Of a stretch of DNA of 64,000 bases, positions 1 to 64,000 are shown in pieces. A model generated the notes under the pieces. The model had not been told where the DNA came from and did no database searches. It worked only from the letters and a program-made list of their open reading frames with translations. This stretch comes from Nitrospirales bacterium (GTDB taxonomy: Bacteria; Nitrospirota; Nitrospiria; Nitrospirales; UBA8639): contig JALDRK010000005.1 in assembly GCA_031315915.1 (NCBI GenBank), positions 62,001 through 126,000 of the forward strand, in the 5' to 3' direction. The number at the start of each line of letters is the position of its first letter. Position 1 is the first letter of the stretch. Both the position numbers and the translations under genes were made by a program.

Positions 1-537
1 CGGTATGGAGAGAATGAAGTCTACGTGGACGGAGGAGCCTTTGATGGCGACTCTGTCCGGCTCTTTATGGATCGGGTTCAGGGTAAATTTTCCAGAATCC
101 TGGCCTTTGAACCGGATCAAGAAACATACGGACGGTTAGCCAGGAATTTTGCGAATGATCCGGCAATTGAAACGATCAATGCCGGATTGCATCGGCGTCG
201 GGGAACTCTTCGGTTCGATAATGCCGGAACCAGGGGGTCTATTATTACCGATTCGGGAGAAATTGAAATTCCGGTGGTCGGGTTGGATGAGGTGTTGGGT
301 TCCGACCGGGTGACATTGATTAAAATGAACATTGAAGGGGCAGAGCATGAGGCGATCCGGGGCGCGGAAAAGGCCATTACCACATGGGCGCCGAAGCTCA
401 GCATTTCCCTGTATCATAATCCCTCCGATTTATGGACCCTTCCACTGGAAATTGTCAAAATGCGGTCGGATTATAAGCTGTATATTCGACAGCATGACGG
501 AGGAATCATTGAAACGGTTCTGTATGCTCTCCCCTGA
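1..537 (+). CDS. FkbM-family SAM-dependent methyltransferase (5' truncated by window)
   Basis: The frame is open from base 1 and ends at TGA 535-537, so the N-terminus lies outside the window; the GTG at 25 is internal (it reads YVDGGAFDG across it). The visible part has the FkbM signature: a glycine-rich SAM loop (VDGGAFDGDSV), the acidic residue after strand 2 (FEPD), and IKMNIEGAE followed by a helix ending in GAEKA. FkbM proteins O-methylate sugars or other small groups and are common in surface-polysaccharide loci. The family call is firm; the substrate is unknown. A radical SAM gene follows after about 50 bases on the same strand. Confidence 0.85.
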   Translation, partial: RYGENEVYVDGGAFDGDSVRLFMDRVQGKFSRILAFEPDQETYGRLARNFANDPAIETINAGLHRRRGTLRFDNAGTRGSIITDSGEIEIPVVGLDEVLGSDRVTLIKMNIEGAEHEAIRGAEKAITTWAPKLSISLYHNPSDLWTLPLEIVKMRSDYKLYIRQHDGGIIETVLYALP

Positions 538-584
538 CCTAGGGCCGGTCAAGGGATCGGGGGCGTTGCAATATGGAGGTTGCC

Positions 585-1637
585 ATGCGTGATTTTTCAT
601 CTGCGGAATGGGTGGATCCGGCTTTGCACTGGAAGCCTCTGCCCGTTTCCGATATTCCCGGCCGTGTACTCCTTGATTTGGCGACGACATGTAATCTGCG
701 TTGTCCCATGTGTCCCGTTTGGGGGTCGGAAGATGACCTGGCCATTGATTCCGTGACAGGAGCGATGGATTTGGAATCCTCAAGGAAGTTGCTCGATGAA
801 ATCATGACGGCCAACCCGCTCATTCAACCCAATATGTACGGTGAGCCTCTCCTGGCTCCCAATCTCCGTGAGCAGATTGTTGCCATGAAATCACGTGGTA
901 TGGCGGTGGCCATGAACACGAATGGGCTGACCTTAAATGAAAGTCTGGCCAAATTTTTTGTCGATCAGCACGTTGATTCGGTGATGTTTAGTATTGATGC
1001 CGTGACCCGAAAAACCCTCCGGAAAATTCGTGGAATCGATAAAATCGAAAATCTGGAGGGGGCCGTGTTTCGGCTCATGAAAATGCGAGGCGATACCGGC
1101 TATCCCCGGGTCGGGGTGTCGTTTACGATCCAACCTGAAAATGCTCATGAAGCAGACGCATTCGTAGCCCGTTGGGCAGGGGTCGTGGATGTGGTGAGAA
1201 TAGGATTGTTGTTCGAAAATGGCACATTTCCAGACATGGAGACCCCAGAGCCGAGATTGCCGTGTCCGGCGCTCTATAACACCATGCCGGTGCATAACGA
1301 TGGAACTGTCACCGTGTGTTGCCTGGATGGGTTTAAAACCACCAACATGGGCAATGTGTTTAAAGAGGGTGTGGCGGCGGTTTGGAATGGGGAGGAGTTT
1401 GCGAAAGCCCGCTACTATCATGAAACCCAGCAGTGGGACAAAATTCCATTTTGCAAGCCCTGTAACGGTTGGGCACAGTTATCTTTCGAAGAAGAGGTTC
1501 GGGACGGGTTGTTGATTCGGAAATCCCCCCAATATACCTATTACAATAAAATTGCCCGTCTGAATAACTGGCAGGGGAATCTGTTGGGTGGGCATCCCAA
1601 ACCATCGGAAGAACTGGTTGGAGCGGGAGGGGTGTAG
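585..1637 (+). CDS. Radical SAM protein with SPASM-type C-terminal cluster domain
   Basis: The radical SAM cysteine motif CNLRCPMC lies near residue 35 and would bind the SAM-cleaving 4Fe-4S cluster. Downstream are a GEPLL segment, an MNTNG strand and a C-terminal Cys set (CPALYN, VCCLDG, FCKPCNGW) typical of SPASM or twitch auxiliary-cluster domains. I chose ATG 585 because GGAGGT at 575-580 precedes it; an ATG at 573 is in frame but overlaps that site. The reaction cannot be read from sequence. Location between an FkbM methyltransferase and a polysaccharide ABC exporter suggests modification of a sugar or surface-linked group, which is inference. Confidence 0.85.
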   Translation: MRDFSSAEWVDPALHWKPLPVSDIPGRVLLDLATTCNLRCPMCPVWGSEDDLAIDSVTGAMDLESSRKLLDEIMTANPLIQPNMYGEPLLAPNLREQIVAMKSRGMAVAMNTNGLTLNESLAKFFVDQHVDSVMFSIDAVTRKTLRKIRGIDKIENLEGAVFRLMKMRGDTGYPRVGVSFTIQPENAHEADAFVARWAGVVDVVRIGLLFENGTFPDMETPEPRLPCPALYNTMPVHNDGTVTVCCLDGFKTTNMGNVFKEGVAAVWNGEEFAKARYYHETQQWDKIPFCKPCNGWAQLSFEEEVRDGLLIRKSPQYTYYNKIARLNNWQGNLLGGHPKPSEELVGAGGV

Positions 1638-2031
1638 CGAAGACCCGTATCGCATGAATTCATTATGGCGAATGGGAATGTTTGTGACCGTGGAATCGGT
1701 CAATTAGAGAACAACTGAAAATCGATGGATGGCCAAACCCAAGCTCTGTTCCTCCATCTTCACTTATTGACCCGTACCCTCCTCAATTTTTCGTGAGCGT
1801 GTGGTTGCTGCTCTCGCCTATTCACAGATCATTGTCTAATGTTTGAGCTTGGGGTTATTGATATGACTTCGACATTTCAGGGAGCCAAGCATAATGGACG
1901 CTCCCTACAAATTCCGGATGATGGACAGGTACCTGAATTGGGGCATCAACGCATAGCATAGCCCAAAAACAGGCAGCCTCTCTCGAAAAGAGACAGAGCA
2001 CTGCCGAACCATTTTATTAAAGGAAGAGAAC
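1638..2031. other. Intergenic region ahead of the ABC exporter
   Basis: I see no convincing gene in these 394 bases. There is a short inverted repeat GGGAGC/GCTCCC (1880-1885 and 1900-1905) and a small hairpin TCTCT-CGAAA-AGAGA near 1981-1995. The exporter gene at 2032 has an AAGGAAGAG ribosome-binding site just before it. The gap separates the methyltransferase/radical SAM pair from the exporter and probably holds the exporter's promoter, but no clear -35/-10 pair was found. Confidence 0.4.
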
Positions 2032-2826
2032 ATGCAGCCTCAATATGGTCCCGCTTTGGTGGACATGATAGAAGGAACGTTAAGTTGGCGGATGTGGGGA
2101 CGTTTAGGCTGGCTTGATATTAAGCGCCGGTATCGTCGCACGATGATTGGTCCATTTTGGACGACGTTATCTTTGGGGATTTTTATTTTAACCCTGGGGA
2201 TCATGTGGGCCCATCTCTGGAAACAAGATCCCAAAATGTATTTACCATTTTTGTGCTCAGGGTTTTTGGTGTGGGTGATGGTGTCCACCACCTTAATTGA
2301 AGGATGTGCCGTCTTTTTTTCTGCGGAAGGATTAATCAAGCAGCTTCGGTTTCCGTATTCGATGCTGGTGTGGTCTGTAGTCTGGCGCAATGTGATCGTG
2401 TTTTTTCATAACCTGATTATTTTCCTGTTAGTCGGCCTCTATGCAGGGGTGCCGGTGAACGCGGCCACTCTGTTGGTATTTCCGGGTCTGGTCTTACTGA
2501 TTCTCAACAGCTTGTGGATGGTTGTTGTATTGGGGTTGGTTTGCTCCCGTTTCAGGGATATTCAACAAGTCATGTCCAGTATTTTGCAGCTTGCCATGTT
2601 CGTTACCCCGATTTTCTGGACGGCCGATCAACTGGGAAAGCGGTTTATCTCATTTATCGAGTATAATTTTCTTTTTCATGTTGTGGATATCGTGCGGTCT
2701 CCGCTTCTTGGAAAATCGCCTGCCCTGTGGAGTTGGCTATACGTGGGCGGAGTAACCCTGGTTGGTTGGATAGTTGCCGTGGTGATTTTCAGCCGGTTTC
2801 GCCGTCGTATTTCCTATTGGATATAA
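2032..2826 (+). CDS. Polysaccharide ABC transporter permease (Wzm/KpsM/TagG type)
   Basis: This 264-residue protein has about six hydrophobic segments after an amphipathic N-terminus (LGWLDIKRRYRRTMIGPFW), the usual layout of ABC-2 permeases that export O-antigen, capsule or teichoic acid. The RRYRR(T)xxGPFW block is typical of this group. It ends 17 bases before the ATPase at 2844, and the two should form a 2+2 exporter in the inner membrane moving an undecaprenyl-linked glycan. Start is ATG 2032 with AAGGAAGAG upstream. The family is clear; the exported polymer is not known. Confidence 0.9.
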   Translation: MQPQYGPALVDMIEGTLSWRMWGRLGWLDIKRRYRRTMIGPFWTTLSLGIFILTLGIMWAHLWKQDPKMYLPFLCSGFLVWVMVSTTLIEGCAVFFSAEGLIKQLRFPYSMLVWSVVWRNVIVFFHNLIIFLLVGLYAGVPVNAATLLVFPGLVLLILNSLWMVVVLGLVCSRFRDIQQVMSSILQLAMFVTPIFWTADQLGKRFISFIEYNFLFHVVDIVRSPLLGKSPALWSWLYVGGVTLVGWIVAVVIFSRFRRRISYWI

Positions 2827-2843
2827 ATCTGGAGGCTCTTGAT

Positions 2844-3605
2844 ATGGCATCTTTGGTGCTGGAAAATGTGACCATCGATTTTCCGATCTATGGGTCGCAG
2901 AAAACATTCCGTCATGCCCTCTTTGAAAAAACCACAGGCGGGTTTATTCGACGGGAGGGGAATAAGAATCAACGGGTCACGGTCCGCGCCTTGGAAAATA
3001 TTTCTTTAACCTTATCCCATGGTGACCGTCTTGGAATGATCGGTCACAATGGCGCGGGAAAGTCCACCTTGCTTCGGGTCTGTGCCGGCGTCTATGAGCC
3101 GACCTATGGGAAAGTGTCGATAAATGGAAAAGTGTCTCCGTTGTTTAGTACCTCTCCGGGTCTGGATGGGGACGATACCGGCTATGAGAATATTCAAACG
3201 TGCGGCATGTTCCTTGGAATGACGCCGGAAGAAATTGCGAGGAAGACTCCGGAAATCGAACAATTTTCAGAACTCGGAGACTATTTATCCCTTCCCGTGC
3301 GGACCTATTCGACAGGCATGCTGGTACGGCTGGGGTTTGGGATTGCCACGTCCATCGACCCTGAAATATTGTTATTGGATGAAGGGCTTGGAGCCGGGGA
3401 CGCCCGTTTTGCCGAAAGGGCCAACAAACGGGTAGATGCCCTGGTGGCCCGGGCCAGTATTCTGGTCCTGGCTTCCCACTCCGATGCCTTAATCAAAACT
3501 ATGTGCAACAAAGCCATTCTGCTACAGGGAGGGCTGATTGTTGCCTCGGGAAGTGTGGATGACGTGATCAAGGAGTATCAGCAGATAAACAAGTCCGTTG
3601 CATAA
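2844..3605 (+). CDS. Polysaccharide ABC transporter ATPase (Wzt/KpsT/TagH type)
   Basis: The protein has Walker A (GHNGAGKST), a signature-like YSTGMLVRLGF and Walker B (ILLLDEGLGAGD), the pattern of polysaccharide-export ATPases. ATG 2844 was chosen over an upstream in-frame start because GGAGG at 2831-2835 fits it and the N-terminus then matches the family (LVLENVTIDFPIYG). At 253 residues it lacks the C-terminal carbohydrate-binding domain found in Wzt proteins that recognise a capped O-antigen terminus, so substrate recognition is probably of the KpsT/TagH kind. It pairs with the permease just upstream. Confidence 0.92.
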   Translation: MASLVLENVTIDFPIYGSQKTFRHALFEKTTGGFIRREGNKNQRVTVRALENISLTLSHGDRLGMIGHNGAGKSTLLRVCAGVYEPTYGKVSINGKVSPLFSTSPGLDGDDTGYENIQTCGMFLGMTPEEIARKTPEIEQFSELGDYLSLPVRTYSTGMLVRLGFGIATSIDPEILLLDEGLGAGDARFAERANKRVDALVARASILVLASHSDALIKTMCNKAILLQGGLIVASGSVDDVIKEYQQINKSVA

Positions 3606-3618
3606 GTGAAGGCCAGCC

Positions 3619-5412
3619 ATGACCATGTCACCACTTTTGGAACCCTTGTGCCGAGACCCGCTTCAGAAGGAACGTTCGTTTCGTCCCTTTTATTTTACGG
3701 TCGTCTTCTGGGGTGCGGAACATCGCGGTTATTTTACCGATTTATTGCTGGCTTCGCTTCTTTCTCCCCGAAATATCCCCGCTCTCAATAAGGCCCGTCG
3801 AAATAAATTTCTCATTGTGACGACCCTCCAGGATTGGACGATCTTGCAGGATCATGCCTTGTTTCAGCTGTTGTGCCAATATGTGGAGCCGGTCTTCTTT
3901 GAAATGCCCTTTCCCGAGAAACATGACCAGAAAATGTTGGTCATGTCCCGCGGGCATAAACTGGTCTCGATGAAAGCCTATGAGGATGAGGCCTACGGGG
4001 TCTATGTTACCCCTGATCTCATCCTGTCCGATGGTTCCGTGGCCGCCATGGAGCAGTTGGCGGAGCAGGGGAGAAAAGTGGTCCTCTGCGTGGCCATCCG
4101 GTTTCGGCAGGAGACAATGCTGCCGGTCATGGAGGAGAGAAATTTTTTAAAACAGGGTCAGCCTCTCGCCATTTCTTCCCGGGAATTAATGGGGATGGCG
4201 CTCCAAAATCTGCATTCGGAAACCCTACGCTATGAGTTCGAGGCCCCTCATTTCGCGGATTTCCCTATTTCGGTGTATTGGTGGGCTTCTCCCGATAAGG
4301 GCATGATCATCCATAGCTTCAGTTGGGCTCCTCTGGTTGTGGACTATGGAGCGCTGGAACACCACGACACGCAAACTTTTGACAATTGGACGTTGGACGG
4401 CGATTACATCCATCGGAATTTTCCCAATCCTGATGACGTGTATGTCGTGACCGATAGCGATGAGATTTCTCTCGTCAGTTTTACCAAAGAGTCCGATCTT
4501 CATTTTGATCTCATTCCTGAACCCACCAAGAGCCAGTATGGGGTTCTGTCTCATGACTTTAAAGTTGGATTGATCCGTTCCCTGAAAGATAGTCTGATTA
4601 TGGATCCCTTAAAACGGACCATTTTTCCCCAGGGGGTCTTCCTGCATAGCGAGGAGATTACGCCGGAGTGGAATGAGGCTGCCGAGCAATCTACCCGGGT
4701 GATACGGCATGCCTGTCGTCCCCCGACCTTGTCGGAACAGTTTCATCTTGACGTGATCGAGCAGTCCACCAATAGCCGGTTTGCCAGAAACATTCTGAGC
4801 CGGCTTCAGACCAACTCATCTGAACGACTTTCCAAGGAAGACCTTCACAAATATTATTTGCTGTGGGTTTGGGTTATCCGTCCAAGAAGATTTCTGTTAA
4901 GGATGGCGAGAGCCATCGGGAATTTCCTACGGCCTATCTCGAATCAGATCTCCCAACTTTTATGGTTTTACCGGTATCGTCGGTTCCTGTGGTGGCGCTT
5001 AAAAGAGAAGCTTGGGTTGGTGCCCGAGCAAGGGTTTGACTGGAAAACGGCGGAGTGGGCCGGGCCGGGCCTCAGTCCGGTATGTCCGTGGTTCACGTTG
5101 AAAGAGATGTGGCGAAACCGACGTTGGTTTTGGCGTTATCGGCGGTATGTCTGGTGGAGACTCAAGGAAAAACTGCACCTGGTGGAATCGGGCGGGAATC
5201 ATTGGCAACATGGCGGGTGGGATACCCCTGCCATCAGCTTCCTGTATCCCGTTTTTACCGTAAAATGGTTTTGGCGAAATCGTGCGGACCTTTGGAAATC
5301 CAAACATCGTTTGGGGACATGGGTGAAGGAGCATTTTGGCTTTTGGCGGAAACGTTCGAAAAACGAAACTCCCGGTTTCAAAAAAAGTAATCAGACCCGA
5401 AAAATTTCCTGA
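3619..5412 (+). CDS. Paralog A of a four-member unknown family; GT-like core with Trp/Arg repeat tail
   Basis: I do not recognise a named family. The 597-residue protein shares ordered motifs with the products at 7072, 8487 and 10262: an N-terminal strand FYFTVVFWGAEHR (about residues 24-36), SLLSPRNIP, MSRGH (109), PDLILSDGSV (132-141), HSFSWAPLVVDYG, NWTLDGDYI (257-265), TDSDE (278-282) and MDPLKR. A strand-first core with DxD-like TDSDE and a DGD motif resembles a GT-A glycosyltransferase; that is inference. Residues from about 444 onward are a 54-residue Trp/Arg-rich repeat absent from its relatives. It lies 13 bases after the exporter ATPase, so a role in building the exported glycan is likely. 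Confidence 0.7.
   Translation: MTMSPLLEPLCRDPLQKERSFRPFYFTVVFWGAEHRGYFTDLLLASLLSPRNIPALNKARRNKFLIVTTLQDWTILQDHALFQLLCQYVEPVFFEMPFPEKHDQKMLVMSRGHKLVSMKAYEDEAYGVYVTPDLILSDGSVAAMEQLAEQGRKVVLCVAIRFRQETMLPVMEERNFLKQGQPLAISSRELMGMALQNLHSETLRYEFEAPHFADFPISVYWWASPDKGMIIHSFSWAPLVVDYGALEHHDTQTFDNWTLDGDYIHRNFPNPDDVYVVTDSDEISLVSFTKESDLHFDLIPEPTKSQYGVLSHDFKVGLIRSLKDSLIMDPLKRTIFPQGVFLHSEEITPEWNEAAEQSTRVIRHACRPPTLSEQFHLDVIEQSTNSRFARNILSRLQTNSSERLSKEDLHKYYLLWVWVIRPRRFLLRMARAIGNFLRPISNQISQLLWFYRYRRFLWWRLKEKLGLVPEQGFDWKTAEWAGPGLSPVCPWFTLKEMWRNRRWFWRYRRYVWWRLKEKLHLVESGGNHWQHGGWDTPAISFLYPVFTVKWFWRNRADLWKSKHRLGTWVKEHFGFWRKRSKNETPGFKKSNQTRKIS
4948..5352 (+). repeat. Tandem 162-bp / 54-residue repeat in paralog A (2.5 copies)
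   Basis: Copies begin at about 4948, 5110 and 5272, exactly 162 bases apart. The protein repeat aligns as (W/F)xWRYRRxxWWRLKEKL followed by a loop with a conserved Trp and a P-rich PVxxFT segment; the third copy is partial and diverged. The units are rich in Trp, Arg and Lys, which suggests an amphipathic, membrane-interface or nucleotide/glycan-binding surface. No paralog has it, so it arose or was gained within this gene. Confidence 0.8.
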
Positions 5413-5456
5413 AATCCTAGAAGGCCTCTTGTTTAGAAAACTCAAGGATTGCCGGT

Positions 5457-6368
5457 TTGTCATCAACGTCCGTTTTTGCCCATTCTTTTGTTCATGACCA
5501 ATCTCCGGCCCGAGTTGTCTTATTTGGCGGGACCGGAGTCATCGGAAAAGCCCTCAGACGGGATCTGGAAAGAAATAAAATCCCGGTAGTTTCCTTCGGA
5601 TCCCAAGAACTCAATTTAGTTGAAGTTCATGCCCCTTCCAGATTGATCAAACTATTGCGGCCCACTGATTCGGTTGTGGTCCTGGCAGGCATTGCTCCCA
5701 ATCGTGGTCGGGGGCTGGATACCATGGTGGATAATATAAGAATGGGTATCGGATTGTGTGAAGCGCTTGTTCGTCAACCGGTGGCCCATATTGTTTACGT
5801 GAGCTCGGATGCGGTGTATCCCCGAAATATTGAAATGCTGGATGAACAGACTCCTGTGGAACCGTCCGATCCCTATTCGGCCATGCACTTAACCAGGGAA
5901 CGCCTCTTCTCCGGCCTTTCAAGGCTACCGGTCGCTATTTTACGAAGTACACAAATCTCTTCTTCTGAAGATACCCATAATGCTTACGGGCCAAACCGGT
6001 TCAGACAAATGGCGAAACAGAACGGGAAAATCCAATTGTTTGGTAAGGGTGAGGATAAACGGGATCACATTGTTTCAAGTGATGTGGCCAGAATTATCCA
6101 TGGGTGTCTGCTTAAACGCAGCCATGGGATCCTCAATGTCGCCACAGGTCGATCCTTGAGTTTCGCCGAAGTGGCCGAAATCGTTGGTGGCTGTTTTGCT
6201 CCGCCTCCCCATCTGGAATTTCTTCCTCGACCCATTCCGCTCACCCATCGGTATTTTGATGTTGGGTTGTTAAGACTGATGTTTCCGGATTTGTGTTTTA
6301 CCCCTTTGGAAGTTGATGAACCAACTATTCAACACAATCGCCAATTAATTTCTTTGAGTCAACGATGA
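5457..6368 (+). CDS. NAD(P)-dependent SDR epimerase/dehydratase-like protein
   Basis: An extended short-chain dehydrogenase of 303 residues with the nucleotide-binding GGTGVIG near residue 24, the strand VYVSSDAVYP and the active-site region PYSAMH. The usual YxxxK is here Y140-S-A-M-H144, so the catalytic lysine is replaced by histidine. Such enzymes act on nucleotide sugars (epimerase, dehydratase or reductase). The start is TTG 5457 with AAGGA upstream; no ATG fits the N-terminal strand. It sits between paralog A and a methyltransferase in the same run, so nucleotide-sugar remodelling is likely, but the changed lysine leaves activity uncertain. Confidence 0.75.
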   Translation: MSSTSVFAHSFVHDQSPARVVLFGGTGVIGKALRRDLERNKIPVVSFGSQELNLVEVHAPSRLIKLLRPTDSVVVLAGIAPNRGRGLDTMVDNIRMGIGLCEALVRQPVAHIVYVSSDAVYPRNIEMLDEQTPVEPSDPYSAMHLTRERLFSGLSRLPVAILRSTQISSSEDTHNAYGPNRFRQMAKQNGKIQLFGKGEDKRDHIVSSDVARIIHGCLLKRSHGILNVATGRSLSFAEVAEIVGGCFAPPPHLEFLPRPIPLTHRYFDVGLLRLMFPDLCFTPLEVDEPTIQHNRQLISLSQR

Positions 6369-6392
6369 AGAGAAAAGGGGTTCGTTTTCACC

Positions 6393-7067
6393 ATGAGTGA
6401 TTCAAACGAAGGGGAACAGCAGTATCGCGACGCGTTTGAATTGGTCAAAAATCGACCACAGCATTTTGGGCTAATGAGTGGATGGTCCTGGTATGACGAT
6501 CCCAAGCGGCTTGGCTTCCTGTTGGCACGATATAAATTCGTTGCCAAAATGTTGATCGATCAACCGCGAGTGTTGGAAATCGGTTGTGGTGACGGGTTTG
6601 GAACCAGAGTGGTGGTCCAGGCAGTCGGGCATGTCACAGCCGTGGACTTTGATCCGGAACTCATCCAATCGGCCAAGGACACCATGTCGGAACGATGGCC
6701 CTATGAATGCCGAGTGCATGATATGATGCAGGGGCCGGTGGCGGAGAGGTTTGATGCGGTCTATTCGTTGGATGTGCTTGAGCACATTCCCCCGAACCAT
6801 GAAGCCAAATTCCTGGATCATCTGACGAAGTCGCTCGCTCCTCATGGGGTCGCCATACTGGGAATGCCGTCGTTGCAGTCGCAAACCTATGCCTCGGCCC
6901 ACAGTCGAATCGGACATGTGAATTGTAAAGATCAAATGGATTTGAAACGAGTGATGCAAGGGTGGTTTCGGCATGTGTTTATGTTTTCCATGAACGATGA
7001 AGTCGTCCACACCGGGTTTCATGCCATGGCCCATTATCATCTGTGTTTATGTTGTGGAAAGAAGTGA
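6393..7067 (+). CDS. Class I SAM-dependent methyltransferase
   Basis: The 224-residue protein has the SAM-binding motif VLEIGCGDGFG, the acidic residue after strand 2 (AVDFDPE) and a motif IV-like YSLDVLEHIPP, typical of methyltransferase type 11/12. Start ATG 6393 follows AAAAGGGG. It begins 25 bases after the SDR and ends four bases before the likely TTG start of paralog B, so it is probably co-transcribed. The substrate is not shown by sequence; a sugar or the polymer end (chain capping) would fit the locus. Confidence 0.85.
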   Translation: MSDSNEGEQQYRDAFELVKNRPQHFGLMSGWSWYDDPKRLGFLLARYKFVAKMLIDQPRVLEIGCGDGFGTRVVVQAVGHVTAVDFDPELIQSAKDTMSERWPYECRVHDMMQGPVAERFDAVYSLDVLEHIPPNHEAKFLDHLTKSLAPHGVAILGMPSLQSQTYASAHSRIGHVNCKDQMDLKRVMQGWFRHVFMFSMNDEVVHTGFHAMAHYHLCLCCGKK

Positions 7068-7071
7068 TTAT

Positions 7072-8490
7072 TTGGAGAATGAGGATCCGGTCCGCCCTTT
7101 TTATTATATCGTGGCATTTTGGGGCTCAACCTACCGACGCCACTTTCTTCAATTGTGTCTTCCATCGCTCCTTGCTCCGGGCAACATCCCGTTTCTCCTC
7201 GGTAAAAGACCTTCCAGGTTTTTAATCAGCACCACGCACCAGGACTGGGCTGCCCTTTCCACTGATCCCCTGTTTTCTCGTCTGCAAACCTTTGTGGAGC
7301 CGGTGTTTCTGGAGCTTAGACGGGAAGTTCCGGATTTTTTGAAAACGGTCGTTCAGGAAAAAATGCGACGAAGCTCTTCTGAATCGATAGAACGGAACCG
7401 GTCTGTGGATTGTCCTTTGTCCCCTCTCGATATCGCGACTCCCGAGGTGTTTGAAGAGCTTCAAGCCCTGGGGCGGGAAATGGGAGTGGAATTGACCGAC
7501 CATCATCATTATGCCGTGCGAATCTTGTTCATGAGCGCGGGACATAAAGCCGCCGCGTCGCAGGCTCATCATGATCAGGCCTATGGAATTTTTCTGGCTC
7601 CGGATATGGTGCTGTCGGACGGCGCCGTAGCTCATCTGCATCAGCTCGCTCAATCGGGAAAAAAAGTTGTGATGGTGTCAGCATGCCGATTTTCCCTTGA
7701 AGACGGTATCCGGGAGTTTCACAACAGCGGGCTGATGGCATCGGCTGAAGCTCTCATACTTCCACCGAGGAAACTTGTCGAAATGGTTTTCGGGTGCTTA
7801 CACCCGGAAACGGCCTGCTTCGAATTCGATTCGCCCTTGTTTTCCAATCCCGCCACATCGGCGTTTTGGAAAGTTTCCGGTGATGAGGGTGTGTTGCTCC
7901 ACAGTTTTTTTTGGGCGCCGCTTCTGGTGGACTATGTGGGGATCGACAGACATCACGGGGACTATTTCGATGCAGGTGGGACGACGGATGGTAAATATAT
8001 TGCGATGCATTTTGATTTCAATCGGGATGTGTCTCCCGTGACGGATTCGGATGAGATTTTCCTGGCCAGTTTTACCCCGCGAGGTGAATATGCGTACTCT
8101 GTCAGAGCCGGGATTCTGAAGCAGATTCCAGGTTTGCGTATGCACTATAAAACGTTCCTGATCAGACGGACTCTGTATGGACCTATGGGAGATCCCATGA
8201 AACGAAGTCTCTATCGGTGGCCTGTCCGGTTGCATAGTCAGTCCCTATCCCTTGAATGGAAAGAGGTCGAACAACGCGCGGATCAGATCGTGAAGCGGGC
8301 GTTGAAAGTCCCGGGAGTGTGGGGACGAACAGCCAATACGGTTCTCTGGCTCAAGAGTTTGTGTGCCGGGCCCAACCTTTCAGGGAGAATCCGCAATGTG
8401 GGCGGCTATCTGATCGGAAAAATATCTCCGCAGACGCGCACATGGCTGAAGCGGATCCTTGGACAATGGGGAATGGGAAAATGGTCATGA
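7072..8490 (+). CDS. Paralog B of the four-member unknown family
   Basis: The protein (472 residues from TTG 7072) repeats the family's motifs: PFYYIVAFWGSTYR at the N-terminus, SLLAPGNIP, MSAGHK, PDMVLSDGAV, HSFFWAPLLVDY and TDSDE. Two differences stand out: an insertion of roughly 50 residues before MSAGH, and DGDYI changed to DGKYI. TTG 7072 is preferred because GGAAAGAAG precedes it and it falls just after the previous stop; the frame is open further upstream inside the methyltransferase gene. It overlaps paralog C through ATGA at 8487-8490, implying translational coupling. Function unknown; glycosyltransferase-like by layout only. Confidence 0.65.
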   Translation: MENEDPVRPFYYIVAFWGSTYRRHFLQLCLPSLLAPGNIPFLLGKRPSRFLISTTHQDWAALSTDPLFSRLQTFVEPVFLELRREVPDFLKTVVQEKMRRSSSESIERNRSVDCPLSPLDIATPEVFEELQALGREMGVELTDHHHYAVRILFMSAGHKAAASQAHHDQAYGIFLAPDMVLSDGAVAHLHQLAQSGKKVVMVSACRFSLEDGIREFHNSGLMASAEALILPPRKLVEMVFGCLHPETACFEFDSPLFSNPATSAFWKVSGDEGVLLHSFFWAPLLVDYVGIDRHHGDYFDAGGTTDGKYIAMHFDFNRDVSPVTDSDEIFLASFTPRGEYAYSVRAGILKQIPGLRMHYKTFLIRRTLYGPMGDPMKRSLYRWPVRLHSQSLSLEWKEVEQRADQIVKRALKVPGVWGRTANTVLWLKSLCAGPNLSGRIRNVGGYLIGKISPQTRTWLKRILGQWGMGKWS

Positions 8491-10253
8491 CCGTGCAGAA
8501 TCCCATCCTGTATTTTGTGGTGGTCTTTTGGGGATCGCAATACCGGCAATGGTTTCTCGATCTTTTGCTCCCCTCATTGTTGTCACCGAATAATCTTCCT
8601 GCTCTTCCCAAGTCCCCACGACATCGATTGCTGATTGTGACGATTGACGAAGATTGGAAACAGATTCAACAGCATCCGGCTTTCCTGAAGTGTCGGGAAC
8701 TGATTGATCCGGTACATCTGAGCATGCGCCCTCCTCCTGCACATGCCAATAAATATTTGGTCATGTCCCGTGGGCATCAAAAGGCCACAAGACACACATT
8801 TCAGGATCGGGCCTGTGGCGTCTTCCTCACTCCAGACCTGGTGTTATCTGATGGATCGGTGGATGCGTTGTATCGACTGGCCCTGGAGGGAAAACGTGTG
8901 GTGCTCTGCGCCGCTATGCGGTTTGCCCAGGAACCCTGTTTGGCCGAAATTCAGGCTCTTCGAGAGCGGTCTACGGACCAGGCTTTGGTCTTACCGGCAC
9001 AGGTCCTGGCGGATATGGCGATCCGGCATATGCACATGGAGACCCTACGCTACGATTACGACATGCCTTTTTTTGCGGATCGTCCGATCAGCTTTTTTTT
9101 CCGAACCCCGGATCAACACGCCATTCTGGTCCATAGTTTTAGTTGGGCGCCTCTTCTGGTTAATTATGGTGCCTTGACGGAGCATAACGAGAAGACTCTT
9201 CAGAGTTGGACCATGGACGGGGATTACATTTATCAAAATTTTGGAGATTCAACGCAAATTTATGTCGTGCAGGATTCCGATGAGATTCTCTTAGTCAGTT
9301 TTACTCCACAGGACGATTTTCTGGGTTATCTGAGTCATAATCTTTTTTTACCCCGGTGGTATCTGTCATGGCCGATTGTGAAAGATTATTGGAAAACTCA
9401 TGCGATCCGTCGGGTAAAGAATTCCCATGATATGGATCCTCTTAAGCGAAGTATTCTATCACGGGGAGTGCGGATTCATGCCCAGGAACATTCCGCCACT
9501 TGCTGGAGTGACGTTGAATCGCGGGCAAACAGGGTTTTGGACAGAGTTGAGTCCTCTCCATCCCTCATAGAAAAATGTTGCGTGGGATTGGTGAAGGTCG
9601 TGGAAGCGGTATTTTCCCGCCCCCTTTCTTATTTTCAGCAGGTGAGTGACGTGATTGGGGTTGCCAAAGTGCGAAATCTCGAGTTTACCAACCAGGCTGG
9701 AGTGGGATCCTATCGACTGGTATTGTTGGGTCACGGGGTCTCGAAAGGAAAATGGTATTGGGAAATCTCCTCTCCCAATCTTTCCGCGCAGCGTGGGCAT
9801 CTGCGTGAAACGGCCAGTATGGGAGTCGTCGGGGAGCGGCATTCCCTGGTCCGGGAGTTGGGAACTCAATCCTCAGGATGGGGATGGCGGGGAGACGGAA
9901 GCAAAATACACGACGGAAAACGGATGCCTTATGGGAGTGGGTCTGACAAGGCTATTGAAGTCATCATGGTGGCGCTGGATATGGATGCAGGTGCCATCTG
10001 GTTTGGACGGAATGGAGAATGGTTTGAAGGCGGCGATCCTGCAGATGCAAAATATCCTGCCTTTCGAAACTTGGATAACCCTGTATTTCCTGCTGTATCG
10101 TCACGGCATGGAGGGCAGGGCACGGCCAGCATGCGTGGCGCGATGACTCCAGACCAATGGAAATATCCTCCACCTGCCGGGTTTCAGTCTCTGATCAACG
10201 CATTTCATTCTGCAGGGCCTCTACCGATCGGTCCTGCCGGTGAACCGACTTAG
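8487..10253 (+). CDS. Paralog C: GT-like core fused to a C-terminal SPRY/B30.2 domain
   Basis: Residues 1 to about 330 carry the family motifs (ILYFVVVFWGSQYR, SLLSPNNLP, MSRGHQK, PDLVLSDGSV, HSFSWAPLLVNYG, TMDGDYI, DSDEI, MDPLKR). From about residue 392 the sequence changes to a SPRY domain: GKWYWEI at 421-427, a GVV strand, GWGWRGDG, then a strand ending in WFGRNGEWFEG and NPVFPAVS. SPRY domains are beta-sandwich binding modules best known from eukaryotic proteins. The start ATG 8487 overlaps the previous stop (ATGA); ATG 8481 is also possible. Inference: the SPRY module could bind the growing glycan or a protein partner. Confidence 0.75.
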   Translation: MTVQNPILYFVVVFWGSQYRQWFLDLLLPSLLSPNNLPALPKSPRHRLLIVTIDEDWKQIQQHPAFLKCRELIDPVHLSMRPPPAHANKYLVMSRGHQKATRHTFQDRACGVFLTPDLVLSDGSVDALYRLALEGKRVVLCAAMRFAQEPCLAEIQALRERSTDQALVLPAQVLADMAIRHMHMETLRYDYDMPFFADRPISFFFRTPDQHAILVHSFSWAPLLVNYGALTEHNEKTLQSWTMDGDYIYQNFGDSTQIYVVQDSDEILLVSFTPQDDFLGYLSHNLFLPRWYLSWPIVKDYWKTHAIRRVKNSHDMDPLKRSILSRGVRIHAQEHSATCWSDVESRANRVLDRVESSPSLIEKCCVGLVKVVEAVFSRPLSYFQQVSDVIGVAKVRNLEFTNQAGVGSYRLVLLGHGVSKGKWYWEISSPNLSAQRGHLRETASMGVVGERHSLVRELGTQSSGWGWRGDGSKIHDGKRMPYGSGSDKAIEVIMVALDMDAGAIWFGRNGEWFEGGDPADAKYPAFRNLDNPVFPAVSSRHGGQGTASMRGAMTPDQWKYPPPAGFQSLINAFHSAGPLPIGPAGEPT

Positions 10254-10261
10254 GGAGAGGT

Positions 10262-11461
10262 ATGGCACATCCCTGGTATTTAGGAGTGGTGTTCTGGGGA
10301 ACCGAATTCAGGAACGATTTTCTGGATTTTTGTCTGAGCTCCCTCTTGGCTCCAGGGAACATTCCGGCTATCACCGAAAAAGCCGACTGCCGGTTTCTAT
10401 TCTGCACCACCAGGGCCGATTGGGAGGCAATGCAGAATCAGCCTTCCTTTCACCTGCTCGGACAACATCTTCAGCCGGTTTGGCTGGAGTTGTCGCCTGT
10501 AGATCCGCAGGAAACCAAGATGCAGATGATGTCCCGCGGTCATCGGATGATTGCCGATGTCATGTATCGACGGAAGGTGTGGGGGACCTATGTGTATCCC
10601 GATACCGTGTTTGCAGACGGAGTTCTGTCCAGGCTCCAGGAACTCGGGCTGCAAGGGAAAAAGATTGTCCTGGCGCATTGTCCGAGGTTTGCCAATCAAG
10701 GGTTTCTTCACGCGTTGCGGACTGCCGGGTTGATCCAATCCGGTTTGCCTCTCTCGCTATCGGGTGGCCGATTGATGACCATGGCGATGCCTCATATGCA
10801 TTCCGAAACCCGCAGTTATCAGTGGGATGCTCCGTATTTTCGCGCGGAATTTCCTGCCCTGATCTGGTGGCCCGTATCCGGAGGAGGATTATTATGCCAT
10901 ACCACGGCATGGGCGCCCCTGTTGATCGACTATGGGAGGATTGAACGGCATGATACCTGGACGTTGGAAAATTGGACGATTGACGGAGACTACGTGTTCC
11001 GGAACATTCACTCCCTGGATGAGGTGCATGCAGAGACCGATCCGGATGCCATGACCTTGATCAGTTTCACGGATGAGACCAGACACTCATACCTTCCTTT
11101 GCTCCCACGCCCCGTTGTTCGTCTTCCCGGTCTGGGAACCTGGTATCGAAAACTGTGTCTCAGAAATCTTCTGCATTCTGCGGAGATTGATCCTTTGAAA
11201 CGCAAACTCTTCCTGGTGCCGATTTATGTTCCTGGGGAAGCTCCATCGTCCAATTTGGAAAAAATCAGGACCGAATCCAGTCAAATTTTGAATGAAAGCT
11301 CACGCCCTCTCAGCTCGATGGAATCCAGGATCATGTATTGGTTGAGAGTGGTGAATGAAGGGATCTTCCTTCATGCAGGATTTTGGATTGCCAACCGTCC
11401 TCAATTATTACGAATGATGCCTGAGCCGGTTAGAGAGAAGATCACCGGAAAAAATACATGA
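10262..11461 (+). CDS. Paralog D of the four-member unknown family (shortest)
   Basis: At 399 residues this is close to the bare family core: WYLGVVFWGTEFR, SLLAPGNIP, MSRGHR, YPDTVFADGV, TTAWAPLLIDYG, NWTIDGDYV and a DPLKR-like segment. The TDSDE found in A, B and C is TDPDA here, so if that motif binds a metal this copy may have lost or changed activity. The start ATG 10262 follows AGGGAGAGG, eight bases after paralog C ends. Like the others it has no signal peptide or clear membrane segment, which fits action on the cytoplasmic side before export. Confidence 0.65.
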   Translation: MAHPWYLGVVFWGTEFRNDFLDFCLSSLLAPGNIPAITEKADCRFLFCTTRADWEAMQNQPSFHLLGQHLQPVWLELSPVDPQETKMQMMSRGHRMIADVMYRRKVWGTYVYPDTVFADGVLSRLQELGLQGKKIVLAHCPRFANQGFLHALRTAGLIQSGLPLSLSGGRLMTMAMPHMHSETRSYQWDAPYFRAEFPALIWWPVSGGGLLCHTTAWAPLLIDYGRIERHDTWTLENWTIDGDYVFRNIHSLDEVHAETDPDAMTLISFTDETRHSYLPLLPRPVVRLPGLGTWYRKLCLRNLLHSAEIDPLKRKLFLVPIYVPGEAPSSNLEKIRTESSQILNESSRPLSSMESRIMYWLRVVNEGIFLHAGFWIANRPQLLRMMPEPVREKITGKNT

Positions 11462-11509
11462 CCGGGATGGTGAAAAGTCAACGGTTGTATCGAGGACTAG
11501 TTGTTTGCC

Positions 11510-13429
11510 ATGTGTGGAATTGCCGGACGCTATAACTATCTGTCACATGCACCAGTCCAGCCGGAACTTCTACGGGGCATGTGTGAATTGTTGGCCCATC
11601 GTGGGCCGGACGGGGAGGGGGTCTATCATCAAAAAGATGTGGGTTTCGGTCATCGCCGGTTGGCTGTGCTTGATTTGACGGAAGCAGCCCATCAACCAAT
11701 GGTCCGTGGAAACGGAGCATTGGTCATCACCTACAACGGGGAAATATACAATTTCAAAGAGCTTAGGAAAACGCTTGAAGGGTTCGGTCATCAATTCCGT
11801 TCGCAAAGCGATACCGAGGTAGTGTTGGCCGCTTACGAACAGTACGGAGTGGACTGTCTACGACACTTGCAGGGAATGTTTGCGTTTGCCATTTGGGATG
11901 CCGGACAACGAACTCTCTTCCTGGTAAGGGATCGTGCCGGGAAAAAGCCGTTATATTACCGCGTCGATCGGGATGGAATCGCCTTTGCTTCAGAACCCAA
12001 GGCCTTTTTAGCCGAACCCGCCTATCATCCGCTGGTTGATTTGGGTGCCATTGCCCACTATCTGACCTATCAGTATGTTCCAGCCGCCGAGTCGGCCTTT
12101 CATGGGGTACATAAGCTCCTGCCTGCGCAGTATCTCCTAATCAAAAATGGGAAAATCCATGTCGAGCGATACTGGCACCGTCCGTCTGAACCGTCGTTTC
12201 CAGGATCGCTTCAGGAGGCTCAGGAGGAACTCCTAGTCAAACTCAAGGAGGCCATACGGGGCCGGATGATCAGTGACGTGCCCTTGGGAGCCTTTTTAAG
12301 TGGGGGACTGGACTCAAGTGTTATTGTGGGTCTCATGGCTCAACTGAGTGATCGGCCTATCAAAACATTCTCCATCGGATTTGAACATCACGGATATAAC
12401 GAACTTCCCTATGCCAAATTAGTGGCCCGGTATTTTAGCACCGATCATCATGAGTATCTCGTAACCCCCAAAGCTATGGAAATTTTCCCCCGGCTGGCCT
12501 GGTCCTACAATGAACCCTTTGCGGATTCTTCGGCGATACCCACATCTTATCTGGCCCAACTGACCCGGAAACATGTGACCGTGGCCTTGAACGGGGATGG
12601 GGGGGATGAAAATCTGTTGGGATATGACCGGTATCGCGCCATGGTGTTGGGGGATCGGTTTGATCACCTTCCGGGCGCTATCCGAAATGGCGTGAATGCT
12701 CTGGCGGGGTTAATTCCGGAACCAACGACCTTCAAATCGAAACTGAATCGTGTGAGGCGGTTTGTCTCCGGATTAGGGGAACCGGCGATACGGCGATACG
12801 GCCGATGGATCACCCATCTCGATCCGGAGGAAATCGCACGCGTATGTCAGGGGGAACTGCTGGCGTCGTATCTAAAGGACGAAGCATTCTCTCTGTTGGG
12901 TGAGGCTTTTCATCGATCGGCTGCCCCGGATCTGCCCGGCAGGTTTCAGGATGTGGATTTTCAGACCTATTTGCCGGATGATCTGCTGGTCAAGGTAGAT
13001 ATCGCCACCATGGCCTATGGATTGGAGGCCCGCTCGCCGTTCTTGGACCATCACGTCATCGAATTTTGCGCCAGCCTGCCCACAGCCATGAAAATGCGCG
13101 GCAGTCAGAAAAAGTATGTGTTGAAACAGGCCGTCCAATCTCTCTTGCCGCAGGAAATCGTGAATCGCCCGAAGATGGGTTTTGGAGTGCCGATGGATCA
13201 TTGGCTCCGTACCGACCTTCGGGAAATGGCCTACGACCTTCTGTTGTCGGATCGGGCTGTCCAGCGGGGATATTTCCGGAAGCCTGTCGTAGAGGGGTGG
13301 CTTGATGAACATACAAAAGGACGAAGAGATCGGCATGAACGTTTATGGAACCTGCTTATGCTGGAACTCTGGCACCGGGCCTATATCGATGGCGAGAAAA
13401 ATTATCGAACTTTACCGAATTTCATGTAA
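11510..13429 (+). CDS. asnB: Asparagine synthase (glutamine-hydrolysing), AsnB type
   Basis: The protein starts MCGIAG, with Cys2 the glutaminase nucleophile after Met removal, followed by an Ntn amidotransferase domain (HRGPDG, GEIYNF, SDTEV) and an ATP-pyrophosphatase domain with the loop LSGGLDSS. Length, about 639 residues, is normal for the family. ATG 11510 is used rather than TTG 11501 because only the former puts Cys at position 2. AsnB paralogs in surface-glycan loci often amidate sugar carboxyl groups rather than make free asparagine; its position after four glycan-type genes makes that a fair alternative. Confidence 0.9.
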   Translation: MCGIAGRYNYLSHAPVQPELLRGMCELLAHRGPDGEGVYHQKDVGFGHRRLAVLDLTEAAHQPMVRGNGALVITYNGEIYNFKELRKTLEGFGHQFRSQSDTEVVLAAYEQYGVDCLRHLQGMFAFAIWDAGQRTLFLVRDRAGKKPLYYRVDRDGIAFASEPKAFLAEPAYHPLVDLGAIAHYLTYQYVPAAESAFHGVHKLLPAQYLLIKNGKIHVERYWHRPSEPSFPGSLQEAQEELLVKLKEAIRGRMISDVPLGAFLSGGLDSSVIVGLMAQLSDRPIKTFSIGFEHHGYNELPYAKLVARYFSTDHHEYLVTPKAMEIFPRLAWSYNEPFADSSAIPTSYLAQLTRKHVTVALNGDGGDENLLGYDRYRAMVLGDRFDHLPGAIRNGVNALAGLIPEPTTFKSKLNRVRRFVSGLGEPAIRRYGRWITHLDPEEIARVCQGELLASYLKDEAFSLLGEAFHRSAAPDLPGRFQDVDFQTYLPDDLLVKVDIATMAYGLEARSPFLDHHVIEFCASLPTAMKMRGSQKKYVLKQAVQSLLPQEIVNRPKMGFGVPMDHWLRTDLREMAYDLLLSDRAVQRGYFRKPVVEGWLDEHTKGRRDRHERLWNLLMLELWHRAYIDGEKNYRTLPNFM

Positions 13430-13448
13430 GTATGGGGCATTGTCTCAA

Positions 13449-13992
13449 ATGAAAAAATGGCAAATTTTCCCCTCTACAGGTGTTTTTTTCATAGCTATTT
13501 TTTTGATTGGATGTTCCACCAAACTACAAGTGGAGGCCGCAATAAGGAAATATCCAATCCGTTATGGAGCTACTGGACGCGGAAGAGAATATTTTAGTAA
13601 CGAATTCTATGGGATGGACAGTTCTTCACTACGCTGCTCGAGCTGGTCGCGATACGATTGTTAAATTACTGCTCGATAAATAGGCCGCTATCAATGCTAG
13701 AGGTAACGGAGGAGAACCCCCCTTATTTTTGGCCACCTATAATTATCAAACAAAAACCGTTCTGACATTTTTAGACAGGAAAGCTAATTTTACCATTCAG
13801 ACCAGGCCTGACAATAAATTTTGGTTGCCCCCTATTTTGAGTGCGAGTAAAGAGGGGTGTGATCCAGCTATTCTTAAAGATTTAATGAATGCCGGTGCAG
13901 ATGGCATGGAAATCGAACAAAAGTACGGTTGGAACTCATTAATTCTTTCCGCCAACTTTGGGTACCTTCAAGCAGTGGAAGTGCTTCTGTAA
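13449..13992 (+). pseudogene. Broken ankyrin-repeat lipoprotein
   Basis: ATG 13449 begins a lipoprotein signal (basic start, hydrophobic stretch, lipobox LIGC). After about 30 codons a frameshift near 13544 moves coding to another frame, which reads ankyrin-like helices (GWTVLHYAARAGRDTIVKLL, then INARGNGGEPPLFLAT and GWNSLILSANFGYLQAVEVLL). An in-frame TAG at 13681-13683 interrupts the first repeat exactly where ankyrin repeats usually have Gly. Reading ends at TAA 13990. Two independent lesions make this a likely pseudogene. It would have been an outer-membrane-anchored ankyrin protein. Confidence 0.75.
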
Positions 13993-14694
13993 TTCTTTTC
14001 CTCTTCTCCTTATCCAGAAAAAATCAACGCTCTTACGATTGTTCTTGTTTGCACCGCCCCGGTTCTCGCAATTTATTAAATTGTAGGAACAGGATTTCCC
14101 CGCATGGACAGATTGTGTCTATTCGCACATTCGTTGTTCATACATTTCGCACACCTATGTGTGTAAAAACATGGATACAGCATGCGTCGATGCTGTTTGA
14201 GAAGCTAAATGAAAACGGCACTATTTTTGCTTATTGACCTCTTGTACAAAATCCAAGTGTTATTGGTCGTTCAATCTAGCTGGCGATTGAATTGCTTTTT
14301 TTCGATACTTGGAACATCGAATGCCGGAAGCTACGAATATTCGATCTCAAAGCGCAAACTCCTTGTGGGAAAGAGTTCATTAAGTTAGGACGTGACCAAA
14401 AGTGAAATTATTAAACAGGTGTCATAAAATATCTTCTTTTACGTTCTTCTCCAAAATATGAAAGCTCAATTGTGGATCAACCCCTATATCTATAGTTGGG
14501 AAAATGCATCCGAAATTGATCGGTTATCAGCATAGGAATTATTGAAACACGGAATATTAAAATAATCGTTATCAACCAATCATCACTTTTTTTTATTGAT
14601 TTATAGGGTATGCGCATCAGAGAGTTTTCACGTGGGAAATCTCTAGCAAGAATTCCTAAGCAGGGAACGGCTTCTCAGGAAGGGTAGGGAAGAC
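13993..14694. other. AT-rich intergenic region with no clear gene
   Basis: About 700 bases, noticeably richer in A+T than the flanking glycan genes. The longest open frame (13929-14237) overlaps the ankyrin remnant and has no recognisable features. The first part may be further decayed ankyrin sequence, since the ankyrin frame stops in mid-helix, but I could not follow it convincingly. The last bases contain AGGGAAG serving the gene at 14695. Confidence 0.4.
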
Positions 14695-15456
14695 ATGGAC
14701 TTTATTAAAGGGATGATTAAAAAGATCCTTCAACGATTCCGGGCATTGGTGTGGAGGCTCACCAAGCCTGGAGGCTCCTCGCCCTTGTCTTATTATTTGG
14801 ATCAGAAAGCCATTATCCGTGCCCGTAGTGTTTTTATCATCAAGACTCACGATGCGATTAATGTCCGGTGGGCAGGCCATCAATGCTATCAATATCCGAT
14901 GGATGCCTGGCTGATTCAAGAAGTGCTCAGCGATACGAGGCCCGACCTGATCGTGGAAACGGGCACGTATATGGCAGGCAGCACCTATTTCTATGCGTGC
15001 GTGTGCGATCTGCTTGGTCACGGGGAGGTGATCAGCATCGATATCAAACCGCTGGCCACCATCGAACATCCGCGCATTACCTATCTGGAGGGGTCTTCCA
15101 CGGATGAGACTATGGTGCAAAAAGTGAAAAACCGGATTGCGGAACTCGGGGCCAAAAAAGTTCTGGTGATCTTGGACTCGGACCATAAGGCGGCGCACGT
15201 TCAAAAAGAGCTTGAGCTCTATGCTCCGCTGGTCCCTCTCGGAGGATATATTCATGTCCAGGATGGCAATATGGACGAGCTGCCCATGCTGAAGGGGTTA
15301 CGACCTGGGCCCATGGCGGCGGCTATGGGGTTTCTTCGATCTCACCCGGAGTTCATGCGGGACATTGATTTGGAAAAACGGTATCTCATGACCGAGCATC
15401 CCTATGGGTGGCTCAAGCGTGCGGCGTTGTCTCCACAATCTACGGATATCAAGTAA
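14695..15456 (+). CDS. CmcI-like methyltransferase/hydroxylase family protein
   Basis: The 253-residue protein matches the cephalosporin hydroxylase (CmcI)/rhamnosyl O-methyltransferase family: the YQYPMDAW entry, VETGTYMAGST as the SAM-binding loop, ISIDIK after strand 2, and VILDSDH where the metal/catalytic acids lie, then GGYIHVQDGN. Members seen in glycan loci are usually sugar O-methyltransferases. Start ATG 14695 has AGGGAAG upstream. It is separated from the main glycan run by the ankyrin remnant and is the last intact gene of that locus before the Rhs/IS zone. Confidence 0.8.
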   Translation: MDFIKGMIKKILQRFRALVWRLTKPGGSSPLSYYLDQKAIIRARSVFIIKTHDAINVRWAGHQCYQYPMDAWLIQEVLSDTRPDLIVETGTYMAGSTYFYACVCDLLGHGEVISIDIKPLATIEHPRITYLEGSSTDETMVQKVKNRIAELGAKKVLVILDSDHKAAHVQKELELYAPLVPLGGYIHVQDGNMDELPMLKGLRPGPMAAAMGFLRSHPEFMRDIDLEKRYLMTEHPYGWLKRAALSPQSTDIK

Positions 15457-15678
15457 TAAAGGGGAAAAGCCCATAAGTTGCTCTCTCGCCTGAGAAGAGA
15501 ATGGAGTGGTGTAGGAAGCTACCCGCCTTTGCTGAATTTTAAAGTAGAGACATAAGCCTTGGGATATCCCAATCGAGTCCGGGCGATTTTCCTCTCCAAA
15601 AACGACAAAAAATTAGTGAATTGGAACATGGTTGCTAACCTCCGGCAGAAAGCCGAGACGGTTATGCGGCTCTTATAA
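15457..15678. other. Intergenic junction between the glycan locus and the Rhs remnant
   Basis: No gene can be assigned with confidence. A minus-strand frame (15519-15743) would encode a short basic peptide ending in RTRLGYPKAYVSTLKFSKGG; it has no ribosome-binding site and overlaps the Rhs remnant, so it may be a scrap of a mobile or repeated sequence. The Rhs frame becomes open only after the TAA at 15676-15678. Confidence 0.35.
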
Positions 15679-16835
15679 GCAGAATCATACATTCCAGTTC
15701 CTCCCTCTCCTTCCTTTGAAAATCCGGATCTGAGCGTCATCACCCATACCTATAACGGCCCTCAACTCTGGCAGGTGAAGGAAGGTAGCACCGTCTATGG
15801 GGCCTATACAGGCTTCAATGCCTTGGGCCAACCCAGCACCCTCACGCTGGGCAACGGGGCTGCCACCACCTATACGTACGATTCCGCTAACTACCGCCTC
15901 AAGACCTTAAAAACGGTCAAAGGGGCGATAACTCTCCAGGATTTGACCTACACGTTTGATGCCGGCGGCAACGTGACGGCCCTAGCCGATCCTGTGCCTG
16001 GCCACGGCAATCAAACCTTTGTGTACGACGGTTTGGCCCGGCTCACCTCCTCCACTGGGCCCTACGGCACGGTCACCAATACCTACGATCAGATCGGCAA
16101 CATGCTCAGCAATTCTCGTCTATCCCCCAGCACCTATACCTACCCGGCCAGCGGGAGCAGCAGCGTGCGTCCCCATGCCGTGAGTACCGCAGGCGGGAAT
16201 ACCTACACCTACGATGCCAACGGCAACATGAAGGGCGGCGCGGGCCGCACCATCACCTATGACTACGAAAACCGGCCGGTCAGTGTGACCAAGAGTGGTA
16301 CGACTACTACTTTTGTCTACGACGGCGATGGCGGGCGGGTAAAGAAAACCGTCGGCACGACCACGACGACCTATATCGGCAAGCTCTATGTCCGCGAGGG
16401 AACTTCTTGTGCCAAAATGATTTTTGGGGGAGGACAACGAATCGCCATCAAGCAGGTGACTACCGGCTCCACCAGTTATTTCCATCCCGATCATTTGGAT
16501 CGACCAGTGTGCCTGACCAGCAGCAGCGGCGTGAAAGGAACAAGATCCCCGGTCTACTATCCCTATGGGAGAGACTATTTAACGCAACTTTACCGTGGCC
16601 TATAAATATACCGGCAAAGAATTGGATGACAGCACCGGCCTCTACTTCTACGAAGCCCGCTATTACGATGCAGTTCTTGGTCGATTTATTTCAGCCGATA
16701 CCATCGTGCCCGATCCGACCGGATCCGCAGCGTTCAATCCGGTATAGTTATGTCTTTAATAATCCATTGCGGTATACGGATCCCACAGGGCATTGTCCGT
16801 ATTGTGGTCCCGGGGGGTATGATCATTCTCGATAA
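15679..16835 (+). pseudogene. Rhs/YD-repeat core fragment, several frameshifts
   Basis: The region encodes YD repeats (TYTYDSANYRLKTLK, TFVYDGLARL, TYTYDANGNM, YDYENRPVSV) and the conserved Rhs core end (YFHPDHL, PVYYPYG, KELDDSTGLYFYEARYYD, GRFISAD, RYSYVFNNPLRYTDPTGH). It has no start: the frame opens after a stop, so the 5' part of the gene is missing. The core is spread over three frames, with shifts near 16500, 16590 and 16720. Near 16500 two opposite indels cancel (HLDRPVCLTSSS where the 20.8-kb copy has HLGSTSVLTNGS). Intact Rhs proteins are large secreted toxins or filaments; this is debris. Confidence 0.85.
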
Positions 16836-17540
16836 CATTATTGGTCTGGTAATTAATTCTGTTGACGTGCTGCCTGAATACCCTGTTATTGACACTCCCA
16901 TTCTACTGCCATTGCCTCTTCCACAATTCACTTTTCCTAATCACACCCTCCCAAGCTCTTTTAATTCTTTTATTGATCCAACGATATCTGGTGCAATTGG
17001 GGCAGAACTCTTCAAACGGCATCAGGATTATTCTGTTTGTCAGCAGGGCGTATCGCCCTTATTGTGCGCCATTCCGCGGTCCAATATTCCCTGGTGAAGG
17101 AGTATTTCGGCAAGTTTTTATCAACACGAACGTATTGCCGTTGGTCCAATTGCTTTTGATGGAGATTTTCGGCTGCCAGATCCTGAATCCTAATCCGTTG
17201 ATTCACGAGGTATTTCGAGATTAATCTTGAAACAGGAAAAAACTTTATTCAGGTGAACCCTTCTTGTGAAGCAGGTGGTCTGTGTTTTTCTCCTCTTCCC
17301 CTGGGGAAAGGTAATTCCTTAGATATTACTCAACATGACAATACAATCAGCATTCATGCTACATTAACAATCTCAGCGGTGCCCTTTTTCAGCACCTATG
17401 CTCCTAGTTTAATCCCTTCGATTACTTTTAGTCTGACAATTGGTCCTGAAGGACTGGAGTTTTCAAGAGACAGTAGTTTTCCGTCGTTCACGCTTGTTCG
17501 TTTACTAAATGGGCAAACCGAATTGTTGTTTGGTAGCTGA
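16836..17540 (+). pseudogene. Decayed Rhs C-terminal tip
   Basis: After the DPTGH hallmark the C-terminal tip should follow. Coding-like stretches continue but switch frame: one segment through PEYPVIDTPILLPLPLP to about 17095, then HERIAVGPIAFDGDFRLPDPES in another frame, then EINLETGKNFIQVNPSCEAGG onward to the stop at 17538-17540 in a third. Read together they look like one polymorphic tip domain of roughly 230 residues. I do not recognise a toxin family. A small membrane protein follows, in the position where an immunity gene would be. Confidence 0.5.
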
Positions 17541-17682
17541 AAACAACCTCATGTTTGGTTTTGGTTGTCTATCGGTCTTTGTACGTAGGACCAGAGCGAT
17601 TTTACTTTTGGATTTTAATGATTGAAAATGTATAGAAAATTCATGAAACTGTGTTGTAGATTTTGGTATAGAACTTACATGT

Positions 17683-18066
17683 TTGGTCATTTTCTTCCTA
17701 TTATGTTTTGGGAGTGGTACTCTCTATAATTATTTTCAATTTGGAGGTTCAAGTGGAAAATTTTTGGGTAAGCTTGTGATGAGTTTAGGATTTCTTTATA
17801 TTCCCTTTCTCCTTTTTAATTTCACTTGGTATTATTCTTCATTCCCTGTCTCTTTTAATCCTACCCAGACGCTGGTCTTCAACTTCTTGTCGGTTTTCAC
17901 AATTTTACTAGCATTTTTTGTTTGTGGGAGGAATTATTGTAATGCCAGAATGGTTAACTCTGGCGAATATCCCAATCAGCTAACAAATGCTTGGTATTTT
18001 TGGAATAGTTTGTGGAGCTTTAGGATATGGATATTTTGCAGCGGAAGAACTTCGGTCGGGAACTGA
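17683..18066 (+). CDS. Small membrane protein after the Rhs tip (possible immunity protein, doubtful integrity)
   Basis: An open frame of 127 residues with three hydrophobic stretches (VIFFLLCFG, LVMSLGFLYIPFLLF, FLSVFTILLAFFVCG). The assigned start TTG 17683 is weak; the frame is open upstream to 17647 without a good start. The last 20 residues look out of frame (ISSGRTSVG-like ending after LTNAWYFW), so the 3' end may be shifted. It has no recognised domain. Position directly after an Rhs tip is where immunity genes sit, which is the only functional hint. Confidence 0.4.
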   Translation: MVIFFLLCFGSGTLYNYFQFGGSSGKFLGKLVMSLGFLYIPFLLFNFTWYYSSFPVSFNPTQTLVFNFLSVFTILLAFFVCGRNYCNARMVNSGEYPNQLTNAWYFWNSLWSFRIWIFCSGRTSVGN

Positions 18067-18268
18067 AATTACTTAGTGGTAGATCTTTTTTCAAGGAAAA
18101 TAGAATTATTAGGCTCTTCTATTACAGAACCTCCTGAGGTTGTTATCACCTACAGAAATGGTTTGTTTCGCATCCGGTATTCGCGGCTCGCTTCCATATA
18201 GCAAAAGTAGCGAATCACTTTTCCACATTTCTTCTTGGTGAAAAATTAGGGCCAGACCTAAATTTTTA

Positions 18269-18297
18269 GGCTCTACCAACTTTGGGGTGGGTAAAGA
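18269..18297 (+). repeat. Left terminal inverted repeat of the ISL3 element
   Basis: Begins GGCTCTACC and includes GGGTGGGT; aligned with the right end it matches at about two thirds of positions, with perfect GGCTCT at the tip. Confidence 0.6.
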
Positions 18298-18298
18298 T

Positions 18299-19181
18299 TC
18301 AGGCCTCACAGTGAAAAGAGATGGCGGTCTTGAAGTTCTCCACGTTGCGGTAGCCGCGCGCCATCTTCTTGACCCATTGAATGGTGCTGTTGACGGTTTC
18401 CAGCCCCGCATTGTGAGTGCCGTGGTTCAAAATACGTCAAGACATTCGCCAGATGGCATTTCAGGCGTTGGCCACGGCGGTCGCAGGTTCGCCGACTATG
18501 CGTCGCCCGCCAGAACCAGCGGGCAAAAAACTTCTGGGCCGCGCCCGAGTAGGTATAGTCCCAGAACTGGCGGAACTGCTCCTTGAGCAGCCAAGCCCAG
18601 GCGACTTTGAGGTCGCTGCGTTGCAAAGGTCCCGGAACGCGTCATGCTGCTCGGCTGTCATCTCCTGCTGGCGCATCAGCCACCGGTACTTGGTGCCGGT
18701 GAGCCGCGTCTCCCCGCTCCTCGCGAGCGTGCGATGCTCCGCCGCCGACGGGCCAGGCCCACGCCACTGCGCGGCGCTTGATGCCCCAGGAAGCTGCGCC
18801 AGGAGATCCGCAACATCTTGGCGGCCCTTTGACCGCACACTCGCCGGAACAGGTCGATCGCCAGCCGCTCGAACGGCGCCGTGACCCGGCTTCCCGGTTT
18901 TACCCAGGGGATCGCCAGTTGTTTGACCATTGCGTCGAGCACTGCGCGAATGCCTCCGCCTGAATGATGGTCGTGAATTGACGGGCATCGAGATGTCGCC
19001 ATCGCCGAAGCTTCCGATCGTAGCCCGGCGCCGGTGTCTGACAGATCGGACAGGGAAATGGTCCTGGGCCGGAATCCACGGTGACTACCACCTGTTGTCC
19101 CGGCATATCCAGTTCGACGTTCATAACCGTCCAGGGCTCCTGGAGTCCCAGGATAGCCCGATAGAGTTCGATATCGCGCAT
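18299..19181 (-). pseudogene. ISL3 transposase remnant
   Basis: The N-terminus is intact (ELYRAILGL, FPCPICQTPAPGYDRKLRRW with zinc-type Cys pairs), then reading shifts to other frames: KPGSRVTAPFERLAIDLFRR, next LTGTKYRWLMRQQ, next LKVAWAWLLKEQFRQFWDY, and finally ENFKTAISFHCEA before the stop at 18299-18301. These pieces are colinear with ISL3 transposases, but at least three frameshifts are present and the DDE core strands between the helix-turn-helix part and LTGTKY are deleted. It cannot be active. Confidence 0.8.
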
Positions 19182-19227
19182 GGCTTGATCCCTCCTTCGA
19201 GAGAACCAAGCCTATCAAAAACCAAGG

Positions 19228-19256
19228 GATCAACCCACACGATTTTTTGAAGAGCC
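19228..19256 (-). repeat. Right terminal inverted repeat of the ISL3 element
   Basis: Read inward on the minus strand it begins GGCTCTTC and includes GTGTGGGT; it lies just upstream of the transposase start and would contain its promoter. Confidence 0.6.
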
Positions 19257-19437
19257 AATTTTAAATGAGTTCTGAATTTAACTGAGTCTAGGAAGCAATC
19301 GGGCCCTGTTGCGAACGTACTCCAACCCTTTTTGGTTTCTTCCCAGATTTTCTTGTTATTCCTGTTGAAAGTTCTGTCCGCTTGACGGGGAAGCTTACAA
19401 GGGCATTTCCGCTGTGTTTGAAGCACAGTGGCGGTTA

Positions 19438-19730
19438 ATCAATTTGACTTTGGTCCCTGGTGGGGCGTCGTCGGAGAGGAAGAGGAGGCTGACGACTTCT
19501 TTATCACCCTCCGCCAGGACCATGCCTTGTGATTCTACCCCCCATCAGTTTGGCTGGTTTGAGATTAGCCACGACGGCAATCGTGAGGTGGTAGGGCAGT
19601 TTTTCCGGCGTGTATTTCTTTCTGATCCCCGCCACGATCTGACGCTGCTCGGTCCTCAGGTCGACTTGTAACTTCAAGAGTTTGTCCGATTTGAGAACCC
19701 GTTCCGCGTGCAGGATTTCCCCCCCTTGAG
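19438..19730 (-). pseudogene. Remnant of the 3' end of metG (tRNA-binding domain)
   Basis: On the minus strand this stretch reads [39 protein letters not shown] and [12 protein letters not shown], closely matching the C-terminal tRNA-binding domain of the intact metG at 24192. The DNA is also clearly similar, with scattered substitutions and a few indels; frame is lost in the last part ([12 protein letters not shown]). No start or upstream metG sequence is present. It is a displaced, decaying copy of the metG 3' end in the same orientation as the real gene. Confidence 0.85.
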
Positions 19731-19986
19731 TACTTGTCAATCAATTTTATCAAGATGGGTTCATTCCATCCATCTTAGGCAGGATCGTTATCGGGAATTC
19801 AAGCAATGAACGAACTCGAAACTACTGGCCGGCGATAACCGGAGGCAGGGAACCTGGGAAGGGAATGCCGACGACCTTGAGCAACGAAGCATCGGCTTGG
19901 CGGAATGAATACTTGCAAGAGGCCTTACCACTAAGGTTGCATGAATGCCTATGAAGACCAGGCCCCTGGATTCAGGAAGGTTATTA

Positions 19987-20421
19987 TCAGGAAAGCAAGG
20001 GATTACGAGGCGCCAGATTGGGAAACCGGCTAAAGTCACGGTCGGCCGTCCAGAGCTCCTGAATGCCATGATGCCGGCATAGCGCGGCCACGCGGGCATC
20101 ATGAACCTGGGGACCTAGAACTTTCCCCTCCTCTACCGCTTGCCGTAAGACCGGCCAATAGCCATTCGTTTCCGACAATACCAGCACTCGCGGAGATTCT
20201 AACCAGGCTTCCACTTGCTCACAGGCGGCCCTCAACGGGGTGGGCGGGTTGAAAATACGCGGGTGTGTCACAATCGCCAAAAACTCATGAATGCAGGGCC
20301 ACGGAATGGCCCAGGGTCTGCTCCCCTCTGCCAATCCGGCTACCTTCAGATAGGCGGCCTCATGCCACGGGGAATCTTCCCGATGTGCGTACACTAAAAT
20401 GTTGGTATCGACCGCAATCAC
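19987..20421 (-). CDS. vapC: PIN-domain ribonuclease toxin (VapC type)
   Basis: The 144-residue protein begins MIAVDTNILVYAHR, the first acidic site of PIN nucleases, followed by IHEFLAIV (conserved Glu), VHDARVAAL (Asp) and WTADRDFSRF (Asp). Such toxins cut RNA, often tRNA or rRNA, and are held inactive by the cognate antitoxin. Its start overlaps the end of the antitoxin gene by four bases (ATGA at 20418-20421), a classic toxin-antitoxin arrangement. It is one of three modules between the two metG ends. Confidence 0.9.
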   Translation of the reverse strand: MIAVDTNILVYAHREDSPWHEAAYLKVAGLAEGSRPWAIPWPCIHEFLAIVTHPRIFNPPTPLRAACEQVEAWLESPRVLVLSETNGYWPVLRQAVEEGKVLGPQVHDARVAALCRHHGIQELWTADRDFSRFPNLAPRNPLLS

Positions 20422-20663
20422 CCGCCGCGACCTTCATAGGCCCGGTCCCGGAGAGTTTCCCACGAAGCCCCTTCCATGTCAGGGTGCAGCCCTTGGCCTT
20501 GAAAAGTGGCCTTGCGCAAGCGGAACGCCCCCTTTCGTTGATGCTCTCCGATCACCCGGCGTAAGCCCTCTTCAATGAGGGCCTTCACCGTCGTTTGCTG
20601 ATTAGCCGCCAGCTTTTTGGCTTCCTTTAGGAGGGACTGAGGCAGGTCGACAGTTGTTTTCAT
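20418..20663 (-). CDS. vapB: VapB-type ribbon-helix-helix antitoxin
   Basis: The 81-residue protein starts MKTTVDLPQSLLKEAKKLAA, a ribbon-helix-helix DNA-binding N-terminus, with a C-terminal tail (GLHPDMEGASWETLRDRAYEGRG) of the type that inserts into the PIN active site. It precedes and overlaps vapC. A perfect inverted repeat covers its start codon and is the likely autoregulatory operator. Confidence 0.85.
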   Translation of the reverse strand: MKTTVDLPQSLLKEAKKLAANQQTTVKALIEEGLRRVIGEHQRKGAFRLRKATFQGQGLHPDMEGASWETLRDRAYEGRGG

Positions 20664-20700
20664 ACATCAAGATGTATCATTAAATATGGGCATATGTCAA
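20662..20700 (-). promoter_or_regulatory. Promoter and operator of the first VapBC module
   Basis: On the minus strand TTGACA (20695-20700) is a perfect -35 box, with a -10-like GATACAT about 17 bases downstream. A perfect 7-bp inverted repeat, ATACATC-AA-GATGTAT (20662-20677), overlaps the -10 region and the vapB start codon. An antitoxin dimer bound there would block both transcription and start-site access. Confidence 0.6.
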
Positions 20701-20768
20701 AAGACTATAGTCCTCAATAATTGGGCATTGGGACCGGTCTGGGAAGGCACCCCCCTGCTATTTAACAG

Positions 20769-21977
20769 GTGAGCAGCGGCTTCATCAGTTATTTCCATCC
20801 CGATCATTTGGGGTCGACCAGTGTGCTCACCAACGGCAGCGGAGTGAAGGAACAAGATCCGGTCTACTATCCCTATGGGGAGACCTATACCAACACCGGA
20901 ACGGCTAATGCGGCTTACAAATACACCGCCAAGGAATTGGACGACAGCACCGGCCTCTATTTCTATGAAACCCGCTACTACGATGCAGTCATCGGACGGT
21001 TTATTTTGGCCGATAGGATTGTTCCCGATTCCAATGATCCGCAAACGCTTAATCGGTATACGTATGTTGAAAATAACCCCATAAAATATGTTGATCCTGA
21101 CGGGCAGGTTGCCCAATGGGCTATCCAAGCCGCAATTGGGGCTGTGGCCGGTGCTAGTGGAGCGTATGGCGCTGCACTTGCGAATGGCGCCGATGCTATT
21201 TCCCTCCAAGCGGGTCTTTCACTTACCGCTGGGTTACTGACTGGTGGAGTGACCGGTGCTTTCCTCCCTCACCTAGCAACACAGGTTGGCACCGTATCAG
21301 GCCAAAGCATAGCGCTTTTAGCGGGTTTCACATCCAATATTGTTAGTCAAGGATTGGTACAATTTGGTTTACATGGACAAGTCTCCAACCTTGATTTTTA
21401 TGCTGCTGCCTATTCTGGAGCGTTCGCTCCCTTGGCAGTGTTTGCCGGTGCCCAAGTTGGTGGAAGGATTCTTGTGGGAACAGCTTCTAGGTTTTCTGTA
21501 GGAGAAACTGGTGCGGCTTCCGTTGTCTTTGTGTCTCCTACCTCTCGTATTTTTGCCGGGATGGGTGAAGCTGCCTTTTCGGGAGCGTTTCAATCACTGG
21601 GAGAGGTTACTGGGTTTACCGCCAGTCAGATTTTTCGCATTCCTACTTTGAATTTTTCTTCTTTCTCTTCTCCCTTTGGATCTGTAGGGTTGTTTGGAAC
21701 CTCTCTCATGGCCACACATTCTTTTCCAAGCTCAAATTTTAATATAAATACGACCTCTTCCTTTGGGGTAGGGAGCTTCGGGTTTCAATCGCTTAATCTC
21801 CCTTCCAGTTCTTTGGAAATTCAGTCTTTTGACTTAACAAGTCAATTCGATAATTTTGATATTCGATCTGGTTTTGATTTTGGAGTTCCCAGTGGATATC
21901 CTTTTATTAACCTTAACTCAGACTCAAGGGATTTTCCCTTGCCGTTTTTCACTTCAGATCCTCGGTTTGGTTTTTAG
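20769..21977 (+). CDS. Orphan Rhs core end with intact C-terminal tip
   Basis: The open frame starts after a TAA with no upstream Rhs sequence and reads YFHPDHLGSTSVLTNGS, DPVYYPYGETY, KELDDSTGLYFYETRYYD, GRFILAD and YTYVENNPIKYVDPDGQ, the conserved end of an Rhs core. About 300 residues of tip follow: an Ala/Gly-rich hydrophobic part (AAIGAVAGASGAYGAALANG) and a Ser/Phe-rich end. No known toxin motif is recognised. It is probably a displaced Rhs tip, a source for tip switching, and not a stand-alone gene: there is no ribosome-binding site at GTG 20769. It shares its core with the remnant at 16.45-16.8 kb. Confidence 0.75.
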   Translation: MSSGFISYFHPDHLGSTSVLTNGSGVKEQDPVYYPYGETYTNTGTANAAYKYTAKELDDSTGLYFYETRYYDAVIGRFILADRIVPDSNDPQTLNRYTYVENNPIKYVDPDGQVAQWAIQAAIGAVAGASGAYGAALANGADAISLQAGLSLTAGLLTGGVTGAFLPHLATQVGTVSGQSIALLAGFTSNIVSQGLVQFGLHGQVSNLDFYAAAYSGAFAPLAVFAGAQVGGRILVGTASRFSVGETGAASVVFVSPTSRIFAGMGEAAFSGAFQSLGEVTGFTASQIFRIPTLNFSSFSSPFGSVGLFGTSLMATHSFPSSNFNINTTSSFGVGSFGFQSLNLPSSSLEIQSFDLTSQFDNFDIRSGFDFGVPSGYPFINLNSDSRDFPLPFFTSDPRFGF

Positions 21978-22044
21978 CACAGGGATTTTGGGATAGTGGT
22001 ATAATTGCGCTTGAGCGATTTTTTCACAAGGGTCAAGTTTAAAC

Positions 22045-22431
22045 ATGAATCAACGTCGGCAGGAGATTCTTCAGCGTTTAAAAGAGGAAGAACCATCAGT
22101 GCGATTCCTCCGCTTAAGAATGGCGCTAGCTGTGCTGATCTTTTTTATCATTTTTGCCGTTTGTGCCCCCTTGATGATCGTGTTTTGTATATTGCTTTAC
22201 GGGTTTTTCTCAGAAGGAATTTATTTCGTTAGTGAGATCATAGCCACCAATGGTCAAGTTTTGGAAGGAATGTGGCCTATGGAGGTTTTCTTTTTGTTCT
22301 TGGTTGGTTCCGGCATTCTAGGTATGGGGTTGGCATTTATCAGTGGTTATTGGATAATTATCAATTTTAGACTTCTCAGCCCAGATCAGGTGTCTGATTT
22401 AAATGCGCGCTTGAATAAAGCTGGCATATAA
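22045..22431 (+). CDS. Small membrane protein, candidate immunity partner of the Rhs tip
   Basis: The 128-residue protein has a charged N-terminus (MNQRRQEILQRLKEEEP) and about three membrane segments (MALAVLIFFIIFAVC, a second hydrophobic run, and VFFLFLVGSGILGMGLAFI). No domain is recognised. It starts 67 bases after the orphan Rhs tip and ends at a hairpin, which fits an immunity gene moving with its tip. The link is positional only. Confidence 0.55.
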   Translation: MNQRRQEILQRLKEEEPSVRFLRLRMALAVLIFFIIFAVCAPLMIVFCILLYGFFSEGIYFVSEIIATNGQVLEGMWPMEVFFLFLVGSGILGMGLAFISGYWIIINFRLLSPDQVSDLNARLNKAGI

Positions 22432-22432
22432 G

Positions 22433-22470
22433 GAAAGCCGCCGATCTTGAGCCAAAGAAAATCGGCTTTC
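22433..22470. terminator. Hairpin after the membrane protein
   Basis: GAAAGCCG at 22433-22440 pairs with CGGCTTTC at 22463-22470; the inner CCGAT/ATCGG can extend it with a bulge. There is no long T run. It lies between a + strand gene and the converging HicAB module, so it may end transcription from both sides. Confidence 0.45.
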
Positions 22471-22562
22471 AGACGTAAAGGGAGGCCTTGGAAGTCATGG
22501 CAATCTGGGGAAAGGCGCACAACGCAATTGCTTACTGGAAGAAACCGACGTCCCGCTCTTCC

Positions 22563-22961
22563 TTACCGGCTCTTCCGTTTCGAACCGGATCGGCCTCCAG
22601 TCGATGACCGTTGTTTCACAGATCGTCCACGAACCGCTCGTTGAAGCTGGCTCACACAATAGGTATTCAGGCTTTTTCCTTCCCGCAACGCCGCCACCGT
22701 TAATGCCTGATGTAGGCTTTTGTCCATCCGCACCACAAATTTTCCTGAGTACGATCCTTTAGCCGTCGCTTTGGGAAGCGGCTCTTGATCTTCTCCCTGA
22801 ATCTTGATCCATTCGTCCACTGCCTGACAGAGTTCCTTGTAAACCTGCGCCTCATTCCTTCCATGAATTCCGCCCAGCATCAATCCCGGACAGGTCCCCA
22901 CATAGCATTGATCTTCTTCGGACCATTCGACGAGTTTCAAGAATTGATCACTCGGTTTCAT
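22563..22961 (-). CDS. hicB: HicB-family antitoxin
   Basis: The 132-residue protein has an N-terminal HicB fold (VEWSEEDQCYVGTCPGLMLGGIHGRN, a degraded RNase H-like domain) and a C-terminal ribbon-helix-helix part (GKFVVRMDKSLHQALTVAAL, GKSLNTYCVSQL) that binds DNA. It overlaps the upstream hicA by 14 bases. The extended basic tail (SGSKRKSR) is unusual but minor. Confidence 0.85.
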   Translation of the reverse strand: MKPSDQFLKLVEWSEEDQCYVGTCPGLMLGGIHGRNEAQVYKELCQAVDEWIKIQGEDQEPLPKATAKGSYSGKFVVRMDKSLHQALTVAALREGKSLNTYCVSQLQRAVRGRSVKQRSSTGGRSGSKRKSR

Positions 22962-23151
22962 GCTTCACCTCCTCAAGGGCTTTCTTTACCGCCCGCTCCT
23001 GATACGGCTTGGCATCCTCACTCAATTGGCCGCTTAGCGTAATCCGAACTCCCATCGGATGCTTAAAATTTCGATGACTTCCTTTTCCTCCTCGATTCAC
23101 AAATCCAGCCCTTTCTAATTCATGAAGAAGCTCTCGGATTTTTCTCGGCAT
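22948..23151 (-). CDS. hicA: HicA-family mRNA interferase toxin
   Basis: The 67-residue protein has the small dsRBD-like HicA fold with the catalytic histidine in GKGSHRNF and a following PMGVRITLSG strand. Toxin-first order with hicB overlapping downstream is the usual hicAB layout. The ATG at 23151 has AAAAAGG directly before it, leaving little spacing, so initiation may be weak, as expected for a toxin. Confidence 0.85.
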   Translation of the reverse strand: MPRKIRELLHELERAGFVNRGGKGSHRNFKHPMGVRITLSGQLSEDAKPYQERAVKKALEEVKHETE

Positions 23152-23158
23152 CCTTTTT

Positions 23159-23187
23159 ATGATACTAAAACAGTACTATTTGTGCAA
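23159..23187 (-). promoter_or_regulatory. Likely promoter of hicAB
   Basis: On the minus strand TTGCAC (23182-23187) and TATCAT (23159-23164) are separated by 17 bases, a good spacing for a housekeeping promoter. The spacer contains two TAGTA repeats, a possible HicB-binding pattern. The -10 box is only about eight bases from the hicA start, so the leader would be very short. Confidence 0.45.
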
Positions 23188-23293
23188 TTGACCGGTGCCC
23201 CTAAGCACATGAATCTCATCCAAGACAATCTCTCTTCCTCACCAGATTGGCTGTCAGTTCATGAAAGACGGCTTTCGGGACTTGCTTTTAAGT

Positions 23294-23536
23294 ATGAATG
23301 ATGATATGTATTTTAATATGAATAAAGAGCCTCAAGTGCGACGGGTGACCGCCAATCTTCCAGCGGCCCTGCTGAAGGAAGCCTGCCAGGTTTCGGGGAC
23401 CGGCATTACGGAAACCTTGGTGGAAGGGTTAACCTTAATTAAACGACGAGCGGCCGCGGGAAAGGCTGCTAAGCTGCGTGGACGGTTAAATTTATCGATC
23501 GATCTTGAGACCTCCCGTGAGCGCCCTCGTCGTTGA
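23294..23536 (+). CDS. Antitoxin of the second VapBC-like module
   Basis: The product contains VRRVTANLPAALLKEACQVSGTGITETLVEGL, a ribbon-helix-helix-type antitoxin N-terminus, and a basic tail ending in ERPRR. Starts at 23261, 23294 and 23318 are all in frame; the domain begins only after the last, and no ribosome-binding site decides. Its 3' end overlaps the toxin start, so the two are coupled. Confidence 0.75.
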   Translation: MNDDMYFNMNKEPQVRRVTANLPAALLKEACQVSGTGITETLVEGLTLIKRRAAAGKAAKLRGRLNLSIDLETSRERPRR

Positions 23537-23903
23537 TACCTCCAGCTGGGTCTCGTATTTCTCCTCCTCCGGTCCTTCGGTCATTGACGAAGCCCTGGCT
23601 GAAGGCCGCATATTTCTTCCCCCTGTGGTGGTCGCAGAATTGGTGAGCGGCCGACTGACCTTCCGCCAGCGAGCTGACCTGGAGTCATTTTTGTCTGATC
23701 TTCCGCTTTGCGCCGTCGATTTCGAACATTGGTTACGTGTAGGGGCTTTGCGGGCACAGTTATCTTCAGTGGGGATCTCCGTCTCTACCCCCGATGCGCA
23801 CATCGCTCAATGTGCTCTGGATCTTCACGGAGATTTGTTGAGTGAAGATGGGATTTTTTTGAAAATAGCCAAGAAGACGGCACTGAAGCTCTTGAACAGT
23901 TAA
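23517..23903 (+). CDS. vapC: PIN-domain toxin of the second VapBC-like module
   Basis: The protein reads ALVVDTSSWVSYF at the N-terminus (first acidic PIN site), then PPVVVAELVSG (Glu), STPDAHIAQCAL (Asp) and LLSEDGIF (Asp). GTG 23517 is chosen because PIN toxins begin within a few residues of the VVDTS strand; TTG 23505 is also open. It overlaps the antitoxin by 20 bases. Confidence 0.85.
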   Translation: MSALVVDTSSWVSYFSSSGPSVIDEALAEGRIFLPPVVVAELVSGRLTFRQRADLESFLSDLPLCAVDFEHWLRVGALRAQLSSVGISVSTPDAHIAQCALDLHGDLLSEDGIFLKIAKKTALKLLNS

Positions 23904-23959
23904 GCGGTAGAGTTGAAAGACATGAATAACTCTAAAAACGGCAGTTGGCCATCTTGGAA

Positions 23960-24091
23960 CCCTTCGACTGCCGCAAAAGCTGCGGCGCTCAGGCCTGCCC
24001 TGAGCTTTACCGAAGGGGCGAACGGACTCTCTCCCAACGGGTGACCACTTCGACACCCCGTTCGTGCTGAGGCCCTCGAAGCATGAACGGG
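23960..24091. repeat. REP-like inverted repeats
   Basis: Three nested palindromes occur here: CCCTTCG (23960-23966) with CGAAGGG (24011-24017), a small GCCGCA/TGCGGC hairpin between them, and a 12-bp arm pair CCCGTTCGTGCT (24057-24068) with AGCATGAACGGG (24080-24091), one mismatch. This looks like an extragenic palindromic element of the CCTGAGC...CGAAGGG kind found in many copies in some genomes. It lies just beyond the 3' end of metG. Confidence 0.6.
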
Positions 24092-24191
24092 CTAGCGGCG
24101 CTGTAGCTGTCGTTTTTAGGATATCGGGCTTAGACTCCAATTTGGTAAAAGGGTCGGAAAGGAAAGAGGGCAGTTCAATCGCCTGTCAGGG

Positions 24192-26180
24192 TTACTTGAC
24201 TTTCGTCCCTGGTGGGGCGTCGTCGGGGAGGAAGAGGAGGCTGACGACGTCTTTATCACCAGCGGCCAGGACCATGCCTTGTGATTCCACGCCCATCAGT
24301 TTGGCCGGTTTGAGGTTGGCCACGACGACAATCGTGCGGCCGGGAAGTTCTTCCGGCGTATATTTTTTTCCGATCCCCGCCACGATCTGACGCCGCTCGG
24401 TTCCAATGTCGACTTGCAACTTCAAGAGCTTGTCCGATTTGGGAATCCTTTCCGCGTGCAGAATTTTCGCCACCTTGAGTTGGACCTTCATGAAATCTTC
24501 GATGCCGATTTGATCGGCCGGCGGAAGCCCAGGTTCACCTCCCGAGGGTATGGAATTATCCTTCTTGTCTTTGACAGCTTTTTTAGGGGAAGCAGTTGAT
24601 GCAGCCGATGATTCCGCTGCCTGCCCGGTTGGTTTCTTCGGAAGATTTTTGGGGAACAAGGATGTTCCTTTCGTAGTTTCCCCCGTATAGGCATAGTCTC
24701 CCCAAACGGGGAGATTAGCTAATAAAGCCTGATCAAAGGACACGGTCATTCCCAATCGAGTCCGCATGGCCTCGGCAGTAGTCGGAATAAAAGGATAAAT
24801 CGCCAATGTCAGAAATCGTAAGACTTCGGCCAAGTGAAACAGAACGGTCTTGAGCCTGGCGTCCTGCGCCGGATCTTTCGCAAGGGTCCACGGGGCGGTT
24901 TTATCGATGTATTGATTGGCCAACTGCACCAGTCCCAAAATGGTTTCCAGTGCACGATTGAATTCAAGATTGGCTAGGTGTTTATCGATTGCCGGGAACA
25001 AATTGGAGGCGGTTTGCGCCAATTCCCGGTCCAAATCGGTCTGAGATTTTTGGTCCATGGCCGGCACGAGGTTGTTGGAAAAATTTCCCAGCATGGTTAA
25101 CGAACGGGACACCAGATTTCCCAAATCGTTGGCCAATTCGGCGTTGTACCGGCTTTCAAATGCCGAATGAGAAAAGTCGCCATCCTGTCCGAATGGGACT
25201 TCCCGAAGAAGAAAGTATCGAAAGGCATCCACCCCGAACTGTTCCACCATGGCGTTGGGGGCCACCACATTGCCCCGGCTTTTGGACATTTTCTCGCCAT
25301 CCACCGTCCACCAGCCGTGCGCAAAAATGGATTCTGGAAGAGGACGTCCCATGCCCATCAACATGGTGGACCAATAGACCGCGTGGGTGGTCAAAATATC
25401 CTTTCCCACCAGATGCACCGAGGCCGGCCAGAATTTTGTGGCATCGGTCGTCCGCCCTAGATATTCCAGGGCCGAGAGGTAATTGACGAGTGCATCAAAC
25501 CACACATAAGTGACGCAGTCCCGGTCAAAGGGTAGCTCCACCCCCCAGGACAACCGGGATTTCGGGCGTGAGATGGACAGATCTTCCAGGGGTTTTTGCA
25601 GAAATCCCAACACTTCATTGCGGCGGGATTCCGGCCTGATGAATTCCGGATGGGACTTAATATGGTCGATCAGGGGTTGCTGATACCGGCTCATCCTGAA
25701 AAAGTAATTCCGCTCACTGACTTGTTCGACCGGGCGGCGGCAGTCGGGGCATTGGCCGTTTTCCACATCCTTTTCCGTCCAGAACCGTTCATCGAACGTG
25801 CAGTACCAGCCTGTGTATTCGGCCTGATAAATCAGGTCCTTGTCGTACAGGCTTTGCAGACATCGTTGTACGATCGCCTGATGGGGTTTATCCGTCGTCC
25901 GGATAAAGGCATCCAGGGAAATATTGAGCGTGGCCCAGAGATTTTTAAACGCCGGCATGAGCCGGTCGCAATGGGTCTGCGGATCGATGCCGGCCTTGGC
26001 CGCGGCTTGCTGAACTTTTTGCCCGTGTTCATCCAGTCCTGTCAGGAAGAATACGTCATATCCCCGTATTCGATAAAACCGGGCCAGCACGTCGGCGGCA
26101 ATGGTGGTGTAGGCGTGGCCGATGTGCGGCACATCGTTGACATAGTAAATGGGGGTCGTCACATAAAATTTGTTTTTCAT
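24192..26180 (-). CDS. metG: Methionine-tRNA ligase
   Basis: The enzyme charges tRNA-Met with methionine in the cytoplasm. Class I signatures are present: HIGHAY near residue 20 and EKMSKSRGN (KMSKS loop); a CPDC pair sits in the connecting region. After the anticodon-binding helical domain and a low-complexity linker (KKPTGQAAESS, KKAVKDKKDN) the C-terminus is a tRNA-binding EMAP/Arc1p-like domain (VQLKVAKILHAERIPKSDKL). ATG 26180 is used because AAGGAA lies ten bases upstream and MKNKFYVTTPIYY fits the family. A decayed copy of its 3' end lies at 19438-19730. Confidence 0.95.
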   Translation of the reverse strand: MKNKFYVTTPIYYVNDVPHIGHAYTTIAADVLARFYRIRGYDVFFLTGLDEHGQKVQQAAAKAGIDPQTHCDRLMPAFKNLWATLNISLDAFIRTTDKPHQAIVQRCLQSLYDKDLIYQAEYTGWYCTFDERFWTEKDVENGQCPDCRRPVEQVSERNYFFRMSRYQQPLIDHIKSHPEFIRPESRRNEVLGFLQKPLEDLSISRPKSRLSWGVELPFDRDCVTYVWFDALVNYLSALEYLGRTTDATKFWPASVHLVGKDILTTHAVYWSTMLMGMGRPLPESIFAHGWWTVDGEKMSKSRGNVVAPNAMVEQFGVDAFRYFLLREVPFGQDGDFSHSAFESRYNAELANDLGNLVSRSLTMLGNFSNNLVPAMDQKSQTDLDRELAQTASNLFPAIDKHLANLEFNRALETILGLVQLANQYIDKTAPWTLAKDPAQDARLKTVLFHLAEVLRFLTLAIYPFIPTTAEAMRTRLGMTVSFDQALLANLPVWGDYAYTGETTKGTSLFPKNLPKKPTGQAAESSAASTASPKKAVKDKKDNSIPSGGEPGLPPADQIGIEDFMKVQLKVAKILHAERIPKSDKLLKLQVDIGTERRQIVAGIGKKYTPEELPGRTIVVVANLKPAKLMGVESQGMVLAAGDKDVVSLLFLPDDAPPGTKVK

Positions 26181-26268
26181 GAACAACACATTCCTTTTGG
26201 GATGGGGGGTTGGTGACTAACGGACCATGACGAAATAATGGATAGATGTCCGGAGGCGATTTGCTCGT

Positions 26269-27297
26269 TTAGGCTTCCTGGAGGGCTTTGTTTCCCATGT
26301 GATCTTGAAGGTGGAAGAAAAACTGCTCAAGGCCGAGTTGCATATTCACATTGCGTTGTTGTCCACGTTCCAGCTTTTCCAGTTCATTCAAGCAGTCCAA
26401 CAGATCGGATAAATCGATGGTTTCGCTCAGACGAAGCAGGGCCGATGTCTGATCCGGAAAAAATAGTGAACGATGTTCCCGATTGAGGTGGACCAGGAGC
26501 AGTTCACGAAGAACAAACCGGAACCAACGAATCGCCTCCCGGACCTGATCGGATTTCACCAGATCTTCACACATATCCATGATGGTGGAGGGGGATTTGG
26601 GAAGATCCCCGAATAATAAGGCCCAATATTGTCTGAGTTGGATGCGCAAGTCCTCAGGGGTGATTTGAAGCGCTTTTCCCAACCGGCCCTCCGAAAACGA
26701 CGCGAGTAGCTGCCTGTCTGCTTGTTGGAGCTTCGTGCGGGTTCGTAAAAACTCAGAGGTCTCGGATAGGGAAAGGGGAGAGAACTTCATGGTCATGCAT
26801 CGGGAGCGAATCGTCGCCAACATGTGTTCCGGACGGCTGGAGGTCAGAAGGAATATGCAATGGTCCGGCGGGTCTTCCAGGGTTTTCAGCAAGGCATTGA
26901 CGGCTTCCACTGTCATGGTGTCGGCATGGTCGATGAGGCAGATTTTCCGGATCGCCACCAGAGGGCGATAGATGACGAAATGTTCCAATGCACGAATCTG
27001 ATCGATTTTAATTTTAGGATTTTGTTTCTGTTCATCCTCGGTGGTGATCGAGAGAAAATCAGGATGCGTCCCTTGGGCAATCTGATGGCAGGCCCGGCAA
27101 TCCCCGCAGGCATCCGGCAGAGGGTCATCAATCGGGCGTTCGCAATGCAGAAATTTTGTCAAAGCCAAGGCCACGAGGCGCTTTCCAATGGCCTCCTCTC
27201 CGTGGAACAGGTAGGCATGACCCAGGTGGTTGCTGGCCACCGCATGTTGCAGCCACCGGATCGGCCGTTGGTGTCCTTGAATTTCTCGAAAGGTCAT
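26269..27297 (-). CDS. holB: DNA polymerase III delta' subunit
   Basis: This clamp-loader subunit carries a RecA/AAA+ core starting FREIQGHQRPIRWLQ, a degenerate P-loop (GEEAIGKR, lacking the usual final Ser/Thr after GK, as is common in delta'), a zinc-type Cys set (CGDCRACH) and the SRC sensor-like IRSRCMTM. ATG 27297 overlaps the tmk stop as ATGA; an upstream in-frame extension inside tmk is a shadow. tmk-holB pairing is common in bacteria. Confidence 0.9.
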   Translation of the reverse strand: MTFREIQGHQRPIRWLQHAVASNHLGHAYLFHGEEAIGKRLVALALTKFLHCERPIDDPLPDACGDCRACHQIAQGTHPDFLSITTEDEQKQNPKIKIDQIRALEHFVIYRPLVAIRKICLIDHADTMTVEAVNALLKTLEDPPDHCIFLLTSSRPEHMLATIRSRCMTMKFSPLSLSETSEFLRTRTKLQQADRQLLASFSEGRLGKALQITPEDLRIQLRQYWALLFGDLPKSPSTIMDMCEDLVKSDQVREAIRWFRFVLRELLLVHLNREHRSLFFPDQTSALLRLSETIDLSDLLDCLNELEKLERGQQRNVNMQLGLEQFFFHLQDHMGNKALQEA

Positions 27298-28040
27298 GCT
27301 CGTGACTTTTTGGGTTTCGTGGCCAGTCGTGTGTTGGATGTTCTTTTCTTTCGTGGAGAAATGGACTTTGGGACCATAGGTTGAATATGCCGGATAATTT
27401 CCTCGGCTAATTGTTCCGGGGATTGTTGGGCATCCAGTTTTCGCCATCGCTTGGCATCCTGTCTGGCCAGGGTGATAAATCCACGATGAACGCGTTCATG
27501 AAAGGCCAGTGATTCCTGATCCATCCGGTTTTGCTTTGAAGCTTTCTTTCGCCGCTGTAATCCTTCTTTGACGGGGAGGTCCAATAAAAAAGTTAAGGTC
27601 GGTCTGATTCCCCCGGTGGCGAAGTCATTGAATCGGGTTAAAGCCTCACGGTTCAGTCCCCGCCCGAAGCCTTGGTAAGCCAGGGTGGAATCAAAAAACC
27701 GGTCGCATAGCACTATCATGCCTTTTTGGAGGGCAGGGACAATAGTATGCGTGACATGCTGGGAACGGGCTGCCAGGACCAGGGCGGCTTCACAGACCGG
27801 TGTGATGGTTTCGTGTTTTTGGGGACCGGTTTTTTTTGTAAGGAGCAGGTTCCGGATGGCTTCGGCTATGGGGGTTCCCCCCGGTTCCCTGGTAATGAGG
27901 ACCGATTGGCCGTTGGTCTGCAGCCATTGGGCCAAGTGCTGGCATTGTGTGGTCTTTCCAGATCCTTCAGGGCCTTCAAACGTGATAAAGAGGCCGGGGT
28001 AGGTTGGGGGTGATTTTCGTTGGCTGGAGTGGGAGGACAT
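27294..28040 (-). CDS. tmk: Thymidylate kinase
   Basis: Phosphorylates dTMP to dTDP. The P-loop FEGPEGSGKTTQ, the LID/substrate segment TREPGG, the CDRFFDSTLAYQG motif and LLDLPV are all present. The start ATG 28040 gives a short N-terminal tail (MSSHSSQRKSPP) before the P-loop strand; a longer in-frame extension is less likely. The C-terminus has an unusual basic tail (SPRKKRTSNTRLATKPKKSRA region) of about 20 residues beyond the family's end. It is followed by holB with an ATGA overlap. Confidence 0.93.
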   Translation of the reverse strand: MSSHSSQRKSPPTYPGLFITFEGPEGSGKTTQCQHLAQWLQTNGQSVLITREPGGTPIAEAIRNLLLTKKTGPQKHETITPVCEAALVLAARSQHVTHTIVPALQKGMIVLCDRFFDSTLAYQGFGRGLNREALTRFNDFATGGIRPTLTFLLDLPVKEGLQRRKKASKQNRMDQESLAFHERVHRGFITLARQDAKRWRKLDAQQSPEQLAEEIIRHIQPMVPKSISPRKKRTSNTRLATKPKKSRA

Positions 28041-28201
28041 CACGATAATTTCCAGGAGAGATCCTAGTCTAAGTCGTTGAAATTCGCAAGAAAAGCCTTG
28101 CAGGGTCAAGTAGTTAATTGTAAGATGACCCAGGGCCTTTTTTGTCAGTCTCTTACGGTATGCACTCTTGCATGCCTATATGGTCGGGTAGACCTGTCCT
28201 T

Positions 28202-28879
28202 ATGAATTCCCTGCATGCCTCCCTGAAGCGGTATTTTCTCACCGGGTTATTAGTCATTACCCCAATCTGGGGAACCGTATTGATTTTAAAGACGCTATTT
28301 GTGACTGTGGATAGCATCCTGGGCACGGCTTTAGCGGATGTCGTTCTCCCTGATTATTATTTTCCGGGATTAGGTATTTTAACGCTGGTGTTATTGATTT
28401 TTTTGACTGGAATTCTGGCGACTAACTTTTTTGGACGACGGATGGTTGTCCGGTGGGAGGAGTTTTTGGATCGGGTTCCCATCGTTCGTGGGATTTATGC
28501 AACATTAAAATCCATGATGGATATCTTGTCTTTTAAACAACGGGAAAAATATGACAAGGTGGTCATGATCCAGTTTCCCAAAGATGGTCATTATTGCCTA
28601 GCGTTTGTGACTGGTGAAACGAGAGAAGAGATTCAGGACTTGGCCCCGGAACCCCTGGTGCATGTGTTTGTCCCGACTTCTCCCAACCCGACCTCGGGTT
28701 ATTTTCTCCTCGTGCCTGAACGGGAAATTGTTCCGGTAGACATGGGCGTGGAAGAAGCCATGAAGCTTATCGTTTCCGGAGGTTTCTATTCGCCTCCTGA
28801 AAAGCCTTCCGGCATTGAAATTGCTTCCAAAAAAGATAAGATATCTTCCAAAGAACCTCAGAGGGTACCGACAATCTGA
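28202..28879 (+). CDS. DUF502 family membrane protein
   Basis: The N-terminus has two membrane segments (YFLTGLLVITPIWGTVLIL and ILTLVLLIFLTGILATNF) followed by a soluble domain with VPIVRGIYATLKSMMD and SPNPTSGYFLLVPE, the hallmarks of DUF502. Function is not established. Start ATG 28202 matches the family's N-terminus; the upstream extension has no ribosome-binding site. The gene is 33 bases upstream of glmU on the same strand, so it may be co-transcribed with it. Confidence 0.85.
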   Translation: MNSLHASLKRYFLTGLLVITPIWGTVLILKTLFVTVDSILGTALADVVLPDYYFPGLGILTLVLLIFLTGILATNFFGRRMVVRWEEFLDRVPIVRGIYATLKSMMDILSFKQREKYDKVVMIQFPKDGHYCLAFVTGETREEIQDLAPEPLVHVFVPTSPNPTSGYFLLVPEREIVPVDMGVEEAMKLIVSGGFYSPPEKPSGIEIASKKDKISSKEPQRVPTI

Positions 28880-28912
28880 GTTGATGCCTGAATCTCTGTA
28901 GAAGTTCTTTCT

Positions 28913-30412
28913 TTGACTAACAGCCAACCAATCACATCAGCCATAATTTTGGCAGCGGGGCAAGGAACGCGGATGAAATCTCGTCTGCCCAAAGTCCTTC
29001 ATCACGTGGCCGGTCGTCCCATGGTGTGGTATGCCGCTTCTTTGGCACGAAAGGTGTCTAGTGGTTTAGTGGTTGTCGTCGTAGGACACGGGGCGGATCG
29101 AGTCAAATCCTATTTGAACGAGGAAAAAGCCGAGTGGGACCCTTTTCAGATTGTGGATCAAACCCAGCAGTTAGGCACGGGACATGCCGTGCTTCAAGCG
29201 TTTCCGGCGGTGTCGCAATCCCATGGAGAAAACCGGCATCAGATACTGATCCTCAATGGCGACACTCCTTTGTTGACAGAGAGAACAGTGTCATCGCTGT
29301 TGGCCTATCATCAAGCCGAGGCGGCTACCCTGACACTTCTGACGACGGAATTAGCCGACCCGGGAGGTTATGGCCGTGTGATTCGAGGCCCGCATGGAGA
29401 CGTTCAGCGTGTGGTGGAAGACCGCGATGCGTCGACGGAGGAAAAAGCCATTCGTGAGATTAACGTGGGTACGTATGTGGTTGAACAAAAGTTTTTAGGA
29501 CAGGCCTTGGCTCAGCTTCATCCTCAAAATGCTCAAGGGGAATATTATCTGACGGATATTATCGAACAGGCTGTCCAACAAGGGAAAAAAGTCGTGGGGT
29601 TTTCCACGCTAGATCCATTGGAAACGACTGGGATCAATACCCGGATTCACTTGGCAATGGCAGAAAAAGTCGTGCGGCAGCGTATCAATGAGCGGCACTT
29701 GTTGCGGGGCGTCACTATGATGGATCCTGACCGTGTTCTGATCGATGACGGTGTGGATATTGGACGGGATACGATTCTGTATCCGGGTGTGATTCTGGAA
29801 GGGCGCAGCCACATCGGGGATTCCTGTGTGATTCATGCCAATACCCATATGAAAGATTCCGTCCTGGGCCGGGCCGTTGTCGTCCAGGATGCGTGTGTCC
29901 TGCAAAGCGCCGTGGTAGAAGATGAGGTCGTGATTGGCCCGTTTGCTCATCTGCGTCCCGGCAGCCGGGTACAGAAAAACGCCAAAGTCGGAAATTTCGT
30001 CGAACTCAAGCAGACCGAAGTGGGAGAAGGCTCCAAAGTAAACCATCTGAGTTACCTGGGTGACACTGTCATCGGGAAAAATGTCAATGTGGGAGCCGGA
30101 ACCATTACCTGTAATTATGATGGCTTTCGAAAAGAACGCACGACGGTTGAGGACGATGTCTTTATCGGGAGTGATGTACAGCTCATCGCACCTGTGACAA
30201 TCGGGAAAGGGGCGTTGGTGGCTGCCGGAACGACGGTCACTAAAGATATTCCTCCAGATGCGCTTGGAATTGCTCGGGTTCAACAGGTCAATCGTGAGGG
30301 TACGGCTGCCCGTCGGCGGATGTTATTGAAAGCTCAAGGCAAAACGAAACCGGAGGAAAATCCTCCGGGTGAGCCGCATTCCGCTTCGGACAAGTCCGTA
30401 GGCGAAGCTTGA
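28913..30412 (+). CDS. glmU: Bifunctional GlmU: glucosamine-1-phosphate acetyltransferase / GlcNAc-1-P uridylyltransferase
   Basis: Makes UDP-GlcNAc for peptidoglycan and surface glycans. The N-terminal nucleotidyltransferase motif LAAGQGTRMKSRLPKVLH and LNGDTPLL are followed by a left-handed beta-helix of hexapeptide repeats with the acetyltransferase residues (VGNFVELKQT, KVNHLSYLGD, GAGTITCNYDG). At 499 residues it is about 40 longer than usual because of a charged C-terminal tail. The start is TTG 28913; no ATG lies before the first strand. It precedes glmS, the preceding enzyme branch. Confidence 0.95.
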   Translation: MTNSQPITSAIILAAGQGTRMKSRLPKVLHHVAGRPMVWYAASLARKVSSGLVVVVVGHGADRVKSYLNEEKAEWDPFQIVDQTQQLGTGHAVLQAFPAVSQSHGENRHQILILNGDTPLLTERTVSSLLAYHQAEAATLTLLTTELADPGGYGRVIRGPHGDVQRVVEDRDASTEEKAIREINVGTYVVEQKFLGQALAQLHPQNAQGEYYLTDIIEQAVQQGKKVVGFSTLDPLETTGINTRIHLAMAEKVVRQRINERHLLRGVTMMDPDRVLIDDGVDIGRDTILYPGVILEGRSHIGDSCVIHANTHMKDSVLGRAVVVQDACVLQSAVVEDEVVIGPFAHLRPGSRVQKNAKVGNFVELKQTEVGEGSKVNHLSYLGDTVIGKNVNVGAGTITCNYDGFRKERTTVEDDVFIGSDVQLIAPVTIGKGALVAAGTTVTKDIPPDALGIARVQQVNREGTAARRRMLLKAQGKTKPEENPPGEPHSASDKSVGEA

Positions 30413-30428
30413 CTTAATTTTGACCCGG

Positions 30429-30480
30429 CTTGATCCTTGAATGGGGTAAATGACTCTTTTCCCCCCTAGGGTCAAGTTTT
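30429..30480 (+). terminator. Possible intrinsic terminator after glmU
   Basis: CTTGATCCT (30429-30437) pairs with AGGGTCAAG (30468-30476) through nine pairs, one G-T; GGGG and CCCCCC inside can stack further. TTTT follows at once. It would separate glmU from glmS. Confidence 0.45.
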
Positions 30481-30575
30481 GGCATGAATGGACCGAAACC
30501 GACACGACTTCCTCATAACGCGCAAGAATATTGATCACGGATCATCCACCTTTTCATGATGCCAGGGAATAATAT

Positions 30576-32405
30576 ATGTGTGGAATTATTGGATACATAG
30601 GCTCTGAATGTGCCACGCCGATCCTCCTATCCGGTCTCAAACGACTGGAATATCGGGGGTACGATTCGGCCGGAATCGCCATTTTGCACAATGGTGAACT
30701 CGCGATCCGGCGTAGCGTGGGAAAACTCCATAACCTGGAAACCGTCCTGCAAAACGGATCGTCTCAAGGCCTGATGGGCATTGGGCATACGCGATGGGCC
30801 ACGCACGGCCGTCCTTCCGAACAAAATGCCCATCCACATCGGTCCGGAGATGTCGTTCTAGTTCATAACGGCATCATCGAGAATTTTCTGACGTTAAAAC
30901 ATCGGTTGGAGACGGAAGGATACCGATTTGAATCGGAAACCGATACGGAAGTCATTGCCCATTTGGTGTCTTCTATCGTCAAGCGTGGAGTCAATCTGAT
31001 TGAAGCCGTCCGGCTGGTCAGTCTGGAATTACATGGCAGCTATGCCATTGCCGTGATGAGTGTCAGTGAGCCTCATCGAATCGTCGTCAGCCGTTCGGGA
31101 TGTCCCTTAGTCGTGGGTCGAAATGGGCATGGCACATTTCTCGCCTCCGATGTGACACCGCTCTTGGCCCATACGCGGGAGGTCACGTTCCTGGACGATG
31201 GGGATATTGGCATACTACAGGAATCGGACATCACCATCATGGGACCCAACGGGGAGCCGAAGGTCAGAAAGGTGGTCGCCATTGATTGGGACGCCGAAGC
31301 GGCCGAAAAAGGCGGTTTCCCCGATTTCATGATTAAGGAAATTCACGAGCAACCGCAAGTGATTTCGGATACGCTTCGGGGACGATTTAACTATGAGTTG
31401 GGGGAAGCGGATCTCCCTGATTTGGCGATGACCAATGAAGAACTCATTAATGCGAGACGCATTTGGATCGTGGCCTGCGGCACGTCGTGGCATTCCGGAT
31501 TGGTCGGGAAATATCTCTTTGAAGAAATGCTTCATCGTCCCGTGCAAGTGGATATTGGTTCGGAATTCCGCTACCGCCAACCGATGATCCAGAAGGACGA
31601 TTTGTTTATTGCCATTTCTCAATCCGGGGAAACGGCCGACACCTTGGCCGCAGCCAGAGAAGCCAAGCGGTTGGGTGCACGGGTGTTGGCCATTGTCAAT
31701 GTCGTCGGCAGTACACTGGCGCGGGAGGCGGATGGCATCATTTTCACCCGCTGCGGGCCGGAAATCAGCGTGGCCTCTACCAAAGCCTTTACGGGGCAAG
31801 TCGTGGCCCTCTATTTGTTGGCCTTGCATGTCGGTCGCGTGCGAAATGTCTTGAGTCCCGAAGAAGGGCGGTGGTGGCTGGATCATTTTCTCCTGCTTCC
31901 GGGAAATGTCGAACAGATTCTCAAACAGGAAGAAGCGATTCAAACGATTGCGGCACAATATTGTCAAAAGCGAAATTTTCTCTATTTGGGTCGGGGAATT
32001 AACTATCCCATTGCCTTGGAAGGTGCCCTCAAACTGAAAGAAATTTCTTATATCCACGCTGAAGGTTATGCCGCGGGAGAAATGAAGCATGGTCCCATTG
32101 CCTTGATCGATGAAGAGATGCCTGTAGTGGTGTTGTCTCCCAAGGACCGGCTGTACGATAAAAGCGTGAATAATTTAATGGAGGTGCGCGCCAGAAATGC
32201 CCCGGTCATCGCTTTTGTGACTCAAGGAGACCGGCAACTCGATCGTCTGGCGGATCATGTGTTTTCTATCCCCGAAGTTCATTCGTTACTGACACCTATT
32301 CTTTTTGCGGTGGCCTTGCAACTGTTGGCTTATCATGTGGCCGTCAAGCGAGGACTGGATGTGGATAAGCCACGCAATCTGGCCAAAAGTGTGACCGTCG
32401 AATAA
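30576..32405 (+). CDS. glmS: Glutamine-fructose-6-phosphate aminotransferase (isomerising)
   Basis: First enzyme of amino-sugar synthesis. MCGIIGYIG gives the Cys2 glutaminase nucleophile; HTRWATHG and ETDTEVIAHL follow in the glutaminase domain. Two SIS domains with ISQSGETADTLAA and the C-terminal DKPRNLAKSVTVE complete the protein at the usual 609 residues. About 160 bases separate it from glmU. I saw no glmS ribozyme-like fold ahead of it, which agrees with the riboswitch being mainly a Gram-positive feature. Confidence 0.96.
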   Translation: MCGIIGYIGSECATPILLSGLKRLEYRGYDSAGIAILHNGELAIRRSVGKLHNLETVLQNGSSQGLMGIGHTRWATHGRPSEQNAHPHRSGDVVLVHNGIIENFLTLKHRLETEGYRFESETDTEVIAHLVSSIVKRGVNLIEAVRLVSLELHGSYAIAVMSVSEPHRIVVSRSGCPLVVGRNGHGTFLASDVTPLLAHTREVTFLDDGDIGILQESDITIMGPNGEPKVRKVVAIDWDAEAAEKGGFPDFMIKEIHEQPQVISDTLRGRFNYELGEADLPDLAMTNEELINARRIWIVACGTSWHSGLVGKYLFEEMLHRPVQVDIGSEFRYRQPMIQKDDLFIAISQSGETADTLAAAREAKRLGARVLAIVNVVGSTLAREADGIIFTRCGPEISVASTKAFTGQVVALYLLALHVGRVRNVLSPEEGRWWLDHFLLLPGNVEQILKQEEAIQTIAAQYCQKRNFLYLGRGINYPIALEGALKLKEISYIHAEGYAAGEMKHGPIALIDEEMPVVVLSPKDRLYDKSVNNLMEVRARNAPVIAFVTQGDRQLDRLADHVFSIPEVHSLLTPILFAVALQLLAYHVAVKRGLDVDKPRNLAKSVTVE

Positions 32406-32410
32406 AGGGC

Positions 32411-32430
32411 ACACTGAGCACAGTGTTTGT
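32411..32430 (+). terminator. Weak hairpin after glmS
   Basis: ACACTG-AGCA-CAGTGT (32411-32426) is a perfect six-base-pair hairpin followed by TTGTTG. It is short and may not be efficient. Confidence 0.3.
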
Positions 32431-32525
32431 TGCCGTGAATGGTCTTATTCGCCATCCCTTTTTCCCCTGAAATAGTTCTATGCGTTGGCCAATGCGGTTT
32501 CCTGATCGGGAGATGAATTATTAAT

Positions 32526-33629
32526 ATGTCTCGCCATACCATGGTCATTACCGGGGGAGCCGGGTTCATTGGGGCCAATTTTGTCCGAATGGTTCTCAAG
32601 AAACCCGATGCCCATGTGATTATCATCGACAAGCTGACCTATGCGGGCCATCGGGAAAACCTGGATGGCTTGTGGGAACATCCCCGTCTGGAATTTATCC
32701 ATGGTGACATTGCCGATGCCGAAACGATGGGGCGGGTCATGGATACCTATCAGCCTCGTTGGGTAATCAATTTTGCAGCCGAATCCCATGTCGATCGTTC
32801 CATTGACAACCCCTTTCCGTTTATTCATACCAATGTGACCGGGACTCTGGTGCTGTTGGAAGCTGCCCGGCAAATGGTGAAGCGGAATGAGGCTGCTCAT
32901 CGGTCGAACTTTCGATTCCTGCATGTGTCCACTGATGAAGTGTATGGCACTTTGGGCGCCACCGGGTTCTTTCATGAAGAAACTCCCTATGCTCCCAATT
33001 CTCCCTATGCGGCCTCAAAGGCCGGGGCGGATCATTTTGTTCGAGCCTATTTTCATACCTATGGACTCCCCACGCTTATGACCAACTGTTCGAATAATTA
33101 TGGACCCTATCAGTTTCCTGAAAAATTGATTCCCTTGACCGTGCTCAATGCGTTGGATGGGAAGCCATTGCCCATCTATGGTCGTGGAACGAATGTTCGC
33201 GATTGGCTGTTTGTGGACGATCATTGCGAAGGGCTGTTTCTGGTTTTAGAAAAAGGGCAGCCCGGGGAAAGATATAACTTAGGAGGGCAATCCGAACGGA
33301 CGAATGTGACTGTGGTCGACCACATCTGTGACATCCTGGACGAAATCGCCCCCTGTCATGACAATCCGATGGTGGCTCCTTTGGGTATTAGCAAGTATGC
33401 GGAGTTGAAAACCTTTGTCAAAGATCGGCCGGGGCATGATTTTCGGTATGCGATTGATCCCTCAAAAATTCAGCGAGAACTGGGTTGGAACCCACGTCAT
33501 TCCTTTCCATCGGGAATCCGTCACACAGTGCAATGGTATGTGACCAATCGCCGGTGGTGTGAGTTAGTGACTCAGAATGTCTATCACCGTGAGCGATTGG
33601 GACTGGAAACGCCCAGGCTGAGTTCATAG
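32526..33629 (+). CDS. rmlB: dTDP-glucose 4,6-dehydratase
   Basis: Second step of dTDP-L-rhamnose synthesis. An extended SDR with TGGAGFIGANF for NAD, the AAESHVDRS strand and loop, HVSTDEVYG, and the active-site YAASKAGADHF (YxxxK intact). Length is slightly above the usual 340-360 residues. First gene of rmlBACD; the genes follow at short distances or overlap, so they are one operon. Confidence 0.95.
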   Translation: MSRHTMVITGGAGFIGANFVRMVLKKPDAHVIIIDKLTYAGHRENLDGLWEHPRLEFIHGDIADAETMGRVMDTYQPRWVINFAAESHVDRSIDNPFPFIHTNVTGTLVLLEAARQMVKRNEAAHRSNFRFLHVSTDEVYGTLGATGFFHEETPYAPNSPYAASKAGADHFVRAYFHTYGLPTLMTNCSNNYGPYQFPEKLIPLTVLNALDGKPLPIYGRGTNVRDWLFVDDHCEGLFLVLEKGQPGERYNLGGQSERTNVTVVDHICDILDEIAPCHDNPMVAPLGISKYAELKTFVKDRPGHDFRYAIDPSKIQRELGWNPRHSFPSGIRHTVQWYVTNRRWCELVTQNVYHRERLGLETPRLSS

Positions 33630-33680
33630 ACCTCGATAGGTTAACGGGTAGGATTATCTCAATTCAGATCTGATAAGCCA

Positions 33681-34550
33681 ATGAAAGGTATTATTTTAGC
33701 CGGGGGATCGGGGACTCGCTTATACCCGCTTGCCAAAGCGGTGAGTAAACAGCTCATGCCGGTTTTTGACAAACCCATGATCTATTATCCCCTGACCGTG
33801 CTGATGCTGGCCGGAATCCGTGACATTCTTGTCATTACCACTCCCCATGAACAGGACGGATTCATCCGGTTACTCGGGGATGGCAGCCAGTTTGGATTGT
33901 CCATTCACTATGCCGTTCAACTGCAGCCGGAAGGGATTGCTCAGGCCTTTCTTCTTGGGCGGGATTTTATCGGAACCGATCGGGTGGCTCTTGTCCTGGG
34001 CGATAATATTTTCTATGGGCATGGCTTGCCGAACTATTTGCAAGATGCGGCTGCTCATGAAACCGGGGCCCAGGTGTTTGCCTATCAGGTTCGAGATCCG
34101 CAACGTTATGGGGTGATTACGTTTGATGGTCGTGGACAGGCCACCAGTCTGGAAGAAAAACCGGTCCATCCGAAATCCCCCTACGCGGTGACCGGACTCT
34201 ACTTTTACGACAATCAGGTCGTAGAGATCGCACAGGCCTTGAAACCATCTGTCAGAGGAGAACTAGAAATTACCGATATCAATCGACGTTATTTACAAGA
34301 AGGCTTATTGCGCGTGCGGGTTCTGGGACGCGGTATTGCGTGGCTGGACACTGGCACCCATGAGTCGCTGTTGCAAGCGGCTCATTTTATTCAAGTCCTT
34401 CAGGAGCGGCAGGGCCTGATGGTTTCTTGTCCCGAAGAAATTGCCTATAAGATGGGTTACATTCAGGCCGAAGCAGTACGACAAATGGCCCATGACATGA
34501 AACATAACGGTTACGGGAAATATCTTCTCCACCTCGTGAATGGGGATTGA
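33681..34550 (+). CDS. rmlA: Glucose-1-phosphate thymidylyltransferase
   Basis: First step of the dTDP-rhamnose pathway, joining dTTP and glucose-1-phosphate. The signature [12 protein letters not shown] with [16 protein letters not shown], the LGDNIFYG metal site and [16 protein letters not shown] are all present. Length of 289 residues is standard. It lies 51 bases after rmlB. Confidence 0.96.
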
Positions 34551-34562
34551 CGGAAACGGCGT

Positions 34563-35126
34563 ATGAAGTTTTTACCCACAACATTACCTGGCGTGTTGGT
34601 TATTGAGCCTGATGTGCATCAGGATTCACGCGGGTGGTTTCTCGAAACGTACCATGTGACGAAATATCGGGAAGGGGGAATTCCCGAGGTCTTTGTTCAG
34701 GATAATAGTTCTTCTTCGATCAAGAGCACGCTCAGGGGGTTGCACTGTCAAGTTGTCCGCCCACAGGGAAAGTTGATTCGGGTGGTTCGGGGAGAGATTT
34801 TCGATGTGGCCGTCGATATCCGACGAGGCTCTTCCACGTTTCTTTCCTGGGTTGGAGTGGAGTTGGACGAGACACATTTTCGCCAAGTCTACATTCCGCC
34901 AGGTTTTGCCCATGGTTTTTGTGTGCTGAGTGAGGTCGCGGAAGTGGAATATAAATGCACGGATTTTTACCATCCGCAAGGGGAGATAACCCTTCGCTGG
35001 AATGATCCGGCCATTGGGGTGCAATGGCCGGTCACCTCGCCTCTTCTCTCTCAAAAAGACGCAGGAGCGTTATCCGTAGCAGAACTGATGAATCAATTGC
35101 CGCAACTGAAACGCTGTTCACCATGA
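34563..35126 (+). CDS. rmlC: dTDP-4-dehydrorhamnose 3,5-epimerase
   Basis: A cupin-fold epimerase of 187 residues. DSRGWFLETY, STLRGLHCQ (catalytic His region), GKLIRVVRGEIFDVAVD and PPGFAHGFCVLS are the family's conserved blocks. It starts 12 bases after rmlA, and its stop overlaps the start of rmlD as ATGA. Confidence 0.95.
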   Translation: MKFLPTTLPGVLVIEPDVHQDSRGWFLETYHVTKYREGGIPEVFVQDNSSSSIKSTLRGLHCQVVRPQGKLIRVVRGEIFDVAVDIRRGSSTFLSWVGVELDETHFRQVYIPPGFAHGFCVLSEVAEVEYKCTDFYHPQGEITLRWNDPAIGVQWPVTSPLLSQKDAGALSVAELMNQLPQLKRCSP

Positions 35127-35950
35127 AAATTTTGCTCTTGGGTGCCAACGGACAATTGGGCCGGGCTCTCCAGCATTTATGGGCCGGATCGGAGGTGACC
35201 GCGTGGGACATGGCGGAATTGGATATCACGCATCTGGAACCGGTTCGCAAGGCGATCAATCAGCTGCAACCTCACATGGTCGTTAACGCTGCAGCCTATA
35301 CTCGGGTGGATGACGCCGAAACTGACATTGAGGCGGCTTTTCGCGTGAATGCCAGGGGGCCCAGGAACCTGGCTTTGGCCACCGCGGAGAGGGGGATTCC
35401 CTTGCTGCATGTGTCTACGGACTATGTATTTGATGGAAAGGCCACACGGCCTTATCATGAATTTGATCGGCCCAATCCTCTGTCCGTGTATGGCCGAAGC
35501 AAATTGGCCGGAGAAGAAGCCGTGCGGGTGGGAAATCCCAATCATTTTATTGTTCGGACTGCCTGGTTGTACCATACGTTCGGGAAAAATTTTGCTCTCA
35601 CCATTTGCGGCCTTGGTCGAAAGGGTGAGGTCCAGGTCGTCAATGATCAATTTGGGTCGCCGACCTATGCCCCGCATCTGGCTCAGGCCATTAACAGACT
35701 TCTCGAGACGAAGGCCTATGGAACCTATCACATGGCCGGAGGTGGAGGGACCAGTTGGTATGAATTCACCTGCCAGTTATTTAAGATGGTGGGGATTCAA
35801 TCCACCGTTACGCCCGTGAATACGACACAATTTCCTCGACCCGCTCAGCGACCATCCTATGCCGTCCTGACGACATTGCAAGACCCACGGATTCTGCTTC
35901 CCCCCTGGGAGCAGGGTGTGCAAGCGTTTGCCAAAGAGCGGCAGGGGTAG
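35123..35950 (+). CDS. rmlD: dTDP-4-dehydrorhamnose reductase
   Basis: Last step to dTDP-L-rhamnose. MKILLLGANGQLG binds NAD(P)H; VVNAAAYTRVDDAE, STDYVFDG and the active-site YGRSKLAGE (YxxxK) follow. ATG 35123 is set by the ATGA overlap with rmlC; the longer upstream frame is a shadow of rmlC. Product feeds rhamnose into surface glycans, possibly those of the 2-12 kb locus. Confidence 0.94.
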   Translation: MKILLLGANGQLGRALQHLWAGSEVTAWDMAELDITHLEPVRKAINQLQPHMVVNAAAYTRVDDAETDIEAAFRVNARGPRNLALATAERGIPLLHVSTDYVFDGKATRPYHEFDRPNPLSVYGRSKLAGEEAVRVGNPNHFIVRTAWLYHTFGKNFALTICGLGRKGEVQVVNDQFGSPTYAPHLAQAINRLLETKAYGTYHMAGGGGTSWYEFTCQLFKMVGIQSTVTPVNTTQFPRPAQRPSYAVLTTLQDPRILLPPWEQGVQAFAKERQG

Positions 35951-36000
35951 ACCGGGTTCCAACCACACGAGATAGTGAAATCTGAAAAGCTAGGAGTCCT

Positions 36001-36808
36001 ATGGGATATTTTGAAGCCATTTTTCTTGCTGTGCTCCAAGGGCTGACGGAATTTTTGCCGGTCTCCTCCTCCGGACATTTGGTGTTAGCTCAACAATGGT
36101 TCGGGCATTTCAACGAGACCAATTTGTTGTATGACATTTTATTACATCTGGCCACCGTGACGGCCATTCTGATGTATTTTCGTCACGATTTATTCACCCT
36201 GACTTGGGGGTATCTCGGCTGGACAACCAAAGAAGGAAGTCTGTTTCGCGGGGTGGAACGTCAGACCATTCATTATGTCATTCTCGCGAGTATTCCCACT
36301 GCTGTTATCGGGTTGGGAATCGAATCTCTTGGCATCGAAACGCTGGCTGCCCCGTCACTCGTAGCGGTTATGTTGCTTGTGACGGGGGTGATTTTGTGGA
36401 TGGGACGGGGGCATCATAGTGAAGCCCATGCAGGAGATGAGTATGCGTGACGCCTTGATCATCGGTGTGGTGCAAGGCATTGCCGTCTTTCCTGGTATTT
36501 CTCGGTCTGGTTCGACGATTGCCACGGGCGTGTTGCTGGGCTTGGATCGAGAGTTATCAGCCAGATTCTCTTTGTTAATTTCGATGCCGGCGATTGTCGG
36601 GGCGTCAATTCTGGAAATCGGGAAGGTCATGCATCAAGTAAAAGAACCGCTCGGCTTGTATTTTACCGGGATGGTCGTGGCAGCCTTGGTCGGGTATGGA
36701 TCCATTTCGCTTATTATTAAGCTGGTCAGACAGGATCACTTTTATCTTTTTTCATATTATCTGTGGCCGCTTGGGTTGAGCTTGTTACTGTGGGGATACT
36801 TTCATTAA
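36001..36808 (+). pseudogene. uppP: Undecaprenyl-diphosphatase uppP (bacA), split by a frameshift
   Basis: The enzyme regenerates undecaprenyl phosphate for peptidoglycan and glycan export. The first frame (36001-36450) holds the N-terminal motif QGLTEFLPVSSSGHL and four membrane segments; the second frame (open from 36392, usable ATGs from about 36428) holds RDALIIGVVQ, PGISRSGST and the remaining segments. Together they give a full-length protein of about 265 residues. A one-base shift between 36392 and 36450, perhaps in the GGGACGGGGG run, divides it. Both halves are otherwise perfect, so this may be a sequencing error, a recent mutation, or a two-chain enzyme made by coupled translation. 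Confidence 0.85.
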
Positions 36809-36862
36809 AAGGGATCACATGAATATCTTCCAGCCATAGAACCGATTTGTCTTTGTCTTTCC

Positions 36863-38338
36863 CTACTCTTCTTCCTGTTCTTTCTTGGTGCGGCGCGCGA
36901 GTCCACTATCGACGGCCGCTTGGGCGACGGCCTTGGCGATTTTCGGAAAGACCTGTTTGTCAAAGACGCTGGGAATGATGTATTCCTCGCTCAAGGAAGA
37001 ACTGGGGACCATTTTCGATAAGGCTTCCGCAGCCGCGAGCAGCATCGTTTCACTGATGGCTTTGGCTTGCACATCCAAGGCTCCGCGAAAAATTCCTGGA
37101 AAAGCCAAGAGGTTATTGCATTGGTTGGGATAATCGGACCGGCCACTGGCATAGACTCGGCAATAGGGGATCGCCGCTTCCGGCGAAATCTCCGGATCCG
37201 GGTTGGACAGCGCAAACACGATGGGGTCGTTCGCCATCAGGGCGAGATCTTCGGACTTGAGGACGTTAGCGGTAGACAAACCAATGACAACGTGAGCCCC
37301 TGTTAAGGCTTCCTGAAGCGTTCCGGTTGGGCGGTCGTACTGAATCAGTTCACGGAGATTGTGACGAAAGGACGAGAGTTCTTCAAACGGACGATCCAGG
37401 ACCAACCCGTTTTTATCGCAGCCTTTGAGATGGGTGACGCCGGCTCCCAACTGTAATTCGGCGCCGGCCGTTCCTGCTGCGCCCTAGCCGATGATCACGA
37501 CGGTAATTTCCTGGATGGGGCGGCGAATGACTTTCAGGGCATTCAATAAGGCTCCCAAAATGACCACGGCGGTTCCATGTTGATCGTCGTGCATGACGGG
37601 AATGTCCAAATCGGCCTGGAGACGTCGTTCGATCTCAAAACACCGAGGGGCACTAATGTCCTCCAGGTTGATGGCGCCGAATGCGGGGGCAATGGCTCGG
37701 ACGGTCCGGATGATGTTTTCTGGCTCCTGCGTATCCAGGCACAGAGGCCAGGCATCGATGCCCGCAAATTGGTGAAGGAGCATGGCTTTGCCTTCCATGA
37801 CCGGCATGGCGGCCAACGGGCCGAGGTTACCCAATCCCAGAATGGCCGAGCCGTCGGTGACGACGGCCAGGCTATTGCTTTTGGTGGTGAAGGTATAGGC
37901 CTTGTGTGGTTCCTGGGCAATGGCTTTGACCACGCGTCCGACCCCAGGGGTGTAGACCATCGAAAGCATATTGCGTGTTTTTACGGGAAACTTACTCTCG
38001 ACTCGGATTTTTCCGCCTAAATGCATCAGAAAAATTCGATCTGATGACGCGACCACCCGAACGTCGGACAGATTATTTAAATGCTTGAGGACGCGTTCCC
38101 CATGTTCCTCGCTCTGCACATCCAACGTCATGTCACGGACGACTTTTGTGCGGGTGGCCGACACTATATCCACGGCTCCGATACTGGCGCCTTCTTCGGC
38201 AATGGCCGTGGCCAATTGTGCGAAGACTCCTGGCCGCTGAGTCAGTTCAAGCCTGACGGTCATTCGATAGTTCGAATAGGGACCGATGTCCTGAGAAGCG
38301 CTTCGGCTATCACGATTCCGTTTGAAGAAATTCCACAC
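36863..38338 (-). pseudogene. ACT-domain malic enzyme interrupted by one in-frame TAG
   Basis: The N-terminal ACT-like domain (MTVRLELTQRPGVFAQLATA) is followed by a malic enzyme (VYTPGVGRVV, TKSNSLAVVTDG, GLGNLG, PVMHDDQHGTA). The NAD(P)-binding strand reads TVVIIG, then TAG at 37484-37486, then GAAGTAGAEL in the same frame to the C-terminus (STANVLKSED, ALSNPDPE, YPNQCNN). Thus a single amber codon sits in the Rossmann glycine loop. Malic enzyme turns malate into pyruvate and CO2. The rest of the gene is intact, so the lesion is recent or a sequence error. Confidence 0.88.
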
Positions 38339-38702
38339 CGTTCGTTCCTCGCAAATGATTCAATAGGATTGGCCTTAGAGATATTGTAGCGAATTATTGA
38401 TGTTAGGTGGAGAGCTGAAAGAAGAAACCCCGGAGAGGGAAAATGCGAAAATGGTGGAATCGATAGCTTCTCTGCCTGGATAATGAGCGGATGTTGGCTA
38501 GAGAACGACGATATGGGGGAAGTTGCACGGTATTCGGGGCTGGTCTTACTCATCGTTGTGTGGGAGGATTCATTTCGGGGTGCGGGACGGTTTGTATGAG
38601 TCTGCTGACGGCTCGTTGTTCCAATCAGTGGGAAGTGAGAGGAAACGAACGATCATGGGCCGATTCCTTCTATGGGTGATGGACAATTGACAGGTGAATG
38701 AT
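38339..38702. other. Divergent intergenic region
   Basis: This gap separates the malic enzyme gene (leftward) and the CPBP protease (rightward), so it should hold both promoters. No protein-coding signal is convincing; the open frame at 38491-38679 lacks a ribosome-binding site. I did not find a clear promoter pair or operator. Confidence 0.35.
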
Positions 38703-40136
38703 ATGACGGAGTGGAATGACAGAGATGGGATATCTCAGGAGGCGGTTGTATCGTCTGCTCCTCCGGCTTTTTCACCGTTTATCACCCTTCTCAGTCTGAT
38801 GATCTGTTTAACGGGATTGGGGGCGGTCCTATGGAGCACCTCACTCTCCGAGGCACCTGCGTTGGACTCGTCAAGTAGCCGAAATCTGGAACGTTTAGCC
38901 AGTCGCGTCTTATCGTTTGAAGTTTATGCGAATCGGCTTTCCCGCTTTGAGCAGTTTCTCTATCGCCTGGGAACGGAGGAATTGACCACCCGGGAGGATA
39001 TTCTCAAATGGTACGGGGAACTTTTCTCCCAACGTTTTCAAGCCTTGGATGGAGTATATGTGGGGGTGTTGTTGGGAGAATTTCAGGGTTCTTCTGCTCT
39101 GCATTCTTTTCTGGGGGAGAACCCGGTAGACGGCGAACCTGCCACCGTTCTGTACAGGGCTTTAGGTATTGCCTATCTTGGCGAAACTCATCATCTGGAT
39201 ATGCAGGAACTTCAAGCCAGGCTGGCCGAAACGATGCCCGGCAACTGGTTCTATTTTCAATTAGCCAGACGGTTGGCGGAACAAACAAGGAATGATGTCC
39301 TGACCGTTTCATTGGCGTCGCAGCTCGATCGTCAAACGACCCCGATTTTGTGGAAGTGGCGAGTGGGCTTGGGCATTGAATTGGCTATTCTTGGGCTAGG
39401 CGGATTGTGTCTGATTCTCTTGATGAGATTCCACGTGTTTCCTGCGGGAATATCCTTTTCTTATTGGACATTCGGTGACGGGTTGGCCGTGTTATCCAGG
39501 GGGGGAGCTCTGACAGTGGTGGTGTTAGGGGTCGTCGCCTTCTTGCCCGGAGGGCCTTACCTGCTCATGGAGTTTGGGGCCATCCTCCTCTATCTGCCGA
39601 TTGTGCTAATGGCTTATGCTCTTCTCTTTCGATCTCGACAACTGTCTATTAACCGGGTGTTTGGGTGTCGGCCTTTTTTGAAGCAGGTGCGGGCAGCGTT
39701 TCCAGTGACCATGAGTGTGTTGGGATTAGGAATGCTTGGCGATTGGGGAATTATGATACTCGGAGATTACTTGGGATATACCGTCCACTGGACCGAGTGG
39801 TTTGTCCCTGATCTGGTATGGGGTGGTCCCATCCAGGTGATGAAAACTCTGGTGGAATTCGTCATCCTGGCTCCCTTGTTCGAAGAGATCATTTTTCGTG
39901 GGCTGCTTTTTCCGACCCTTTTTGTCAGATTTGGTGGGCACGTGGCTATTATCGGGAGTGGTCTCCTGTTCGCGTTGGCCCATGGATACGGGTTGCTGGC
40001 TTTTTTGACCGTCCTATGGAGTGGATGGCTATGGGGTTGGGCTTATTATCGGACCGGAAGTCTTGTGCCCGGGATGCTGGCGCATGCCATCAATAACGGA
40101 CTCGTGGTGTATTTCCTGATGGCGTTTTTCAGATAA
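38703..40136 (+). CDS. CPBP-family intramembrane metalloprotease
   Basis: The protein has an N-terminal membrane anchor, a soluble periplasmic-type domain (about residues 45-220) and a C-terminal bundle of about seven membrane helices. The CPBP motifs are present: LFEEIIFRGLLF (EExxxR), a second-helix His in FALAHGYG, and HAINNG. CPBP proteases act within membranes, in bacteria often on bacteriocin-related or stress substrates. ATG 38703 fits an AGGTGA site; GTG 38694 is also open. The large extra soluble domain is unusual for the family. Confidence 0.85.
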   Translation: MTEWNDRDGISQEAVVSSAPPAFSPFITLLSLMICLTGLGAVLWSTSLSEAPALDSSSSRNLERLASRVLSFEVYANRLSRFEQFLYRLGTEELTTREDILKWYGELFSQRFQALDGVYVGVLLGEFQGSSALHSFLGENPVDGEPATVLYRALGIAYLGETHHLDMQELQARLAETMPGNWFYFQLARRLAEQTRNDVLTVSLASQLDRQTTPILWKWRVGLGIELAILGLGGLCLILLMRFHVFPAGISFSYWTFGDGLAVLSRGGALTVVVLGVVAFLPGGPYLLMEFGAILLYLPIVLMAYALLFRSRQLSINRVFGCRPFLKQVRAAFPVTMSVLGLGMLGDWGIMILGDYLGYTVHWTEWFVPDLVWGGPIQVMKTLVEFVILAPLFEEIIFRGLLFPTLFVRFGGHVAIIGSGLLFALAHGYGLLAFLTVLWSGWLWGWAYYRTGSLVPGMLAHAINNGLVVYFLMAFFR

Positions 40137-40145
40137 CCCGAGCCA

Positions 40146-40172
40146 AAGTGCGGCACGGTCACTGCCGCACTT
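40146..40172. terminator. Bidirectional terminator hairpin
   Basis: AAGTGCGGCA (40146-40155) and TGCCGCACTT (40163-40172) form a perfect ten-base stem with a seven-base loop. It lies between converging genes and has an A/T-rich flank on both sides. Confidence 0.7.
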
Positions 40173-40256
40173 ATAAATAATGGGCACCTCTAATTTGATT
40201 CTCCGCAACGAGTGGGATTTGGCAAATTTGACCTTCACCAGAAAATTCCCCTCTCT

Positions 40257-41081
40257 TTATCTTTCGTCCAATTTTTGAGACTCTAGTTGGTCTAAGGCCT
40301 GGTACAGATTGGGAAAACGAAACGTATAGCCTAACTCCGTCAAGATTTTTCGGTTATCAATATGTTTTCCTGGGTCGGTGGTGGATGTGAACGGAGGAAT
40401 GGCGATTTGCCATTTTTTTTCGGCATAAGTACAAATTTCACTCCATGGCCGAGGCGTTCCATCACTCGCGAGATAGATGCTGCCCTCTGGTGCGGTCGTG
40501 AGGGTATTCAGGCAGATACCGACGGCATCTTCGACATGCAGCAAATTGACGAGGCGGGCTGTATTACGGATTTTTCCCTTTCTGATCCAATCCAACACGT
40601 TTCGTCCGGGGCCGTATAAGCCTGCGAGCCGGATGACGACGGCTCCAGCCGTCGTTCGAAGGTATTCCTCTCCTTGCACTCTCGGGAGTTGGACATTGGG
40701 TATCCGATTTTCTGTGACGACTGTTCCTTCCGAGGGATAGGCTGAGGTACTGCCCAACACAATCATACGAATCGGGAGATGAGGGCGGGAAGCCATAAAT
40801 TCTCGTACCAGGTTTAGGGGACAGGCAGGAAAGCACCAGATGATATGCAGGGAAGAGGGAAGATCATTCCAGGTTTCCCGACGGGTCAGGTCGAACCCAA
40901 GGCGGTGTTCGGAAGGCATATCCGTAAGGTGTGTATGAGGTTGGCGACTGGTACAGAAAACCTGCCAACCTTCCGCCATTGCACGGCGGAAAAGCACTTT
41001 CCCGACATAACCGCCTCCTAGAATGACCAAAGGATATTGTTGCCATGATCCGATGGGAGTCAAAGAAGTGTTATTTAGCAC
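40257..41081 (-). CDS. SDR-superfamily NAD(P)-binding protein (YeeZ-like)
   Basis: The N-terminal strand LVILGGGYVGKVLFRRAM carries the glycine-rich loop, followed by IVLGSTSAYP, RVQGEEYLR and an IRLAGLYGPGRN strand, typical of atypical extended SDRs. No clear YxxxK is seen; the equivalent is not obvious. The start at 41081 is a GTG. It is the last gene in a leftward run of thiD, hydrolase, carbonic anhydrase and this gene. Confidence 0.7.
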   Translation of the reverse strand: MLNNTSLTPIGSWQQYPLVILGGGYVGKVLFRRAMAEGWQVFCTSRQPHTHLTDMPSEHRLGFDLTRRETWNDLPSSLHIIWCFPACPLNLVREFMASRPHLPIRMIVLGSTSAYPSEGTVVTENRIPNVQLPRVQGEEYLRTTAGAVVIRLAGLYGPGRNVLDWIRKGKIRNTARLVNLLHVEDAVGICLNTLTTAPEGSIYLASDGTPRPWSEICTYAEKKWQIAIPPFTSTTDPGKHIDNRKILTELGYTFRFPNLYQALDQLESQKLDER

Positions 41082-41137
41082 GATGATGGGTCAAGAGGAA
41101 TGAGAAAAGAAAATCGGTGAACGGTCGATGAGATCTG

Positions 41138-41656
41138 TTAAGACTTGGTATCCACCATATAACTTTGGGCATATCGAACGTAGTTCTGTGCCGATTCTTT
41201 GATCCACTGCAGTTCTGCCTCTGTCAGCGTACGTTTGATTCTGGCCGGAGATCCGATGACCAAACTTTTGGGCGGGATGTGCTGTTGGCCAGTCACCAGA
41301 GCTCCGGCACCGATGATGCAGTCCTCCTCAATAAGGACACCATCCATGATGATCGCCCCCATTCCCACGAGGACCCTGTTCTGGATCGTACAGCCATGAA
41401 GGACCACATGGTGCCCAATCGTAATGTCATCCCCCAGCGTCAAGGGGTAGGTATCATGCGTGACGTGGAGAAGGGATAAGTCCTGAATGTTAGTTCGATG
41501 ACCAATGCGAATAGCATGAACATCCCCTCGGATGACCGTATTGAACCAGACGCTGGATGCTGACCCGATGATCACATCCCCGATGACGACAGCCGTTTCT
41601 TCAATGTAGGCGCCTGGTGCAATGATGGGCGTAATGCCTTTGTAAGGTCTTAACAT
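41138..41656 (-). CDS. Gamma-class carbonic anhydrase-like hexapeptide protein
   Basis: A left-handed beta-helix protein of 172 residues (APGAYIEETAVVIGDVIIG) with the zinc-ligand set HVTHDTYP and IGHHVVLHGC in the positions used by gamma carbonic anhydrases, and the usual RGDVHAIRIG loop. Its role is often inferred, not shown; members of this YrdA/PaaY group vary in activity. It starts eight bases after the hydrolase and belongs to the same operon. Confidence 0.88.
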   Translation of the reverse strand: MLRPYKGITPIIAPGAYIEETAVVIGDVIIGSASSVWFNTVIRGDVHAIRIGHRTNIQDLSLLHVTHDTYPLTLGDDITIGHHVVLHGCTIQNRVLVGMGAIIMDGVLIEEDCIIGAGALVTGQQHIPPKSLVIGSPARIKRTLTEAELQWIKESAQNYVRYAQSYMVDTKS

Positions 41657-41664
41657 GAGTGTCG

Positions 41665-42534
41665 TTATTGGGAGTCCTTCGTAGTTTGAGGATCGGTCCC
41701 GGATTCATGGTTAGGAGAAAATCCCTCGGAGGGTGTCAGGTGTTGGATCATCCATTGAGCCAGGAGCATAGTCATGATCCGGAAGTCTTCCGGACGTCCA
41801 AATTGATGATCGGCTTCCGGCAGTATGCGAAGATCTTTTGGGCCGTGTAAGGTTTTCATGAATAGGTCGATTTGGTGAGAAGGGATGAGGTCGTCCTTTC
41901 CTCCATGCACCACCCGGGTGGGTATGGTTATGTGAGAAGCCTCTTCATATCCGTCGTACCGGCGGCATTCTTCAAAGAATCCGTATGGCAAGTGAATGTG
42001 TTCCTCTCTTTGGAGGATATTGGGAATCAGGTTGTGATTCTTCCAGGTGGCCATGCTCTCGTGCCCCAATTCTAGTTGAAGGCATTCCGCAAAATCGACT
42101 GCCGGACATTTCAATCCCACAGCCTTCAAGAGAGGATAACGAGAGGCTGATAGGATGGTCACAAATCCGCCGAAGCTTGATCCGACGAGTCCAAGAGAAG
42201 TGAATCCGTGGTCGGTCAGATAGGAAACTATGGCATCCAGTTGCTGGAAACATCGTTGTAGGGTCATATGGGCAAAGTATTCGTGTAATGCTCCCATCCC
42301 AAACCAGTCGAATCGTAAGGTCGCGATGCCTTCTGAGATTAAGAGTTCCGTCAACCGTCGGTTGGTGCGGCTTTGTTTATCGGATAGAAAACCATGGCAG
42401 AGGACCACCGCATTGTTTGTGGAAATTTCTGGTTCCGTGAGGACAGCGGGAACCGGCGTGTTTCCGGGGCCGGTCAGCGTGACGGCAGTTTCCTTCCCTT
42501 CAGGAAGTATATGAGATGGAAAAGAATCAGGCAT
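41665..42534 (-). CDS. Alpha/beta hydrolase
   Basis: The 289-residue protein has VVLCHGFLSDKQS (oxyanion strand), FDWFGMG, the nucleophile elbow GLVGSSFGGF and late acid and histidine regions (HGGKDDLIP and EADHQFG). These make a complete Ser-His-Asp set. Substrate unknown. It lies between thiD and the carbonic anhydrase gene on the minus strand. Confidence 0.85.
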   Translation of the reverse strand: MPDSFPSHILPEGKETAVTLTGPGNTPVPAVLTEPEISTNNAVVLCHGFLSDKQSRTNRRLTELLISEGIATLRFDWFGMGALHEYFAHMTLQRCFQQLDAIVSYLTDHGFTSLGLVGSSFGGFVTILSASRYPLLKAVGLKCPAVDFAECLQLELGHESMATWKNHNLIPNILQREEHIHLPYGFFEECRRYDGYEEASHITIPTRVVHGGKDDLIPSHQIDLFMKTLHGPKDLRILPEADHQFGRPEDFRIMTMLLAQWMIQHLTPSEGFSPNHESGTDPQTTKDSQ

Positions 42535-42647
42535 CGTGAACAGGCCGAATATTTTTATTTTCTCAGGGTTGCCAGAGCCAATGTCGGCAGTGAAGGAAAC
42601 GCTGAGGCGGAAAGAAGCATATCACAATAAGAATGAGGACACGGAGG

Positions 42648-43451
42648 TCATGTAGCCGTAGCCTGATTGAGAAAATAAAAATGGTCCGTTGGCCCATGCC
42701 CCTTACCCAGAGCCCATCCAAAGCGAATAGCCTCGGTAATATACCGCTTGGCAAGCTCAATGGCCTCGGTCATTGGTGCCCCTCTTGCCAAGTGCGCGGC
42801 GATGGCGGAGGCGAAGGAACAGCCTGTTCCGTGGGTATGGGGAGTGTCAATAAAGTCGGTGGTATACATCTTAAAAAAGCGGCCGTCATATAACAGGTCG
42901 GTTCCGGGTCGTTCTGAAAGATGGCCGCCTTTGATCAGCACGTGTCGGCACCCGAGCTTGAAAATCATTTTCGCAGCCTCTCGGGCGTCGGCCAGGGTAC
43001 GAATAGTGGTGTTGGAGAGCGTTTCCGCCTCGTAAATATTCGGGGTGACCAAGGTGGCTTGAGGGAGTAATTCCCGTTTGATCACATCGACGGCCTCAGG
43101 ATCAAGAAGTCGATGTCCGCCTTTGGCAACCATGACCGGATCAACCACGAGAGGCACGGGGGGGCCATCACGAAGGTTACGACTGACGGCAATGACAATG
43201 TCGGCGTTAGCCAACATGCCGGTTTTAATGCAGGCGACGGGGATATCCTTGAAAATAGCTGCCAATTGGGCCTCAATGATCTGGATCGGAAGGTGAAACA
43301 CGTCTGTAACCCCGGTCGTGTTCTGTGCCGTGATAGAAGAAATAACGGACATACCAAAGACGCCATTGGCGGACATCGCCTTCAGATCGCCTTGAATACC
43401 CGCCCCTCCACTCGAATCGGAGCCTGCGATCGTTAATACGGCTTTTTTCAT
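42648..43451 (-). CDS. thiD: Hydroxymethylpyrimidine / phosphomethylpyrimidine kinase
   Basis: Phosphorylates HMP and HMP-phosphate in thiamine synthesis. The N-terminus LTIAGSDSSGGAGIQGD, the KTGMLAN and VDPVMVAKGG segments, TPNIYEAE and the C-terminal anion-hole DTPHTHGTGCSFASAIA motif are all in place. Length of 267 residues is standard. No TPP-riboswitch-like fold was seen in the bases upstream. Confidence 0.94.
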   Translation of the reverse strand: MKKAVLTIAGSDSSGGAGIQGDLKAMSANGVFGMSVISSITAQNTTGVTDVFHLPIQIIEAQLAAIFKDIPVACIKTGMLANADIVIAVSRNLRDGPPVPLVVDPVMVAKGGHRLLDPEAVDVIKRELLPQATLVTPNIYEAETLSNTTIRTLADAREAAKMIFKLGCRHVLIKGGHLSERPGTDLLYDGRFFKMYTTDFIDTPHTHGTGCSFASAIAAHLARGAPMTEAIELAKRYITEAIRFGWALGKGHGPTDHFYFLNQATAT

Positions 43452-43689
43452 GTCTTCATCCTTTTATATTCCCGGTTGGAGTGCCAGTCTATCATGTCGT
43501 TTTGGCCCGATCTACCCGGCAGGCAACCTGGGGAGTCGGTTGAAAATGAATTTTTGGCGAAGCGTGTTTTTGGCCGATGATCCGTTATTTTCTTGACATT
43601 ATAGAAAAAATCTTTCATGGTGAGTCATTCGTGGAGTCTGCGCCCTCAGAGGGGATCCGTGATCCACCCCTCTTGAGAATATTCTCGAT

Positions 43690-46600
43690 ATGGAATTTCC
43701 TCATTCCGCTAAAACGTCCCGTCCCTCCGATGAAGAAGTCCATCGGGAGCAACTTGGAGATGTGACGCTTTCCCTTCGGCAATCCGAAAATCAAACCAAT
43801 CAAGAGTGTGTGGAGTCGGATCCATCCGATCTTCGGAGCCGGTTGAAGGAGGCATGGCAGTCCAATGCCTCTCTGAAGAATCAACTGGCGAATGTTCAGC
43901 AGCAATTGGAGGGTCTGCACAAACAATTGGAGCGGTATCAAATTGCCGCTCAAGGCTCCCGTGAAGGGTTTTGGGAGGGACATCCTCTTCCAGATAAACC
44001 ATGGAATTCCCCCGAGACTCCGGCTTGGTATTCGCCTCAATTTATCGCGCTTCTAGGTTTTGAAGAGCATGAGTTTCCTCCGGTGTTAGGGACCTGGGAG
44101 TCGTTAATCCATCCGGAAGATCGAGATCGAGTGTTTGCAGCCTTGACCGCTCACATAGAAGATCATGTTCCCTATGAGGTCGATTCCCGATTGAGAACTA
44201 AACACGGGGAGTATCGATGGTTTAAGGGGAAAGGCCAAGCCATCTTTGATTCGGAGGGGAAATTCCTGCGTGGAGGAGGGACGATCCGTGATATTACGGA
44301 TCAAAAGAGAGCCGAGGAAAGGCTTAAGAAAAAACATGCCTTACTCACTGCAGTGGTTGAAGGCACCAGTGATGTGCTGTTCGTGAAAGACGGAGAGGGT
44401 CGGTATGTGTTGGTGAATCCCTCTGCAGCGAGTCTGCTGGGGAAACGGGTCGAGGAGATGGTTGGAAAAACAGACTCAGAGTTGTTTCCCGACGGAACTC
44501 ATCCCTTGTTTTCTCAAGGGGATGCCGACGTACGACGTGGCGAAGGATCCAAGATTTTTGAGACGGAGGTGGTCGAACGACAGGCCGTATCTCGGACGTT
44601 TCTAGTGACCAAGAAGCCGTTCGGATTTTCTCAGACTGGTAAGAATGGCGTGTTAGGATTTGCCCACGATATAACCTTTCGAAAAGCCGCAGAGCTCACC
44701 ATTCAGGAAAGAGAAAAACGCTATCGGGCTATCATGGAAAATGCCTATGACCTTATCGCCGAGATTGATGTGCACGGACAATATTTATATGTCAGCCCCA
44801 ATTTCAAGGAGGTTCTCGGATACACGTCCAAAGACCTTCTGGGTTCGAATATTTTTGTTCCCGTGCATCCTGACGACCGAGAGGCGGTGATCGCGGAATT
44901 TCAGCGAAGCATGGCCAGTGAGGGAGACGGTCAAGCGATCTATCGGTATATGGATCGTCAGGGAGCGTACCGGTGGTTTGAGAGTACGGGGAGAGTCTTT
45001 CGCACGGCGTTGGGAGAATTGCGTGGGGTGGTGGTCTCTCGGGACATTACCCAACGAAAACTCTCGGAAGATGCGTTGGAGGCCATTGTAAGGGGGAATG
45101 TCGTCCCCGGATCTCCAAATTTCTTTGAAATCCTGGTGGCCGAATTAGCGAAAGTGCTCAACGTGTCCATGGTATTGTTGTCGGAGCGCCTCGAAGCGGA
45201 TTCCGGAAAAAAAGCCCGGGTGTTGGCCTTTTGGAATCTCGATCATTTCGAGCCTCCTTCAGAATATGACTGTCTCGATGGTCCTTGTGAACAGGTGCTG
45301 GCCGGGCACTCGGTTGATTTTGCTTCAGGGGTCAGACAACTCTTTCCGAAGAGTGCAACCATTCAAACGTTGGCCATTGAAGCGTATTTTGGGATTCCTC
45401 TGGTGAATTCCAAGAACGAAGTTGTGGGGAATTTAGCGATCATGGATACTCGGCCCTTTCACCTGTCATCCCAGGGGAAATATCTGCTGGAGATTTTTGC
45501 GGCACGAGCGGGGACCGAATTGGAGCGGAAGCGGGTACAGGAAGATCTTCAAAAAAGCCAGGATCAGTACCGTGCGCTCTATGATCAGACACCGCTCATT
45601 TATTTAACCGTAGATTGCCATGGGACAGTGTTGTCGGTGAATCATTATGGAGCCCAATTGCTGGGCTATGAAGTGGAAGAATTAATGGGCACTTCGGTTT
45701 TTGCAGTGGTTCATCCGAATGATCGTACACTGTTTCAGTCTGGTATGGAGAAGAGTTCGCGCGAGTCTATGAAAGGCATCATTCCTGAATTTCGAAAAAT
45801 GAAAAAAGACGGGACTCTTTTATGGGTGAGGGAAACCATTCAAGCCATCGACTCCCTTCAGGGGCAAAAAGTCTTGCTGTTGTCCTGCGAGGATATTACC
45901 GAGAAAAAACGGACGGAAGAGGCATTGGTCATGAGCGAACAACAATTACGGCACACACAAAAAATGGAAGCCATTGGCACCTTAGCGGGAGGCATTGCTC
46001 ATGATTTCAATAATATTTTAGGGGCCATCCTGGGATATTCGGAATTGGCCGTGGCTCAAGCGTCTCATGACTCACGGTTGAAATCCTATCTCGCCGAAGT
46101 GATTGCTGCCGGACAACGTGCCCGCGATCTTGTGAAACAAATTTTGGCTTTTAGTCGTCGGTCCGAACAGAATAAGGAAGCGGTAGATCTTCAGCTTCTG
46201 GTCAAAGATGTGCTGAAAATGATTCGTGCCAGCTTTCCTGCTTCTGTCGAAATTCGCACGTCATTGGATCTCAGAGGGTCGGCGATCTATGCGGACTCGA
46301 CGCAAATTCAACAAGTGATCATGAATCTTTGCGGCAATGCCGAATATGCCATGAGAGAACACGGGGGTGTGCTGGACATTTCACTGAGCCGAAAAGAGCT
46401 TCCAGGAGAAGTCGTGATGGGGATGTCCAAATTGAAAGCCGGCCCCTATCTGGAATTAACCGTGAGGGATACCGGAAAAGGCATACCTCAAGAAACTATC
46501 GATAGAATTTTTGAGCCGTTTTTTACCACGAAGGAGTCTGGGGAAGGAACGGGATTAGGTTTGGCGGTGGTTCATGGTATTGTTCATAATCATGGAGGGG

Positions 46601-47112
46601 GAATCGGTGTTTCCAGTATACCCGATAAGGGCACGGCCTTTACCGTGCTTTTCCCACGATTGGATGTCGTGGTGCCTGTGAAATCCGAGGAAATTATTGC
46701 CTGGCCTAAGGGATCGGGGAATATCTTATTTGTCGACGATGAGGAAATGCTGACGCGTTGGGGGACTCAATTACTCACCCATTTGGGGTATGCGGTAGTC
46801 AGCAGTATGAATCCTTATGAGGCCTTAGAGTGGTTTCGATCAACTCCTGAGGCTTTTGATGTGGTGGTGACTGACCAGACTATGCCCACGATGAGTGGCG
46901 ATGCGTTCTCCCGCGCATTGTTGGCTGTTCGTCCAGACATTCCCATTCTGTTATGTACGGGCTTTAGCCATACGATGTCTCCCGAGAAGGCTAAACATTT
47001 AGGCATCCGTGCATTTTTAATGAAACCGGTTAATGGAAAGTCTTTGGCTATTGCGTTGCGGGAAATTCTTGACCAGTCGGTTTCTGCTGATGACGGCGAA
47101 CTCAGGTTATGA
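43690..47112 (+). CDS. Hybrid sensor histidine kinase with several PAS domains, a GAF and a receiver
   Basis: A soluble 1140-residue kinase. In order: a coiled-coil-like start, three PAS domains (about residues 85-465, with WESLIHPEDR, DVLFVKDGEGRYV and DLIAEIDVHGQYLY), a GAF domain (about 480-640), a fourth PAS (YLTVDCHGTVLSVN), HisKA with LAGGIAHDFNN (His771), HATPase (DTGKGIPQETIDRIFEPFF, GEGTGLGLAV), and a receiver with VDDEE (1016), acceptor Asp1062 (VVTDQTMP) and Lys1112. No membrane segment or signal peptide was seen, so it senses cytoplasmic cues. The partner regulator is unknown. Confidence 0.93.
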   Translation: MEFPHSAKTSRPSDEEVHREQLGDVTLSLRQSENQTNQECVESDPSDLRSRLKEAWQSNASLKNQLANVQQQLEGLHKQLERYQIAAQGSREGFWEGHPLPDKPWNSPETPAWYSPQFIALLGFEEHEFPPVLGTWESLIHPEDRDRVFAALTAHIEDHVPYEVDSRLRTKHGEYRWFKGKGQAIFDSEGKFLRGGGTIRDITDQKRAEERLKKKHALLTAVVEGTSDVLFVKDGEGRYVLVNPSAASLLGKRVEEMVGKTDSELFPDGTHPLFSQGDADVRRGEGSKIFETEVVERQAVSRTFLVTKKPFGFSQTGKNGVLGFAHDITFRKAAELTIQEREKRYRAIMENAYDLIAEIDVHGQYLYVSPNFKEVLGYTSKDLLGSNIFVPVHPDDREAVIAEFQRSMASEGDGQAIYRYMDRQGAYRWFESTGRVFRTALGELRGVVVSRDITQRKLSEDALEAIVRGNVVPGSPNFFEILVAELAKVLNVSMVLLSERLEADSGKKARVLAFWNLDHFEPPSEYDCLDGPCEQVLAGHSVDFASGVRQLFPKSATIQTLAIEAYFGIPLVNSKNEVVGNLAIMDTRPFHLSSQGKYLLEIFAARAGTELERKRVQEDLQKSQDQYRALYDQTPLIYLTVDCHGTVLSVNHYGAQLLGYEVEELMGTSVFAVVHPNDRTLFQSGMEKSSRESMKGIIPEFRKMKKDGTLLWVRETIQAIDSLQGQKVLLLSCEDITEKKRTEEALVMSEQQLRHTQKMEAIGTLAGGIAHDFNNILGAILGYSELAVAQASHDSRLKSYLAEVIAAGQRARDLVKQILAFSRRSEQNKEAVDLQLLVKDVLKMIRASFPASVEIRTSLDLRGSAIYADSTQIQQVIMNLCGNAEYAMREHGGVLDISLSRKELPGEVVMGMSKLKAGPYLELTVRDTGKGIPQETIDRIFEPFFTTKESGEGTGLGLAVVHGIVHNHGGGIGVSSIPDKGTAFTVLFPRLDVVVPVKSEEIIAWPKGSGNILFVDDEEMLTRWGTQLLTHLGYAVVSSMNPYEALEWFRSTPEAFDVVVTDQTMPTMSGDAFSRALLAVRPDIPILLCTGFSHTMSPEKAKHLGIRAFLMKPVNGKSLAIALREILDQSVSADDGELRL

Positions 47113-47342
47113 AGGAGGATCTGCGTCCGGTTATTGATAGAATCTTCTCTTCTCTCCGTTGACTCCTTGCATCAACCATATTCTTGATGAACTCACCCTC
47201 CCCATTTCTGGCGATCTTTGCCGATTATGAATCAGGCACGGCGTTCATCATGGTGTGATCTCAATGACATCGAAGCCTCAAGGGCTCTACCGACTGAATA
47301 CAATCGGTACCTGTGCAAACAAAAAGAAAAAAATAGAGGAAT

Positions 47343-47810
47343 TTAGTTCGGCGAGGTGCACCTGGTGACAGAGGAAGACGGTAGGTCAAATTTGGTCACC
47401 CAATCTACGGCATGACAAAGTTCTTGAAAGTCCAATGGTTTTTCAAAGACCCGATTGACTCCATTTTTAAACGCTCGAAGACGGACAGGGTACGATAATT
47501 CAGCGGTCATTAAAAAAATTGGAAAACTCTCATGTGAATATTCTTGGTTGACCTGCTCAATTAATTCTAACCCATCCATGTGTGGCATCTGGTTATCCGT
47601 GATGATCATGTCCACCGACTGATGTTCAAGAATTTCCAAGGCGTGTCTGCCATCTTCCGCTTCCAGACAAATGTAACCGCGAATTTCTAGAAAATCTTTC
47701 AGGCAAGACCGATGAGCCTGATCGTCGTCAACCAATAAAATTTTTTCTTTATTGGAAACCCTAAGAGGCTGAGGTTTGTGTGAAAAATCTGGAAATCTCA
47801 TTTTCATCAT
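47343..47810 (-). CDS. Stand-alone response regulator (CheY-like)
   Basis: A single receiver domain of about 155 residues with KILLVDDDQAH (acidic pair), acceptor Asp72 in MIITDNQMP, Thr in LMTAE and Lys in FEKPLDF. There is no output domain. ATG 47810 is used because AGGAGGGG lies ten bases upstream; TTG 47816 is possible. The ribosome-binding site is in the 3' arm of a GC-rich hairpin, suggesting control of translation. It lies 230 bases from the hybrid kinase, in the opposite direction. Confidence 0.88.
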   Translation of the reverse strand: MMKMRFPDFSHKPQPLRVSNKEKILLVDDDQAHRSCLKDFLEIRGYICLEAEDGRHALEILEHQSVDMIITDNQMPHMDGLELIEQVNQEYSHESFPIFLMTAELSYPVRLRAFKNGVNRVFEKPLDFQELCHAVDWVTKFDLPSSSVTRCTSPN

Positions 47811-49025
47811 GTGCAAAGCCCCCCTCCTAGATGGTTACAGGTTGAGGGGGATATTTGTGGCGGAGGGACCATTGGGAAGGTGGCTGATGGGGAAACCAGA
47901 CTCTGGGTGCGGTCAGAGTCACGGTTCCCTTGAGACCAGTCCCCCCGCCGAGGCTCTTTGTTTTGTCTGACAATCATATTCACTTTTTCGTTACTCACGC
48001 TTTATGAGAAATTGAGTTTATTCGCTTGCGTCTTTTTTTATGTGCAAAGGGTGTTCCTTTTGAATTTTCCTAATTAAATTTCAATAAAAACAAAGCATTA
48101 AAAAGACGTAGCGATTTTTCGCCATGGATTAATGAAGGGTAAAGCCTACAACGTTCAGTAGTTGCCCTACAGGATGGTTTTCACTTGCACACAAGATCTA
48201 GCGGTTAAACTGAAAAGTGTCGGAAAGGGGTATTTTGCTAATTCCTTAACCGGAGGGTAATAGGGGTTGGGATCATTAAGAAAGAGGTAAAGGCAGCGTT
48301 TTGTTTTGGGAGATTTTCGAGGGCACTCAATAGAGTGAATTTTTTGGATTTGGCAAAGGAGATAAAAGTTATGAATGTGGTTGTGAACAGGTTGGATCAA
48401 AGTAACAATAAAAAAATATGGTTTATTTTCCTTTTAGATCGTTGATTGACCGGGAACGATTCACTATAGGGCACATGAATGTGACATGGAAAACACTGCT
48501 AAAGAATTCAATGACTCAAGGAGATTCTTCATTTGTCCAGATTGTTGGTGTTTCCCAGGACTTGTGCGCTTCCCTCATCGTTGGGGATTCATCGGGTATC
48601 GCCTGAATGATCAAGTGCCAATTTACACCAAGCCTACTATCCAGAAATGTTCCATGCTCTCTTCAGGTCTTTTCTCATTTTGAACATGACTGGATTGCTC
48701 GAATGAACTTGAGAGCAATTCAACTGTTGGCGGAAGGAGTGGTGATGCCCCATTTTAGCTATATGGATTTCCTTGACTCCGAACAAAAAAACCACATACA
48801 GTTTATTATTGATACACGGTGAGTGCATCAGACAGAAACAGGAGAGGGCCTGCTTTAATCCTGTCTTTTCAGTACAGAAACCTTGAATAGGGTGTTATGG
48901 CCTATCCCCTTTATTCAGTATAGGGGAAACTTCAAGAAGGTCCATGAATAAAAAACAATCCTAGAAAGAGAACATGTTGTAGATTTGAAAAGTTGTGCCA
49001 TTTCGTTATAACTCAGGGGGATGTT
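47811..49025. other. Long AT-rich intergenic region
   Basis: About 1.2 kb without a convincing gene. The first 40 bases are the response regulator's leader. Small + strand frames at 48418, 48486 and 48607 lack plausible N-termini; the last one ends in a peptide (MPHFSYMDFLDSEQKNHIQF region) preceded by GGAAGGAGTGGTG, which could be a very small ORF of about 25 codons. The right end carries the promoter region of the Pal-like gene and its GGGGGA site. Confidence 0.35.
47820..47850 (-). promoter_or_regulatory. Leader hairpin hiding the ribosome-binding site of the response regulator
   Basis: On the minus strand CCCCCTC (47850-47844) pairs perfectly with GAGGGGG (47826-47820), which contains the Shine-Dalgarno sequence of the gene starting at 47810. 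The seven-pair stem is six parts G-C with a 17-base loop. Confidence 0.5.
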
Positions 49026-50033
49026 ATGAAGGTTTTAATAAGAGAGCGAATGAAAGGCGGAAAATTCAGTTTAATAGGGATATGCATACTGGCCACCATG
49101 ATGGGCTGTAGTTCCCGACTTCACACGACAGTGATGAGTGAAACCCAGGAACCTCGGAAAATGGCAAAGGCAGAGTTACCGCCATCTCCTGTCGAAGCGG
49201 CCGAGACCTTGCCTCCGAACATACAGCCGTCAAAGGGTATTCCGCCCATTGATATTCCTGTGGAGGAACCGGCCAGGCCCACACTCCGACACTCCGAATC
49301 GGTAGATATCTTTGCTACCCCGAGAACAGGAATCATCGAACCTCAGGCATTGGCTTCTCCTGTGGCTCCGGTTCCGACTGAACCAGAGCCGTCGCTTTCT
49401 CTAGGTAATAGAAAGTCTGCCGCGCCGGGAGTAGCCCCAGAAACCTTTCAAGCTATGGGGATTCCACCCATTGAAATTGAACCGGAAATGCCGGCGCTTC
49501 CCACCATACGCGAGCCCATCAATAAAGAAGTCGTACCTCCTCAGGAATTAGTAGCGAAAAGTGAACCCGAGCAAGTGCAGGAAGTGGCTCCGGCGCCAAT
49601 TCCTGACGAGCCTAAAGACGAAAGTCTGAACATGGCTTCTCCCCCCGTTGAAGTCGCCAAAGTGATTCCTCCATCCCCTGAGATTATTGAAACGACATTG
49701 CAGCCCTTAAAAGATGTCTTTTTCGACTATGATCGTTTTGCTATTCGACCGGATGCGGCCCGTGTGTTGAAAGACACTGTCTCCAGTCTTGTCGCCAGCC
49801 TTTCCGATAAGAATCTGATCATTGAAGGGCATTGTGATGAGCGAGGGACTTCCAGTTACAATATGGTCTTAGGCAAACGTCGAGCCAATGCCGTCAAAGA
49901 GTTTCTGGTATATCTTGGTGTGCAGGAGGATAAACTGAAAGTTGTGAGTTATGGGAAGGAACGGCCTTTCTGCACGGAACAAACCCAGGAGTGCTGGCAG
50001 GAAAATCGTCGTGGACATTTTGTGTTGAAGTAA
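49026..50033 (+). CDS. Pal/OmpA-domain lipoprotein with long proline-rich linker
   Basis: An outer-membrane lipoprotein: basic N-terminus, hydrophobic stretch and lipobox MMGC with the lipid-bearing Cys, then about 200 residues rich in Pro, Glu and Val, then a Pal-type peptidoglycan-binding domain from residue 230 (DVFFDYDRFAIRP, IEGHCDERGTSSYN, GKRRANAVKEFL). The linker holds two copies of a GIPPI(D/E)I motif (71 and 145) followed by a PALPTIR-like segment. ATG 49026 is chosen from GGGGGA upstream and the signal sequence. The long linker would let the protein span to peptidoglycan. Confidence 0.88.
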   Translation: MKVLIRERMKGGKFSLIGICILATMMGCSSRLHTTVMSETQEPRKMAKAELPPSPVEAAETLPPNIQPSKGIPPIDIPVEEPARPTLRHSESVDIFATPRTGIIEPQALASPVAPVPTEPEPSLSLGNRKSAAPGVAPETFQAMGIPPIEIEPEMPALPTIREPINKEVVPPQELVAKSEPEQVQEVAPAPIPDEPKDESLNMASPPVEVAKVIPPSPEIIETTLQPLKDVFFDYDRFAIRPDAARVLKDTVSSLVASLSDKNLIIEGHCDERGTSSYNMVLGKRRANAVKEFLVYLGVQEDKLKVVSYGKERPFCTEQTQECWQENRRGHFVLK

Positions 50034-50352
50034 AGAAACGTCCCGTTTTTTGGATTTGAAACGAAGACCGATTGCTCTATCTTTCTTCCTATTCCCGATG
50101 TGTTCGGCGAAGATGGAATTCCTCGTGACCCTTTGCGTTTACAACGCTGTCTTCATTCTTAAACATGTAGTCGTTGATGAATTTTTCTTGGCTCTTGCAG
50201 GGCAGTCCAAAGGCCTTTCAGCCACCCCAACCTCTTTTTTTCATATTTGATTCTTCTCTGAGACATTTGTCGGATTATAGTTGGTTTTTGTCGGTCGTGA
50301 TGAGCGCGAAGCAGGGTATCTGGTCTAGTCTGCTCGGACGATAGGACGTGGC
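50034..50352. other. Intergenic region with no clear gene
   Basis: About 320 bases between the Pal-like gene and the cupin gene. An open frame at 50050-50250 has no ribosome-binding site or known features. I see no strong terminator hairpin or promoter pair. Confidence 0.3.
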
Positions 50353-50682
50353 ATGCAACGGATTTATCGCTTGTTCTCTAATATTCCTGAAGCGCAAAAA
50401 CATGAATCGGTTTGGGAATTACTGAAGGATCGTTCGATCCGGATTGAGCGCATCGTCTCGCAAGGACAAATTTCACCTCCAGGATTTTGGTACGAGCAGG
50501 AGGAGCATGAATGGGTAATGGTACTTTCCGGGCAAGCAACGATAAAAATCGAGGAACAACAGGCCCCGGTCACCTTAGGACCAGGAGATGCCATTCACCT
50601 TCCTGCCCATGTCCGGCATCGTGTGGAATGGACCGATCTTTCGCAGCCTACTATTTGGTTGGCGGTCTTTTGGAAATCCTGA
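50353..50682 (+). CDS. Small cupin-domain protein
   Basis: A 109-residue single cupin: FWYEQEEHEWVMVLSGQATI holds the first metal-binding motif (Glu and His) and GPGDAIHLPAHVRHRVEW the second (GD, LPAHVRH). Proteins of this size and pattern are often described as cupins of unknown role. It ends 58 bases before the serine protease, which may be co-transcribed. Confidence 0.85.
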   Translation: MQRIYRLFSNIPEAQKHESVWELLKDRSIRIERIVSQGQISPPGFWYEQEEHEWVMVLSGQATIKIEEQQAPVTLGPGDAIHLPAHVRHRVEWTDLSQPTIWLAVFWKS

Positions 50683-50740
50683 CAGCATTCAGGCGTATGT
50701 CTTTCCCGATGATGTCTTATTAATGCAAAGGAGAAATTCC

Positions 50741-51808
50741 GTGCCTCCCACAACCTCAACAAAACAATGGTCGCTAGATGAGTTAATGAACGAATTGCGG
50801 TTGCGACAGTCGCCATCCAAAAAAGGAAGAATTCGTGGGCCTGTCGGTTCCACGATGACACCCCAAAAAAAGAATCTTGAGTTGGCGACCCTGGACATGC
50901 CCAAGTTGGTGGGGATGGTTCGTGGGCGTCAAAAAGTTGTGTATGGTGTGGATGATCGAAAAGATCTTTTCGAAGTCACCAGGAAAACCGTGCTGCGGGC
51001 AGCGGATGCCGTCTGTGCTTTGGTCAAGGCGAAGGACCTCAGTCCTCTGCCCAATGGGGGTTGGCGGCTTCGTACCACGAGTTATCGGCAAACCTATAAG
51101 CTCTGTTCCAGTGAACCGTTTGTGGAGCAACCCTTGGGATGTTTTTGCTCTGGATTTTTGATTGGGCCGAACCTTTTGGCTACCGCCGGCCATTGTGTCG
51201 AAAACACGGCGGATTTAGCCGGGATCAGATTCGTGTTCGGCTTTCGTATGAAAGACGGGACTCAAGCTCGGACTGAATTTAACCGTGATGAAGTATATCA
51301 GGGGACCGAGGTTGTTGGAAGACAGTTGGAAGGAACTATAGGCCGGGATTGGGCTCTGGTTCGATTAAACCGAGCGGTGCTTGGACGAAAGCCGGTGACA
51401 TTTCGACGGCGGGGAAAAATTCTAAAGAATCGGGATTTGTTTGTCATCGGTCATCCCAATGGATTGCCGGCCAAATATGCCGACGGGGCCTCCGTACGGG
51501 ATAATAGTCCGCAACCCTATTTTGTGGCAAATCTGGATACCTATGGCGGCAATTCCGGTTCACCGGTCTTTGATAAACAGCGTGTGCGGGTGGAAGGGAT
51601 CTTGGTAAGAGGAGAGAACGATTTCGTCAAAATGGGGAGTTGCCATGTTTCCCTCGTTTGTCCCAGCACCGGTTGCCGGGGAGAGGATGTAACCCGGACC
51701 ACGGAATGGGTCGACGTCTTCAAGCAAGCGAAGAAAGGATCTAAACGTGTCAGCAAAGCCACAGGGCTCAAATCATCTGTTGGCCGGAAAAAAGTCAAAA
51801 AGAAATAA
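50741..51808 (+). CDS. Trypsin-like serine endopeptidase without signal peptide
   Basis: A chymotrypsin-fold protease with the full triad: His151 in LLATAGHC, Asp203 in GRDWALVRL and Ser272 in YGGNSGSP; the arrangement is like glutamyl-endopeptidase and V8-type enzymes. GTG 50741 is chosen from AAGGAG seven bases upstream; a longer frame overlaps the cupin gene. The N-terminus shows no signal peptide, and the C-terminus is a Lys-rich tail. Export, if any, would need another route. Confidence 0.85.
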   Translation: MPPTTSTKQWSLDELMNELRLRQSPSKKGRIRGPVGSTMTPQKKNLELATLDMPKLVGMVRGRQKVVYGVDDRKDLFEVTRKTVLRAADAVCALVKAKDLSPLPNGGWRLRTTSYRQTYKLCSSEPFVEQPLGCFCSGFLIGPNLLATAGHCVENTADLAGIRFVFGFRMKDGTQARTEFNRDEVYQGTEVVGRQLEGTIGRDWALVRLNRAVLGRKPVTFRRRGKILKNRDLFVIGHPNGLPAKYADGASVRDNSPQPYFVANLDTYGGNSGSPVFDKQRVRVEGILVRGENDFVKMGSCHVSLVCPSTGCRGEDVTRTTEWVDVFKQAKKGSKRVSKATGLKSSVGRKKVKKK

Positions 51809-51871
51809 TCATTCATCAATTCTGACAATGGCTCGATACGTTGATTGTTGGAAGTTCGATGAAGCGGAAGA

Positions 51872-51906
51872 ATACCGGGGACGTTCTTCAAGGATGTCCC
51901 CGGTAT
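51872..51906. terminator. Terminator between protease and OsmC genes
   Basis: ATACCGGGGAC (51872-51882) and GTCCCCGGTAT (51896-51906) form a perfect eleven-base stem around a 13-base loop between two converging genes. Confidence 0.7.
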
Positions 51907-51926
51907 CACCAGAGTTTTAATCTGCC

Positions 51927-52493
51927 TTATGATTGAGAGGTTGCCACCTCGATGGCTACCGGCACGGAATTGGTCACAATGTCGAAGACGGGTGAATGCT
52001 TCGACAATTCCCGCAGTATCTCGGCCGGGGCGTCGCTTTTTACCGTGAATCGAACACGGAGGTTTTCATACCCAGGCCGCACCTCTTTGGACAGATTCAG
52101 AAATCCTCGAATATCCAAGTCTCCTTCCAAATGGGATTCGATAGCGTCTATTTTGATGCCTCGGGCAGCCGCATGATAGACCATTGAGGTCGTCAGGCAG
52201 GCCGCTAGGGCATGTAACACAAACTCTACCGGGTTGGCTCCGTGATCCTCGCCTAGCAAGACCGGAGGTTCATCCGCAACCAGCATAAAAGGGGCCGTTC
52301 TCGTTGTATCTTCTTGTCCGACCCCATAAAACCCTTTAATCGTCGTTTGATTATGACCTCCATTGATCCAGGTGTTGGTGGCCCGGAACTGAAATTTTGC
52401 CAGATCCGGTTTGCCTTGAATCGCATTGACATTGGCCCCCAATTGTTCGACGTTCACGCCATTGATCGTTGATGGTGTGGTGACTGTGGACAT
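51927..52493 (-). CDS. OsmC-family protein
   Basis: The protein has the OsmC fold pattern with GANPVEFVLHALAACLTTSM carrying the first conserved Cys. The second Cys, usually in a HCPV-like segment, is Ser here (KHSPVFDI), so thiol-peroxidase activity may differ from classic OsmC/Ohr. ATG 52493 is chosen because AGGAGG lies just upstream; the longer frame is not needed. It is read leftward, towards the terminator. Confidence 0.85.
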   Translation of the reverse strand: MSTVTTPSTINGVNVEQLGANVNAIQGKPDLAKFQFRATNTWINGGHNQTTIKGFYGVGQEDTTRTAPFMLVADEPPVLLGEDHGANPVEFVLHALAACLTTSMVYHAAARGIKIDAIESHLEGDLDIRGFLNLSKEVRPGYENLRVRFTVKSDAPAEILRELSKHSPVFDIVTNSVPVAIEVATSQS

Positions 52494-52911
52494 AGCACAT
52501 CCTCCTCGTTTGGGTTGAAACAGCATGTGAAAAAACAGTTGATCTGCCTGACGACACAAATCCGAAAAAGTCCGTTTTCCATTTTGGTGATCAGACCGTT
52601 GATTGAGTCCGCTTCGACCGGCTGTCTTGTCGAGGCTTTCTGGCGTCCGAGAACCTTGTCGGAACGTGTTATCTTCCATGTTCAAGCTATTAAGCAGAGA
52701 ATATGCCAGATTGAGATATGGAAAATTTACCAATCAAAACAAATACTTCATATCTGCCCAGATAATAATTACCCTTACGAGATTTGGTAATTGATGAAAT
52801 TTCACAAGCTGAATTTACGAAAATTCGCAAAAGATCTAAGACCTCAATTAGAATGAACAACGAAATGAAGAATGAAGGAAAAGAGGTTAGTGAAGGAAAT
52901 GTTGGAAGAGT
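52494..52911. other. Intergenic region upstream of the OsmC gene
   Basis: About 420 bases between the start of the OsmC gene and the 3' end of the sigma-54 activator, both on the minus strand. The part around 52690-52860 is very AT-rich. No -24/-12 sigma-54 promoter (GG-N10-GC pattern) was found, nor any gene. Confidence 0.35.
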
Positions 52912-54846
52912 CTAGTTTGAACGGGTAATGCCCAACGTTTTCATGCGGGAAGCCAGCGTTGACGAATTCATGCCTAGTAGCTGAGCCGCTCCTTTTTCAC
53001 CGGAAACTTTCCAGCCGGTTTGTTCCAAGGCTAATCGGATATTTTGTCGTTCCAGATCCTCAAGTTCCTTGATTGTGCGAACGCGAGGGGTTGTCTCATG
53101 TTCGGCCATCGCCCCCGTGGAAGGAGGTGTTGTTTCAATATCTGGCAGGACACGATCTAGGGTGAGTTTCCCGTTTTTGGCTGTGATAACCGCCCGCTCG
53201 ATGATATTTTGCAGTTCTCGAATATTCCCCGGCCACTGGTAAGCGGTAAGACGTTTGAGCGCATCCGGAGAAAGGGGAGCTATGGTCCGGCCTATTCGGT
53301 GAGAAAAATGTTGTACAAAAGTATTAGCTAGCAGGACCACATCTTCTCCCCGTTCTCGCAAGGGCGGAAGATGCATGCGGAAGACATTGAGTCGGTAATA
53401 GAGATCTTGGCGGAATGTTCCTTTCTCAATTTCTTTCTGTAAATCACGATTTGTGGCTGCCAGGACACGAACGTTTACCTTTGCGGTATGGGAACTGCCG
53501 ACCGGCTCGAACTCTCCTTCCTGTAAGACACGCAATAACTTTCCTTGAAGATCATGTGGCAGTTCTCCGATCTCATCCAGAAAGATGGTTCCGCCGTCGG
53601 CCAGCGCAAAGCGCCCTTCCCGTTTTTTTGTGGCACCGGTAAAGGCTCCTTGTTCGTGCCCGAAGAATTCGCTCTCGACTAAGGTGGCGGGAATGGCTGC
53701 GCAATTGACCTTGACAAACGGATGGTCGCGGCGCCGACTATTGGCATGAATGGCACGGGCTATCACTTCCTTGCCGGTTCCGGTTTCGCCCGTAATGAGG
53801 ACGGTGGTCTCGGTGTCGGCCACCTGTTGGATATCTCTGAGCACGTTCATCAAGGCGGGACTGTTCCCCAGGATTTCACCGAAGTGTTGCAGTTCATGTA
53901 ATTCTTCTTTCAGAAATTCGGTTTCGATCGTGAGGGAACGAATTTTGTGTTCCGCTTCCAGCCGGTCGTTCACATTGCGAAGGATCAGGGTGTAAAACGG
54001 TTTGCCCTCCATTTGGTATTGGGAGAGCGTGGCTTCCGCTGGAAATTCGGCGCCATCGGTTCGGAGGGCCTTGAGACCGCCAGGAATCCAGAGCGATTGC
54101 TGGCCTGCCGGTTTGGAGCGTAAATTCTGTATGAGATTCGCTAATTTCTCATGGTCATTTTGATCTAAGGATTCACGAAAATCTTTCCCCACTAGGCCGT
54201 GTCCCGTGCATTGAAAGACTTTTTCGGCAGATGGATTGATGCGAGTGATGCGAAGGCGTTGATCCAATTCAATGATCGCATCCATCGCGCTATCCACAAG
54301 GTGGCGTAACTTCTGTTCCCGTTCCCGTGTGGCGGATTCCGCCTGAAGGCGCTGAAGTTCGGCGGCGGCGCGTGCGGCAAAAATTCGAAAAATGGCCTCT
54401 ATGCGAGGTTCGGCCGGCATGGGTCTGATATCCATCACCGCCAGATGGCCAAGAATTGTTCCAGATGTATCGGTGAGTGGCAGTCCCATATAACTGACGG
54501 CTGTCATCACGGCGATATCCGGATCGATGGGAAAGAGATTCAATAGGTTGTCCGGGAAATGGATGAGGCGGGCTTGGTCAATAACATGCTCACAGGGTGT
54601 ACCGGCGAGATCCATGGCCCAATCCTTAAGAAACGAGCCGTTCAAGTAAAAGGCCAGGGCTTTCAACCTTCGAGATTCAGGAAGATATTCCGTGACCCAG
54701 GCCGCATGCGTATGCAGGGCTTTGGCCAGGTTTTCCACCAGGGCTTCAAAAAACCGTTCCCCGGCTTCTGTAGCCGTCCCCTCCAGGATGGTTCTCAGAG
54801 CCGTACTCTCATCAAGGTTGGTAAAGGGCATTTGAGGTGTAGACAT
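52912..54846 (-). CDS. Sigma-54-dependent transcriptional activator (GAF-PAS-AAA+-Fis)
   Basis: The 644-residue regulator has an N-terminal GAF domain (about 20-165), a PAS domain (about 180-300), then an AAA+ domain: Walker A GETGTGKE (353-360), the sigma-54 contact loop GAFTGA (400-405), Walker B FLDEIGE (422-428) and the R-finger region (PLRERGED). A Fis-type helix-turn-helix ends it (QTGWKVSGEKGAAQLLGMNSSTL). No receiver domain, so the GAF/PAS senses the signal. Its target promoters were not found here. Confidence 0.94.
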   Translation of the reverse strand: MSTPQMPFTNLDESTALRTILEGTATEAGERFFEALVENLAKALHTHAAWVTEYLPESRRLKALAFYLNGSFLKDWAMDLAGTPCEHVIDQARLIHFPDNLLNLFPIDPDIAVMTAVSYMGLPLTDTSGTILGHLAVMDIRPMPAEPRIEAIFRIFAARAAAELQRLQAESATREREQKLRHLVDSAMDAIIELDQRLRITRINPSAEKVFQCTGHGLVGKDFRESLDQNDHEKLANLIQNLRSKPAGQQSLWIPGGLKALRTDGAEFPAEATLSQYQMEGKPFYTLILRNVNDRLEAEHKIRSLTIETEFLKEELHELQHFGEILGNSPALMNVLRDIQQVADTETTVLITGETGTGKEVIARAIHANSRRRDHPFVKVNCAAIPATLVESEFFGHEQGAFTGATKKREGRFALADGGTIFLDEIGELPHDLQGKLLRVLQEGEFEPVGSSHTAKVNVRVLAATNRDLQKEIEKGTFRQDLYYRLNVFRMHLPPLRERGEDVVLLANTFVQHFSHRIGRTIAPLSPDALKRLTAYQWPGNIRELQNIIERAVITAKNGKLTLDRVLPDIETTPPSTGAMAEHETTPRVRTIKELEDLERQNIRLALEQTGWKVSGEKGAAQLLGMNSSTLASRMKTLGITRSN

Positions 54847-54987
54847 GTGAATTCGATTTTTAAGTCAGGGTCAAACGACTATTATGAGCGATTTAATTTT
54901 CCAGAGTAAAGGTTTCGTGATAGGGTGGATCATCGACTTTGAGAAGCCAAGGGGTCTCGTGCGGCCGTAACAGAAATGGAATGAAAT

Positions 54988-55629
54988 GTGAAGGCCGGAT
55001 CTCTCATCTGTGTTGTAGATCCGATGTGCTCTTGGTGTTGGGGTTTTTCTCCTATTCTTGACGCCATCGTTCAGCGATACCAGCGCCTGGTTCCCATTCA
55101 TATGATGTTGGGGGGGCTGCGACCTGGAAACACCAAACCGTTCGATGCCGATAAACGAGCCTATATTCTCCATCATTGGCGGGCGGTTTATGAACGGACA
55201 AGGCAGCCTTTTAATTTTACTTTCCGCATGCCGTCGGATTTTACGTATGATACGGAGCCTCCCTCTCGTGCCGTCAAGGTGGTGCGACAGTTAGTGCCCA
55301 CACTCGAATTTGTTTACCTCAAAGCGGTCCAAGAAGCGTTTTATGTAAAGAATCGGGATGTGACTTGCGGGATCGTTTTAAGGGAGATCGCTGAGAGCCT
55401 AGAGGTGGATCCGGTCCAGTTCTCGGAGCTCTTTCAAGATCCACAAATCAAAAATGAGACTTGGGGAGAATTCGCTCAGGCACGGGAATGGGGCGTGGAC
55501 GGCTTTCCAACCATTTTGGGCCGCCATTCCATGGGTCGTTCCATTCTCATGCATGGGTATCAGGATTTGGATCAATTGACGCCGATCATCGATTCTTGGC
55601 TGACATGCGGGAATGAGATAAGCACGTGA
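54988..55629 (+). CDS. DsbA-family thioredoxin-fold protein
   Basis: The N-terminal strand ICVVDPMCSWCWGFSP contains a CSWC dithiol motif; the rest is a DsbA-like helical insert (LEVDPVQFSELF) and a cis-Pro region (GVDGFPTILG). There is no signal peptide, so it is a cytoplasmic relative of DsbA such as the FrnE or HCCA isomerase-like group. The start is GTG 54988 with a weak ribosome-binding site. It is divergent from the sigma-54 activator across about 140 bases. Confidence 0.82.
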   Translation: MKAGSLICVVDPMCSWCWGFSPILDAIVQRYQRLVPIHMMLGGLRPGNTKPFDADKRAYILHHWRAVYERTRQPFNFTFRMPSDFTYDTEPPSRAVKVVRQLVPTLEFVYLKAVQEAFYVKNRDVTCGIVLREIAESLEVDPVQFSELFQDPQIKNETWGEFAQAREWGVDGFPTILGRHSMGRSILMHGYQDLDQLTPIIDSWLTCGNEIST

Positions 55630-55737
55630 ATGGCAGATTGATTGGTTGAAGGCAGAAGAGCGATATGGTTCAATGCCTTGTGTGACTGAGCCATGAGATG
55701 TTCCAAGTACAGGTTTTCAATTTAGGGAGGTAGCTTC

Positions 55738-56367
55738 ATGAAAGTCAGTGGCAAATGGATGCTGATGGTTGGCGTATTGGTGAGTGTTGGTATTGGAAGT
55801 GCTCAAAAAGCCGTGGCGGAAATGAGTAAGTGGAATGTCGACCATGATCATTCCACGATCGGATTTCAAGTCGCACATATGGTGGTATCCAAAACCAATG
55901 GAAAATTTACCGAATACACCGGTGTCGTGGAAATGGACCCGGAAGCGATGGAATTTGAATCGATTGAGGCCATGATACAGACAGAATCGGTAACCACCGA
56001 TCATCAGAAACGGGACGAACATTTGCGAAGTCCGGATTTCTTTGATGTCAAAGCTTTTCCAACCATGACCTATAAAATGAAAAGCTACAAAAAAACGGAG
56101 GAGAATTATACCGCAGTCGGAGAGCTCACCTTGCTCGGGGTGACCAAAGAAATCACCTTGGAGGGAAGCTTTAATGGCGTGGCTCAAGATCCCTGGGGCA
56201 ATACTCGAGCGGGTTTTACCGCTGAAGGAACCATCAATCGAAAAGATTTCGGAATGAAATTCAGTAAGTTGCTGGATAACGGCGGGTTGGTAGTGGGAGA
56301 TGAGGTGACCATTAAACTGGAAATTGAGGTCATCAAGGAAAAAACCATTGAAAAAGTCAAGCAATAG
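55738..56367 (+). CDS. YceI-family periplasmic lipid-binding protein
   Basis: A Sec signal peptide (MKVSGKWMLMVGVLVSVGIGSA with cleavage near AVA-E) is followed by the YceI beta-barrel (WNVDHDHSTIGFQVAHMVVSK, DEHLRSPDFFDV, LTLLGVTKEITL, RAGFTAEGTINRKDFGM). YceI proteins bind isoprenoid-like lipids in the periplasm. AGGGAGG precedes ATG 55738. An intrinsic hairpin follows the gene. Confidence 0.93.
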   Translation: MKVSGKWMLMVGVLVSVGIGSAQKAVAEMSKWNVDHDHSTIGFQVAHMVVSKTNGKFTEYTGVVEMDPEAMEFESIEAMIQTESVTTDHQKRDEHLRSPDFFDVKAFPTMTYKMKSYKKTEENYTAVGELTLLGVTKEITLEGSFNGVAQDPWGNTRAGFTAEGTINRKDFGMKFSKLLDNGGLVVGDEVTIKLEIEVIKEKTIEKVKQ

Positions 56368-56391
56368 AGAAAGTGGTGGATCGTGAAATGA

Positions 56392-56418
56392 CAGGGTTTT
56401 GTCGTGCCCTGGTTTTTT
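56392..56418 (+). terminator. Intrinsic terminator after the YceI gene
   Basis: CAGGG (56392-56396) and CCCTG (56407-56411) form a short stem directly followed by G and six Ts. Short, but with a real T run. Confidence 0.55.
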
Positions 56419-56424
56419 GAGAAA

Positions 56425-57921
56425 CTAATGAGACGGATCAGCCAGGCGTGTCATGAGCGAATAGAGAAAATGAGCGGCTGTGGATAGTGTTTCAGGTTGG
56501 ACGGACTCGAACGTATCGGAGGATTGGTGAAAGTGGGGGTGCGAACCGCTACTGACGATAGTGATGGTGGGCACCCCTGCTTCATAAAAAGGGACGTGGT
56601 CTCCACCGGGGAAAAAGCCATAAATTTTGACTTTGTCGCCTAACGTGGCTTGGTTGGCTACCTGTTGAACCAAAGTGGTATCTAACCTCGTAATCCCAAC
56701 CGTCAAATTTCCGTTCCCCACTCCCAGATGGTCAAGATTCACCATGGCGACCGTTTCTCCCAAAGGCAAGGCTGGGTCGCTGACATAGACGGTCGATCCC
56801 AGCAATCCTCGTTCTTCTCCGTCAAAAGACACAAAGAGGATCGTTCGTCTGGGTAATCTGGCGCTTTCAGAGAGCTTCTTTGCCAGTTCCAACATCACCG
56901 CGGTTCCCGAAGCATTGTCATCGGCACCCGGAAAATCTAAGCCGGCTTGTTTCCCGAAATGATCTCGATGCGCGCCGACGAGAATGATTTCATCCCGAAG
57001 CTTCGGGTCGCGGCCAGGTAACATCCCGATGACATTTGTCAGAGTCCCGGGCAGAAAGCGGCTTTCCCAATGAAGATGCGTCAAAATGGGCAGTGGCATA
57101 CTTTGAAAGGTGTGCGTGTCGTTGGCGGCCTGTTGCAGGGCTTGGAGAGATCCCTGGGTTGCCTGCAAGAGCTGGTCAAGAACCTTCCCGTGTATCCAGG
57201 CTCCTGGAATGGGACGAACGTCGTGTGAAGCGGCATAAATGGCAAGAGGAATTGATCCCAATCCTTTCCGAGCTTCATAGCGATCCACCAGCGGGCCTGT
57301 GACGGTCAGATAGCCAACCGCGCCTCGTTCTTGAGCGATGGCGGCTTTTTCTTCATGTGTCACCCATCGGGGGTAGGAAGAGGGTTTCCCCCGAAGGAAT
57401 AAGACCATTCGGTTGTTCGCGTCGATTCCCCGATAATCATCCACTCCTCTGGCTGGATCCACGATTCCATATCCCACAAAAACCGTGGGGGCAGTGAGTT
57501 TGGCCGAGGGAGAGTCCAGAACGGGAAGAAAATCCTGCCCTGGTATTAACGAACGGGGCATGGATGAAGGGTTCGAGTCAAGAGGAGAAAGGGTTACGAC
57601 AGCTGGATCGCCTAATTGAATTGCCGTGTGGGGACGCTGTTGGAACCAAGTCCCATTCTGCTTGTGTTCGCCGAATCTCCTCACCGGAACTAAACCCAGA
57701 GAGCGAAAACGGCTCACGAGATATTGAGCCGATTTCCATCCACTTTCCGTCCCGGCCTGACGGCCGTGATACTTGGGATGACTCAGTTCCTGAATGTCTT
57801 GCAGGATACGTTCGACCGCGATGGACTCGGTGGTAGTAGAGGAGGAAGAGCCTGAACCCCATGTAGGTGGATCAGTGAGAAGGATTCCGACGAACAGACA
57901 GAAATTGAGAAATTTACGCAT
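56425..57921 (-). CDS. M28-family zinc aminopeptidase (secreted)
   Basis: A Sec signal (MRKFLNFCLFVGILLTDPPTWG) leads a 498-residue exported protein with a PA-type insert (GYGIVDPARGVDD) and an M28 metallopeptidase domain. Zinc and catalytic residues are visible in LVGAHRDHFG, GADDNASGTAVM, DGEERGLLGS, NLDHLGVGNG and a late His (SGSHPHFHQ). It would trim peptides in the periplasm or outside. Confidence 0.9.
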   Translation of the reverse strand: MRKFLNFCLFVGILLTDPPTWGSGSSSSTTTESIAVERILQDIQELSHPKYHGRQAGTESGWKSAQYLVSRFRSLGLVPVRRFGEHKQNGTWFQQRPHTAIQLGDPAVVTLSPLDSNPSSMPRSLIPGQDFLPVLDSPSAKLTAPTVFVGYGIVDPARGVDDYRGIDANNRMVLFLRGKPSSYPRWVTHEEKAAIAQERGAVGYLTVTGPLVDRYEARKGLGSIPLAIYAASHDVRPIPGAWIHGKVLDQLLQATQGSLQALQQAANDTHTFQSMPLPILTHLHWESRFLPGTLTNVIGMLPGRDPKLRDEIILVGAHRDHFGKQAGLDFPGADDNASGTAVMLELAKKLSESARLPRRTILFVSFDGEERGLLGSTVYVSDPALPLGETVAMVNLDHLGVGNGNLTVGITRLDTTLVQQVANQATLGDKVKIYGFFPGGDHVPFYEAGVPTITIVSSGSHPHFHQSSDTFESVQPETLSTAAHFLYSLMTRLADPSH

Positions 57922-58075
57922 GTTCCATTTTTTTCCTATATTCGATATTGTTTGGATTGCTGGCGATCTTGAAAAATGACGAACCTATGAGAAGGCGAAC
58001 GTTCTTGCAGAAGAAAACGGAAGTTTTTCTCGAATATATGAAGCCGGGGCAGCCTGTCAGTACTCAAGCCCGGCA

Positions 58076-58678
58076 TTAATCTTCCAGAGGAATGGTGACA
58101 ACAATACCTCCCATGAGATCTCCGGTTTTAAAATCACGTTTAGGACTCAACGGGTGGGTGTTATGGCAGGTCACGCAGGTCGTATTGATTGCAATATCTG
58201 CATAGATGGCTTGAAAGAGTTGTTTTTTCCCGGTGGCGACGATTCCCCGTTGAGGCACATCGGGGGATCGTTCGAGTTCTTCAAGGGCTTTTCGTTCAAA
58301 CTCGGTGGCTGGCCCATTTCTCCGGTAGATAGGCCATCGACTGATCAGCCGGAAGCGAATACCGTGACCGGATTCCGCGACTAATTTACTTGAGATATGA
58401 AGAAATTGAGCAGGAAGAGGAATCGCATTCTTATTTTCCCAATCTTCGCGAGCCAGGACGATTCCCTGCTCCTGCATGCGTTTCACGATATGGGTCGTGT
58501 AAATCTTTCGATCCGCTTCTACGATGGCATGAATGAAATCCGCCACTTTGGCAGGCGAAAGGTTTTTCATCGCTTGAAGATCACTCGCTTCGAGTGAAGC
58601 AATAGGAAAAAGTTCTACAATGAAAACAATCAGGACAAGTATTCCAAACCTAGAACTGATGCCCAGTATTCTGGTCAT
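58076..58678 (-). CDS. DUF3365 (Tll0287-like) c-type haem sensor-type protein
   Basis: An N-terminal signal/anchor (FGILVLIVFIVELFPIA) is followed by a Tll0287-like PAS domain with the c-type haem motif CVTCHNTHP near the C-terminus, preceded by a long helical segment. These are periplasmic haem proteins, often linked to sensing redox or gas state. It lies 17 bases after the membrane sensor kinase and may deliver or report a redox signal; the pairing is inference. Confidence 0.88.
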   Translation of the reverse strand: MTRILGISSRFGILVLIVFIVELFPIASLEASDLQAMKNLSPAKVADFIHAIVEADRKIYTTHIVKRMQEQGIVLAREDWENKNAIPLPAQFLHISSKLVAESGHGIRFRLISRWPIYRRNGPATEFERKALEELERSPDVPQRGIVATGKKQLFQAIYADIAINTTCVTCHNTHPLSPKRDFKTGDLMGGIVVTIPLED

Positions 58679-58695
58679 GGCATCCCGCTCCTTTC

Positions 58696-61146
58696 TTAGG
58701 TAAGGGTCTTTTGGGAAACCGGTAATGTGATCAGGAGAGTGGTGCCTTGCTTGGGGGCACTGTCAATTCGGATGTCTCCTCCTAATTTGTTGATCGTTCG
58801 ATACGCGACGGTCAGCCCCAAACCGGACCCTTCCCCTTGGGCTTTTGTCGTAAAAAACGGGTCAAACACCTTGGGGAGATGGTTGGGGGCAATTCCAAGA
58901 CCGGTATCCTTGATTCGGATTTCCAGATCGTGCCCTGATGTGGTAGTCGAAATATCCAGACTTCCACCTTGTTTCATGGCTTGATACGCATTAGTGAGGA
59001 TGTTGGTAAAGGCCTGGCAAAGCTCGAAGGCTTTGCCTCGGATTGGAGGAAGCGTTCCCAGGTGGGTGTGAACTTCCACTTGGCTGGATGGAAAGAGTGA
59101 TTTGACCGTTTCCAGAGATTGTTCCAATAATTCGTTGATGTTGACGGGAGATTGCTCTTCAGAAAATTGTTTGCCGGCTTGACCGGTAAAGTCCCGGACA
59201 ATCGATGCCATACGCTTTCCATGTTGAACAATGCTTTGGGCATATTCTTTAATTTGGGCGGGATCTGTTTCATCTTGCAAGGCCTCACCCAATCCAATGA
59301 CGCCCACCAACGGATTATTGAGTTCATGTCCGATACCGGCACTCAGGACACCGAGGCTGGCCAATTTTTCTCCCTGAATCACTCGGTCTTGCAGGAGACT
59401 TTCTTCCGTGGTATCCCGAAGCACTAATCCGGCGCTTGGACTTTTTCCGGGACGGGCTGGAACGCCAAACCACCGGTATCGGTAGGTTCGTTGATTCACC
59501 CGAAGTTCTTGCCGATTGGTGCCAGACGTCTCCCAATTGGCGGGAACGAGGGGATCCTGTAAGGATGAAGATTGCATGGAAGTCTCACGTCCGGGTGAAG
59601 AGAACAAACTGGAATTTTGAATGGCCTGCATCTCTTGTTTGAGGCGAGATTGCGTGGCAGAGTCTAAGGGGAACACGTGAAAGACCGGTGTTCCGATGAA
59701 TTCGCCATTGTTCAGAGATAATGCTTCTTTAAACGCTTTATTGAGGTATTCAATTTTCTCGTCCGTGCTGATCATGAGGACGGGGTCTGGTACGCTGTCC
59801 AAAATCTTCGTGGTGGATTCCTCAAGATACTTGACTTCTTCGGTTTTCAACTGAACCTGGCTTTCCAGGCCGGCGAACTGAGAGGCCAACTGTTGATTCA
59901 TGCGATTGACTTCATCGGCCAATTCTTCGATTTCATCTCCTGTCGATAAGGTGATGGGTTCGTGATATTCCCCTCGTCCGATTTGTCGGGCGGCTTCCTG
60001 AAGACGCCGAATGGGCGCGGTGATTCGGTGGGCGGCCAGGTAGCCCAAGGTCACGAGGAGGCCTACTCCCAGCAATCCGAATGCGGCGGTCCATTTGAAA
60101 AAATGTTCAATGGGACCGAACAGTTCGTTTGAGGATTGCCAGACAAACATATGCCATCCCACGCCGGTTGAGGTTTGCGTAATGCGACTGGCATTCGTGA
60201 GAGGGGCGAAGCCAATAATGGACGACTGTGTGCCCCCGTGCCCGTCGCTGGGAGCCGGTGTCCAACCGGCGTACATCGGCGTGACCAGGGGAATGAGGCG
60301 ATTGTCACTGATTGTGGTCCCCGTCGGCAGGATAGGACAGCTCAGGACGACGCCGTGGCTATCAATAAGCATGACATGGCCGGTTTCTCCGAATCGAATA
60401 ATTTCGATTGAAGGGGCAAAAAATTCCTTGGCATCGTAAATTCGGTGTAAAACGCCGATGGCTTCATACCGCAGGCTATCCATAATGGGAAGGGCGAGCG
60501 TAAAGACATAGGTTCCACGCTGATCGTCAAATTCCAGGGGTCCCAAATAGGGTTGCCCGACACCATTATGAAAGGCCCCCTTCCACCAGTTCGTTTCTCC
60601 GTGAAGGTAGGGCATATTGGCATCCAGGCCGGCGACGACGCGGCCGCCTCGATCGGTGATAAAAAATCCCCTGGTCGCAGATCGGGTGATGACTGGAACG
60701 GGATGGCCGGGATCGATGAAGGTCCCTCCTATATGCCGTTGGAGGATGGCCGCGATAGGACCTTCCAAGATCTCTTTCAAGGTAACGGGATCTTTCGCGT
60801 CCCAGGCCGTTTGTTCCCGATCGAGCATTTGCTGGAGATTGTGGGGGGACAACTCGGCCAGAGCATCACGTTTGGACTCGAGTTGTTCAATGATATCCAC
60901 ATCGGTGGCCAATAATGATGTTCGAAATATTTCTTCCGCCACGACCAAATCAAGTTTTCTGGCCGTTTCGGTGGCCAGGGCTTCAAAGCTGGATCCGTTG
61001 ACTTCTTGAATTTCTTGCGTACCCTGATAAAAGGCCAGAAAGAGCCCGACCATCAAGGGAAGCGCTCCCACCAACAACATGGAGATGACCAGTTTTTTTG
61101 TCAGCCCCTTTTTCCGTTTAGGTGGAGGGGGTTCGATTGTGGTCAT
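58696..61146 (-). CDS. Membrane sensor histidine kinase (dCache-type, HAMP, PAS)
   Basis: An 816-residue kinase: first membrane helix (VISMLLVGALPLMVGLFLAF), an extracytoplasmic Cache-like domain (about 45-330), second helix (FGLLGVGLLVTLGYLAAHR) running into HAMP (ITAPIRRLQEAARQIGRGEY), PAS (IEYLNKAFKEAL), HisKA with His607 in LSAGIGHELNNPL, and HATPase (DTGLGIAPNHLPKVFDPFF). ATG 61146 is chosen: the protein then starts before the first helix, overlapping the previous gene by 29 bases. Between the haem protein and a second kinase in one run. Confidence 0.92.
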   Translation of the reverse strand: MTTIEPPPPKRKKGLTKKLVISMLLVGALPLMVGLFLAFYQGTQEIQEVNGSSFEALATETARKLDLVVAEEIFRTSLLATDVDIIEQLESKRDALAELSPHNLQQMLDREQTAWDAKDPVTLKEILEGPIAAILQRHIGGTFIDPGHPVPVITRSATRGFFITDRGGRVVAGLDANMPYLHGETNWWKGAFHNGVGQPYLGPLEFDDQRGTYVFTLALPIMDSLRYEAIGVLHRIYDAKEFFAPSIEIIRFGETGHVMLIDSHGVVLSCPILPTGTTISDNRLIPLVTPMYAGWTPAPSDGHGGTQSSIIGFAPLTNASRITQTSTGVGWHMFVWQSSNELFGPIEHFFKWTAAFGLLGVGLLVTLGYLAAHRITAPIRRLQEAARQIGRGEYHEPITLSTGDEIEELADEVNRMNQQLASQFAGLESQVQLKTEEVKYLEESTTKILDSVPDPVLMISTDEKIEYLNKAFKEALSLNNGEFIGTPVFHVFPLDSATQSRLKQEMQAIQNSSLFSSPGRETSMQSSSLQDPLVPANWETSGTNRQELRVNQRTYRYRWFGVPARPGKSPSAGLVLRDTTEESLLQDRVIQGEKLASLGVLSAGIGHELNNPLVGVIGLGEALQDETDPAQIKEYAQSIVQHGKRMASIVRDFTGQAGKQFSEEQSPVNINELLEQSLETVKSLFPSSQVEVHTHLGTLPPIRGKAFELCQAFTNILTNAYQAMKQGGSLDISTTTSGHDLEIRIKDTGLGIAPNHLPKVFDPFFTTKAQGEGSGLGLTVAYRTINKLGGDIRIDSAPKQGTTLLITLPVSQKTLT

Positions 61147-62194
61147 GGGCCACCATTTCTGATGAGGGCGAGGCGGGAAATGATAAATAGAACGTGGTGC
61201 CTTTTCCCACCTCGCTCTCAATTCTGAGATCCCCGTGATATTTCCTGAGGATGGTTCGTACATTATACAGACCGAGTCCGGTGCCCATGCCATTGATTTT
61301 CGTCGTGAAGAAGGGGTCGAAAATTTTTTGCAAATTCTCAGGCGGAATTCCGCATCCCGAATCCGATATGCTGACATGGACTTGGCCATTGGCTTTATCG
61401 GTGGCGAGGATTAAGCTTCCCTTTCCTTCCATCGCGTGAATGGCGTTGGTCATGAGGTTGACGAAGATCTGGACAATTTCTTCAGGTTTGGCCGCAATCT
61501 CCAACGAGCCATTGTAGTGTTTTTGAATGGTGATTTCGTGAAATTTTGTGGCGAATCTGGCGATCGTCAATGCTTCATCCAGTTTTGCGTGCAGATCGAC
61601 CGTCAAGGTTTCTTGAGTGCTGGCGGAACGGGCGTATTGCGTGATGTTGCGTGAAATGGCATGAATCCGTTGGGCGGCTTCGTGGATACTCACGGCATGC
61701 TCGTGAATGAGAGACAGGTCGGTTTCTTCTTGAATATTTTCAGCCATGGCGAGGATGACATACAGCGGATTATTGATGTCATGAGCAATGCCTGATGCAA
61801 AGGTACCGAAACCAGCCAATTTTTCTGCCTGAAACAGTTGAGCCTGAATCATGGTGCCATGTTGGATAAAATCCCAAAGCACCTTCGCCCCGGCGCCTCC
61901 CAAGGCTTCGGTCCCGGGAGCCTTAATATGGGAAATTGTGCTGGCCATGGAGGGATCCCCTGTGACGTTGATCAGCAATTGCACATGGGGATTTTGAATG
62001 AGATCCAACGGGCGAAGCGTCGTGGGTATGTGATGAAAATTGGCGACTTGTAACCCTAGTGCGCGAGGATTGCAATCCGCGATTCCAACCAATTTTACAT
62101 GAGGCAGATTGACCAAAGCTTCCAGCATAGCCGTGCCGCCTTTCCCCGCTCCGATAATGCCGACATGAGTAACCGCCAGGTCGGAAGGGATCAT
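61118..62194 (-). CDS. Histidine kinase with an N-terminal Rossmann-type domain
   Basis: Residues 1 to about 110 look like a nucleotide-binding Rossmann fold: VTHVGIIGAGKGGTAMLEAL (GxGxxG at 15-20) and LVGIADCNPRALG, as in Gfo/Idh or dehydrogenase proteins. Then HisKA with His138 in SGIAHDINNPL and a HATPase domain (DSGCGIPPENLQKIFDPFF, GMGTGLGLYN) end the protein at 358 residues. There is no membrane helix. A kinase that reads a dinucleotide or small ligand bound in a Rossmann fold is unusual. It overlaps the next kinase by 29 bases, implying joint expression. Confidence 0.85.
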   Translation of the reverse strand: MIPSDLAVTHVGIIGAGKGGTAMLEALVNLPHVKLVGIADCNPRALGLQVANFHHIPTTLRPLDLIQNPHVQLLINVTGDPSMASTISHIKAPGTEALGGAGAKVLWDFIQHGTMIQAQLFQAEKLAGFGTFASGIAHDINNPLYVILAMAENIQEETDLSLIHEHAVSIHEAAQRIHAISRNITQYARSASTQETLTVDLHAKLDEALTIARFATKFHEITIQKHYNGSLEIAAKPEEIVQIFVNLMTNAIHAMEGKGSLILATDKANGQVHVSISDSGCGIPPENLQKIFDPFFTTKINGMGTGLGLYNVRTILRKYHGDLRIESEVGKGTTFYLSFPASPSSEMVAHDHNRTPST

Positions 62195-62301
62195 TCAGAA
62201 AACTCCTTCATCCTTCAATAGCCACATTTCTTTTGATCAGATCTATCCTCTGTGTTGGAAGATCAGTCTCTTCATGCGTCGTGTATGCATGTGGCCCAAA
62301 T

Positions 62302-62334
62302 AATAAAGCCCTATCTCAGGGATAGGGCTTTATT
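62302..62334. terminator. Perfect 14-bp terminator hairpin
   Basis: AATAAAGCCCTATC (62302-62315) pairs with GATAGGGCTTTATT (62321-62334) around TCAGG. With A-rich and T-rich ends it works on either strand, and here separates the response regulator from the kinases downstream. Confidence 0.88.
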
Positions 62335-62419
62335 CAGACTCAACGTTCTTTCTTGTGAACCGGAAGCCTATCCCGTCTGCGTGAACAACCCGGGACGTCG
62401 GACCACTAATGTCGGAAAG

Positions 62420-62851
62420 CTATAAGCGATTAATTTCGCGTTGTTCCATGGCCTTGGATACTGCAGCGGTCAATTTCTGTTTTTCCACGGGCTTGACCAG
62501 ATAATCGACGATACCCTGTTTCATAAAACCCGTTGCCATTTCCGTGTCCGGAAAGCCCGTCAACACAATCAACGGGACATGGGGGTACTGTTGCTTGAAA
62601 TAATTGATGGCTTCCACCCCGTTGATCTTGGGCATACGGATATCCGAAATGATGCAATCTAACAGCAAAGGATTTTCGCCTTTGTTGATTTCCTGTATGG
62701 CTTTTTCCCCATCCTCGGCTTCGATCACGTCATACCCCGACTTTTCCAGAGTCATACGCACAACTTTTCGGACATCGGATTCGTCGTCCACCACGAGCAC
62801 ACGACCGTTAGATGTGTGTCCTCCGAACATGGCGCCAGTACCTTCAGACAT
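62420..62851 (-). CDS. Stand-alone response regulator (CheY-like)
   Basis: One receiver domain of 143 residues: VLVVDDESD, acceptor Asp70 in CIISDIRMP, Thr98 in LTGF and Lys120 in LVKPVEK. No output domain. It is upstream of the two kinases but cut off from them by a strong terminator, so it may be made at a different level. Partner not known. Confidence 0.9.
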   Translation of the reverse strand: MSEGTGAMFGGHTSNGRVLVVDDESDVRKVVRMTLEKSGYDVIEAEDGEKAIQEINKGENPLLLDCIISDIRMPKINGVEAINYFKQQYPHVPLIVLTGFPDTEMATGFMKQGIVDYLVKPVEKQKLTAAVSKAMEQREINRL

Positions 62852-63119
62852 TTGACACCTCCTTGGTGAATATGAGCAGGCCCATAAGAATATGAAAGTA
62901 TTCTCTTATTGTCTTCATTGTAGCGCAATCCTGATATAGTCGAAAGTATAGAAATTTTGTGTATTGCATTTATTCATCAATTAGAGCAGAGTAAAGGGTT
63001 GAGGTCACTATGAACAGAGTTGCGTAACCCCACTCTCCTCTTTTAACGACACCGAAAGGTTGGTCTGGATCCTGATGGGTTTGCTCCAACTTGAAGAAGT
63101 ATCGAGACACGTGAAACAA

Positions 63120-64000
63120 TTAGGATGAACCGGCAGCCTGTTTGGTGGGTTGGACAAAATGTTGCGAAGAGGGAGGGGTGTCGGAATAGACATGCAAGAG
63201 GTTCAAAGATTCTTCGTCCTGTTCCAGTACCGGCGTGAGGGCCAAGTCAGTATAGTTCGTTCGATTGGGATCCTGTTTGACCCGTTTGAAAATTCTTTGG
63301 AATTTCCACACTAACCAACCCCATCGGAAACCATTGGCCGCGATTTCCAGGACTCGTTTTGGATAAAAGACAAGAGGGTTTTCTATCGGGAACATCATGG
63401 GGCGACGTTGAGTCCGAACTTTTCTCCGAAAGATACCGCCTTCCAAAGGATGGACTCCTTCAATCGTGATGCATCCGTAAAACCAGGTTAAGAAAGATGT
63501 GACCTTATTGATGTTTTGCCCACGGGCCGCCGCTCGACGAATGACGGTTTCTACATGTTCAGGGGTGTAATACTGTTCCCAGGCGTTTCGATACACGGTG
63601 CTCCATTCCTTTTTTGACATCCTCGGATGGTTCATCGTGACATGTTCCAGGTCATAGGCATTCATGTCCGGCTCCATCCACACGCGTTCCTTGTGAAGGC
63701 GTTGGTGATCTTCCGATCCTGGCAATGGGGTTAAGCAAAAAAACTCCAGGCAATCGACGGGCAATTCTTTTTTAATAATCTCGATGTCACGGGCGATGCT
63801 TGCCGGGGTATCGTCAGGAAATCCAAGGATATACCCAGCGACGGTGGTGCAACCATGATCTTTCCATGTTTGAAACATTTTGCGATATTCCCCGATTTTA
63901 TTTTGACGTTTTTTGGCGCCGATTAAGGATGTCGGATTGATATTCTCCAATCCCACAAATACATTTCGGCATCCGGCCCTGGCGCATTTTTCAATGAACC
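63120..64000 (-). CDS. B12-binding-type radical SAM protein, C-terminal part (truncated by window)
   Basis: The minus-strand frame is open to the end of the window (upstream of GTG 63956 it reads CARAGCRNVFVGLENINPTSL), so the start and the Cys cluster lie outside. The visible part shows late radical SAM barrel strands (VAGYILGFPDDTPASIARDI, LEFFCLTPLPGSED) as found in B12-binding radical SAM enzymes, then a C-terminal helical tail. Function unknown. Confidence 0.8.
   Translation of the reverse strand, partial: FIEKCARAGCRNVFVGLENINPTSLIGAKKRQNKIGEYRKMFQTWKDHGCTTVAGYILGFPDDTPASIARDIEIIKKELPVDCLEFFCLTPLPGSEDHQRLHKERVWMEPDMNAYDLEHVTMNHPRMSKKEWSTVYRNAWEQYYTPEHVETVIRRAAARGQNINKVTSFLTWFYGCITIEGVHPLEGGIFRRKVRTQRRPMMFPIENPLVFYPKRVLEIAANGFRWGWLVWKFQRIFKRVKQDPNRTNYTDLALTPVLEQDEESLNLLHVYSDTPPSSQHFVQPTKQAAGSS

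What the first reader, a model, noticed from the sequence alone, without database searches (positions are those of the whole stretch)
3619..11461. Four related large proteins of unknown function in one glycan-export locus
Products at 3619, 7072, 8487 and 10262 share an ordered motif set (FWG near the N-terminus, SLL.P.NIP, MSxGH, PD..(L/F)(S/A)DG, WAPL(L/V)(V/I/N)YG, DG(D/K)Y, TDSDE or variant, DPLKR). The order suggests a GT-A-like glycosyltransferase family amplified by duplication next to a Wzm/Wzt exporter, each copy varying in one feature. Seen: motif order and tandem position. Inferred: glycosyltransferase activity and role in assembling the exported polymer.
Basis: partly seen in the sequence, partly recalled or inferred. 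Interest (0 to 1): 0.8.

Follow-up and report, generated by a model that had tools for sequence, protein, structure and literature searches.

The report
Unnamed sugar-transferase family, five ancient copies
A bacterium, probably a Nitrospira relative, carries five distantly related copies of an enzyme family with no Pfam or NCBIfam model, whose predicted shape is that of a sugar-adding enzyme, beside a polysaccharide exporter; one copy has gained a SPRY domain, so the family is a good candidate for unassigned steps in building a cell-surface sugar polymer.

Summary
The four proteins align end to end over about 345 residues (30-38% identity), and a fifth copy lies 4.3 kb before the window. No Pfam or NCBIfam model matches the shared domain.

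AlphaFold2 models it confidently (pLDDT 94, pTM 0.92). All listed Foldseek PDB matches are GT-A glycosyltransferases or the related sugar-nucleotidyltransferases. Overlap is partial (TM at most 0.36 by query length), so this looks like a separate GT-A family. A profile of 53 relatives also picks up ordinary GT2 enzymes, in register at the metal-binding aspartate. This places the DxD-type Asp in 'PDxxxSDG' (D114 of copy 4), not in 'TDSDE'. The near-invariant Asp of 'T.DG(D/K)Y' (D241) starts a helix, where inverting GT-A enzymes hold their catalytic base. 'DSD' is at most a C-His-like third ligand.

Each copy has its own ortholog in other genomes, in the same gene order, so the duplications are old. 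Copies differ outside the core: variable repeat tail (copy 1), insertion (copy 2), SPRY domain (copy 3). Relatives occur in Alpha-, Beta- and Gammaproteobacteria, Desulfovibrio and a phage contig.

Best reading: metal-dependent GT-A glycosyltransferases assembling a glycan exported by Wzm/Wzt. Activity, donors and role are inferred, not shown.

The parts
3619..5412 (+). Copy 1 (W1, 597 aa): GT-A-like core about residues 22-370, then a long predicted helix (406-464) and a W/R-rich tail with a 54-aa repeat
   Evidence: ORF; alignment; AlphaFold2 core pLDDT above 90 in most blocks, tail mostly 75-87 then below 65; tail repeat period 54 and copy number varying between orthologs
4969..5292 (+). Two 54-aa repeat units in the tail of copy 1 (approximate limits)
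   Evidence: 33 of 103 residues identical at lag 54; one unit in L021 and L022 orthologs, two in G004
6997..8490 (+). Copy 2 (W2, 473-497 aa): same core with an insertion of about 60 aa between the third strand and the MSxGH helix; start uncertain (ATG 6997, GTG 7054 or TTG 7072)
   Evidence: insertion also in the L022 ortholog; overlap with the upstream methyltransferase ORF also seen in G004 and L022
8487..10253 (+). Copy 3 (W3, 588 aa): same core plus a C-terminal SPRY domain
9750..10118 (+). SPRY domain of copy 3 (residues 422-544)
   Evidence: Pfam PF00622 E = 4.1e-11, 43.5 bits against a cut-off of 26.3; matches SPRY domains of DDX1, SPSB2 and ASH2 in PDB; kept in both orthologs
10262..11461 (+). 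Copy 4 (W4, 399 aa): core with a short helical tail
   Evidence: ORF; model of residues 1-363, pLDDT 94.4, pTM 0.92
10601..10603 (+). D114 of copy 4, predicted DxD-type metal/nucleotide-binding Asp ('YPDTVFADG')
   Evidence: 91% conserved in 53 domains; aligned with the NPD Asp of GT2 enzymes
10982..10984 (+). D241 of copy 4, predicted catalytic base (xED-like, 'TIDGDY')
   Evidence: Asp in 50 of 52 non-gap rows; immediately precedes helix 242-248 in the model
11039..11047 (+). D260-P-D262 of copy 4 ('TDSDE' in copies 1 and 2), possible C-His-equivalent metal ligand
   Evidence: D260 73%, D262 65% conserved; follows strand 255-258
2032..2826 (+). Wzm-type ABC-2 exporter permease
   Evidence: PF01061 E = 8e-15; NF050109 E = 8.5e-78 but below its cut-off
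2844..3605 (+). Wzt-type ATPase of about 253 aa without a C-terminal extension (ORF opens at 2727; likely ATG 2844)
   Evidence: PF00005 E = 2e-17; NF050108 E = 7e-83, covering the profile nearly end to end but below its cut-off
5457..6368 (+). NAD-dependent epimerase/dehydratase-family sugar enzyme between copies 1 and 2
   Evidence: PF01370 E = 2e-24
6393..7067 (+). SAM methyltransferase; similar genes sit near 7 of the 32 distant-relative loci
   Evidence: PF13649 E = 8e-16; context count
11510..13429 (+). Asparagine-synthase-like amidotransferase closing the block
   Evidence: TIGR03108 E = 4e-182 (below its cut-off), PF00733
573..1637 (+). Radical SAM/SPASM protein upstream of the exporter
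   Evidence: PF04055 and PF13186

Best explanation
The five paralogs are metal-dependent, nucleotide-sugar-using glycosyltransferases with a GT-A fold, in a family that has no Pfam or NCBIfam model. They probably work in the cytoplasm. Each would bind a sugar nucleotide and a divalent metal through the Asp of 'PDxxxSDG', with help from the 'DSD' element. The conserved Asp of 'T.DG(D/K)Y' at the start of a helix would serve as base in an inverting transfer. Each copy probably makes one linkage, or uses one donor, of a single repeating or capped glycan that is exported complete by the adjacent Wzm/Wzt transporter. The extra modules (repeat helix of copy 1, insertion of copy 2, SPRY of copy 3) would set membrane attachment, partner binding or acceptor choice. 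Shown by computation: homology, predicted fold, conserved residues, old paralogy, genomic setting. Inferred: activity, mechanism, donors, polymer and division of labour.
For: Model with pLDDT 94.4 and pTM 0.92, strand/helix order of a GT-A N-terminal half. The 50 listed PDB hits are GT-A enzymes (SpsA, WrtF, mannosylglycerate synthase, TarP, chondroitin polymerase, LARGE1) or sugar nucleotidyltransferases of the same fold; a second model (copy 1) gives the same picture. The family profile picks up proteins of Pfam Glycos_transf_2 type at the DxD region (one confirmed by Pfam, E = 1.2e-26) with the Asp in register; hhalign against a GT2 alignment puts the same residues together. D114 91% and D241 96% conserved across 53 domains from several phyla; the xED-Asp at the start of helix alphaF is the usual base of inverting GT-A enzymes, and Asp can replace C-His as metal ligand (PMC7185993). 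Neighbours: Wzm/Wzt, dehydratase/epimerases, aminotransferase, HldE-like, transaldolase, split transketolase, FkbM and carbamoyl transferases. Each copy keeps its own orthologs in G004 and/or OFTM313, with conserved gene order. One relative is fused to a GT2 domain.
Against: TM-scores to solved GT-A structures are low (at most 0.36 by query length), so only the nucleotide-binding half is clearly shared; the rest may carry out another reaction. The GT2 profile link is short (65 positions; hhalign probability only 33%). No activity data exist. In 25 of the 32 distant-relative loci no Wzm/Wzt was found within the DNA held, so the family is not tied to that exporter. Coordinates of the model were not available, so clustering of D114, D241 and D260/D262 in one pocket was not checked.
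Confidence: 0.75

Rival explanations
1. They are GT-A glycosyltransferases, but they modify something other than the Wzm/Wzt polymer, for example a glycoprotein, flagellin or lipid-linked short glycan.
For: Most distant relatives lie in loci without a detected Wzm/Wzt (25 of 32); several are fused to TPR repeats or to a second copy; a phage contig carries one beside a GT2 gene.
Against: In this locus the Wzm/Wzt genes sit immediately before copy 1 in all three genomes, and 7 of 32 distant loci also have Wzm/Wzt. Many loci are truncated, so absence is weak evidence.
Confidence: 0.15
2. They are sugar-1-phosphate nucleotidyltransferases (RmlA/GlmU-like) that make the activated sugars.
For: RmlA and ADP-glucose pyrophosphorylase appear among the Foldseek hits.
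Against: No Pfam nucleotidyltransferase match; the sequence-profile link goes to GT2, not to nucleotidyltransferases; the conserved xED-like Asp is a glycosyltransferase feature. From general knowledge, the G-rich nucleotidyltransferase signature is not seen.
Confidence: 0.04
3. Some copies are catalytically dead GT-A folds that act as scaffolds or chaperones for the active ones, as COSMC does for T-synthase (PMC7185993).
For: Five old paralogs with divergent add-on modules; copy 4 varies in the DSD motif (TDPDA).
Against: All five keep D114 and D241 equivalents, unlike COSMC, which lost both motifs.
Confidence: 0.06

Closest known systems
GT2 glycosyltransferases (Pfam PF00535; SpsA of Bacillus subtilis as structural type)
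   Same: Same N-terminal GT-A half by Foldseek (E = 1.7e-5, about 145 columns); DxD-type Asp in register by profile alignment.
   Different: No Pfam GT2 match for any family core; TM-score by query length only 0.26; the family has its own near-invariant N-terminal WG and SLLxPGNxP motifs and a much longer C-terminal half.
WrtF fucosyltransferase (PDB 9omh-9omn)
   Same: Among the highest TM-scores of the listed PDB hits (TMq 0.30-0.36, TMt up to 0.47); GT-A sugar transferase.
   Different: About 10-12% identity and rmsd above 10 over the full alignment; not the same family.
A0A6J5PWU5, uncharacterised protein of an uncultured Caudovirales phage
   Same: Same fold throughout: TM 0.78/0.82 over 350 columns, E = 2.3e-25; evidently a member of this family.
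   Different: 18% identity; viral; also unannotated.
Wzm/Wzt galactan exporter (NF050109/NF050108)
   Same: The neighbouring transporter is nearest to this type, without a C-terminal extension on Wzt.
   Different: Both subunits score below the curated cut-offs, so the exported polymer is not shown to be a galactan.
SPRY domain proteins (PF00622)
   Same: C-terminus of copy 3 passes the Pfam cut-off and matches DDX1, SPSB2 and ASH2.
   Different: Here it is fused to a predicted bacterial glycosyltransferase; its ligand is unknown.

Membership tests
GT-A fold glycosyltransferases (superfamily) | Rossmann-like nucleotide-binding alpha/beta half | tested here: met
   AlphaFold2 model and Foldseek against PDB; partial overlap only, TM at most 0.36 by query
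GT-A fold glycosyltransferases (superfamily) | DxD-type Asp after the strand that ends the nucleotide-binding sheet | tested here: met
   D114 follows strand 107-111, 91% conserved, in register with GT2
GT-A fold glycosyltransferases (superfamily) | xED-Asp at the start of helix alphaF (inverting enzymes) | tested here: inconclusive
   D241, 96% conserved, directly precedes helix 242-248, but equivalence to alphaF was not checked by superposition
GT-A fold glycosyltransferases (superfamily) | C-His or substitute coordinating the metal | tested here: inconclusive
   DSD element 65-73% conserved after a C-terminal strand; geometry not available
GT-A fold glycosyltransferases (superfamily) | Sugar transfer from a nucleotide donor | not testable with these tools
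   needs biochemistry
Pfam Glycos_transf_2 (PF00535) | Match above the curated cut-off | tested here: not met
   No GT2 match in any window copy or in 31 relatives, except a separate fused GT2 domain in L038
SPRY (PF00622), for copy 3 residues 422-544 | Match above the curated cut-off | tested here: met
   43.5 bits against 26.3
Galactan exporter NF050109/NF050108, for the neighbouring Wzm/Wzt | Match above the equivalog cut-offs | tested here: not met
   261.6 against 380 and 277.6 against 400 bits
Any existing CAZy GT family | Sequence membership in a CAZy family | not testable with these tools
   CAZy is not held here; Pfam and NCBIfam have no model for the core

The most novel reading that the evidence does not exclude
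The copies form an exporter-coupled assembly complex of a new glycosyltransferase family in which the SPRY beta-sandwich on copy 3 recognises the growing or finished glycan, standing in for the carbohydrate-binding domain that this Wzt lacks, and the variable repeat helix of copy 1 acts as a length or membrane spacer.
Probability: 0.08. Interest if true: 0.75.

Novelty: new variant of a known kind. Interest (0 to 1): 0.48.

Why it matters
The family is spread over several phyla and a phage contig and has no Pfam or NCBIfam model, so members are left as hypothetical proteins (for example in Solidesulfovibrio). If it is a glycosyltransferase family, it supplies candidates for missing steps in many surface-glycan loci. 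A glycosyltransferase-SPRY fusion kept in three genomes gives a testable role for a bacterial SPRY domain.

Tried and rejected
Sequence searches of PDB with one copy and with a 31-member profile found nothing meaningful. Viral contig scans with the narrow queries found no relative; the 53-member profile found one. tblastn of copy 4 against phage records found nothing; plasmids gave one weak relative. Recent duplication was rejected by the tree. 'TDSDE' as the DxD was rejected in favour of 'PDxxxSDG'. PHROGs and NCBIfam scans of all 53 members gave only isolated weak hits, each in a single member. Literature searches found no paper on this family or on a glycosyltransferase-SPRY fusion; the library is partial.

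Full report
Observation. The four proteins exist at the stated coordinates and are true paralogs: they align over the whole 345-residue core, not just over short motifs. The motif list is accurate, with small variants (for example NLP in copy 3, DPMKR in copy 2, TDPDA in copy 4). A whole-genome search finds a fifth copy 4.3 kb before the window (contig C45:56228-57661) and no others. The core matches no Pfam or NCBIfam model.

Fold. I collected relatives from public genomes, took 53 core domains and predicted copy 4. The model is confident (mean pLDDT 94.4, pTM 0.92). The 50 listed PDB matches are GT-A glycosyltransferases or the structurally related sugar nucleotidyltransferases: AfGfsA, SpsA, WrtF, LARGE1, mannosylglycerate synthase, TarP, chondroitin polymerase, RmlA. 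Copy 1, modelled separately, gives a similar set. Overlap with any solved structure is partial (TM by query at most 0.36), while one uncharacterised phage protein matches throughout (TM 0.78/0.82). So this is the GT-A fold, in what looks like a family of its own.

Active site. Profile-profile comparison with GT2 proteins from the same loci aligns the 'PDxxxSDG' segment with the GT2 metal-site region (E = 4.5e-4, probability only 33%). Independently, the family profile picks up short stretches in five Nitrospirales-level relatives. I read two of these: both have the layout of ordinary GT2 proteins, and one was confirmed by Pfam (Glycos_transf_2, E = 1.2e-26). Its alignment puts 'flnpDlvlsdgsl' on 'FFLNPDCVLTPDSV'. 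Hence D114 of copy 4 is the likely DxD-type Asp. D241 ('TIDGDY') is Asp in 50 of 52 rows and directly precedes a helix. In inverting GT-A enzymes the catalytic base is an Asp at the start of helix alphaF, and in some families Asp replaces the C-terminal metal-binding His (PMC7185993). These assignments are inferred, since coordinates could not be measured.

History. A maximum-likelihood tree puts each of the five copies with its own orthologs. Copies 1, 2, 3 and 4 have one each in G004 and in Nitrospirales OFTM313; the fifth has one in G004 and a relative in a betaproteobacterium. Gene order exporter - copy 1 - epimerase - methyltransferase - copy 2 - copy 3 - copy 4 is kept, with one extra ORF in G004 between copies 2 and 3. 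The duplications therefore predate the divergence of these genomes. Two of the supporting nodes are below the strict threshold (the copy 3 group, 92/89, and the wider group holding the fifth copy, 85/92). The family is rare in the phylum: 6 of 396 sampled genomes with the narrow profile; with the broad one 10 of 296, of which five are the short GT2-like stretches.

Add-on modules. Copy 3 ends in a SPRY domain (Pfam 4e-11), kept in both orthologs. Copy 1 ends in a long predicted helix and a W/R-rich tail with a 54-residue repeat whose number varies between orthologs; confidence in the tail model is low. Copy 2 carries an insertion of about 60 residues. Distant relatives are fused to TPR repeats, to a GT2 domain or to a second family domain.

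Setting. The locus holds Wzm/Wzt (Wzt without a C-terminal extension), radical SAM, FkbM methyltransferase, carbamoyltransferase, an AAC(3)-type acetyltransferase, dTDP-glucose-dehydratase-like and PseC-like aminotransferase genes, an HldE-like kinase/nucleotidyltransferase, GmhA-like and transaldolase genes and a split transketolase. Among 32 distant-relative loci, the transketolase halves recur in 10 and 11, one methyltransferase type in 11, another in 7, HldE in 7 and Wzm/Wzt in 7. No background rate was computed for these counts, and loci are of unequal length. The host was not identified by name; relatives point to the order Nitrospirales.

Verdict. Function remains a prediction. Interest is moderate: a GT-A family with no existing Pfam or NCBIfam model, five old paralogs in one locus, and a bacterial glycosyltransferase-SPRY fusion.

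Noticed in passing
L007:10785-11996 (-), contig C45 upstream of the window: A 403-aa protein with no Pfam or NCBIfam match at E up to 1, next to the fifth copy; similar genes lie near 5 of 32 distant family loci.
   Followed up: partly
L072:5962-7008: A phage-like contig (capsid- and tail-like genes nearby) carries a family member directly after a GT2-like gene, with a methyltransferase-like gene before that.
   Followed up: partly
window 6997-7067: The 3' end of the methyltransferase gene overlaps the ATG-started reading frame of copy 2 by about 70 nt; the same overlap is seen in G004 and L022.
   Followed up: partly
window 14695-15453: RMNT_CmcI-type methyltransferase (PF04989, E = 1e-49) downstream of the locus.
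   Followed up: no
window 15775-16602: RHS-repeat reading frame (PF05593) without an obvious complete RHS protein around it.
   Followed up: no
L024 (Betaproteobacteria): A fifth-copy relative sits with carbamoyltransferase, AAC(3)-type, FkbM, aminotransferase and transketolase genes like those around the fifth copy here, suggesting transfer of a block between phyla.
   Followed up: partly
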